Under the pieces are notes generated by a model that worked only from the letters and a program-made list of their open reading frames with translations, made no database searches and was not told the origin of the DNA. 34,006 nt of DNA from Bdellovibrionales bacterium (GTDB lineage Bacteria > Bdellovibrionota > Bdellovibrionia > Bdellovibrionales > UBA1609), in assembly GCA_020435005.1 (NCBI GenBank), contig JAGRAE010000013.1, positions 1 to 34,006 on the forward strand, given 5' to 3'. Position numbers and translations under genes: made by a program. This document shows, piece after piece, positions 1 through 34,006 of the stretch. How positions within the stretch are numbered: the first letter of the stretch is position 1; each line of letters opens with the position of its first letter.

Positions 1-210
1 AAAAGACTCCAAAAGGTTCCAAATCGTTCCAAGTTCATCAAGGGTTAAGTAGTTGATAACACAAAATTAATTAATAATTACAGGAAGTTAGGAAAAGAGC
101 AGATAGCAGCCCGTCCACCCCGCCATTTTCCGTAAAATTTTAAAGGTTCGGTTCTTCTAACTTAACTGATGGTAATTTCAAAAAAGTCAAAAAACACAAG
201 CGTTTACCGT
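1..210. repeat. Intergenic repeat copy R1, possible attachment-site remnant
   Basis: Bases 1-50 match 5229-5278 with a single mismatch (position 14, a versus t). The block is built from tandem-like tccaaa/ttccaa units followed by a gttaagt end. The following bases to about 135 resemble R3 (6062-6195), including a gaagttag segment and a gtccacccc stretch that looks like a tRNA acceptor end, although no T-arm or full tRNA can be folded. Bases 141-210 weakly resemble 5309-5385 (ggttc...ggttct, cacaagc.ttta). No gene is seen in 1-217. The copy may start left of the window. An att-like or mobile-element origin is inference. Confidence 0.6.
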
Positions 211-217
211 TCTACTG

Positions 218-3200
218 CTACATACCAAAAAAGTCTTTAAATAAGCTTTTTATGTAGCCCTCATCTTTTTGTGTAGATTCCTGCTTGATAATAGCTGTGG
301 ACTGATCACTATTTTTAAGACTTTCCAAATCTTGTTTAATGCCTTTTAATTGTATGATTATTCTTTTTGTAGAATTTAAAGTAAATGGGAGTTCATCAAA
401 GTGCATATGTGTTTTTAAAACAGCCTCTTGAAGCTGTGTAATCTTTTGTAATCCTCTTAATAAAAGTTCTCTTTCATAACCATGTGCAAATTCTTCAATT
501 GACCGTAAATTTAACCAAGTATTTACAATATAGTGATCGGGTGCTCTAGGTAGAGTTTTTAGATGGTTATTGGTTTGGTCGTAATCACCGTAAAGAAGGC
601 TATAAAATGGTTGGAAGTAAATTAAGCTCGGTGAGTTTAAGTCAAGAAATGCAACAATTAAAGAGCGTATTTGATAAAGCTCTTTTGCTTTATTTTTAAC
701 ATGAATAAGCTCATCCTCGAGATTTGGATTTGATCTAATCAAGTTTTCATATAATTCTTCATTGTTAATAGCTGGTAGTACGTAGTCTTTTAAGTCCTTC
801 ATTTTTTCACGAGTATTATCCATGAAGTCTTTAATGATAGTGGGATAGTTAATTTTTAAAGGTGCTGTATTATCTTGAACTATCAGCCAAGCATCAAAAT
901 TAGGATGATTTAAACTTTTTGGGATGTACCGTAAATTCTGGTTAGGGTCAAAGTTATAAGTATTACGTGTTCCCCCATTAGACTCTTCCCACAATAACAC
1001 CTGCAAATCCATCATAGTCAATTGTGTTTCAGATATTTTGTTGTTTTTCTTAGTATAAATGTTGTGATAATTTAGATAAACTCTAAGTTTCAACATTCCT
1101 ATTTGACGGGTAGAATTTTTTAATTTTTCCATTTTAGGATCATAATCTAAATCAAAACAGTAATAAAAACTTGAGTTGCCATTGAATTTTGCCAAAGGGT
1201 ACAACTCACTTGGGATCGTAGGCAGGTATTTAGTGTGTTGTGATAGATCTAATACGGCATTTGGATTGTTAGGGTATTTATTCATATCACAAGGCTTAAC
1301 TCTTGTAGCATCTAATCTAATATCATTTACATCTTTATACTGAACAAGTTCATTTTCATTAGGGCTGTATTCAGGAAAGTCAGAAGATCTTTTTGTAGCA
1401 ATGTTAAATTGATCAAACTTCCCGTTATTACTCAATTGCTCAAGTGTCCAAGTCGTATTCGCTCCTAAGGCTTTACTTAAATCGCTTTCATATGCTCTGC
1501 GAAGGTTTAAAAGAGAATCAATATAGCTTTTATAAGAAGTTTTGTATTCGGTAAAAAATTGGTCATAAACCTCATACATGTCGTCAACATCTAAACTGGT
1601 TGCTTCATTGAATTTATTTATACTTTCTGATGCTTGTAGAAAAAAATCAATTTCATTTATTGAATCATCTATGTTTCCTGCATTTTGGATACCACTATCT
1701 TTTAATTTTTCGTATGTCTCAATATACTTTGACACATAGTCCTCCCAAATGGTTGGATTTGCGACCTGTAATGGTGCGCTGGTGTGTCCGAGGTAAAATA
1801 AAAGCGAAGACATAAAGTTAATGTTATTTCTTACTTCATTTAAATCAGGAGCCCCTTGATAAAAGTATCCAAAATCTATATTATCTCTTGTTATTTTTTT
1901 AGATAAGGTAGATCTTTTCTGGTAATCAATTTGGTTGCCAGAGTAGAGTACATTATTTTTGGAAACATTGGCGATTAAATTGTAGATACTTTTAGAACAA
2001 TCTTCCCATTTATTTTTAATCTCAGTGGAATTTGTGCTGATCTGATTGAGGTTGTTCGGCAACACTTCACAACTATGCTTATCGTAAAGAGTTTCAATTA
2101 CAGACTGAAAATTGGCTCTAGATTCTTGTGAAAACTTTCTAAACCTTTCACTCAGATTTGTGACCTCGACAATTGTCATTGATTGAATTTGTTGGATGTT
2201 ATAGATACCTGCTCTAATTTCACTTAACTGTTTATTTAAAAACTCTGAAAAGCTGATCAAGAAATTATTTTGGAACTCGAACTGTTTTTGTACGTATTCA
2301 GATAAGTTAGACAATTGTTCTTGTATTCCAGAAAGCATTTCAAAAATAATTTTAAATCTTACTTCATCGGGATCTGGTTGGCCAATGCTCATAATTAAGT
2401 TAGCTACGCCCATGTAAACATTTAGAGTGAAGATAGAAGCTGCTAAATTTTTGGAAATATCATCGCCTATTTCCATAGCTTTTTCAAATTTAGCAAAATC
2501 ATTATTAATCTTATATAAGGTATTTGCTATGTTTAAGACTAGGTCTGCAGCCATAGGGTCTTTTGACCGTAAAACAAAAGCTATAAACTCTGCGCCCGTA
2601 AAATAGGCATATGTATGATATTCTACATTGAATTTATCGATATCAGCTTTTATTTTTATATTTTCTAGTTCTTTTTGAGCTTCAAGCATGTGATTTATTT
2701 TGTTATTCATCATTTTTACAAACGCTTCTTGTTCATTTTTTACAGCTAAAATCAACTTTTGTTCTTCTTCAGAACTAAGTTTAATACCACTTAGATATTT
2801 TATCTGTAGGGCAGTTGACTCTCTTTTCGACATCTCTAGTGCATAATTAGGTGCGTACATAACAATATCTTCTGCATTGTTAAAATCGAATGGTATACCT
2901 GTCTTATTGGCAACTTCTAAATCAAATATTTTTTTAGCTTCAATGTTTTGGTTAGAATAGTTTTTCATGTGATAGAGTGTATAGAGTGGGGAGCTAATGC
3001 CTATGTGATCGCTAGTTTTGTCGTGAATTTCATTTTGTGCTTTAATTTGTTCAGGCACTCTGTTTAGATCTTCGTAAAGTTTTACTCCTATATTTTTTGT
3101 TTCTTTGGCAATAAATGCCACCATGCTAAGGCGGATATCACCAGTTGCACCACCAGCAAACTCAAGTGTATTTAACATAGTGTCTGCCACATCGTTCACA

Positions 3201-3520
3201 CTTTGTGGAATTTTATAATTACCAGCAGCATTACGCTTAATTTTTGCCCATTGGTCATCCAGTTGGGTGAGTTCTTTCTTTATAATCGAATGTGTAATGT
3301 ATGGATTTTGTTTCACAGCTTGAAAAATATATTTGTTTCTAAAGTTAAAGTAGGCTTGTTCTTCAACATTCATGCTATTTATTGCATTGTAGGTTGAAGC
3401 GCTGGCGAACAACCATGTTTGATTTTGGTTTAAATTGCTATTAAAAAGCGGTTCGGATGCACGTACAGTTTGATATGTAAAAAACATAAATGTTAGTAAT
3501 GTAGTAATTAAATACTTCAA
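218..3520 (-). CDS. Very large secreted protein of unknown function (1100 aa)
   Basis: I do not recognise a family. The start is TTG, 9 bases after a good AGGAG site, and gives a signal peptide (Lys at residue 2, hydrophobic core about 4-20, cleavage probably near the Ala-Ser at 21-22). The rest is hydrophilic and rich in Asn, Lys, Glu and Leu. It reads as mostly alpha-helical: helical segments lie around 250-300, and a long amphipathic, coiled-coil-like stretch at about 380-470 has many Gln, Glu, Phe and Leu. A short hydrophobic patch with Gly/Ala/Met occurs near 360-380. Cys is sparse. The C-terminal part is helical again. It stands alone on the minus strand, and its stop lies 7 bases from repeat R1, inside the R1-R2 segment. 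Helical secreted toxins and prey- or host-interaction proteins are possibilities, but nothing visible decides this. Confidence 0.85.
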   Translation of the reverse strand: MKYLITTLLTFMFFTYQTVRASEPLFNSNLNQNQTWLFASASTYNAINSMNVEEQAYFNFRNKYIFQAVKQNPYITHSIIKKELTQLDDQWAKIKRNAAGNYKIPQSVNDVADTMLNTLEFAGGATGDIRLSMVAFIAKETKNIGVKLYEDLNRVPEQIKAQNEIHDKTSDHIGISSPLYTLYHMKNYSNQNIEAKKIFDLEVANKTGIPFDFNNAEDIVMYAPNYALEMSKRESTALQIKYLSGIKLSSEEEQKLILAVKNEQEAFVKMMNNKINHMLEAQKELENIKIKADIDKFNVEYHTYAYFTGAEFIAFVLRSKDPMAADLVLNIANTLYKINNDFAKFEKAMEIGDDISKNLAASIFTLNVYMGVANLIMSIGQPDPDEVRFKIIFEMLSGIQEQLSNLSEYVQKQFEFQNNFLISFSEFLNKQLSEIRAGIYNIQQIQSMTIVEVTNLSERFRKFSQESRANFQSVIETLYDKHSCEVLPNNLNQISTNSTEIKNKWEDCSKSIYNLIANVSKNNVLYSGNQIDYQKRSTLSKKITRDNIDFGYFYQGAPDLNEVRNNINFMSSLLFYLGHTSAPLQVANPTIWEDYVSKYIETYEKLKDSGIQNAGNIDDSINEIDFFLQASESINKFNEATSLDVDDMYEVYDQFFTEYKTSYKSYIDSLLNLRRAYESDLSKALGANTTWTLEQLSNNGKFDQFNIATKRSSDFPEYSPNENELVQYKDVNDIRLDATRVKPCDMNKYPNNPNAVLDLSQHTKYLPTIPSELYPLAKFNGNSSFYYCFDLDYDPKMEKLKNSTRQIGMLKLRVYLNYHNIYTKKNNKISETQLTMMDLQVLLWEESNGGTRNTYNFDPNQNLRYIPKSLNHPNFDAWLIVQDNTAPLKINYPTIIKDFMDNTREKMKDLKDYVLPAINNEELYENLIRSNPNLEDELIHVKNKAKELYQIRSLIVAFLDLNSPSLIYFQPFYSLLYGDYDQTNNHLKTLPRAPDHYIVNTWLNLRSIEEFAHGYERELLLRGLQKITQLQEAVLKTHMHFDELPFTLNSTKRIIIQLKGIKQDLESLKNSDQSTAIIKQESTQKDEGYIKSLFKDFFGM

Positions 3521-4062
3521 TTCTCTCTCTCCTTAAAAATTAAATATTATGAGCACTAGCTGCAAGTTTCACACCAAGGTTATAGTAGCTGGAGAATACT
3601 TAAGTTATGAAGATTATGAAGTCTAACCTGCTGTAAATACTAATTTATTTTGAGTTTAGAAGAGTTGCAATACATGAGCTAGTTATGTCAGAAATAATTA
3701 ATTATTATCAGAAGCCGGAATTTGTCTTAGGTTGTGCATCTGATCCTAAAATTGGGGTTAGTCATTTTCAAAGACAGAAACCAAAATTACGGTTCTACGG
3801 TTAATGGCAACAAGGTGGACTCCGTGTGGCTTGCTATGAACCCATAAAAGTCACTCCTCTGGAAATAGACTCAAATGGAAAAATCTATGGGATAGATATA
3901 GAGTAGAGAAATTCGGATTCTCTAGAAGGTTTGTTTCGGTGCTCGCTATGTGGTCTTTGGGCATTGGATTGTGAACATTTAGTGGACTTTGTCAGAACCC
4001 TATTCAGGAGTTGCTATTTACATAGAATACTATTAATTTTGAATTCAAATTGTGGAGGGGTT
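3521..4062. other. Gene-poor accessory spacer
   Basis: This 542-base stretch between the divergent large secreted gene and the small secreted gene at 4063 has no intact convincing gene. It contains the broken ORF at 3685-3906. The longest open frame near its end (from a TTG at 3931) has no ribosome site and is Cys-rich noise upstream of the real start at 4063. A ggttctacgg motif at 3794-3803 recurs at 5312-5321 in R2, but here it falls in the broken ORF. Confidence 0.5.
3685..3906 (+). pseudogene. Broken small ORF with in-frame stop
   Basis: From the ATG at 3685 the frame gives 39 residues and then TAA at 3802-3804. The same frame continues for 33 more protein-like codons (W-Q-Q-G-G-L-R-V-A-C-Y-E-P-I-K-V...) and closes with a hydrophilic end and TAG at 3904-3906. 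Both halves have ordinary amino-acid composition, as expected of a 73-codon gene interrupted by one nonsense change. No Shine-Dalgarno site precedes the ATG, and upstream codons are open only to 3637. No family is recognised. It may simply be a chance ORF. Confidence 0.3.
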
Positions 4063-4224
4063 ATGATTCGTTTAATATTTCCTATACTATTCTTAATACC
4101 ATTAATTTGTAATGCTTCGTTTGAGTACTCTGGTGATTACAAGGGCGATGGGCAGCTAATGTTGGAACAGATTAAATTGTCTTACGAAGTTCACTTATGC
4201 AATTTTAAATTGCATTTATTGTAA
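4063..4224 (+). CDS. Short secreted protein, probably truncated
   Basis: The start is the ATG at 4063, chosen because a strong GGAGGGG site lies 4-10 bases upstream and the product opens with a clean signal peptide (M-I-R-L then Ile/Leu/Phe-rich core, cleavage after N-A-S around residue 19). The predicted product is only 53 residues. The mature part begins F-E-Y-S-G-D-Y-K-G-D-G, a start typical of small secreted beta-rich proteins of 120-160 residues, so a truncated gene is likely. The gene downstream of the lipoprotein (4534) begins with a comparable Y-T-G-K-F-E-G-A-G. After the stop come short AT-rich inverted repeats (gcaattttaaattgc at 4198-4212, tgtaattaaattaca at 4220-4234) that may act as a terminator. 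Confidence 0.5.
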   Translation: MIRLIFPILFLIPLICNASFEYSGDYKGDGQLMLEQIKLSYEVHLCNFKLHLL

Positions 4225-4276
4225 TTAAATTACAATATGCCCCTGTCTATTTTAAACTTTTTGATTGGAGAACTTA

Positions 4277-4534
4277 ATGGTCAAAATTCTCATTAATATT
4301 TTTAAATTATTCATCTTCACAATCTTGTTAAGTTGCACGACAGTAAAACCCATAATTGGTCCTGATGGAACTGAAAACCAGCTTGTTTCATGTGTGTCCG
4401 TTGAGCAATGTTACATAAAAGCACGTGAAGTTTGTATGGGAAATTACAAAATCATAAATACAAGTACTGATACGTCCGGCTCGGATGGCAATACAAGTAC
4501 TTCTATAGATCTATTAGTGAAATGTGATAAATAA
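4277..4534 (+). CDS. Small lipoprotein of unknown function (85 aa)
   Basis: The ATG at 4277 is preferred over an upstream TTG (4265) because GGAG lies 6-10 bases before it. The leader (M-V-K-I-L-I-N-I-F-K, then Leu/Ile/Phe core) ends in a lipobox L-L-S-C, so the mature protein should be lipidated at that Cys and sit in the inner or outer membrane. The mature part begins T-T-V-K-P-I-I-G-P-D-G-T, contains Cys-rich segments (V-S-C-V-S-V-E-Q-C-Y and R-E-V-C-M-G) and ends with L-L-V-K-C. Small lipoproteins with this C...C-Y.KA..C...KC pattern are common in proteobacteria and uncharacterised. Its stop overlaps the next start (TAATG), so the two genes are probably translated together. Confidence 0.8.
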   Translation: MVKILINIFKLFIFTILLSCTTVKPIIGPDGTENQLVSCVSVEQCYIKAREVCMGNYKIINTSTDTSGSDGNTSTSIDLLVKCDK

Positions 4535-4992
4535 TGATTGAAGAGTTAATGTCTTATACGGGGAAATTCGAAGGCGCTGGCCTTAATCATGACCAAGAAA
4601 AATTCACTGGAATTCTTGTGCTATCTAGTGCGGTAAATGGAAAAGGTGTTGCAATTAATTTTACAGCTAAAGGCGATAATGGCGAAATCTTTCACGAAGA
4701 ACAAACTCTTATCGCACCAAACGAAAGCCATTCATGGAGTCTTTGGACTTTGAACAACAATGTGCCCTATGCTTACGAACATCATTTTATTGAAGTCCCC
4801 AAAGCTGAGGGAGCAAAAGTTAGCTTTGGATTCGCGCACAACAACTTAGAAGATGCTAATAAATTTCGTGAAACAATTGTAATTGATTTGTATGAAAGCG
4901 GTGACATAGGTTATCGTTATGCTTGGGGGTTACCTGGTGCGGAGTTTAAAGAGCGTTCAGGCTTAATGCTGTTTAAAGTCAATAAAACGTAA
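4534..4992 (+). CDS. Conserved hypothetical cytoplasmic protein (152 aa)
   Basis: The ATG at 4534 shares its A with the stop of the lipoprotein gene (TAATG), implying translational coupling; an internal ATG at 4549 (M-S-Y-T-G) is an alternative start. There is no signal peptide. The sequence alternates beta-strand-like segments: Y-T-G-K-F-E-G-A-G at the start, I-L-V-L-S-S-A-V-N-G-K-G, a central L-I-A-P-N-E-S-H-S-W-S-L-W-T-L-N-N-N, then G-Y-R-Y-A-W-G-L-P-G near the end. This looks like a small beta-barrel (DUF1579- or lipocalin-like in style), but the family assignment is only a guess. Its G+C looks higher than that of the neighbouring spacers, and it appears intact and under coding constraint. 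Confidence 0.75.
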   Translation: MIEELMSYTGKFEGAGLNHDQEKFTGILVLSSAVNGKGVAINFTAKGDNGEIFHEEQTLIAPNESHSWSLWTLNNNVPYAYEHHFIEVPKAEGAKVSFGFAHNNLEDANKFRETIVIDLYESGDIGYRYAWGLPGAEFKERSGLMLFKVNKT

Positions 4993-5228
4993 AATATTTG
5001 ATATTTGTATACTGTTTCTTTAAGCCACTTTAATCTGTATGTACAGTCCAAGGTTTTTACCATTAGCAATTAAGTCCAAGAGCTCAGCATTTCTAATTTT
5101 TATTTCTAGTGATATATTTTCTAAGTCTTTAATTATTGCTTTGTGGAATCTAATTGCTTTCACATGTAATGTTATGTCAAATATTTATGACAATAAATAC
5201 AGAGCCATCCTACACAGCCGCTAACTTC

Positions 5229-5385
5229 AAAAGACTCCAAATGGTTCCAAATCGTTCCAAGTTCATCAAGGGTTAAGTTGTAAATCGACCTTGGAGGCTA
5301 ATAATTCCATAGGTTCTACGGTTCTACTTGGTTCATGGTGGGTCAATTAAAAATTAACTAAGCACAAGCATTTAGATATCTTAGT
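5229..5385. repeat. Intergenic repeat copy R2
   Basis: Bases 5229-5278 are a 49/50 match to 1-50. The right part (ggttctacggttctac at 5312, cacaagcattta at 5363) aligns loosely with 142-205 of R1; the region between is shorter than in R1 and lacks the gtccacccc stretch. The gene-free interval 4993-5404 otherwise holds only a 61-codon open frame (5039) with no ribosome site, which I do not accept as a gene. R2 separates the secreted/lipoprotein cluster from the toxin-antitoxin-like pair. Confidence 0.65.
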
Positions 5386-5404
5386 CTATAAAATTTAGAT
5401 CAAC

Positions 5405-5722
5405 TTAACCGGCAAGCCCTAAGATATCAGCCTTTTTGAAGCAATAGTCCTTGCCGTTTGGCTTTGTAAATTTAATTTTTCCGTCACGAATGCGTCTGCG
5501 CATCGTAGACTCAGAAATACCCAGAAACTCACAAGCCTCTTGTAATGTCATTAAATCGTTTCCACTAAAGAACTGGGATGAGTCGGTTATATCAATGCCA
5601 ATGACGTGTCCTTTTTTATCGTAGCGAATGATGATTCCATTTTCAAAAACAGATTTAGCTTCAACTTCGTTTTTAAAATCGATGGAAACATAATCAACAT
5701 CAGGATTGTGAGTTAGCTTCAT
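5405..5722 (-). CDS. DUF2283 domain fused to excisionase-type helix-turn-helix (putative antitoxin)
   Basis: Two parts are visible in 105 residues. Residues 1-48 match the DUF2283 pattern: short strands with D-V-D-Y-V-S-I-D-F near the start, then I-I-I-R-Y-D-K-K-G-H-V-I-G-I-D-I. Residues 57-105 form an excisionase/MerR-like DNA-binding segment (L-M-T-L-Q-E-A-C-E-F-L-G-I-S-E-S-T-M-R-R-R-I-R-D-G-K-I, then a short wing with K-A-D-I-L). DUF2283 proteins are commonly encoded next to DUF4258 proteins, as here: its ATG overlaps the DUF4258 stop (ATGA, 5719-5722). Many DUF2283 proteins are ~60-80 residues and stand alone, so the fused DNA-binding part suggests that this partner also represses its own promoter. 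The antitoxin role is inference. Confidence 0.8.
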   Translation of the reverse strand: MKLTHNPDVDYVSIDFKNEVEAKSVFENGIIIRYDKKGHVIGIDITDSSQFFSGNDLMTLQEACEFLGISESTMRRRIRDGKIKFTKPNGKDYCFKKADILGLAG

Positions 5723-5961
5723 TTTTTTACCTCAAAGTGAATCATTACGGTTAATACCTCGAGAAGATCTCTTTTCTTTTCGACAACAACAGCCGCTAGA
5801 GTATTATCTTTGCGGCCTTTAATTTTTTTATAAAATATGGTTTTGTCTTTTGATTGCTTAATCATTCCATCACAATTAAAAATGATATTTTCGACATCAG
5901 ATGGCGAGATCTTTCTCTGTTGCATACGTTCTACAGCGTGAGCCGAATAAACCAATTCCAC
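5719..5961 (-). CDS. DUF4258 protein, putative toxin of a TA-like pair
   Basis: This 80-residue protein has the DUF4258 layout: Y-S-A-H-A-V-E-R-M-Q-Q-R-K-I-S at residues 5-19, with the H-A-x-x-R-M-x-x-R motif, then D-V-E-N-I-I, a central basic hairpin (F-Y-K-K-I-K-G-R-K-D-N) and hydrophobic strands A-A-V-V-V and L-E-V-L-T-V-M. DUF4258 proteins resemble RelE-fold small proteins and are often the upstream partner of a DUF2283 gene. The start is GTG at 5961; it keeps the conserved H-A-V-E-R-M motif whole, whereas the ATG two bases upstream is in another frame. A strong promoter lies so close that the mRNA would be almost leaderless. Toxicity is inferred from family and context. Confidence 0.75.
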   Translation of the reverse strand: MELVYSAHAVERMQQRKISPSDVENIIFNCDGMIKQSKDKTIFYKKIKGRKDNTLAAVVVEKKRDLLEVLTVMIHFEVKK

Positions 5962-5968
5962 ATCTATA

Positions 5969-5997
5969 AATATAGGCTAATTGCACAAACTTGTCAA
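5969..5997 (-). promoter_or_regulatory. Sigma70-type promoter of the DUF4258-DUF2283 pair
   Basis: On the minus strand a perfect -35 TTGACA (5992-5997) is separated by exactly 17 bases from a -10 TATATT (5969-5974). Transcription would begin near 5962, at or within 1-3 bases of the GTG start, leaving no room for a Shine-Dalgarno site. A direct repeat tagatca...tagatca sits upstream at about 6029-6045 and could be an operator for the HTH partner; that is speculation. Confidence 0.65.
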
Positions 5998-6061
5998 CAA
6001 CTATTCATAACTGGTCATTCTAAATGTAGATCATGGTTAGATCAGCTTCCAAACCATGGAT

Positions 6062-6195
6062 AAAAGTTCTATTTAATTCCAAATCGCTTCATGTTGGTGA
6101 GGAGTTAACTTATTGGTAATATTAAGTAAATTAGTAAATACAAGAAGTTAGAAGTATCAGTTTCTCAGTCTCGGTCCACCCCAACATTTATTTTC
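6062..6195. repeat. Diverged intergenic repeat copy R3
   Basis: The segment aligns with R1: aaaag, then ttccaaatcg.ttca.gtt, g.gttaa, ta.aagaagttag, and finally c.gtccacccc..cattttc. It is clearly more diverged than R2 in the left part but keeps the gtccacccc end found only in R1. The remaining sequence to 6296 shows nothing recognisable. With R2 it brackets the 0.8 kb TA-like pair. Confidence 0.5.
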
Positions 6196-6296
6196 TTAAT
6201 ATTTATAACAAAATATAGAGGTCCATTTTATGCATTCAGTGTCAGGCTCTATTAGGTAATTAAACCTTCTTTAGTGGCTTTCTCACATGGCTCATC

Positions 6297-8675
6297 TTAA
6301 TCACTTACAGGACAGGTTTGAGGACCAGGACAGTTTACGTAATAAAGTAAACCAGAATTTTTTGTAAGGCTGCCACCTAATTGGATAATAAGGTCGTCAA
6401 TTCCGTCAAGAGTGTTTCCATTTAAATCTAAATTTCCTTGTGCAATTCTTATATCATGCCCTGATCCGTTTAAAGTCAAATTTGAAATTAACTGAACGCC
6501 CATGGGGTTATTTACAACAAATTCAGCTGTAGGCATAATGGAACCGGTTACTTGATTCACTCTTTGTAATGTGTTGCCTTTATAAATAAGAGATGTACTC
6601 CCACCTTTTAAGTAATTCAAAAATGATACATCTTTTTTGGATTCAATAGTTCCTGACTGCAAGTAAACATTTGGAGGTGAGCCCATGACAATGGGATTTC
6701 CTAATAGTAAATCACCATTTACAATAATATTTTTATTGCTTGAAATTTCCCATCTGTAATTTAATCCTGCATAATTTCTTAATGTTTTTCCTATGTGTAA
6801 ATTTTCAAATTCAAAATTGTTTGGCACATCAATATACATCGTCATACTGTCTGCTGGAAAGGCCGTGCCAAAGGAAAAATCACTTCCATTTAAATCGAGT
6901 GTTGCTGCAGGAGCTATTTGTAGTGCTGTAATTGTACTTGCCGAGTGATTTGCTGTTCGAACTTCGAAGCTACCTCCACTAGGTAGTAACATTGTTCCAT
7001 TTAAAATTTTCAATGTATTTACGTTAATACTAAAAGAATTCGAGTTACTATGTGAAAAAGAACCCGTGGTGTCGACAATGAGATTAGGCATGATACTGGT
7101 GTTATCAATGAAATCATATGTTTGATTAGTATTTCCATTTATAACAATATTTCCAACAGGTTTATTGTAGGCTCCATTTACTTTGTATCCAACAGTTAAA
7201 TTACCCTTAACTTCAATAGTCCCTTTTGTGAAGTTTACTTTGGGGTCAGCAGTGAGTGAGCTTAATGGACCAATTTGCAGATTATTGAGAACAACTATTT
7301 TATTATCACTGGAAAACTCATAGTTCATTGAAGCACTGGTGTTATTTCTTAAAGAGTCTCCTAAATTGAAATTGTAAAGTTCTAATCCTTCCTTAACGTC
7401 CACAATTATATTACCAGCTCCGCTTGGAAATTGAGAGCCAAAGGCTAAAGTTCCGTTATTGTGTAAAAAGGTAGTTGAGTTACTGACTCTAAAATTGGTA
7501 CTATTACCATAACTGAATATTTTTAAGAGTCCCGAGGTGGCGGTAAAGTTTCCATCTTCAATCAGTAGTTCGCCATGAATGGTAATTGGATCACTGGAAC
7601 CAACAAAAGTACCTGATCTTTGCAGAAAGTGATGTAATATAGAAGTTGTACCCAGAGTGATGCTGTTGCCTGTACCCTGTGTTAATGTGCCTGTATACCC
7701 TGGTAATAATTCAATGCCTTTTAAATTTAAATTCGTGTTAATCAAAGCATCACAATGGCTTCCGCAAATTCCATCAAAAGAGGCAACATGAGAAGTTGTA
7801 CTTGGTGCTAAACCATCGTTGTTACAAGTTTTAGAAATAGAATTAAAAGTCCCACACCAATTAGCATTTGTCGTAAATTGACCATCTCCAGAACTTCCTG
7901 TCCAAGAAAATTCGTGAAGGACATTAACTCTAACTGTTCCTGTACTTTCTTTTCCTGCCGAATCTTGAACAGTATAGGTAAATACATCAGGCCCAAAAAA
8001 ACCGGCATTGGGAGTATAAGAAATGTCATTGCCATTAATCGTAACTTGTCCCCCGGTGGTGTTAATGGGAGAAGTTCCATTATTATTAATCTTTATTACA
8101 CTAAATGCATCAGATTCTGGGTCATTATCATTGGAAAGGATATCAAAATTAAAAGTACCTATATCTTTATAGGAATACATTAAATCATCGACTAACACAG
8201 GCGGGAGGTTTCCTTGGAAATTAACCTGTGATTGAGTGTTATCAACTTGATTTAGTGTTTTTCCACTTAATGTAGACACAGAATTTATACTTAAATTGGG
8301 AATGATAGTTCCACTGTTTCCACTTATTGAAGTGACAGTCACAGTCCATTGGATGTAGTCAGTGGTAGCAAGCAGCCAATTTAAGCCTAGTGCAGTACCG
8401 TCATTTACGATATCATCTGCTGTAAATGAAGCAGAGTCTATCGCTTCTGAAAAAGAAAAATCAAAGGTAATAGGTAAATCTAAATCAGTAATAGGTTGTC
8501 CAGAGCCTTTAGTTATTGCAACCGTTAACGTATTAGTAGAAGGAGGATTGTCTGGAGGAGGACTTGAGGGTTCTTTTACATTGCCGTGAATACTATTATT
8601 AATTTTGCATGAAGATATAAACACGCAAAGTGATGTGAGTAACAAAATTTTTAAAATTTGGCTAAGACGTACCAT
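6297..8675 (-). CDS. Surface lipoprotein with Ig-like domains and a repetitive beta-helix-like region (adhesin-like)
   Basis: A lipoprotein signal (residues 1-23) ends in I-S-S-C, so Cys23 should be lipidated. A Pro/Ser linker (35-47, P-P-P-D-N-P-P) follows. Residues 48-155 look like a bacterial Ig-like domain (T-V-A-I-T...P-I-T-F-D-F-S-F-S-E-A-I-D...), and 158-252 match the cadherin-like Big_9 pattern (P-P-V-L-V-D-D, D-I-L-S-N-D-N-D-P-E-S-D, Y-T-P-N-A-G-F-F-G-P-D-V-F-T-Y-T-V-Q-D). From about 257 (F-S-W-T-G...N-W-C-G) to the end, the protein is an Asn/Gly/Thr/Ser-rich string of short strands with N-L-I-V / L-D-L-N-G-S motifs, as in right-handed beta-helix or filamentous adhesins. The end has two Cys (N-C-P-G-P-Q-T-C). 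Cell-surface adhesion is inferred. No clear ribosome site precedes the ATG; it is transcribed away from the next gene. Confidence 0.8.
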   Translation of the reverse strand: MVRLSQILKILLLTSLCVFISSCKINNSIHGNVKEPSSPPPDNPPSTNTLTVAITKGSGQPITDLDLPITFDFSFSEAIDSASFTADDIVNDGTALGLNWLLATTDYIQWTVTVTSISGNSGTIIPNLSINSVSTLSGKTLNQVDNTQSQVNFQGNLPPVLVDDLMYSYKDIGTFNFDILSNDNDPESDAFSVIKINNNGTSPINTTGGQVTINGNDISYTPNAGFFGPDVFTYTVQDSAGKESTGTVRVNVLHEFSWTGSSGDGQFTTNANWCGTFNSISKTCNNDGLAPSTTSHVASFDGICGSHCDALINTNLNLKGIELLPGYTGTLTQGTGNSITLGTTSILHHFLQRSGTFVGSSDPITIHGELLIEDGNFTATSGLLKIFSYGNSTNFRVSNSTTFLHNNGTLAFGSQFPSGAGNIIVDVKEGLELYNFNLGDSLRNNTSASMNYEFSSDNKIVVLNNLQIGPLSSLTADPKVNFTKGTIEVKGNLTVGYKVNGAYNKPVGNIVINGNTNQTYDFIDNTSIMPNLIVDTTGSFSHSNSNSFSINVNTLKILNGTMLLPSGGSFEVRTANHSASTITALQIAPAATLDLNGSDFSFGTAFPADSMTMYIDVPNNFEFENLHIGKTLRNYAGLNYRWEISSNKNIIVNGDLLLGNPIVMGSPPNVYLQSGTIESKKDVSFLNYLKGGSTSLIYKGNTLQRVNQVTGSIMPTAEFVVNNPMGVQLISNLTLNGSGHDIRIAQGNLDLNGNTLDGIDDLIIQLGGSLTKNSGLLYYVNCPGPQTCPVSD

Positions 8676-9022
8676 ATAGGCGTATCGACACAGAACTTGA
8701 ATTACTTAAGGTTCTTTACGACTGTGAATTGCAAATTAAGCCGTTGTAAGTAAAAAATGTATCAAAATTAGATTTTTTTGCTATTTAACACTGCCACTAT
8801 GCCAAAACTTCGGAGCAAGTTATTCTGAAGAAGTTATATATGAAAGGATATCAAACGCTTTGGATGAAGGCATAATTTTAGAGAGAGAACTTACTTTCAC
8901 GCTTGATAGATTTGACAGAATTAGACTGACCCATCTTTAGAATTTGAGTTGTTGATAAGCTTCTATATTTATGTTCCAATAATATTATAGAGTTTAACTA
9001 TTTTACTATTTGTGAGGCTTTA
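8676..9022. other. Divergent intergenic region with a start-less secreted-type ORF remnant
   Basis: The region lies between two divergently transcribed lipoprotein genes. On the plus strand, 8740-8940 is open and reads like a small exported protein: a Lys-rich start, a hydrophobic core (I-R-F-F-C-Y-L-T-L-P-L-C), then E-E-V-I-Y-E-R-I-S-N-A-L-D-E-G-I-I-L-E-R-E-L and TAG at 8938-8940. The frame has no ATG, GTG or TTG before its hydrophobic part (the best position holds GTA at 8746), so it is either a decayed gene or chance. Nothing else is recognised. Confidence 0.35.
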
Positions 9023-9397
9023 ATGTTTAAAAAATGTTTTTTAATACTTTTATTATCTAATTTTTTACTCTTAGGTTGTACCACGATATCAACTCCGGTC
9101 GTTAACAGCATTGATCTAAACAGTATCAATTCCATTAATATAAACACATTAGTACGCTCTGAGGCTTGCTCAACATATTTTCTTGGTATCGGCCCAATTG
9201 GTGAATCTGATTCATCACTAATTACGGCTCTTGACAAAGTTCCACTAAAAAATGTTTTTTATATAGAAAAAACATTTTCAAACTATTTTTTAATGCAATT
9301 TAACTGTACAGTAGCATACGGAAAAAGAGATGAAAAAAGATTTAAAACTAAATCAAAACATAAAGATGGAAAAATAGATTTTAGTAAAGAATTATGA
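9023..9397 (+). CDS. TRL-like small lipoprotein (124 aa)
   Basis: The ATG at 9023 follows a GAGG site. The leader M-F-K-K-C then Leu/Ile/Phe core ends in L-L-L-G-C, a lipobox with Cys19 as lipid attachment site. The mature part has a Ser/Ile/Asn-rich linker (V-V-N-S-I-D-L-N-S-I-N-S-I-N-I-N) and then a segment with C-S-T-Y-F-L-G-I-G-P-I-G-E-S-D-S-S-L-I-T-A-L-D-K, which resembles TRL-family lipoproteins (G-x-G-x-x-G, x-D-x-S-I-x-x-A). The C-terminus is Lys-rich and probably disordered. The function of TRL proteins is unknown. The lipoprotein call is solid; the TRL assignment is moderate. Confidence 0.8.
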   Translation: MFKKCFLILLLSNFLLLGCTTISTPVVNSIDLNSINSININTLVRSEACSTYFLGIGPIGESDSSLITALDKVPLKNVFYIEKTFSNYFLMQFNCTVAYGKRDEKRFKTKSKHKDGKIDFSKEL

Positions 9398-9425
9398 AGA
9401 ACTAAACCTTTATTTATTTGTTACT

Positions 9426-9440
9426 ATCTAATGTTTGCCA
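9426..9440. repeat. 15-base direct repeat, left copy
   Basis: The 15 bases atctaatgtttgcca occur here and identically at 10519-10533, bracketing the S66 carboxypeptidase gene. It could be a target-site or recombination scar, or chance; see the finding on the truncated nuclease. Confidence 0.4.
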
Positions 9441-9456
9441 TTGGAAAGCTCACACC

Positions 9457-10491
9457 ATGAAAAAAATTATTCGCCCACCAGCACTGTTGAAAAACTCAAA
9501 AATAGGGATTTTTACTCCGTCGTCACCAGCCAACGTAAAACATCGTGAGAAATATCAGTATGGTATTGAGGTATTGACAAAGATGGGTTTCGAAGTGGTA
9601 GAGGGTGAGCTTACGAAGTCTGAAAAAAGCCAGGGGTATCGCTCCGGCTCACCAAAAGAGCGTGCTGATGAATTTATGAATTTAATTCGTGACAATAGTA
9701 TAAAAGCGCTTATTTCTACTATTGGTGGTGCGAATTCATCGAGTCTAATTCCCTATCTTGATTTTGATGAGATTCGTGCAAACCCTAAAATTATATGTGG
9801 TTATAGTGATGTGACTTCATTACATCTTGCCATTCTTGCTTACTCAGGATTAAGTACATTTTATGGCCCTGCAATTATGCCTTCTTTTGGCGAGTGGCCC
9901 GATATTCTTCCTGAAACTAAGCAGTCTTTTCTCGAAGCTGTACAATTGCATAAGGAAGGAAAAAGGCAGTTGTTGCCACCTAAACAATGGAGTGATCATT
10001 TGCGGTTTGCTCCTGGCGAATGGAAAAGTAAGCCAAGAATATTCAAAGAAAATAAAGGTTGGAAATCACTGAATCCAGGTTCTGCCACTGGAAATTTAAT
10101 TGTGGCCAACCTAAACACTTTAATGACAGCCGCTGGCACCGATTACTTTCCACATTTAGAGGGAAAAATTCTATTAATTGAAGAAATGAACGCTCCTCTT
10201 GCTGAAGAAGAACGCGATCTTAGACATCTTGAAAGGTTGGGAGTGTTTGAAATTATAAGCGGTCTGATTGTGAGTAAACCTGAAGTCTATGATCAACAAG
10301 ATGCTCCCTTTGACTACGATGACCTTGTGTTGGAAATAGTAGGTTCACATCGATCTTATCCAATAATAAGTCAATTTGACTGTGGACACACCAATCCAAC
10401 TCTAACATTAGCCGAAATGTGTAAAGTGAGTATAGATGCCGGCAATATGTATAATGTTAATTTTTTAATCCTAGAGCCTATGGTCTGTTAA
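9457..10491 (+). CDS. S66-family carboxypeptidase, MccF-like (LD-carboxypeptidase superfamily)
   Basis: S66 serine peptidases remove the last D-amino acid of peptidoglycan tetrapeptides (LdcA) or cleave microcin C-type peptide-nucleotides (MccF). All catalytic positions are visible when translated from the ATG at 9457: nucleophile Ser117 in G-Y-S-D-V-T, Glu243 in L-L-I-E-E-M, and His311 in C-G-H-T-N-P. The MccF-type loop S-T-I-G-G-A-N-S-S-S-L-I-P-Y-L-D (88-102) and the F-Y-G-P segment (135-138) favour the MccF branch over classical LdcA. The protein is 344 residues, typical for the family, with no signal peptide, so it is cytoplasmic. The ATG at 9457 is preferred to a TTG 39 bases upstream because family members begin shortly before the K-I-G-I-F-T-P-S-S-P strand. 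The gene is alone between repeats and is followed by a convergent nuclease remnant. It could act in peptidoglycan recycling, antibiotic self-defence or immunity; the sequence does not separate these. Confidence 0.92.
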   Translation: MKKIIRPPALLKNSKIGIFTPSSPANVKHREKYQYGIEVLTKMGFEVVEGELTKSEKSQGYRSGSPKERADEFMNLIRDNSIKALISTIGGANSSSLIPYLDFDEIRANPKIICGYSDVTSLHLAILAYSGLSTFYGPAIMPSFGEWPDILPETKQSFLEAVQLHKEGKRQLLPPKQWSDHLRFAPGEWKSKPRIFKENKGWKSLNPGSATGNLIVANLNTLMTAAGTDYFPHLEGKILLIEEMNAPLAEEERDLRHLERLGVFEIISGLIVSKPEVYDQQDAPFDYDDLVLEIVGSHRSYPIISQFDCGHTNPTLTLAEMCKVSIDAGNMYNVNFLILEPMVC

Positions 10492-10518
10492 TTTCGTTAA
10501 CTTGATTAATTTGTTTCA

Positions 10519-10533
10519 ATCTAATGTTTGCCA
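10519..10533. repeat. 15-base direct repeat, right copy
   Basis: Identical to 9426-9440. It contains the stop codon of the truncated nuclease (10521-10523 read on the minus strand) and its last three codons. Confidence 0.4.
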
Positions 10534-10826
10534 GCTGGTTGGGCTAAATTTTTAGCGATTCGTCCTTTGTCTTTTTCGCACTTATCCTTGGTCCTAATTT
10601 CCGGCGTGTCGATGCCCCTGACTCGGACAGAAATGTTCTGCCCAATAAGGGGATGCACATTGGGAATTTCAAATGTAGTTGTGTCTCCATCATAATTCTT
10701 TAAATATTTAACACAAGAGAATTGAGCGTGGGTGTGTGCGCAAGAAATAGCTTTATTTTCTGCAATACCATAAAAAGCGGATAAACTAAAAAGTATTATA
10801 AAAATATATTTCAAGGTGTTTATCAT
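10521..10826 (-). pseudogene. Truncated secreted staphylococcal-nuclease-type protein
   Basis: The 101-residue product begins with a signal peptide (M-I-N-T-L-K, hydrophobic core 7-20, cleavage near I-A-E). It then shows the first half of an SNase domain: D-G-D-T (46-49, Ca-binding), Arg68, and G-I-D-T-P-E-I (71-77) with Asp73 and Glu76, which correspond to Arg35, Asp40 and Glu43 of staphylococcal nuclease. A complete domain needs about 50 more residues, including the second catalytic Arg (Arg87 in the reference enzyme). Here the protein ends in A-Q-P-A-G-K-H, inside a 15-base repeat also found at 9426. I could not find the missing half in another frame downstream. A non-functional fragment is most likely; a secreted mini-protein cannot be excluded. 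Confidence 0.7.
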
Positions 10827-10947
10827 GTTGATTAAATAATTTTAGATGAGATTTTAACTAAAACCTAACCTTTTTTTGTATTTTTATAAATTTGAATTAA
10901 AATTGTTTAAGCAGTACTAGATTTTGATTTCTGGGCAAATGCTAAAG

Positions 10948-10980
10948 CTTATTGGCAGTATTAGAAATACTGCCAATAAG
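10948..10980. terminator. Perfect 15-bp hairpin with 3-base loop
   Basis: Arms 10948-10962 and 10966-10980 (cttattggcagtatt / its complement) pair perfectly around aga. Neither side is followed by a clear T-run, so it is not a textbook intrinsic terminator. It lies just beyond the stop of the doubtful minus-strand ORF at 11006 and upstream of the nuclease remnant, so it may still block read-through or be the scar or end of a mobile element. Confidence 0.5.
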
Positions 10981-11005
10981 TATATCTTATCAAATTATAC
11001 TTATT

Positions 11006-11206
11006 TTAAAGAAATTTACCACTGCTATAATTATCGACTCTAACGAGACCGTCAATTGTTAATATATAGACGAAGCCTTCGACGTCATAGCCTCTAACTT
11101 CTATAATTTGACTTTCTTTGTTTAAGTTCAAATTATCAAAATGTTTGAAATATGTATTCAGATTTTCATTGTGTCTGGTGTTAATTTGCGAAATACAAAA
11201 TATCAA
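11006..11206 (-). CDS. Doubtful short ORF, possible gene remnant
   Basis: The 66-codon frame starts at a TTG with no ribosome site, and a stop codon lies three codons upstream. The product (N-L-N-L-N-K-E-S-Q-I-I-E-V-R-G-Y-D...L-T-I-D-G-L-V-R-V-D) reads like the end of a beta-rich protein. There is no recognised family. It may be the tail of a decayed gene; confidence is low. Confidence 0.25.
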   Translation of the reverse strand: MIFCISQINTRHNENLNTYFKHFDNLNLNKESQIIEVRGYDVEGFVYILTIDGLVRVDNYSSGKFL

Positions 11207-11278
11207 ACATGAGGTTCACTGGCCATAGAATCATTCAAGTTGATTTAACTAAGAAATTTTCTGAGAAATTTAAATTGT

Positions 11279-11308
11279 TTGACCCTTAAAGTTATATTTA
11301 GTTATGAT
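11279..11308 (+). promoter_or_regulatory. Sigma70-type promoter of the outer-membrane protein/ABC operon
   Basis: TTGACC (11279-11284), an 18-base spacer and TATGAT (11303-11308) each match the consensus at five of six positions. Transcription would start near 11315, giving a ~17-base leader that contains the strong GAGGGGGG ribosome site. Confidence 0.55.
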
Positions 11309-11331
11309 TTGATTGATTTGAGGGGGGCATC

Positions 11332-12429
11332 ATGAAGTTAACTGCTTTAGTTATACTGTTATTTACTTATTCTTTTTTCTCTAGAGCACAAACGCTGTCG
11401 AAAGCACCACTAACTTCGGACGCACCACTAACAAACGAATCACTTTCTGAATCTGCAGTAAAACCTAAATATCCCATTTTAGCAGAATTAAAATTTGAAA
11501 TTCCCTCCGTGGAATATTTGCTCTCTGTGGATGAAGGAAGAAGCCAACTTCAAGCCAAGGAAAAACGCATTCAATATGTACCCAGTGCAACGACATCCAT
11601 TGGCGCACGGGTGAGTTACAGGGGGTTTGGTTTTTCTGGTAAGACTGAAGTTTTTGTGGATGGCTCAGAACATGTTGAGAAGTACGGGAGTGCTGATTTT
11701 AAAGATTTTCGTTTTGACTTCACTCATGGCTGGTGGACCCACGCCATTCTTTATCAAGATTATAAGGGTTTCTATGCCGATTTAAATTCGACCAGTGGTT
11801 ATACAATCGATACGGGTGATAATAATGGCGGACCAGTTAATAACGATGACTATGACTATGATTCTAATGATCAAGGAGAAAATATAATTAAACGCCCAGA
11901 TTTAGAAGCTCAAAATGTGGGCATTTCTACAACAATACAAATTCCACTTATTGATCCGCAAAGAAATGATGCCCTTGTTGAGCCTCTGTTTGGTAGCATT
12001 GCTGGTTTTCATATATTGGCGGGGGCCTACTATAACCAATCCAGTTTTAAAGGGGATCAGCCACTTATACCAGCGGTACACAATGCACAGTTTGGTTCGA
12101 TTACCAATTTAGAGGAAGTGGCTTACAGTACATTAGGTTTAGACTTGGGTTTATTGGTAAATATATATCTCACAGAAGCGAGTACAGTTTACTTTGGTGG
12201 CGCAGGCGGTGGTGGACTGCAGCGATTAAGCACTAGATATAGTTTAACAGAACAAAAAGAATGGGCCACTTCGGGGCGATTTAAATTTAATATGGGCTAT
12301 GCTTACAAAGGTAAAGTTCATCGCTTTGATCTTAGTTTTGCTTCTGAAATCTGGAGCACAGAAATTGAAGATACCCATTTTGATGTAAACAGCTATAATT
12401 TTATCGCCAGCTATGGAATTTTGTTGTAG
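11332..12429 (+). CDS. DUF4421-like outer-membrane beta-barrel protein (365 aa)
   Basis: The ATG at 11332 follows GAGGGGGG. A signal peptide (M-K-L-T-A-L, Leu/Ile/Phe core, cleavage near S-R-A-Q at 18-20) is followed by an Ala/Pro/Leu/Thr linker. From about residue 75 come alternating amphipathic strands: I-Q-Y-V-P-S-A-T-T-S-I-G-A-R-V-S-Y-R-G-F-G-F-S, then F-D-F-T-H-G-W-W-T-H-A-I-L-Y-Q-D-Y-K-G-F-Y. That is the pattern of DUF4421 proteins (Y.Pn....lG..v.Y.g...s followed by yq.ykGfy). The end (N-F-I-A-S-Y-G-I-L-L) is a plausible terminal strand. An acidic Asp/Asn/Gly loop (about 160-185) may bind cations. The next gene, an ABC ATPase, starts 8 bases after the stop, so the barrel and the ABC exporter probably work together or are at least co-expressed. 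Confidence 0.75.
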   Translation: MKLTALVILLFTYSFFSRAQTLSKAPLTSDAPLTNESLSESAVKPKYPILAELKFEIPSVEYLLSVDEGRSQLQAKEKRIQYVPSATTSIGARVSYRGFGFSGKTEVFVDGSEHVEKYGSADFKDFRFDFTHGWWTHAILYQDYKGFYADLNSTSGYTIDTGDNNGGPVNNDDYDYDSNDQGENIIKRPDLEAQNVGISTTIQIPLIDPQRNDALVEPLFGSIAGFHILAGAYYNQSSFKGDQPLIPAVHNAQFGSITNLEEVAYSTLGLDLGLLVNIYLTEASTVYFGGAGGGGLQRLSTRYSLTEQKEWATSGRFKFNMGYAYKGKVHRFDLSFASEIWSTEIEDTHFDVNSYNFIASYGILL

Positions 12430-12437
12430 ATTTAACC

Positions 12438-13364
12438 ATGTCTGAGCCTATATTGGATGTATCTCATCTTAATGTTTATTATGGCAATTATACTGCCGTT
12501 CGCGATTTGTCTTTTCAACTCGAAGCTGGTGATATTTGTGCACTTGTGGGGCCTAATGGCGCCGGAAAAACATCAGCTATTCGCGCGATATCGGGTTTGT
12601 ATCGTCATATACGTGGTGACATTAAAATTTGTGGTCATGCATGGGAAGACAATGGACGTGAGTTGACTCGAAACTTTGGTTATATGCCAGATTTATTTCC
12701 AGTGCCTGAAATTCTAAAAGTTAGGGAATTCCTCGAGCACTTTGCTCTAGCTTTTGATATTCCAAACTACCAATATCGAATTAATGAACTTCTGGAATTG
12801 GTCCGCCTAAAGGATAAGGTTGATAGTGATTGTTCTGACCTTTCCCGAGGTATGCAACAGCGCCTAATGTTGGCAAAAACTTTACTGCACGATCCTAAAT
12901 TATTAGTACTGGATGAACCGGCAAGTGGGTTAGACCCAAAAGCTCGTTCCGAATTAAAAGAATTGCTTTTAAGTCTCGGAGAGCAAGGCAAATGTATTTT
13001 GATTTCCTCTCATATTTTAAGTGAGCTCTCAGCTTTTTGTAATAAGGTTGCCATAATGGAAAAAGGGGTTTTCAAGAAGTTTGGACGAATCGATAGCATC
13101 AGTGACGAAGCACAATATATAAAAGTTTTTTTTCGGTGGCAAAAAACAACCCACTTAATTGAAGAATTGCTGGCACCCTTTGAGTTAGTTCAAGTTCAAG
13201 TCAAAACCGAACGTGGTGAATTTTACTTCGATAAAAATACAAGTACTGATAAGGAAGTTTTAAGAACACTAGTAAACGCAAATATTCAGATTCTTGAATG
13301 GCGTGTAAGCAATATCGACTTAGAACAAATTTATATTGAAATAGGAGCGGACGAAGTCACGTGA
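12438..13364 (+). CDS. ABC transporter ATP-binding protein (ABC-2/CcmA-type, 308 aa)
   Basis: It powers the permease encoded immediately downstream. Visible motifs: Walker A G-P-N-G-A-G-K-T (38-45), signature L-S-R-G-M-Q-Q-R-L (135-143, an ABC-2-type variant of LSGGQ), Walker B L-L-V-L-D-E (155-160), D-loop S-G-L-D-P (163-167) and the switch His192 in I-S-S-H. About 90 residues after the nucleotide-binding domain form an extra C-terminal part seen in many drug, lipid or ABC-2 exporters. The gene follows the barrel gene by 8 bases and overlaps the permease start by GTGA. No strong ribosome site precedes its ATG, which is consistent with coupling to the upstream gene. The substrate cannot be deduced. 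Confidence 0.95.
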   Translation: MSEPILDVSHLNVYYGNYTAVRDLSFQLEAGDICALVGPNGAGKTSAIRAISGLYRHIRGDIKICGHAWEDNGRELTRNFGYMPDLFPVPEILKVREFLEHFALAFDIPNYQYRINELLELVRLKDKVDSDCSDLSRGMQQRLMLAKTLLHDPKLLVLDEPASGLDPKARSELKELLLSLGEQGKCILISSHILSELSAFCNKVAIMEKGVFKKFGRIDSISDEAQYIKVFFRWQKTTHLIEELLAPFELVQVQVKTERGEFYFDKNTSTDKEVLRTLVNANIQILEWRVSNIDLEQIYIEIGADEVT

Positions 13365-14836
13365 TTTTAAATAACCCCGTTTTTTTAACTCAATCTCGAC
13401 TCCGGTGGCGGTCCACTTTTTGGCCCATGACCATAGTTTCGTGTTTAGTGGCTTTATTATTGTTTCTGTGGGTGAGTAATAGCCTTCCAGAAAATTTAAG
13501 TGAAGACATGCTTAAATCTGAACATTACAACGTATTAATGAATCAGTGGTTGATTATAGTAAATATTCAAGGCTTTTTTTGCAGTCTCTTTATGGGTTTG
13601 GTAGTTTTTCAATCTATCTCAAAAGATATGCAAACGGGTATGTTAGAGCACATTCAGCTAACACCATTGTCTGCACACCGTATATTGTGGGGCTATTTAC
13701 TGGGACCAAGCTTAAGTGTCTTGGCATCTTTTGCTGCATATACAATTGTGCTTCTTTATACAACGTTGATATATAATTTAGAACTTACTTTCTTTTTAAC
13801 TTCTCAAGTGGTCAATTTTATTGGCTTAATGGTTTTTGGACTCCTAGCTGTTTATATCGGACTTCTAAAAGGCAAAAATATTATCAGTAATTTTATTGTG
13901 GCCACTCTTTTAATGGGTCTTTACTTTTTGGGATATGTATCTGAAGGAACAAATGTATATAGCTTTTTGAGTTCTAGTTTTTTGCTCAAGCTTGAAACTT
14001 ATAATTACTTTTTCGAGTATTTACTCGAATACCAGCAAAATAAAATGGTTGATCCTAAGTCAATGTTAGATATAGGACCTTTTAGTATAGGTGTTTTATG
14101 GGTTTATATTATTTTTTCTGCTTTAATTATTTTTGGGTCTTGGTTTTATAATCTCAGTATTTTTAGGGTAAGAAAGTCCTACTGGAGATCAGAAATATTT
14201 TTATATTTGGTTTATATTTTAATTATTATTTTACAAATTTTACTTAAAAAAGGGGTCGAAAATACTTCTACCATTCTGCTAGAAAAAATAAATCTTTGGG
14301 TGATAACAGGTACCTTTATCTTCTTTATACTAGCCAGTCGGTCCATTGCCACCACCAAATATAAAATACATACCAATCGCTGGCATTACTTATTAAAAAA
14401 ATCATCACTTTTTCCAGTGATATTATTTTCATTTTTAGGGTCTATAACCTTGGCTATAATAATCCAGAAGATGGATAATGATAACATCTCTCAGAATAAA
14501 ATGGACTTTTTCGATACTATTAAAATTATGTGGAACTTTATAATGGTTATATTAGGAATAAATCTATGGATTGAAATCGCCGATAAAAAGTTCAAAAAAC
14601 GTAAAGCTGCATACGCCAGTGTTGGTGTTTTAATCGTAATGTTATTTCCACAATTCTTATTGGGCTTTTTGCTTGAAGATGATGCAATAGCGAAATTGTC
14701 TTCTCCAATATTATGGTCTTCTTATTTTAACAATGATGGAAATCATTTAATGCTGGGCCTGCATTCATTATTACTTTTTGCTCTACTAACATGGTGGTAT
14801 AAGTTAGTTATAAAACCAGAACTTAATAAAATTTAA
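13361..14836 (+). CDS. ABC-2-type permease (491 aa, about 10-12 membrane segments)
   Basis: The start is GTG at 13361, overlapping the ATPase stop as GTGA, with GGAG 10-15 bases upstream. The protein alternates long hydrophobic stretches: around 22-40, 68-85, 110-135, 150-168, 172-190, 245-265, 280-300, 310-330, 350-370, 385-405, 420-440 and 465-485. The segment M-Q-T-G-M-L-E-H-I-Q-L-T-P-L-S-A (about 90-105) is the amphipathic coupling helix region typical of ABC-2 permeases (x-T-G-x-L-E-x-I-x-x-T-P), which touches the ATPase. No substrate signature is seen. It completes a putative exporter with the upstream barrel. Confidence 0.88.
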   Translation: MILNNPVFLTQSRLRWRSTFWPMTIVSCLVALLLFLWVSNSLPENLSEDMLKSEHYNVLMNQWLIIVNIQGFFCSLFMGLVVFQSISKDMQTGMLEHIQLTPLSAHRILWGYLLGPSLSVLASFAAYTIVLLYTTLIYNLELTFFLTSQVVNFIGLMVFGLLAVYIGLLKGKNIISNFIVATLLMGLYFLGYVSEGTNVYSFLSSSFLLKLETYNYFFEYLLEYQQNKMVDPKSMLDIGPFSIGVLWVYIIFSALIIFGSWFYNLSIFRVRKSYWRSEIFLYLVYILIIILQILLKKGVENTSTILLEKINLWVITGTFIFFILASRSIATTKYKIHTNRWHYLLKKSSLFPVILFSFLGSITLAIIIQKMDNDNISQNKMDFFDTIKIMWNFIMVILGINLWIEIADKKFKKRKAAYASVGVLIVMLFPQFLLGFLLEDDAIAKLSSPILWSSYFNNDGNHLMLGLHSLLLFALLTWWYKLVIKPELNKI

Positions 14837-14889
14837 TCTATAAATTTAACAATATGTATAGTGAATCTTAGTAAAATATATAAACTAAA

Positions 14890-14917
14890 TTGTATTTAAA
14901 TTTATCTAAATTATACA
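14890..14917 (+). promoter_or_regulatory. Weak candidate promoter of the secreted protein gene at 14927
   Basis: TTGTAT (14890-14895), a 16-base spacer and TATACA (14912-14917) lie so near the ATG (14927) that the leader would be only a few bases, with no Shine-Dalgarno site. The surrounding 90 bases are nearly pure A/T, so chance matches are easy. Confidence 0.3.
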
Positions 14918-14926
14918 TTTCAAATC

Positions 14927-15673
14927 ATGAAAAATATAATTTTAGTCATTTTATCCCTTATACATATTTCAGCATCTGCTTCCAGCAATGAATCGGCAAG
15001 TGCCGAACTACTATGTGAGACAACGCTCGAAGACACTTACAGAACTAGATATATTTATGATCAACTTCCAGTAGATTCTCGACTTTTTGAAATTGTCGAA
15101 GTTTATACCAGTAATAGTGGATTTGAATTGAGAATGTTAAAAGTTAAAGATATTACTTCAAATCAAATTTCTTGGTTGCCATTCGATACAGAGCAAATTT
15201 CAAATCCGATTATAAGTCGTGAATATATAAGTTACGATGATAAGAGAATGGCCCATTTAGATGAGCAAACATTAAAGCCAAAAGAACAAATATTTCTACA
15301 AGCCTTCGAGTCCGATATAGATTTTTTTGAGGATAATAGTAGTATTACTGCAAACCAAGCTCAAAATTTAAAACTGCTAATGTCAGCACAAAAAAATAAC
15401 CAACCAGTGTGGTTTAAAGTGGCGTTTGCTGTTGATCCTGAATTGTTTGAGACTCTTTTTGAAATAAAAGCTATATTATTTGAACAAAAGGTTGATAACT
15501 CAAATATGTCACATAAAAACTTAGTTGTTTTTGCATTAAATCTTTCAACACAACAGCTACATGTTATTCGAATGGATGATGAGATTTCAAAAATAGGTAA
15601 GAAACTATTTTTAGATCATTTGGATGATACAAGTTCAAGTCACCATATAACTGTGCTTAGAAAAATGAATTAA
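14927..15673 (+). CDS. Secreted protein of unknown function (248 aa)
   Basis: A signal peptide is clear (M-K-N-I-I-L-V-I-L-S-L-I-H-I-S-A-S-A, cleavage near residue 18-20). The mature protein is acidic, has a single Cys near its start (E-L-L-C-E-T) and alternates short strands and helices, for example L-F-E-I-V-E-V-Y-T...F-E-L-R-M-L-K-V-K-D-I and V-W-F-K-V-A-F-A-V-D-P-E-L-F-E-T-L-F-E-I-K-A-I-L-F. It ends with H-H-I-T-V-L-R-K-M-N. I do not recognise a domain. The gene lies 90 bases after the ABC permease and converges with the prepilin operon, with only 12 bases between the stops. Confidence 0.75.
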   Translation: MKNIILVILSLIHISASASSNESASAELLCETTLEDTYRTRYIYDQLPVDSRLFEIVEVYTSNSGFELRMLKVKDITSNQISWLPFDTEQISNPIISREYISYDDKRMAHLDEQTLKPKEQIFLQAFESDIDFFEDNSSITANQAQNLKLLMSAQKNNQPVWFKVAFAVDPELFETLFEIKAILFEQKVDNSNMSHKNLVVFALNLSTQQLHVIRMDDEISKIGKKLFLDHLDDTSSSHHITVLRKMN

Positions 15674-15685
15674 TCTAAAAAACTA

Positions 15686-17563
15686 CTAGTGAGTAAAGTC
15701 ACTTGAGCATGAAACTTTGTGGTCATTAGGTGAGCCCCAGTCAGCATCATAAACTAGTGCCTCAATTTTGCTTGGACGAGATGATAAATTGTCAATTCGA
15801 ACTAATACATTGTCATATCCTATTGTATAATGAATTGAGCATTCTGAAATACTATTTCTCGCTTTGTTATCAGCACCTTCTGCACTCCAATCTGAATTGC
15901 AAGATTTTCCTTTTGTTGTGTTAGTAGCATTTACTTTTGCAATATAATGGTGATCTTTATTCGTTATGTTATCTGGAGATGGATCGTGTAATTCAACACT
16001 TGCTGTAACTGTGATTCCATTATTAGTGCCTGTGCAGCTGGCTACTTCTTTAAAAGTATTAATACCTGTACATTTTCCATCAGTATAAACTCCACCTTGT
16101 TGTGAACAGGCAGCAGCTTGGCTTATAGGATCATCTTTTTTAGCTAAAACTTTGATACATGTTATCAAGGCATCGTCTTCTTTATTACTTGATCCTTCAT
16201 CATAAATAAAAGCTTTCATTTTTGGAATTCCATCTTCTTCAAAGTAACGAACATCAGTTAAATATTCTGATTCACCAAATCTGCAACCGCTTACGCCATT
16301 TTTTGCTGCACTTGTATTTGTGACAGTTCTCCATTTACTATTACAATCTCTATTTAATGAGGTTTTCAATCGAGTACCATTTACTTTTGCAACGTAAACA
16401 TGATCTTCATAAGATTTATCTTCGGGAGTAGGGTCGTGCCTTTCAAGGGTGGCTGTTATGTTATGTACGCCATCATTTTTACTGCAAGAGCCTTCATAGA
16501 TTTCTACTTCATTTCCTGGATTCGTAAAGTTAATTTCGGTCGATATTTTGGATGTACAAGTCACTAGTGATTTATCTCTTACAATATTGTCGATTTCTCC
16601 AAAGACCACAATCATATCTGAATCTCTTTTGGCTTCAACAATTTGTAATTTCACTTCTTGGTCATGATCTGGGGGTGTACAGCCTGCACCGCCGCTAACC
16701 ATTCGAGTATCAGTTCCTTTTGTGTCCCATCTAGATATGCAGCTCTTACCATTACTTAGATTTTTGACTCGTGCACGACTTAACCAATAATGATCTTGAT
16801 TGCTAGTATTATTTGGTGTGGGATCATGTCTTTCAATCCAACCTTCAATTTCGTACTCGGGAGTTGCTGTTCGACAATGACCCCTTGCAATTTCAACTAG
16901 AGAGACTTTCTTTTTTGGTTTGTTTGGATTTTGATCTTTTATAACTTGAGGTGTGTTGACGTCATTACATTCGCCATCTACCCAATCTCCATTAAAAAGA
17001 AAACACATTTTTTCTTGAATTGCCAATTTTCCTTCAGTCTCATTAATTAATTCAGCTTTAATTTCTTCCTCTAATACCTCTGGATCATCTGGGGCAAAAC
17101 ACTTAACTAATTTATCTTCTGCATCGGTTTCAAAATAAAAAGTATAACTAATCCTTCTTTGCAAATTGTTATCAGTTTTTGCCCCTTTTTTTGAAACATC
17201 AAAATGCATAAGTGCTTTTTTTATTGGACCAGCACCAATAACTTCAACATTGCTTATCAACAAGTTATCCAATTTAATATTTCCAACATCACTGGTATCA
17301 ATTAGTTTTGGATCTAGGTTTAATGGAGAAGTTGCGTCTTGTGTTGGCATAACTTTGTCTAATAATAAGGTGCTACACACACCTGAATTGCCCACTATGG
17401 TTTCTGCTTGATGCTCAAACATTTGTAAGTTTAAGATATAAGCTTGTCGAGTTGAGATATTGTTAGAGTAATTTACTACTTCCAATACACCTACGCTCAA
17501 TGATCCTAATATTGCCATAGAAATTAATGTTTGGATAAGAGTAAAGCCTTTAGAGTTTCTCAT
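15686..17563 (-). CDS. Prepilin-like protein with three DPTP repeats (third gene of the operon, 625 aa)
   Basis: The start is the ATG at 17563 (overlapping the previous stop as ATGA, with GGGAG 7 bases before it) rather than one six codons upstream. The leader M-R-N-S-K-G is followed by F-T-L-I-Q-T-L-I-S-M-A-I-L-G, a class III signal cut after Gly by prepilin peptidase; position +5 is Gln instead of the usual Glu. A prepilin-type stalk with two Cys (Cys63, Cys155) is followed by C-F-L-F-N-G-D-W-V-D-G-E-C (187-199). Three ~110-residue repeats follow at about 230-337, 360-470 and 510-620, each with R/L-H-D-P-[TS]-P, D-H-x-Y/W, S-C/D-C-x-S-x-W, a central Cys and a final T/S-C. Before the third repeat a linker C-S-Q-Q-G-G-V-Y-T-D-G-K-C repeats the Gly-Gly/Asp-Gly-Cys motif. 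It is presumably a minor pilin or pseudopilin exposed at a fibre tip; that role is inferred. Confidence 0.9.
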   Translation of the reverse strand: MRNSKGFTLIQTLISMAILGSLSVGVLEVVNYSNNISTRQAYILNLQMFEHQAETIVGNSGVCSTLLLDKVMPTQDATSPLNLDPKLIDTSDVGNIKLDNLLISNVEVIGAGPIKKALMHFDVSKKGAKTDNNLQRRISYTFYFETDAEDKLVKCFAPDDPEVLEEEIKAELINETEGKLAIQEKMCFLFNGDWVDGECNDVNTPQVIKDQNPNKPKKKVSLVEIARGHCRTATPEYEIEGWIERHDPTPNNTSNQDHYWLSRARVKNLSNGKSCISRWDTKGTDTRMVSGGAGCTPPDHDQEVKLQIVEAKRDSDMIVVFGEIDNIVRDKSLVTCTSKISTEINFTNPGNEVEIYEGSCSKNDGVHNITATLERHDPTPEDKSYEDHVYVAKVNGTRLKTSLNRDCNSKWRTVTNTSAAKNGVSGCRFGESEYLTDVRYFEEDGIPKMKAFIYDEGSSNKEDDALITCIKVLAKKDDPISQAAACSQQGGVYTDGKCTGINTFKEVASCTGTNNGITVTASVELHDPSPDNITNKDHHYIAKVNATNTTKGKSCNSDWSAEGADNKARNSISECSIHYTIGYDNVLVRIDNLSSRPSKIEALVYDADWGSPNDHKVSCSSDFTH

Positions 17564-18600
17564 TGAAAACTCCCAACGCAACTAATTAAAGCATCATTCA
17601 TATTATTGTCTTCATTGTTTACAAAAAAATTATCATACACATAAATTTGCATAACTTCGGGATCTTTACTTGTATCAACTTTTAAGGTAGTATATAAATG
17701 GCTTTGGATTCCTTGAACTTTATGTGTAAAAGAATTCGATAAACCATCTGACATACTATTTATGCTCGTTTTAACTTCCCATCTCCCAGAGGCTTTTTCA
17801 CTAGAATCTTCAGTTGCAGCGTCCCAGTTAAAAATATAGTATTCATCTCCATTTGTATTATCATCAGGTGAGGGATCATATTTAAAGGCTTCACCTTCTA
17901 CCCAAAAGTTTGGAGTTGAATGATAGCAGTAGGCATATTGCTCGCCTGAATTAGGACGGCTATTCTTACCTTCGGGTATAACACACTGTCCATCAATAAA
18001 CTCAAGACCATACTCATGACAAATTTCTTGACCTATTTGTGTTATCCATTCTGATTTATTTATCATTTTCACAAGGTCTATTTGATTGGTATTGCTATTG
18101 GTTAGCGCATTGCAACCTATGACTTTATTTGTTGCATCAGTTTGAAGTAACACAGGAAATTTTCGTGGGCGAATAGGAGTTTTATTGGTTTTACTTGAAA
18201 TATAAAAAACTAAATCTGAGGTGTAATTGTTGGCTCCTGATAAATTCAGATTTTCAAATTGTACATTGTCAATGTTAAGTCTAAAGTGAATGTTCTCATT
18301 AATAAAACGACCATTAATTATACTCAATACATCTTCAGGTTTCAAGGCTGTAGGCACCACTAAATTTTCATCAGAGATCTCATGTTGACATGCTCCAGGA
18401 GTAGATAAAAGACCACTCACTTCTTTTTCTAAACGAGCAATATCTGATATAAATCTGGTATTACTTAACATTTGATTTTGTAGTTGTGCCATTTCTAGAA
18501 CAGCGTAAGTGACTCCACTGATTAAGGCTATGGCAAACATGAGTTCCATCATGCCTAAACCTTTATTATTAAGAATATAAAATTTAAATCTCAACTTCAT
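17560..18600 (-). CDS. Prepilin-like protein with one degenerate DPSP repeat (second gene, 346 aa)
   Basis: The leader M-K-L-R-F-K-F-Y-I-L-N-N-K-G is cut before L-G-M-M-E-L-M-F-A-I-A-L-I-S-G, with Leu at +1 and the canonical Glu at +5. The stalk region carries Cys71 (T-P-G-A-C) and Cys163 (V-I-G-C-N), at positions like those in its two neighbours. Then come C-H-E-Y-G-L-E-F-I-D-G-Q-C (194-206) and a single repeat at 225-341, with K-Y-D-P-S-P-D-D-N-T-N-G-D-E-Y-Y, G-R-W-E-V, I-Y-V-Y-D-N-F-F and I-S-C. This copy lacks the two middle cysteines found in most other copies, so it can form at most one internal disulphide. ATGA overlaps join it to both neighbours. It is the only one of the three with Glu5, so it may be the member that joins a filament end most like a normal pilin (inference). 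Confidence 0.88.
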   Translation of the reverse strand: MKLRFKFYILNNKGLGMMELMFAIALISGVTYAVLEMAQLQNQMLSNTRFISDIARLEKEVSGLLSTPGACQHEISDENLVVPTALKPEDVLSIINGRFINENIHFRLNIDNVQFENLNLSGANNYTSDLVFYISSKTNKTPIRPRKFPVLLQTDATNKVIGCNALTNSNTNQIDLVKMINKSEWITQIGQEICHEYGLEFIDGQCVIPEGKNSRPNSGEQYAYCYHSTPNFWVEGEAFKYDPSPDDNTNGDEYYIFNWDAATEDSSEKASGRWEVKTSINSMSDGLSNSFTHKVQGIQSHLYTTLKVDTSKDPEVMQIYVYDNFFVNNEDNNMNDALISCVGSFQ

Positions 18601-20444
18601 AGTATCCTTTTACAGTTTACAAACGAGTCGCTAATTGTATTGTTTGACCAATAAGAATTATTCAAGAAGGCTTCAAACCCATTTGGATTATTTAGGTTAT
18701 CAGTTCTTACATGTGCTGTGAATTCTTCAAAGTCAGGAAGGAATTGGTTGTAAACTGTACAACTTGCTATATCTGTACGTGCCTTATCTTTTTCATTTGT
18801 TGATTTCCATCCTGTGTCGCAGGTGTATTGTGTTTTTTGATTATCTCTGGCGCGTACTCTTGCAAAGTATTTTATTCCACTGGATGTATTAACTTCTTCA
18901 AACCAGGCTTGAACTAAATGAGTTTCAGAGTTTTGCTCGCAAAATCCTGCTTTCAATCTTACACCTTCATTTTGACCAGAACTCCAGTTGCCAGGATCCG
19001 TACCTGGACCCGAGGGAGTAATTGGTAGTTCAGAAAGACAGGCTATTTTAGAATTTGATAAAGAATCACTTTCCCAGTAGCTATCATAAACAAGAGCTTC
19101 AATTTTATTGCTGTTAGTAGAACTATTAGTTCTGATTTTTGCTACCATATCAGTACCTTCTATGCGACAGGAGTTAATTCCTCCTCGTGCACCAGAATCT
19201 GAAGAGGCAATACGCCATGTTGATTCGCATGATTTGTCTTTATTTAAATCTTTTGCTTTAATTTTACCTACAAAATAATGATCATCGTTTGTTATGTCAT
19301 TAGGTGTAGGATCGTACTTTTTTGCCCAAGCTTCAATGGACCAGTTTTTTGTCTGATAACTACAATGCCCATTTGATCCAGGCACGGGTGGTGAGTAATT
19401 AAACTCTCCAATACATGCTGTTTTCCCATCTTTGGGGCTGGCACCAGTTGACTCCTCATAATTATTTACAAAAGCATGAAACCCTTCGGTTCTACCGCCG
19501 ATAAGAACAATATTGGCTTCCTCATCGTGTGTTTGCCCATCAGCACTATGCAATATAGAGCAGTAAACTAAATGTGTTTTTCCGGCGTTGGTTGTTGCCC
19601 ATTTAGACTCACAACTACTATCAATCGATGTTGTTTTTTTTCTTGTTTTTACCTTACTTACATAAAAGTGATCATTATTAGTTTCATTTTCAGGTGTAGG
19701 ATCGTAGAGCTCTACCCATGCTTCTAGTGAATACATGGGTGTTTCTTTACGGCAGTAGCCTTTGCCATAATTAGTTCCTGAGGTACCAGAGCTCCAAGAT
19801 GTGGGATCTTTGGCCATCTCATTATTAATATTTGTGCCTTCACACGCGCCATCTTTCCATGTGCCACCAATAGTTTTGCAAGCTTGTTCTCTAAAATAGA
19901 ACATCAATTCCTCTTTAGACATGATGACTTCCGCTGATTGTGCTACTTCATAGGTTAATGACTTTGAACCAAAACATTTGGTAGGATTGCCTTCGGTGTC
20001 TAAGGCCATATAAATCGGAAAATTTAAAGGTTTGACTTTTGTATCTGATTCTTTTTTGGATTGGACACTTATACTAATGTTGGCTGCAACTAGTGAATTA
20101 TTGATTTGTTTTATGCCCACAAGTCGAGCTGATTCTAAGTAGTGATTAGTTAATTTAATACTTGATACATTATCTTTGTTGATTTCAAAATGATCTGGAA
20201 AGGTTTTTTCTACATCAAATTTAACACCATTGAGTGCTGTTATGCATTTTCCAGGATCTTTAAGTTGATTTCTTAAATCTAAAAAAAACTCTGTATGTTC
20301 GTTTGATTTTCTTTGTTTTTCTATCTGACGATGGCCAAGGGCCATAATTTGAATAAGAATAAGCATGGAGAAGCTAGCTATGCTAATAGAAATCATCATG
20401 CTCATTAAGCTCATGCCATTATTGGCTTTAAGAATACGTCTCAC
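18597..20444 (-). CDS. Prepilin-like protein with three DPTP repeats (first gene, 615 aa)
   Basis: The GTG start (20444) follows AAAAGGG and gives a short leader M-R-R-I-L-K-A-N-N-G before M-S-L-M-S-M-M-I-S-I-S-I-A, a class III (prepilin) signal with Met at +1 and Ser at +5 instead of Glu. The stalk carries Cys67 (D-P-G-K-C) and Cys157 (P-T-K-C-F). Then follow C-K-T-I-G-G-T-W-K-D-G-A-C (189-201), a Ser/Gly/Thr linker, and three repeats at 231-344, 361-469 and 502-611. The first two keep L/K-Y-D-P-T-P-x-x-x-T-N-x-D-H-[FY], S-C-E-S-[KT]-W, a central C, and T/I-A-C; the third is more diverged (E-E-V-N-T in place of DPTP) but keeps its four Cys and Trp residues. The linkers before repeats 2 and 3 are Pro/Gly-rich. 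It heads the operon; its ATGA overlap with the next gene implies tight coupling. Confidence 0.9.
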   Translation of the reverse strand: MRRILKANNGMSLMSMMISISIASFSMLILIQIMALGHRQIEKQRKSNEHTEFFLDLRNQLKDPGKCITALNGVKFDVEKTFPDHFEINKDNVSSIKLTNHYLESARLVGIKQINNSLVAANISISVQSKKESDTKVKPLNFPIYMALDTEGNPTKCFGSKSLTYEVAQSAEVIMSKEELMFYFREQACKTIGGTWKDGACEGTNINNEMAKDPTSWSSGTSGTNYGKGYCRKETPMYSLEAWVELYDPTPENETNNDHFYVSKVKTRKKTTSIDSSCESKWATTNAGKTHLVYCSILHSADGQTHDEEANIVLIGGRTEGFHAFVNNYEESTGASPKDGKTACIGEFNYSPPVPGSNGHCSYQTKNWSIEAWAKKYDPTPNDITNDDHYFVGKIKAKDLNKDKSCESTWRIASSDSGARGGINSCRIEGTDMVAKIRTNSSTNSNKIEALVYDSYWESDSLSNSKIACLSELPITPSGPGTDPGNWSSGQNEGVRLKAGFCEQNSETHLVQAWFEEVNTSSGIKYFARVRARDNQKTQYTCDTGWKSTNEKDKARTDIASCTVYNQFLPDFEEFTAHVRTDNLNNPNGFEAFLNNSYWSNNTISDSFVNCKRIL

Positions 20445-20588
20445 TATAGCCCTTTTAATGTTTATTAGATTTTATCATAAACAAAATGTTCCCAAAAAGC
20501 TTATTTACTCAATGTCTTATATTGAGATGGGATGAATCTGTTCTTAATAAATAATTAATATAATATTAATTATAAAAATAACATACAG

Positions 20589-21200
20589 CTACAAATTAAT
20601 ATTTGGATGTAAATCAGTTCTCAGCCAACCGGTAAGACTTCTTCTTACAGTCGAGCAGGGTTTAACTTCATGCTCGATAGAGCTATCAAAAACTATGATC
20701 TTTCCCGGGGTGGGTTGTATAATCACAGGTGGTTCATCTTGTAGGTAAAGAACTAACTCACCACCATCCACAGTCATTAAATCCGAAAGGTAAATCACAC
20801 AAGAAAGTACTCGGCTAGGTAAGTTTGCGTGTCTGTCAGAATGACGCTTATAAAAGCCACCAGCTTCGTATTTGCTAAAGTGACATTCAAATCTTTTCAA
20901 TGGCAAATACAGCTCCGTCCGCGCAAGCTGCCTTAGACCTTCAAAAATATCGTAAACTAAGCGTTGTGGTTTTGTTTCAAAAGTTTCTAACCAATGGACT
21001 TTGTCAGTGCGAATATCAGTGTTTCTTTGTTTTATTAAACCTTTGCCAATAGCTGCGGGTCTAAGCTCGTCCTTTGCCTCAATCTCATATGATTCTTTCA
21101 ATAAGATATGAACTTGATCGGGATTTAAAAAACAATCACTAAACCAATAAGATTGTCGGCAAAAATCATTTAAAAAACAATCTTTAAAAGGCGACCACAA
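20589..21200 (-). CDS. 2-oxoglutarate/Fe(II)-dependent oxygenase, prolyl-4-hydroxylase type (203 aa)
   Basis: The double-stranded beta-helix fold of 2OG oxygenases is indicated by the iron ligands H-x-D (His120-Ser-Asp122 in Y-K-R-H-S-D-R-H) and distal His177 (S-I-E-H-E-V), and by the 2-oxoglutarate-binding Arg187 (V-R-R-S-L-T-G-W-L-R). G-G-E-L-V-L-Y (146-152) and P-G-K-I-I-V-F-D (165-172) are further core strands. The layout matches the small bacterial P4Hc/SM-20-like family, whose members hydroxylate proteins, including ribosomal proteins and translation factors in some lineages; the substrate here is unknown. The start is uncertain: a TTG at 21200 without a good ribosome site, although the frame is open back to 21234. 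It lies 35 bases after the DEAD-box helicase in the same direction, so the two are likely co-transcribed. Confidence 0.88.
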   Translation of the reverse strand: MWSPFKDCFLNDFCRQSYWFSDCFLNPDQVHILLKESYEIEAKDELRPAAIGKGLIKQRNTDIRTDKVHWLETFETKPQRLVYDIFEGLRQLARTELYLPLKRFECHFSKYEAGGFYKRHSDRHANLPSRVLSCVIYLSDLMTVDGGELVLYLQDEPPVIIQPTPGKIIVFDSSIEHEVKPCSTVRRSLTGWLRTDLHPNINL

Positions 21201-21235
21201 GGAATGATCTAAACTGTTATCCAGATAATAACCTC

Positions 21236-22525
21236 TTATCTATGTTGGTAAGACTCTCGATTTTTAGTGTTCGACTTCTTTTTACCCCAAGTCTTTTTTT
21301 TGTGATCCGGCTTATTGTGATTCTGACTAGCTCTTTTTTCTGTTCCTCTACGACGAGAGTCATTGCTTTTGTTGGCAAATTTTTTCTTTCTTTTATTGTG
21401 CTGTTGAGATCTTTCTTCAGAAACAGGAACATTTAATAAAGCATTGGGAATTTCATACTTTTTAACTAAACGATTCCAACTTCTCTGCTCTTGAGGAGTC
21501 ACTAAGCTAACGGCTTCACCCTCAGCACCATTACGGGCAGTGCGACCTACGCGATGAACGTAGTCTTCATCCTGCATAGGCAAGTCGAAATTGATGACGT
21601 GTTCAACATGAGGAACATCAATACCTCTAGCGGCAACATCAGTAGCACAAAGTATGCGAACATTACCTTTTTTAAAAGAACTTATCGCTCGATTACGCTG
21701 TCCTTGACTACGGCCACCATGAATAAGATCAACTGCCATGCCATAACCTGTCAGATATTTTTTAATTTGGTCTGTGCGGTGTTTTGTTTTTAGGAAAACT
21801 ATAACCGAACCAGTTCTTGTGTTTAATTCTTGGAGTAAACATTCGTCTTTATGATTACCTTCTACTAAAATAGCCGTTTGTTTAATCTTTGCTACAGGGC
21901 GTGGATTACCAAAAGATAAGGATTGAGGATGACTTAAATACTTGCCAGCTAAGTTTTTAACTTTATTGTCGAGAGTAGCTGTAAAAAAAGAAGTCTGACG
22001 TTCCTTTTTTAAATACTTTAGTATTTCTTGTAACTGTGGAGCGAAACCCATATCAATCATGCGGTCACCCTCGTCAAGTACAAGATATTTTACTTTATGT
22101 ATTTGCACAGTATTTCGTTTTAAATGGTCAATTAGCCTTCCAGGTGTTGCAATAATTATTTTTGGTTTGCGCTGTAAAGACTTGAATTGTTTTCTTATGT
22201 CTTGGCCACCTACGAGACTTGTAACGTTAAAATTACGATCATTTGGGGCTATTGATTTTAAAAACTCGGTAATTTGTTGAGCCAGTTCCCTAGTTGGCGC
22301 TAATACCAAACCTTGGGCTTCTTTGTTTTCTAACAATATTTTTAACATGGGTATTATATAGGCCCCTGTTTTTCCTGAGCCGGTCTCAGCGCAGGCGATA
22401 ATGTCCTTTCCTTCAAGCAACAGGGGTATGGCCTGCTTTTGAATGGGAGTGGGTTCTATAAAACCTATTCTTTTTAGGGAATTAGCTAAATAATGGGGGA
22501 GATTAAGTTCTTCAAAGTTTTGCAT
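21236..22525 (-). CDS. DEAD-box ATP-dependent RNA helicase, RhlE-like, with DEGD motif II
   Basis: The protein (429 residues) unwinds or remodels RNA in an ATP-dependent way, probably in ribosome assembly or mRNA decay as for RhlE. Motifs in order: Q motif (G-F-I-E-P-T-P-I-Q, 21-29), motif I A-E-T-G-S-G-K-T (46-53), Ia P-T-R-E-L-A-Q-Q (77-84), Ib T-P-G-R (127-130), motif II D-E-G-D (151-154), motif III T-A-T (182-184), then V-I-V-F-L, A-T-D-V-A-A-R-G-I-D-V and H-R-V-G-R-T-A-R. Two motifs deviate: Ala of DEAD is Gly (codon ggt), and Ser of SAT is Thr. The last ~55 residues are Lys/Arg/Asn/Ser-rich, a typical disordered RNA-binding tail. A promoter and a structured leader precede it. Confidence 0.95.
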   Translation of the reverse strand: MQNFEELNLPHYLANSLKRIGFIEPTPIQKQAIPLLLEGKDIIACAETGSGKTGAYIIPMLKILLENKEAQGLVLAPTRELAQQITEFLKSIAPNDRNFNVTSLVGGQDIRKQFKSLQRKPKIIIATPGRLIDHLKRNTVQIHKVKYLVLDEGDRMIDMGFAPQLQEILKYLKKERQTSFFTATLDNKVKNLAGKYLSHPQSLSFGNPRPVAKIKQTAILVEGNHKDECLLQELNTRTGSVIVFLKTKHRTDQIKKYLTGYGMAVDLIHGGRSQGQRNRAISSFKKGNVRILCATDVAARGIDVPHVEHVINFDLPMQDEDYVHRVGRTARNGAEGEAVSLVTPQEQRSWNRLVKKYEIPNALLNVPVSEERSQQHNKRKKKFANKSNDSRRRGTEKRASQNHNKPDHKKKTWGKKKSNTKNRESYQHR

Positions 22526-22538
22526 GTTTAGGTCTACC

Positions 22539-22567
22539 TTCTCTTAGTGTTTATCGCGAAAAGAGAA
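22539..22567 (-). promoter_or_regulatory. Leader stem-loop near the helicase ribosome site
   Basis: In the mRNA a 7-bp stem (22561-22567 with 22539-22545) closes a 15-base loop. Its 3' arm overlaps the likely Shine-Dalgarno GAAGG (22541-22537), 11 bases before the ATG. It could modulate translation with temperature, as cold-shock helicases are often controlled post-transcriptionally, but the stem is short and the idea is speculative. Confidence 0.3.
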
Positions 22568-22602
22568 CTTAGCGGTATCCAGATTCCCTTAAAGGATGAA
22601 TT

Positions 22603-22631
22603 GATATATCCGTAATACTGCCACATGTCAA
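22603..22631 (-). promoter_or_regulatory. Sigma70-type promoter of the helicase-oxygenase unit
   Basis: A perfect -35 TTGACA (22626-22631), 17-base spacer and -10 TATATC (22603-22608) on the minus strand. Transcription would start near 22596, giving a leader of about 70 bases. Confidence 0.6.
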
Positions 22632-22647
22632 TATATATAGTTAAGGT

Positions 22648-23766
22648 TTATAAACCACTTAACCACTCTAAAAATTGTGGAATTAAATTTATTACAAAGG
22701 GTATCACCTCAATAGCTATTAAAATTATTATGATAATCTCTAACCATTGACTTCTTTTAGTGTGAATTTCATTGCTATTGAGTTGACTCACATACAAAAT
22801 ATTTTGCAATTTATGGTCGACATTAGATTGCCAATCTTTGATTTTTAAACGATCGAGAGCTGACCGAAATACTCTCGCATAAAACATATCACCTACAACT
22901 TTAAATGTATTTTCAATTTGTTCAACCACTTCACTGATTTCAATGTATAGCTGTGAGGATTCTTGGTTTAATGTTGTAAAATTTTTGTTAAATATACTTT
23001 GTTTGGTAGCCATCACTTCTTTGTAAAGTGAAGACAATTTTTTATCTAACATGTAGTCGTAGTATCTCAGTTCCAGCAATTGGACGTTGGCAAACTCAAT
23101 GACATCACATATATCTTTAGAGTCACCTTCTGATCTAACAAAAGTGCTGTTCCAATCTACAACCACCAAGTCATTAAGACTGTATTGAAATGTATTAGCT
23201 CTTATAGGTTCTTTCATTTTTTCGCTTAATGGCAGTTGGCCCTCTGCAACTAATAATTGATATAAAAATTCTGTTTCTGTTAAACTTTTAATGTAACTTT
23301 GATCATCAATTTTTGTTTTATCAATGTAGATAATGTACTCTTCGTAGCTCTCCCAGATTTTTGGTTTTTTAATGGCCTTTGACAAATGATTAACTATAAA
23401 CTGGGCCTTTTCATTAGCCACACGATTTAAAACTTCACTATCATTAAATTGAGAATTTAGTTTTAAGATCGATTGTGGACTTAAGGGAGGCAAACTAATG
23501 CGGAAGGAAATAGAAAGGGCCCCAAAATTCCACAGTTTAGCTGTTATATTGGTTCGAAAATTTTGATCGTCAATAGATAATATGGAATCTTCTAGAGCTA
23601 AAATAAGTGGCACATTTTCAATAACGACGGCTTTGCCCCCTTTTCCTAGTCTAAATTCCTGTGATTGTCCGACTTGGTTAAGTAAGGTTTGTGCTTTTTT
23701 TAGGTCGACTTCGTGGCCTATATCAAATAAACGATATATTACGATCTCTAGGTTAAATGTATTCAT
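22648..23766 (-). CDS. Rmd1/YagE (DUF155) family membrane-anchored protein (372 aa)
   Basis: The central and C-terminal parts match the DUF155 pattern: D-W-N-S-T-F-V near 200, then D-V-I-E-F-A-N-V-Q-L-L-E-L-R-Y-Y-D-Y-M-L-D (225-245), F-K-V-V-G-D-M-F-Y-A-R-V-F-R (about 290-303), and R-S-Q-W-L-E-I-I-I-I-I-L-I-A-I-E-V-I-P (341-359), one C-terminal membrane segment. In eukaryotes Rmd1-type proteins are membrane-bound factors of mitochondria and the endomembrane system; the bacterial role is unknown. The N-terminal ~130 residues look like a separate alpha/beta unit. The ATG at 23766 has no clear ribosome site. It lies 79 bases after the metal permease in the same direction, so it may be read from the zinc operon or its own promoter. 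Confidence 0.85.
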   Translation of the reverse strand: MNTFNLEIVIYRLFDIGHEVDLKKAQTLLNQVGQSQEFRLGKGGKAVVIENVPLILALEDSILSIDDQNFRTNITAKLWNFGALSISFRISLPPLSPQSILKLNSQFNDSEVLNRVANEKAQFIVNHLSKAIKKPKIWESYEEYIIYIDKTKIDDQSYIKSLTETEFLYQLLVAEGQLPLSEKMKEPIRANTFQYSLNDLVVVDWNSTFVRSEGDSKDICDVIEFANVQLLELRYYDYMLDKKLSSLYKEVMATKQSIFNKNFTTLNQESSQLYIEISEVVEQIENTFKVVGDMFYARVFRSALDRLKIKDWQSNVDHKLQNILYVSQLNSNEIHTKRSQWLEIIIIILIAIEVIPFVINLIPQFLEWLSGL

Positions 23767-23845
23767 GTTGATACATTAATGAAATGCAATAAGAATGACT
23801 AGTAAAACTTTTAATTCTTAAAATATTTTAATTTTAAAGTTATTT

Positions 23846-24643
23846 CTATCTTCCGCGTAAACGAGGCCATAATAATGTCATTAATATGGGGCAAATAGTA
23901 AAAACAACGACAATTATTGCGCCAGAGGGTAGATCGTAAAAATAAGATAAGCTCATGCCTAATAAAGAAAGAGCGACACCTAAAGACCAACCAAAAATAA
24001 GACGTTGTTTCCAGGATTTAAAAAAAGCTGCACTAATTATGGCCGGTACAATTAAAAATGAGAAGACGATTAACACTCCAGCATAATGTACAGAGCTAGT
24101 AATGACGACACCAAAAAGTCCATAAAATAAAAAGTCCCACCACCAATGATTGCCACCCTTTACAGAACTTTTAAAAAAAGGATCTCTAAACACAAAATGA
24201 ATAAATCCAACGATACTATATATAATACTTACTGTAATTACATCTTGCCATGTTACCCATAACAAGTTGCCAATGAGACTTTGTTTTAGATGTTCCGAAC
24301 CATGACTAATTTTATCAATTAGTAATATGATTGTCGCAGAGGCCAAAGCGTATATAACACCAATTAAGGCTTCTTGAGAAATCTGAAAACGAAATCTATT
24401 GGCATGAGCCAGAAAAAAAGAAGCCACTAAGGTGGCTCCTAAGGAAATAAAATAACTCATTATATCATGGTGGTCATAGCCCCATAAAAAGGCCAATGCC
24501 GAACCAAAGGCTGCGACTTGAGCCAAGGCGAGATCTACAAAAATGACTCCACGAGCGAGTACATGAAGTCCTAAGTAACAATGTATACCGACAAGGACTA
24601 TGCACATGAAAAAAGGAGCTGCTAAAAAAGTTAGCGCTTCCAT
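23846..24643 (-). CDS. Metal (zinc/manganese-type) ABC transporter permease, ABC-3 family (265 aa)
   Basis: ZnuB/TroC-type inner-membrane permease. About eight hydrophobic segments are visible, starting with A-L-T-F-L-A-A-P-F-F-M-C-I-V-L-V-G. The family hallmarks are present: L-G-L-H-V-L-A-R-G-V-I-F-V-D-L-A-L-A-Q-V-A-A-F-G-S (25-49) and A-L-I-G-V-I-Y-A-L-A-S-A-T (92-104). The ATG at 24643 is taken as start, overlapping the stop of the binding protein (TGATG); a GTG one codon upstream is equally possible. It belongs to the same operon as the binding protein. No ATPase gene is present in the operon, so a distant ATPase must serve it if it is functional. Confidence 0.92.
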   Translation of the reverse strand: MEALTFLAAPFFMCIVLVGIHCYLGLHVLARGVIFVDLALAQVAAFGSALAFLWGYDHHDIMSYFISLGATLVASFFLAHANRFRFQISQEALIGVIYALASATIILLIDKISHGSEHLKQSLIGNLLWVTWQDVITVSIIYSIVGFIHFVFRDPFFKSSVKGGNHWWWDFLFYGLFGVVITSSVHYAGVLIVFSFLIVPAIISAAFFKSWKQRLIFGWSLGVALSLLGMSLSYFYDLPSGAIIVVVFTICPILMTLLWPRLRGR

Positions 24644-25533
24644 CACATAACACCTTTCGAACAGTCTTCGATGGCAGAAACTAATTTTTCGATTAAATCA
24701 ATATAATTTGTTTCCACTTCTACGGGAACCACCTTTAATGTGGCCTGAGTTACCTTTTGCAACCGCTTGGCAGCTGTAGTCTCAAAGTAAGATTCGTTGA
24801 AAATACATTTTATTTTTTTATCTTTAATCAATTTTATCAGTTGAATTATGTGCTTCGGAGTTGGGGGGACGCCAGGTTTAGGTTCAATATAAGCTATGGG
24901 GGTGATATTAAAAAAATTTAAAAAATAATTAAAAGACTTATGATAAGAGATTAATTCACGTATTTTAGATTTGTTAACTCTCTCTTGCCATTTGCTAATT
25001 TGACTTTCTAATACTTTATTAAACTCTTCAGCATTGGCCATAAAAATGGTTTTAGAATTAGGTTCTAATTCACCTAATTTTTTTGCGAGAGCCAAAATGA
25101 CTTTTTGGCTCTCCACAGGGCTAAGGTGAAAGTGTGGATTGCCAAAGGGATGAACATCTCCCTGGGCACGGTCAACTTTGCCTTTGGGTATTTCTATGGC
25201 ATTTATGAAATCACCAGCTGTGAAAAAGCCAAACTTTTTATCCAAAAGCTTGGGATTTTTTGCGCCCCTTTGAACATTGCTCAACCAGCCCACTTCTAAC
25301 TCTAAACCCACTGCCACCAATAAATCAGCTTGCCTCAATTTAACCATGTACGACGGTTTGGCCTCAACAAAGTGGGGATCTTCTTGGGGCTTCGTCAAAG
25401 AAGTCACTTCCACTTTATCGCGACCAACTTGTTTAACAAATTCTGCAAGCGTGGTTGTTGTAGTGACTACCTTTAATTTAGCAATACTTATATTTGGAAT
25501 TAAAAAAAATATTATAATGACTATTAATTTCAT
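24643..25533 (-). CDS. Periplasmic metal-binding protein of an ABC transporter (ZnuA/TroA-type, 296 aa)
   Basis: Cluster A-I (SBP_bac_9) protein that carries Zn(II) or Mn(II) to the permease. A signal peptide (residues 1-18, ...I-S-I-A-K) is followed by V-V-T-T-T-T-T-L-A-E-F. Metal ligands fit the family: His54 (D-P-H), His134 (G-N-P-H-F-H-L), His198 (S-Y-H-K-S-F) and Glu247 (F-N-E-S-Y-F), the last in the usual Asp/Glu position. Additional His128 and His136 flank the second ligand. The long His/Asp-rich loop of many ZnuA proteins is missing; a short R-A-Q-G-D-V-H-P-F loop takes its place. The ribosome site AGGA overlaps the upstream porin stop, and the gene overlaps the permease start. Zinc is favoured by the neighbours; manganese cannot be excluded. 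Confidence 0.92.
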   Translation of the reverse strand: MKLIVIIIFFLIPNISIAKLKVVTTTTTLAEFVKQVGRDKVEVTSLTKPQEDPHFVEAKPSYMVKLRQADLLVAVGLELEVGWLSNVQRGAKNPKLLDKKFGFFTAGDFINAIEIPKGKVDRAQGDVHPFGNPHFHLSPVESQKVILALAKKLGELEPNSKTIFMANAEEFNKVLESQISKWQERVNKSKIRELISYHKSFNYFLNFFNITPIAYIEPKPGVPPTPKHIIQLIKLIKDKKIKCIFNESYFETTAAKRLQKVTQATLKVVPVEVETNYIDLIEKLVSAIEDCSKGVM

Positions 25534-25542
25534 ATTTAATTC

Positions 25543-26595
25543 CTAGTAGTCATGTGCGGGATGTGTGCCCATAGTTAAATTTAACTGTAGGGTAGCTCTT
25601 TGTTCAGTGTCATTTAAGCTTGGGTCGTCAATTTTATCGTATTGCAAACGAATGGCTGAATATTCTGAAGGGACGTAAGCAATAAGGCCTGTTGATTTAG
25701 TTACATCTTTAATATTTTTATCTTCTAAATTGGAGGCCACTTCATAACGGGCTTGCAGCCACCAATATTTATTAAATTGTAATTTAAACCAATTGCTTAA
25801 GGCAGAACTTCGACCAACATTATTAGGGGAGTCATCATAAAGCTTTTCAGCCATAGTGTATTCCGCTGTCAAAATAAAACTTCTAAAATTGTTTTTATAC
25901 TTATAAGTTAAGGCTGAATTGTAAATGTGGTTGCGTTCACTGAGCACATCTTCACCAGTACCATAACTTAAATCTAATTCAAATGTGGAAGCGTCGCTAA
26001 CATCCCACAAGTTTTTTAGAAATAAAACACCAGCTACATCATCTTGTGATCTAGAGCCAAAAATTTGTTCATTCTGAGCGCTAAACGCTTGCAGGACAAC
26101 TTCAGAATACCATGGCAATGGTACTAGATAAGAAATAGCTAAGCCATTTTCGTTGAACCCCTCATCACCAAAGATAAAACTTCTAGTAAAAGGGGCATCA
26201 ATGAATGCAAAATTATGTGTATGTCGTTGATTTGTTCGCCCCCAAAAAGGATAAAACTTACCCAAGCGTATTGTAACACCAGGTATACTTAACGTTTCGA
26301 TAAAAACTTCTTCAGGTTCAACAACAAATTCCGATTCTTCACCAGGAGCTTCTGGAGCTTCTTTTTCAAGAGCCAGTATAACGTCACCCCGGAAGTAAGT
26401 GTCTATATTTGAAGTGAGCCTCAATTCTGCTTCTTGTAGAGCAAAACCATTAGTGGATTCTGCGTCGGGGTGATTGCCCAAGTTGCTTTGTTGATAAGTA
26501 AATAGGGTGTTTAAACTAATGTCAGGATTAGTTTTTGATTTTGCAAAAGAATACGAAGATAAGGTGCTAATAAGCACAAATAAAATTAAACGCAT
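25543..26595 (-). CDS. Outer-membrane barrel protein linked to the metal uptake operon (350 aa)
   Basis: A signal peptide (M-R-L-I-L-F-V-L-I-S-T-L-S-S-Y-S-F-A-K, cleavage after Ala18) is followed by N-P-D-I-S-L-N. Then come porin-like strands: F-A-L-Q-E-A-E-L-R-L-T-S-N-I-D-T-Y-F-R-G-D-V, an acidic loop (E-K-E-A-P-E-A-P-G-E-E-S), and T-I-R-L-G-K-F-Y-P-F-W-G-R-T-N-Q-R-H-T-H-N-F (about 108-129), with a His-x-His that could touch metal. E-G-F-N-E-N-G-L-A-I-S-Y-L-V-P follows. The last strand ends in L-N-L-T-M-G-T-H-P-A-H-D-Y rather than the usual terminal Phe. Barrels of this type are found next to Zn ABC genes in Gram-negative bacteria. The gene begins 43 bases after the small Cys/His protein gene and is followed after 9 bases by the binding protein. 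Confidence 0.82.
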   Translation of the reverse strand: MRLILFVLISTLSSYSFAKSKTNPDISLNTLFTYQQSNLGNHPDAESTNGFALQEAELRLTSNIDTYFRGDVILALEKEAPEAPGEESEFVVEPEEVFIETLSIPGVTIRLGKFYPFWGRTNQRHTHNFAFIDAPFTRSFIFGDEGFNENGLAISYLVPLPWYSEVVLQAFSAQNEQIFGSRSQDDVAGVLFLKNLWDVSDASTFELDLSYGTGEDVLSERNHIYNSALTYKYKNNFRSFILTAEYTMAEKLYDDSPNNVGRSSALSNWFKLQFNKYWWLQARYEVASNLEDKNIKDVTKSTGLIAYVPSEYSAIRLQYDKIDDPSLNDTEQRATLQLNLTMGTHPAHDY

Positions 26596-26605
26596 ATTGT
26601 TCTCC

Positions 26606-26645
26606 TATATAATAAAATTAAAAGCTTATAAAAATGTATTATATA
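26606..26645. promoter_or_regulatory. AT-rich inverted repeat between the Cys/His gene and the barrel gene
   Basis: The 9-base arms TATATAATA (26606-26614) and TATTATATA (26637-26645) are exact complements around a 22-base loop. The right arm overlaps the stop of the upstream gene. It could be an mRNA processing or attenuation stem, or a regulator site; it does not match a Zur box closely. Confidence 0.35.
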
Positions 26646-26944
26646 AGATATATAGGGGGGCCTCTTAACCAGTAGTTAAATGGGTTGAATGAAATATAAT
26701 AAACAAAGTTTTCTGTATTAAAAGAACTTTGAATTTCAGTTTTAACGAATAGATTTAAATTTGTATTTACATTGACGGTCGGTGAGAGGTCTAAATGCAG
26801 ACAAAACTCACAATGGTTTGTGTCTAAATCACTATGATGTAATTTGTGGAGAGTAGGAATGCTGACCCATATTGTCAAAAAAAACAGCAAAGATAATAAT
26901 TTATAGTTTTTTTTAAAGGGCATACTATTAACTAGCATTAACAT
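26639..26944 (-). CDS. Small membrane-anchored Cys/His protein at the head of the zinc operon (101 aa, or shorter)
   Basis: A hydrophobic segment (L-L-S-L-L-F-F-L-T-I-W-V-S-I) near residues 17-30 serves as signal or anchor. It is followed by a metal-binding-like motif H-K-L-H-H-S-D-L-D-T-N-H-C-E-F-C-L-H (33-50) with five His and a C-x-x-C. The rest is Asn/Phe/Tyr-rich, ending P-P-I-Y-L-I. Similar short proteins with H-x-x-H-H...H-C-x-x-C-x-H (DUF2946-like) are common near metal homeostasis genes. Starts at 26944, 26938 or 26923 are possible, none with a strong ribosome site. Position and motif suggest it binds zinc or copper in the periplasm, possibly as a chaperone or sensor; this is inference. 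Confidence 0.65.
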   Translation of the reverse strand: MLMLVNSMPFKKNYKLLSLLFFLTIWVSIPTLHKLHHSDLDTNHCEFCLHLDLSPTVNVNTNLNLFVKTEIQSSFNTENFVYYISFNPFNYWLRGPPIYLI

Positions 26945-26974
26945 ATTTTGAAAGCAAATGTATTTTCTAGTTAT

Positions 26975-27000
26975 GGGGCCAGGTATTTTACTCTGGCCCC
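26975..27000 (-). terminator. GC-rich hairpin ending the HPF-like pair
   Basis: GGGGCCAG (26975-26982) pairs with CTGGCCCC (26993-27000) around a 10-base AT-rich loop. This is a stable 8-bp stem in very AT-rich DNA, 13 bases beyond the stop of the gene at 27014. Only a weak T-rich tail follows. It separates that operon from the metal-uptake operon. Confidence 0.6.
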
Positions 27001-27013
27001 CAAAATATGTGAA

Positions 27014-27373
27014 TTATGCAGTTCCCCAGTTGGGTGAGTATTTGTTTTTAAAACTTTCATATCGATGTCGTTTTTTTTGTGATTTCATATAATTTTTCAA
27101 GATAATTTTTTTGACTTTATTTAAAATAGGATAAAGGCGTTGCCCTGATTTGCTGGCAAAAAATTGTTCCCCTTGTGCTTCAAGAACTATACTTGTTTTA
27201 AAAATATTTTTTCTTTTGACGACTTGTTCTACGTGAATTTCGATTTCAACATTACTGCCAGTTATCGATTGAATATCAAAAACAATCATGTTTGAGAGTT
27301 TTTTGATAAAATCTTGTTCATAAACGTTTTTAGTGTAAAGATCATAGTTAAGATCAGCTATTTTACTTTTCAT
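27014..27373 (-). CDS. Small basic protein, tentatively hibernation-factor-like (119 aa)
   Basis: The ATG follows GGAGGTAGGTT. No signal peptide. The layout resembles short HPF/RaiA proteins: a first helix (Q-D-F-I-K-K-L-S-N-M-I), alternating strands (V-E-I-E-I-H-V-E-Q-V-V-K-R-K-N, F-K-T-S-I-V-L-E-A-Q-G-E-Q-F-F-A-S-K-S-G), then a long basic helix (L-N-K-V-K-K-I-I-L-K-N-Y-M-K-S-Q-K-K-R). The end is S-P-N-W-G-T-A. The strands-then-Lys-helix order fits, but the usual D-x-Y-A-A-I-D motif is missing (only R-L-Y-P-I-L-N is similar), so this is a fold-level guess. It lies 12 bases after a protein of the same size and shape, suggesting duplication or a partner pair. Confidence 0.55.
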   Translation of the reverse strand: MKSKIADLNYDLYTKNVYEQDFIKKLSNMIVFDIQSITGSNVEIEIHVEQVVKRKNIFKTSIVLEAQGEQFFASKSGQRLYPILNKVKKIILKNYMKSQKKRHRYESFKNKYSPNWGTA

Positions 27374-27385
27374 AACCTACCTCCA

Positions 27386-27727
27386 TCAGTTGAAATTTCT
27401 TTGTTTTTTCCATGAGTTTAATTTGTGTTTTGCCACTTTTTCCAACTCTCTCATAGCCTGTAATGTGGTTTTTCCACAACTTGAAAATTCTAAATTTAAT
27501 TCACAAGAAATAATTTTGCATATGACCTTATAGCCAAGATCTGTTTTGATAAATTGAACCAAAGTTCTCGAATTTTTAGGTGCATAGTAGTGAATCCTTT
27601 CGTATATCATTTGTATAAGGTCATTAGCACAATCTTCTGGATTTAAGCCTTCAAACTCTATTTCAGGATAGTTATTCACTAGATTTAAATAGTTCTTTGT
27701 TTCTACATTTTTTTCTGTAAAACTCAT
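27386..27727 (-). CDS. Small basic protein, tentatively hibernation-factor-like (113 aa)
   Basis: The ATG follows AAGGAGGG. The N-terminal ~40 residues contain N-P-E-D-C-A-N-D-L-I-Q-M-I-Y-E-R-I-H-Y-Y-A-P-K. They are followed by strands (T-L-V-Q-F-I-K-T-D-L-G-Y-K-V-I-C-K-I-I-S, E-L-N-L-E-F-S-S-C-G-K-T-T) and a final basic helix (L-R/Q-A-M-R-E-L-E-K-V-A-K-H-K-L-N-S-W-K-K-Q-R). That is the order seen in ribosome hibernation factors of the HPF/RaiA type. Three Cys are unusual. It is read with 27014 (12-base gap), behind a leader ORF. A role in ribosome dormancy is plausible but unproven. Confidence 0.55.
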   Translation of the reverse strand: MSFTEKNVETKNYLNLVNNYPEIEFEGLNPEDCANDLIQMIYERIHYYAPKNSRTLVQFIKTDLGYKVICKIISCELNLEFSSCGKTTLQAMRELEKVAKHKLNSWKKQRNFN

Positions 27728-27783
27728 AATCCCTCCTTAGTCTATTGACACATATAGAATTAATATTCTGTTGTAGATATCTG

Positions 27784-27858
27784 TTAAATATTTATAGGCG
27801 GGGGGATTTGAAGATAGAGGTGTTGAATTTGAATTTGATTTTTTAATACCTGCTTCAT
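27784..27858 (-). CDS. 24-codon leader ORF with Pro-Pro-Pro motif
   Basis: An ATG (27858) stands 3 bases after a near-perfect AAAGGAGGT site, much stronger than needed by chance in AT-rich DNA. The frame encodes M-K-Q-V-L-K-N-Q-I-Q-I-Q-H-L-Y-L-Q-I-P-P-P-I-N-I and stops at 27784, 56 bases before the first HPF-like gene. The spacing from GGAGG to ATG is short, which would lower initiation. Gln/Ile-rich sequence and a C-terminal triple proline are typical of ribosome-pausing leader peptides (Pro-Pro-Pro is an EF-P target). A regulatory role is inference; the remainder of 27728-28080 shows no gene. Confidence 0.45.
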   Translation of the reverse strand: MKQVLKNQIQIQHLYLQIPPPINI

Positions 27859-27910
27859 GTTACCTCCTTTGTTAATGTTCACAGGTTGATTCTAAAAAAT
27901 CTTTTTAAAA

Positions 27911-27940
27911 ATAATTTGTGTTTAACTTCGGAAATGTCAA
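27911..27940 (-). promoter_or_regulatory. Candidate promoter of the leader ORF and HPF-like genes
   Basis: Perfect -35 TTGACA (27935-27940), 18-base spacer and AATTAT (27911-27916, four of six). Transcription from about 27904 would place the leader ORF ribosome site some 35-40 bases downstream. Confidence 0.4.
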
Positions 27941-28080
27941 ACACCACAAGATAAAATACTAAAATTTTAATTGCTTTTCAAGTTTCACGACGTAAGTCTG
28001 TATTAAAATAAGATATAGAAAATTAAAAAAATAATGATTTTAAATATTTAACAAGTGAATTCAAATGCCGATGTTATTTC

Positions 28081-29694
28081 ATGAAAGAAAACATTAAGAA
28101 AATTTTATATGTAACATTATTTTTAGTTTTTTTAATCACGCATTTAATTTCTACAAATTCGTCTAGAATTACAAACTTTTTTAGAACTTATAATTTTAAT
28201 AAATATATAGCGATTCAAGATCGTGAAAATGAATTTAATAGCGATTTTGAAAATTTTCAGTTATTTGTGGAAGAAGCTTTGACCTGGCGCGCTTCTGCCT
28301 TAAAGCAAATTGCGAAATTAAAGTATAAAATTGAAACATCTGATCCTTTAAGTTCTAGTGATATTTCATATCTACACGATGGTGGGCAGCTTTATCTAAG
28401 CCTACGTGAAAGTTTATTGAAACTGGCACATAAACATCGTGGGTTTATAGACAAAGAGTATGACTTTAAATGGTCGCCTGGCGCTAAAACAGTTTTACAA
28501 AAAAATAATATTATAATTGATCCTCTGGATAAAAAGGGTGATTTGTTAGTAAAGCAGTTTAAGTTATCTCTATCTTCGGCTCTGGTTTTGTACGACAATT
28601 TTTTGTTAGCCATCTGGCCTTATCATCAAAATACAAAACTAAGAGAATTAATAAATCATGATAATCAAAATGTTATAAATGGCCTGAATGAAGTTACCAA
28701 AAATTATCTATCTGAAGAAAATAGAAAAATCATAGTAAAAGCGATTGAATATTTTCAAATTGAAAATAAATGGCGTCAGTCACAAAAACTACATGACATT
28801 GATCATCAATATTTAGACCAGTTAATTTTAGGGAGTCCAACTTTTACTTTAGCACAAGAAGATAATTGGCTATCGACAACTAATATACGTATGAGTTATG
28901 CTTTACAAAATATATTGGATGGCTTTGGTGTATTTAAACAAGAAACTATGAATGTTGTCAGCGCATTATTTGGCAATGCAGTAGGTCTTATTGAAACAAG
29001 AAAAGGAAAGCTTTTAAGTCTCAGTAAAAATATAGTTAATCAAATGAAAAGCCAACTCCGTCCATTAGATATTTTATTAGAAAAAACACCTTTTAGATTA
29101 ACAGATAAATTAATACCTGGTCACTTTGGTCATGTAGCTATTTGGTTGGGCAGTAAACAAGAACTTAAAAATTCAGGTATGTGGGACCACCCACTAGTGT
29201 TACCTCATCACCAATCTATAGAACAAGGGAAAAATATTGTCGAAGCCCTACGTGATGGTGTTCAATTGTCAAGTTTTGAACATTTTTTAAATATCGATGA
29301 TCTGACTGTTATTAGATATAAACCATTGCATGAGAAAAAGAAAAAGTTTTACTTAGAGAATGCCTTCAAACAAATTGGCAAGAGTTATGATTTCAATTTT
29401 GATGTTGAATCTGATAAAAAAATAGTCTGCTCAGAGCTTGCTTATGTTGTTTTTTCTGATTTTAAATGGCCGGTTGAAAAAAAAGTTGGTAGATATACAA
29501 TAAGCCCAGATAATGTTGTTAATTTAGCAATTAAAGAAAAACATTCTTTTGAAATTCCCATTATGTATCATGACGGAAAGATGATAAACAAAAATTTATG
29601 GGAATCTCTCCATTATATGCTCGAAGGAAGCTATAGTAATTTGAGTAAAATAATGAATTCTAATGAGAATCGTTCAATCGCTACAGAAAATTAA
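28081..29694 (+). CDS. YiiX/YebB-type permuted papain-like hydrolase with long N-terminal region (537 aa)
   Basis: An N-terminal membrane segment (residues 8-25, K-I-L-Y-V-T-L-F-L-V-F-L-I) anchors the protein or acts as a signal. About 300 residues, largely helical, precede the enzyme part. The catalytic region (about 330-500) is circularly permuted NlpC/P60-like: His351 in G-H-F-G-H-V-A-I-W-L-G, and nucleophile Cys450 in I-V-C-S-E-L-A-Y-V-V-F, with G-K-S-Y-D-F-N-F-D before it. This is the order of the YiiX/YebB (DUF830) group, whose members act on amide or ester bonds in the cell envelope or lipids. It stands alone on the plus strand and converges with the membrane-protein operon; a bidirectional hairpin follows. 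Membrane anchoring and the extra domain suggest a cell-wall or lipoprotein substrate, but this is inference. Confidence 0.85.
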   Translation: MKENIKKILYVTLFLVFLITHLISTNSSRITNFFRTYNFNKYIAIQDRENEFNSDFENFQLFVEEALTWRASALKQIAKLKYKIETSDPLSSSDISYLHDGGQLYLSLRESLLKLAHKHRGFIDKEYDFKWSPGAKTVLQKNNIIIDPLDKKGDLLVKQFKLSLSSALVLYDNFLLAIWPYHQNTKLRELINHDNQNVINGLNEVTKNYLSEENRKIIVKAIEYFQIENKWRQSQKLHDIDHQYLDQLILGSPTFTLAQEDNWLSTTNIRMSYALQNILDGFGVFKQETMNVVSALFGNAVGLIETRKGKLLSLSKNIVNQMKSQLRPLDILLEKTPFRLTDKLIPGHFGHVAIWLGSKQELKNSGMWDHPLVLPHHQSIEQGKNIVEALRDGVQLSSFEHFLNIDDLTVIRYKPLHEKKKKFYLENAFKQIGKSYDFNFDVESDKKIVCSELAYVVFSDFKWPVEKKVGRYTISPDNVVNLAIKEKHSFEIPIMYHDGKMINKNLWESLHYMLEGSYSNLSKIMNSNENRSIATEN

Positions 29695-29716
29695 CCTCTC
29701 CCTTAATAAGGAGAGG
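29695..29716. terminator. Bidirectional terminator-like hairpin between convergent genes
   Basis: CCTCTC (29695-29700) with CTT pairs with AAG and GAGAGG (29708-29716) around AAT, with one bulged C. It begins directly after the plus-strand stop and lies 8 bases beyond the minus-strand stop. T-rich sequence follows on both strands, so it can serve both genes. Confidence 0.65.
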
Positions 29717-29724
29717 CTTTACAA

Positions 29725-31023
29725 TTATTCAAAATGAGCTTGAAACTTAAAGTAATATTCTTTAGCTTTAGATGCATGTTTTTCAATTTGTGATGAAATT
29801 AAAATTCCTAAACCACCAATGAGTGCTAAATTTATCCAATGAAAAAAGTTAATACTGTCAATAGCTATTATTAACACTTGAATTATAGAAACTATGAGAG
29901 CGGAGAAGCATGTGTAAAAAACAAATTTTTGTTTTAAATGGATGCTGTCGACAATACCTATCGTCGTCAATACCAATAAGCTCAATGAGTGGATGTAATT
30001 TAGTTTTATAAACGTGAAGTGAGTAAGAAAAACTAAACCCACTACCCATAACACTGGATATATGGTTGATCTATTATCAATTAATTTAAAGTGAGTGAAT
30101 AAGCGCAAGGTGCCATGGAACATTAAAATGATCAAAGAGATGCCTAATTCATCACTCAAATTGACAAATGAAAAGGCTTTAGTAATTAGAAAAAGTTCAG
30201 AAAGCAACAAGAAAACAGCGGGACTGATCCACGAAGCTTGCAGGGGTCTTTTTCTCCAATTATCCACTTCTGCTTTTTTTATTTTTTGAAGATATACCAT
30301 ATAGGACAAAATAACACTAGTAATGGCAAATTGTAGACTGAGTAAAGATAAAAAATAGGTGTTAAAATTGTAAAATGCATATCTTATAATGGATATTAAA
30401 GTAGGAGTTGTGAGAATAATAAAACTAGAATAACGTTCAAAAGTGGATGTCAATAAATCAAAGCCACCCAGTTTTTTGCCAAAAAAGAGTAAGATCAGTA
30501 TAAGTATAAGAATAGATAAGGTGGGAAGCCAAACCGTGCGCGAGGGGATTAGTAGCAAGAAGTTAAGTAATAAATAACTTAAGAAAAGTAGTTTATGATG
30601 TTGACGGTTAAGTACTTTAAAACCAAAAAATGAAAAAAGACCAGTAACAATAAAAGTAATAATAGCAGCTAGAGATAATTGGCCAATACCAGTTATTTCA
30701 ATTTTCATTAGTGTTGGCAAATTGCTGCTGAACCCGTGCATTAAGTTATAAATCATAGCCCCAAGTTGTGCAAATAGGGCAGATATACCAAGGGTGGAAA
30801 GAGCCAGAAATGTTCTGGCTCCCTTAGGATCGGCTAGCTTTTGTGCACTATAAATACCAAGTGTTCCAAGAATAGTGAGTAGTAATGAGAACATCATAAA
30901 TCGCTCAAAGCTATCCCAAGTGTGATACCCTTGAAATAAAAATACAGTACCAGATAAAACGATTAAAAGCCCGCCAAGTTGTCTCAAAATTTTACTGATT
31001 AGTTCTAAATTAAAGTTTTTCAT
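29725..31023 (-). CDS. Polytopic membrane protein, DUF2157-like (432 aa)
   Basis: The ATG follows AAGGAG. The protein contains about 12 hydrophobic segments with short polar loops and almost no soluble domain. The beginning (L-I-S-K-I-L-R-Q-L-G-G-L-L-I-V-L-S-G-T-V-F-L-F-Q-G) and the motif Y-S-A-Q-K-L-A-D-P-K-G-A-R-T-F-L-A-L (58-75), followed by I-S-A-L-F-A-Q-L-G-A-M-I-Y, resemble DUF2157-type predicted membrane proteins (A..l..lG.l..fg..iw..Y....). No catalytic residues are recognised. It starts 9 bases after the pspA stop, so the two form an operon, suggesting a membrane-stress or lipid-related partner for PspA. Confidence 0.7.
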   Translation of the reverse strand: MKNFNLELISKILRQLGGLLIVLSGTVFLFQGYHTWDSFERFMMFSLLLTILGTLGIYSAQKLADPKGARTFLALSTLGISALFAQLGAMIYNLMHGFSSNLPTLMKIEITGIGQLSLAAIITFIVTGLFSFFGFKVLNRQHHKLLFLSYLLLNFLLLIPSRTVWLPTLSILILILILLFFGKKLGGFDLLTSTFERYSSFIILTTPTLISIIRYAFYNFNTYFLSLLSLQFAITSVILSYMVYLQKIKKAEVDNWRKRPLQASWISPAVFLLLSELFLITKAFSFVNLSDELGISLIILMFHGTLRLFTHFKLIDNRSTIYPVLWVVGLVFLTHFTFIKLNYIHSLSLLVLTTIGIVDSIHLKQKFVFYTCFSALIVSIIQVLIIAIDSINFFHWINLALIGGLGILISSQIEKHASKAKEYYFKFQAHFE

Positions 31024-31032
31024 GATTACTCC

Positions 31033-31683
31033 TTACTTTTTTTCATCAGTTACAAGATCATCTAAGGTAGCTTCTAGATCTATGCGTTCTTGTTCTTGTT
31101 CTATTTCAATTGAAAGATTGTCAACTTTTGAAAAGTCTAATTCACCATCGATTTCATTTTTTATTATTTTTCTATCCCAACGATCAAAAACGTCCTGTAT
31201 GCAATCTTCATCAATACAATTAGATGCTGCAGCAGATGACTTAAGTTTGGCAGCATATTCACGACAAGTATAATTTCGTTGCTTTGACCGAAGTTCTTGA
31301 TACTGGGATTCTACACGATGTAGTTGATTTTTTAAGGAAGATAGACTTTTGTTTATTTCTTGGCTGCGTTCACCCCATAATGCAACTTCTTTTTCACAGA
31401 GTTTTAATCTTTTTACACATTCGAGAGCCTTATCGCGGTCTTCGTTAGCATACTTCTTCGCTCTTTGAGTCCAAGTTTCGACATCCTTTAGCGCCTTTTC
31501 CTTGTTGAGCAGAGCTTGTTGACTCTCTTTTTCTAAAAGTCTGGCCTGAGTTTTAGCTTCGCGAATGTCTGCTCTAAATTTTCTAAGAGCTGATTCTGTT
31601 ATGGCTTGGTGATTTTCTACTTGGTCCACTAACTCATTAAATTGAGCCGTTACAGTGGTAATAATTCTTTTAATATGACTCAT
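31033..31683 (-). CDS. pspA: PspA/IM30-family membrane-stress protein (216 aa)
   Basis: The ATG at 31683 follows GGAGG (7-base spacing). The protein is almost entirely alpha-helical coiled coil, as in PspA/Vipp1: I-K-R-I-I-T-T-V-T-A-Q-F-N-E-L-V-D-Q-V-E-N (4-24), then A-L-R-K-F-R-A-D-I-R-E-A-K-T-Q, E-R-D-K-A-L-E-C-V-K-R and further heptads to about 145, and an acidic C-terminus. At 216 residues it is near the PspA length (~222). It has several Cys (about 89-97, 141 and 155-160, the last as N-C-I-D-E-D-C), which is unusual for PspA. PspA proteins bind and stabilise stressed inner membranes. Unlike E. coli pspA, no sigma54 promoter (GG-N10-GC) is visible; a palindromic site lies upstream. Confidence 0.85.
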   Translation of the reverse strand: MSHIKRIITTVTAQFNELVDQVENHQAITESALRKFRADIREAKTQARLLEKESQQALLNKEKALKDVETWTQRAKKYANEDRDKALECVKRLKLCEKEVALWGERSQEINKSLSSLKNQLHRVESQYQELRSKQRNYTCREYAAKLKSSAAASNCIDEDCIQDVFDRWDRKIIKNEIDGELDFSKVDNLSIEIEQEQERIDLEATLDDLVTDEKK

Positions 31684-31751
31684 AATTTACCTCCAAAGTA
31701 AATGTTTGGTTATAGATTAGCAAATGAGATGCTCTTTGAGCTGATATATAT

Positions 31752-31765
31752 AGTTACAATGTAAT
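31752..31765. promoter_or_regulatory. Palindromic operator copy 1 (AGTTACAATGTAAT)
   Basis: TTACA-A-TGTAA (31754-31764) is a perfect 5-base inverted repeat with a 1-base centre. It lies about 70 bases upstream of pspA, in the expected promoter region of that operon. The identical 14 bases recur at 31881, near the start of the divergent regulator gene. Confidence 0.6.
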
Positions 31766-31860
31766 AACCAGTGATTTACTTTGAGGCAGTGATCTTCTTA
31801 ATTGGTCATTAAATAAGTAAAAATAACTACTTAGAATGCAATAAATTATATAAATAATGC

Positions 31861-31866
31861 TATAAT
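31861..31866 (+). promoter_or_regulatory. -10 box of the winged-helix regulator gene
   Basis: Perfect TATAAT, giving transcription from about 31873. No good -35 is found 16-19 bases upstream, so an activator or an extended element may be needed. The second palindrome then lies just downstream of the start site, a typical position for autorepression. Confidence 0.5.
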
Positions 31867-31880
31867 ACTAGGTAATTTAA

Positions 31881-31894
31881 AGTTACAATGTAAT
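31881..31894. promoter_or_regulatory. Palindromic operator copy 2 (AGTTACAATGTAAT)
   Basis: Identical 14-base copy of 31752-31765. It ends one base before the regulator ATG (31896) and occupies the ribosome-site position, so a bound protein would block both transcription elongation and, if RNA were folded there, translation. Confidence 0.6.
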
Positions 31895-31895
31895 T

Positions 31896-32657
31896 ATGAA
31901 GTTAGAAAATCGTCTTTTAGTAATGGCCACGATAGGGGCACAACTCAGTTTTGATAGTAAGGGATTTCGGCAAAAAGATGTAAAGTTTTTTGCTGAATTA
32001 TTCACTAACTGGATGGACACACTGATGAAGCCAGAGGTTCCTCTTTGGCATAACACCCAGGCTATGAGGTTTTTAAATCAAGTGACAACTAATGGCTATG
32101 CCAAAGTTACAGGAGCTGGAAAAGGAAAAAAATATGTTCTTACAAGAGTAGGTCTACTATCTTTAGTGCAAGATTTGATACATGTAGAAGGATATGGAGA
32201 TTTTCGCTATACATTACTTATTTATTATTTTCTGAAGTCTTATAGATTTAGAATAATTGAGATGATTCAAAGAAAAAGTAGTGGATTTTCAAAAGTAGTA
32301 CAATTGGAAATAGAACATTTATTCGATGCTCATCGGTTTTTAAGTTTACAGATTGAAGAATTAAAACTACAAATAAAAAGGTTGGAAGTGAGAGTTAATG
32401 AAGCCCAACAAGCTTCTCAATTAGCAGAGAAAATGAATAACCAAAATGAACCAGTGAATCTTATAATTGATCGAGTTTCTGCTCTGTACCCATACGAGTT
32501 AGATAACCAAAAACCTATGACTGAGCTGTTTAAGGAAATTGACTCTGAACAAAGACTTTGGGAACTCATAGATGGAAATAAATACAGAAGTCACATTTTG
32601 TGGAAATCACAGTTGGAAGTTTTAAAAAGTTATTTAAAAGTGTTAAATAGTTTGTAA
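31896..32657 (+). CDS. Winged-helix-like protein with coiled-coil domain, probable regulator (253 aa)
   Basis: No signal peptide. Residues 20-100 look like an alpha/beta winged-helix unit: K-D-V-K-F-F-A-E-L-F-T-N-W-M-D, then A-M-R-F-L-N-Q-V-T-T-N-G-Y-A-K-V, and the wing T-G-A-G-K-G-K-K-Y-V-L-T-R-V-G-L-L-S-L, as in transcriptional regulators that read poor-quality repeats. Residues 145-195 form a coiled coil (L-S-L-Q-I-E-E-L-K-L-Q-I-K-R-L-E-V-R-V-N-E-A-Q-Q-A), so dimerisation is likely. I do not recognise a named family. It is divergent from pspA, with twin palindromes between, and 3 bases upstream of a GT51 transglycosylase; autoregulation and control of pspA are inferred from this. There is no strong ribosome site before the ATG. 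Confidence 0.7.
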   Translation: MKLENRLLVMATIGAQLSFDSKGFRQKDVKFFAELFTNWMDTLMKPEVPLWHNTQAMRFLNQVTTNGYAKVTGAGKGKKYVLTRVGLLSLVQDLIHVEGYGDFRYTLLIYYFLKSYRFRIIEMIQRKSSGFSKVVQLEIEHLFDAHRFLSLQIEELKLQIKRLEVRVNEAQQASQLAEKMNNQNEPVNLIIDRVSALYPYELDNQKPMTELFKEIDSEQRLWELIDGNKYRSHILWKSQLEVLKSYLKVLNSL

Positions 32658-32660
32658 TTT

Positions 32661-33440
32661 ATGAATGTTAAAAAAACATATATAATCATATTCTTTATTG
32701 CCTTACTGTTCACATTGACTCTGTCTTTAGTATATACCCTAAAGACCATGCCAGAAATTAACTTTAAAAATAAATGTCCTATCGCCAACTCAAATCAATT
32801 GCAACTTTGCGAAGAAAACCCCGATTTTGTTTCCTATGGTGAAATTTCTAAACATTTAATTAATGCTGTTTTAGTTGCAGAAGACATTAGTTTTTTTCAA
32901 CACAATGGTTTTGATTTTTATGAAATTAAAGAAAGCTTTTTTACTAATTTAAGGAGGTTAAAATTAGCTAGAGGTGGCTCAACTATTACACAACAAATGG
33001 TTAAAAATGTTTACTTAACTAAGGATAAAACATTTAGAAGAAAAATTCATGAAGCTATTTTAACTTTGAGTGTGGAAGATAATTTTAGCAAAGAAAAGAT
33101 TTTAGAATTTTATTTTAATGCCATAGAATTTGGGCCGAACATTTATGGAATAAACAATGCGATAATGTATTATTTTAATAAAGCACCTAACGAGATTAAT
33201 GTGTTAGAAGCTGCATTTATTGCTTATTTATTGCCAAACCCAAAATTATACAGTCAAAGTTTTCTAAAGGAAGAGTTGAGTGATTTTGCGCAACAAAGAT
33301 TAATGGATATTATTGAAAAGCTATATTTTTATAAAAAAATTAGTGAATCACAAAAAAATACAGCAATTAGACTTATGCCTATGTTTCCTTGGAAAAGTAT
33401 AAGTGACAATGATCAAATGTTACTAACTGTCTTATTTTAA
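32661..33440 (+). CDS. Monofunctional peptidoglycan glycosyltransferase, GT51/MtgA-type (259 aa)
   Basis: It polymerises lipid II into glycan strands. One N-terminal membrane helix (residues 7-27) anchors it. GT51 motifs: catalytic Glu74 in V-A-E-D-I-S-F-F-Q-H-N-G-F-D (72-85), G-G-S-T-I-T-Q-Q (105-112) with K-N-V-Y-L, second Glu131 in R-R-K-I-H-E-A, and L-E-F-Y-F-N-A-I-E-F-G-P-N-I-Y-G-I (148-164). There is no transpeptidase domain, so it resembles MtgA/PBP-independent glycosyltransferases. At 259 residues it is typical of this class. It starts 3 bases after the regulator stop and is probably in the same operon, which links cell-wall synthesis to the pspA circuit. Confidence 0.93.
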   Translation: MNVKKTYIIIFFIALLFTLTLSLVYTLKTMPEINFKNKCPIANSNQLQLCEENPDFVSYGEISKHLINAVLVAEDISFFQHNGFDFYEIKESFFTNLRRLKLARGGSTITQQMVKNVYLTKDKTFRRKIHEAILTLSVEDNFSKEKILEFYFNAIEFGPNIYGINNAIMYYFNKAPNEINVLEAAFIAYLLPNPKLYSQSFLKEELSDFAQQRLMDIIEKLYFYKKISESQKNTAIRLMPMFPWKSISDNDQMLLTVLF

Positions 33441-33499
33441 GACATATCTCAATTTAAAATGTTTTCTTTTTATTCAAAGTTAAAATCTCATACAGTTAA

Positions 33500-33511
33500 G
33501 TTTAATTAAAC
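33500..33511. promoter_or_regulatory. 12-base perfect palindrome upstream of the PilZ gene
   Basis: GTTTAATTAAAC is an exact palindrome lying 23 bases upstream of the candidate -35 box of the PilZ gene. It could be an operator; in such AT-rich DNA a chance palindrome is quite possible. Confidence 0.25.
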
Positions 33512-33533
33512 AGCACTTAAGTTGGTTTTAGAA

Positions 33534-33563
33534 TTGCAACATAATACTTCTAAAGAATATTAA
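33534..33563 (+). promoter_or_regulatory. Candidate promoter of the PilZ gene
   Basis: TTGCAA (33534-33539), 18-base spacer, TATTAA (33558-33563), followed by a GGGGGAA ribosome site before the ATG at 33580. Both boxes match moderately. Confidence 0.35.
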
Positions 33564-33579
33564 TGTTTTAGGGGGAAGT

Positions 33580-34006
33580 ATGTACACGGGAAAGAAAGCA
33601 AAGAGGGGAAAAGTAAGAATAAAGTTTGTCCAAAGATCACCAGAGATTAGTTATCGGTTAACAAATCAACTCGAATCGACCAAGGTTAAATTATACGATA
33701 TTTCAGAAACAGGATTTAGTTTTACAATTAACGAAAAAGATGAAGTGACTCGAGTGGGAGATATTTTATTTATTGATTTCAATCAATTAAATGGTGGTCA
33801 CTCTACTTGCTTTACGGCTCGTGTGAAACGCTTTCAAGTCGTAGAGGATAAACTGATTTTTGCCGCAGAATTTATTTCTATTTCTAAATCATTCCAATTA
33901 CAAATTGCTAAGTGGTCTAGAGTTTATGTTAAAACTGGTTATTTCTTATTGGAGAGAAGATCTCCTATTTCAAATATATTAAGAGTTTCTAAAAAACCAA
34001 TGCAAT
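33580..34006 (+). CDS. PilZ-domain protein, partial at the window end
   Basis: The ATG follows GGGGGAAGT. The first 142 codons are present and the frame runs off the right end. A PilZ domain is evident: Arg9-Gly-Lys-Val-Arg13 fits the R-x-x-x-R c-di-GMP-binding motif, and Asp40-Ile-Ser-Glu-Thr-Gly45 fits D/N-x-S-x-x-G. They are followed by strands F-S-F-T-I, G-D-I-L-F-I-D-F, T-C-F-T-A-R-V-K-R-F and L-I-F-A-A-E-F-I. A basic amphipathic extension follows. PilZ proteins translate c-di-GMP levels into motility, adhesion or pilus activity. The missing C-terminus could hold another domain. It is probably transcribed from its own promoter. Confidence 0.85.
   Translation, partial: MYTGKKAKRGKVRIKFVQRSPEISYRLTNQLESTKVKLYDISETGFSFTINEKDEVTRVGDILFIDFNQLNGGHSTCFTARVKRFQVVEDKLIFAAEFISISKSFQLQIAKWSRVYVKTGYFLLERRSPISNILRVSKKPMQ

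Follow-up and report, generated by a model that had tools for sequence, protein, structure and literature searches.

Three open reading frames, A, B, and C, occupy positions 15686–20444 on the minus strand of contig JAGRAE010000013.1 from a Bdellovibrionales bacterium (UBA1609 lineage). Positions refer to the window, the 34,006-nucleotide stretch of DNA that was analyzed. The A/B and B/C junctions each have a 4-nt ATGA overlap in which the downstream start lies over the upstream stop, and this coupling suggests linked expression of the three genes. The start codon of C is most likely the ATG at 17563 rather than the TTG at 17581. BLAST with A as the query recovered C at E 3.7e-41 and B at 2.9e-8. 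From the N-terminus onward, each protein has a prepilin-like segment, a two-Cys stalk, a Cys bridge, and three, one, or three copies (A, B, and C, respectively) of a domain of ~115 residues termed DPTP. The three coupled prepilin-like genes of a preliminary description are borne out by the overlaps and the N-termini. In the list, a slash marks the predicted cleavage site, and stalk Cys are numbered from the Gly that precedes it.

18597..20444, minus strand: gene A, 615 aa, GTG start, three DPTP copies, signal NNG/MSLMS, no Glu5
19965..20417, minus strand: stalk of A, with an alpha-1 helix, a pilin-like sheet, and Cys at 58 and 148
19842..19880, minus strand: Cys bridge of A, CKTIGGTWKDGAC
19401..19763, minus strand: DPTP copy A1, from the profile
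19026..19373, minus strand: DPTP copy A2, from the profile, used for the AlphaFold2 model
18600..18950, minus strand: DPTP copy A3, a diverged copy with four Cys but no DPTP motif
17560..18600, minus strand: gene B, 346 aa, one DPTP copy, signal NNKG/LGMME with Glu5
18103..18561, minus strand: stalk of B, from the stalk profile and structure model
17983..18021, minus strand: Cys bridge of B, CHEYGLEFIDGQC
17566..17940, minus strand: DPTP copy B1, lacking both central Cys
15686..17563, minus strand: gene C, 625 aa, three DPTP copies, signal SKG/FTLIQ
17090..17548, minus strand: stalk of C, from the stalk profile
16967..17005, minus strand: Cys bridge of C, CFLFNGDWVDGEC
16544..16885, minus strand: DPTP copy C1, from the profile
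16145..16495, minus strand: DPTP copy C2, from the profile
16070..16108, minus strand: second Cys bridge of C, between copies 2 and 3, CSQQGGVYTDGKC
15695..16045, minus strand: DPTP copy C3, from the profile

The neighbors of the trio are a 2OG-Fe(II) oxygenase, a DEAD helicase, and ABC transporters, and no pilus genes were seen in the annotation of the neighborhood. Scanning the locus for promoters and terminators gave sites no more numerous than in shuffles. In the host genome as a whole, two prepilin peptidases and eleven ATPases of the T2SSE family score above the cut-off.

The N-termini of A, B, and C each have the Gly and the hydrophobic helix expected at a prepilin peptidase site. Glu is found at pilin position 5 only in B, and the corresponding residues are Ser in A and Gln in C. 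Of the class III signal described earlier for each protein, the Gly and the helix are shared by all three, and Glu5 is confined to B. Pfam N_methyl scored 20.2 bits in C and 12.2 in A and had no match in B (cut-off 21.2). When the stalk profile was compared with solved type IV pilins, residues 1–56 matched (7tgg, E 1e-5; 1oqw, 3.5e-5). The model of B places the alpha-1 helix at residues 4–53 and strands at 95–109, 112–123, 133–141, and 146–152 with a pLDDT around 90. The overall confidence of this stalk-plus-head model is low (pTM 0.45), and Foldseek searches with it returned no pilin match.

The stalk profile spans residues 1–150, and the heads begin beyond the Cys bridge. G1, C58, and C148 are invariant in an alignment of 30 stalks. 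In 94 selected stalks, a Cys near position 58 is present in all 94 and one near the stalk end in 89. The Cys-marked stalk of the preliminary description is borne out, with two Cys in each protein. The bridge that follows it was also found in all three proteins, but the spacing first given, C-x(5-6)-G, has zero matches; the pattern is C-x(3-4)-[GN]-x(3-4)-D-G-x-C, and C has a second bridge.

Profile analysis recovered all seven DPTP copies in the 3, 1, and 3 arrangement noted earlier. Each copy was scored by a profile built without that copy, and the scores were 37.8–112 bits compared to 7–12 bits for the best of 1000 shuffles. As had been described for most copies, four Cys are present (6/7), the exception being the B copy without its middle two. 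This joint loss predicts Cys1–Cys4 and Cys2–Cys3 disulfides. The DPTP motif itself was described too broadly; A3 lacks it, and some of the other copies have altered forms. The positions that do not vary in any copy are two Cys and one Trp. An eighth, diverged copy is located outside the window on contig C94 of the same genome, where it is carried by a fourth stalk protein that is encoded singly. A tree of the eight repeats did not resolve their branching.

The DPTP domain, which the preliminary description could not assign to a named domain, matched none in the databases searched. Pfam and NCBIfam gave no match to the repeats at curated cut-offs, PHROGs gave no credible match to them and matched only the signal region of C, and the best PDB sequence match was unconvincing (E 0.39). 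AlphaFold2 predicts copy A2 as a beta-rich domain with high confidence (pLDDT 92.6, pTM 0.85). Foldseek searches with this model gave zero matches at E ≤0.001; the best E values were 0.12 in PDB and 0.055 in the viral database BFVD, and the query TM-scores of the listed matches were at most 0.36. The profile search and structure prediction of one repeat that had been proposed as checks thus uncovered no described domain and no PDB or BFVD fold.

A look for the same gene order in Bdellovibrionota genomes had been proposed as a check. We did not detect a credible DPTP copy in the 368 other genomes of the phylum that were searched; the domain was detected in this genome alone, whereas the stalk is phylum-wide. 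Profile matches in four genomes (G151, G161, G192, and G303; E 7e-4 to 0.045) were all partial and were dismissed as chance, and inspection of two weak-match loci (L045 and L047) found no prepilin-like protein where the profile matched. A DNA pattern for DPTP-x3-TN-x-DH, which is strict and hence a limited test, was run against the contigs of 84,980 species; the single match, in an alphaproteobacterial MAG, had nearby in-frame stops and was attributed to chance. Loci related to protein C were not found in genome contigs or viral contigs, and searches of phages and plasmids found no relatives. Alignment of the repeat profile by hhalign with the heads of selected stalk proteins retrieved only the four from this genome, and the next had a 1.3% probability.

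A profile search found the stalk family in 112 of 144 genomes of the class and 249 of 369 genomes of the phylum. Comparison of 78 heads gave 38 clusters. The Pfam heads on related stalks include S74, Hint, collagen-IV NC1 (C4), fn3, and DUF4214, and many other heads have no assignment. A thrombospondin type 1 identity was considered for the Cys heads with W-S-x-W in G035 and G061, and Pfam gave no support in the three that were scanned at a loose limit. A TSP1 head is well supported only in G045, where the stalk match is weak. If the stalk is accepted as a pilin module, the additional C-terminal module makes these proteins modular pilins. The very different heads on a common stalk point to DPTP as one of the head types in a repertoire of modular pilins.

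Adjacent sets of two to four stalk genes recur among the fetched loci, and within each of eight comparable sets, the heads fall in one cluster. Most stalk proteins of these loci are encoded singly, so a trio is not obligatory. One trio (G118) carries three S74 domains. S74 is an established trimerization chaperone domain (PMC10769870), and this trio therefore fits a three-subunit tip. In the stalk tree, B and C of the window are joined with support of 85/80, and several other sets also group internally. The tree was also examined for fixed A, B, and C positions common to other trios, and the stalks are too diverged to resolve them.

The tip of the type II secretion pseudopilus is a GspI-GspJ-GspK heterotrimer, in which one minor pseudopilin lacks Glu5. 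Curated Gsp models gave no match to A, B, or C at cut-off (gspJ, 16.4 bits versus 64.85). The heads of this heterotrimer, which is discussed in PMC8179133, are unrelated to those of the trio. PilB and PilC of Streptococcus sanguinis are modular type IV pilins with adhesive or glycan-binding C-terminal heads, and modular pilins exist in many architectures across bacteria, peptidase heads included (PMC8179133, PMC9934059). The trio shares with the Streptococcus proteins an N-terminal pilin module and a grafted C-terminal module. Unlike them, it has a tandem head domain without a family, a diverged phylum-wide stalk in which a pair of Cys is invariant, and one head type common to three coupled genes.

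KilL-KilM-KilN of Myxococcus xanthus form heterotrimeric tips with variable distal domains; some are encoded away from pilus genes, and the tips work jointly with a killing apparatus (PMC12075869). KilLMN and the trio have in common three adjacent genes of minor-pilin type whose distal domains vary, many predicted disulfides, tip loci that lie partly apart from the pilus machinery, and a predatory lineage. However, KilLMN are TadE/F/G homologues, and TadE-type Pfam families were absent from A, B, C, and 102 scanned stalk-family proteins. In addition, mostly KilN has a distal domain in Kil, whereas here all three proteins have one, and of the same type. Bdellovibrio MAT chimeric fibers, which function in cell recognition, resemble the trio in having a constant N-terminal part and swappable C-terminal tips including S74 (PMC10769870). 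They are set apart by their description as trimeric beta-helix fibers that have a signal peptide and whose constant domain is beta-rich, in a paper where the word pilin is absent (PMC10769870); the N-termini of the trio are prepilin-like.

The fiber-tip adhesin complex first proposed is supported in part, by the prepilin-like N-termini, the modeled long alpha-1 helix with a four-stranded sheet, the unassigned repeat, and an architecture like that described for modular pilins and for tips of three subunits (PMC8179133, PMC12075869); joint assembly, a place at the fiber tip, and attachment to prey or host cells are inferences. A tip of three subunits or a role as an adhesin would best account for the trio. 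We think it fairly likely that A, B, and C are modular minor pilins that form a joint tip and present their seven DPTP domains to a surface ligand. The three proteins would be made and exported together, and prepilin peptidase would cut each N-terminus. The alpha-1 helix would dock into a type IV, type II secretion-like, or Tad filament, and the stalk with its invariant Cys pair would hold the Cys bridge and one or three disulfide-stabilized DPTP domains. The trio would probably join as a heterotrimeric tip like GspI-J-K or KilL-M-N, and the seven displayed domains may bind the envelope of a prey or partner cell, a glycan, or a matrix. Our confidence in a joint tip is lowered by the sub-cut-off N_methyl scores, the absence of Glu5 from A and C, the lack of pilus neighbors, the pTM of 0.45, the absence of a Foldseek pilin match, and the predominance of single stalk genes.

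That predominance, which extends to the C94 paralogue, would also suit independent modular pilins positioned singly along a filament and adjacent only through tandem duplication. The pairing of B with C and of other set members in the stalk tree is what local duplication predicts, but we consider this arrangement unlikely. Set members in two different genera (G035 and G061) pair one to one with 37–41% identity per matching pair, which would fit a distinct and enduring role for each member, and the ATGA coupling points to linked expression. Somewhat less likely again are type II secretion-like pseudopilins in which the heads would bind cargo for secretion or scaffold a periplasmic pseudopilus tip rather than act as outward adhesins. 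The curated models include weak similarities to GspJ and to ComGE/ComGF, and stalk-profile matches close to a T2SSE ATPase indicate a likely T2SS-type locus on contig C17. However, GspJ and every other pseudopilin model scored far under cut-off, and the variety of heads among relatives (S74, collagen-IV NC1, Hint) resembles surface display more than a conserved secretion task. Disulfide-rich heads suit an oxidizing compartment, which is equally true of the cell surface.

Some predatory pilus tips are suspected of such an activity, but we regard it as quite improbable that the heads here are enzymatic or antagonistic on contact instead of adhesive. Related stalks do bear Hint domains and S74 domains predicted to be autoproteases, and a killing apparatus acts with the Kil tips (PMC12075869). 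The DPTP domain has no conserved catalytic-looking residue set, its invariant positions being two Cys and one Trp, and tandem copies are better suited to multivalent binding.

The modular principle is already known; the DPTP domain and the distribution of many heads on one stalk are new. DPTP is probably one custom-made head of many on a common phylum stalk for touching cells or surfaces. A more tentative proposal is that DPTP is a new fold and one of dozens of swappable Bdellovibrionota heads on a Cys-locked stalk, often arranged in sets with one head type, which would form a lineage-specific tip repertoire for cell recognition. For the question of how predatory and related bacteria recognize such a range of other cells, a stalk family in two-thirds of the sampled phylum genomes, with its diverse heads, provides a countable group of candidate recognition proteins. 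DPTP is a tractable test case because it is small, disulfide-stabilized, and confidently modeled, without a known structural relative in PDB or BFVD. If the heads are binding modules, their deletion or exchange in laboratory strains would directly probe a role in attachment.

Three minus-strand ORFs fill positions 15686-20444 of the window (34,006 bases, GC ~34%). The window corresponds to contig C44 in an assembly of 351 contigs totalling 3.39 Mb.

A, within 15686-20444, minus strand: ORF of 615 aa
B, within 15686-20444, minus strand: ORF of 346 aa
C, within 15686-20444, minus strand: ORF of 625 aa

Stop and start codons overlap by 4 bases (ATGA) at both the A/B and B/C junctions, bearing out the preliminary description of three coupled genes. 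A 2OG-Fe(II) oxygenase gene lies 144 bases upstream of A on the same strand, and a convergent ORF without a Pfam match lies 12 bases downstream of the end of C. No pilus genes were seen among the scanned neighbors in the window. Elsewhere on the minus strand are adjacent zinc-uptake type ABC genes, ZnuA and an ABC-3 permease (23849-25533), a gene for a protein of 792 aa that contains a bacterial Ig domain (Big_9; 6297-8675), and a 1100 aa ORF with no Pfam family at cut-off (218-3520); the last two are possible surface proteins.

Each protein of the trio consists of an N-terminal stalk, a Cys bridge, and a head built from the ~115-residue DPTP domain, with three copies in A, one in B, and three in C. 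The chance of spurious repeats was assessed by removing each copy from the profile before scoring it, with 1000 shuffles as a control. The left-out copies scored 37.8 to 112 bits compared to 7 to 12 bits for the best shuffle, and the proposed count of seven was confirmed. BLAST with A alone against its own genome also matched C and B. The DPTP trio is genuine and not an artefact. An eighth copy was found in a 331 aa protein bearing the same stalk.

L043:1856-2851 (G000:C94), minus strand: fourth DPTP protein, encoded alone, with one diverged copy

This copy scored 19 bits with a profile lacking it (10.6 for shuffles) and 91 bits once included. Cys1 and Cys4 are kept in 8/8 copies. The middle two Cys are both kept in six copies and both missing in B1, the copy in B; the eighth copy keeps the third Cys and has another Cys close to the position of the second. 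Because the middle Cys are lost together, the sequences suggest Cys1-Cys4 and Cys2-Cys3 disulphides. The eighth copy also has an insertion and two extra Cys, possibly a third disulphide. The bridge reads C-x(3-4)-[GN]-x(3-4)-D-G-x-C in all four instances, correcting the C-x(5-6)-G-x-x-x-D-G-x-C spacing first described.

The repeat had been called unassigned, and this holds in every search made. Pfam, NCBIfam, and PHROGs gave no credible family over the repeats, and the best match of the profile to PDB chain sequences had an E of only 0.39. AlphaFold2 run on the eight-sequence alignment gave a mostly beta model (nine strands, one short helix; pLDDT 92.6, pTM 0.85), and Foldseek with this model returned no match at E ≤0.001 in PDB or BFVD. 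DPTP is a new domain with a confidently predicted fold and, judged by this model, no known counterparts in PDB/BFVD; a cellular counterpart may exist among predicted structures. It was detected in 0/143 other class genomes, and relatives were not found in genome_contigs, viral contigs, phages, or plasmids. Partial, weak matches occurred in 4/368 other phylum genomes, with no prepilin-like protein at either of the two loci inspected. The confinement to one genome may be partly a sampling effect, since the genus has one member in the sample, this genome itself.

The stalk is widespread. An initial A/B/C alignment matched N-terminal regions in 94/144 class genomes. A profile built from 30 aligned stalks, taken from fetched tandem and single loci, detected the family in 112/144 class genomes at E ≤1e-6 and in 249/369 phylum genomes at E ≤1e-10, often several times per genome. 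G1, C58, and C148 are invariant among the 30 stalks, and the stalk tree is poorly resolved. Residues 1-56 match solved type IV pilins, and in the B model residues 4-53 form a helix and residues 95-152 hold four strands (local confidence ~90). The whole-protein model of B is poor (pTM 0.45) and Foldseek with it gave no pilin match; therefore, the stalk is termed pilin-like rather than a proven pilin.

The heads carried by this stalk are diverse. The fetched loci yielded 94 proteins with a strong stalk match, and removal of stalk and bridge left 78 heads with a length of 50 aa or more that form 38 clusters, 29 of them singletons; the loci were picked for strong or tandem matches, and these counts describe the selection, not the phylum.

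L056:4911-9394 (G118:C180), plus strand: three prepilin-like genes in tandem, all encoding a Peptidase_S74 chaperone domain
L117:2852-8599 (G074:C110), plus strand: four stalk genes, Hint-type domains in some members
L140:1593-5730 (G078:C575), plus strand: three stalk genes, Hint-type domains in some members
L122:2840-4012 (G094:C124), minus strand: stalk-family protein with a tandem collagen-IV NC1 pair
L057:2941-9962 (G045:C1): four nearby prepilin-like genes, three with thrombospondin type 1 domains
L066:2248-4152 (G067:C41), plus strand: prepilin-like protein with C-terminal RCC1 repeats (predicted propeller), adjoining a stalk-family gene
L053:4091-5050 (G002:C139), minus strand: stalk-family protein, head made of a Thr/Lys/Ser and an Asp/Asn tract

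Among the members scanned one by one, Peptidase_S74 exceeded the Pfam cut-off in the G118 trio (E 1e-20 to 5e-14), where each S74 domain contains an SDxxxK motif, and in G013. Hint-type families did so in G115, G078, and G074, suggesting autoprocessing heads in the G074 and G078 sets. The survey tables list S74 in eight proteins in total, along with fn3, DUF4214, and a weak mannan-binding MVL match. The three TSP1 proteins of G045 and the RCC1 protein have weak stalk matches, and the stalks at L057 are weakly related to the A/B/C family. The NC1 pair matched Pfam C4 (E 5e-37) and, by phmmer, separate chains of solved collagen-IV NC1 (E ~1e-33). This protein joins an animal basement-membrane domain to a bacterial pilin-like stalk; contamination seems unlikely given the single continuous frame. 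In the L053 head, a long Thr/Lys/Ser tract is followed by an acidic Asp/Asn tract, with undetermined assembly bases at the transition.

Same-strand runs of two to four adjoining stalk-like genes occur at 27/86 places in the fetched loci, a count that takes in weak stalk matches. Eight sets with at least two strong members and long enough heads could be compared (the window, L050, L054, L056, L060, L095, L117, and L140), and all eight have one head cluster per set; the third member at L060 is on the opposite strand. The G035 and G061 sets match one to one across three members (41%, 38%, and 37% identity).

Gene coupling, architecture, stalk family, and repeat model are the directly supported steps of the proposed mechanism. 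The genome encodes two prepilin peptidases, one of which would cleave the N-termini of A, B, and C, and pilus or secretion ATPase systems, one of which would assemble them. The three proteins would form a three-subunit tip whose heads bind a ligand. Among the indirect evidence, the best case for a trio is the G118 set with its three copies of S74, a known trimerisation chaperone domain (PMC10769870). The strongest precedent is the Myxococcus Kil system, in which four three-gene sets build interchangeable, variable-ended tips (PMC12075869). The Kil authors predicted a tip in Bdellovibrio as well (PMC12075869). Grafted pilin modules were set out for Streptococcus sanguinis PilB, with 264 architectures (PMC8179133). 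Given Kil and PilB, the grafted-head principle is already known; DPTP is a new domain, and a modular pilin-like trio uses it for its heads. Our searches, which covered open-licence papers, turned up none describing one stalk with many heads, and this arrangement across the phylum appears to be a more valuable result than the DPTP domain.
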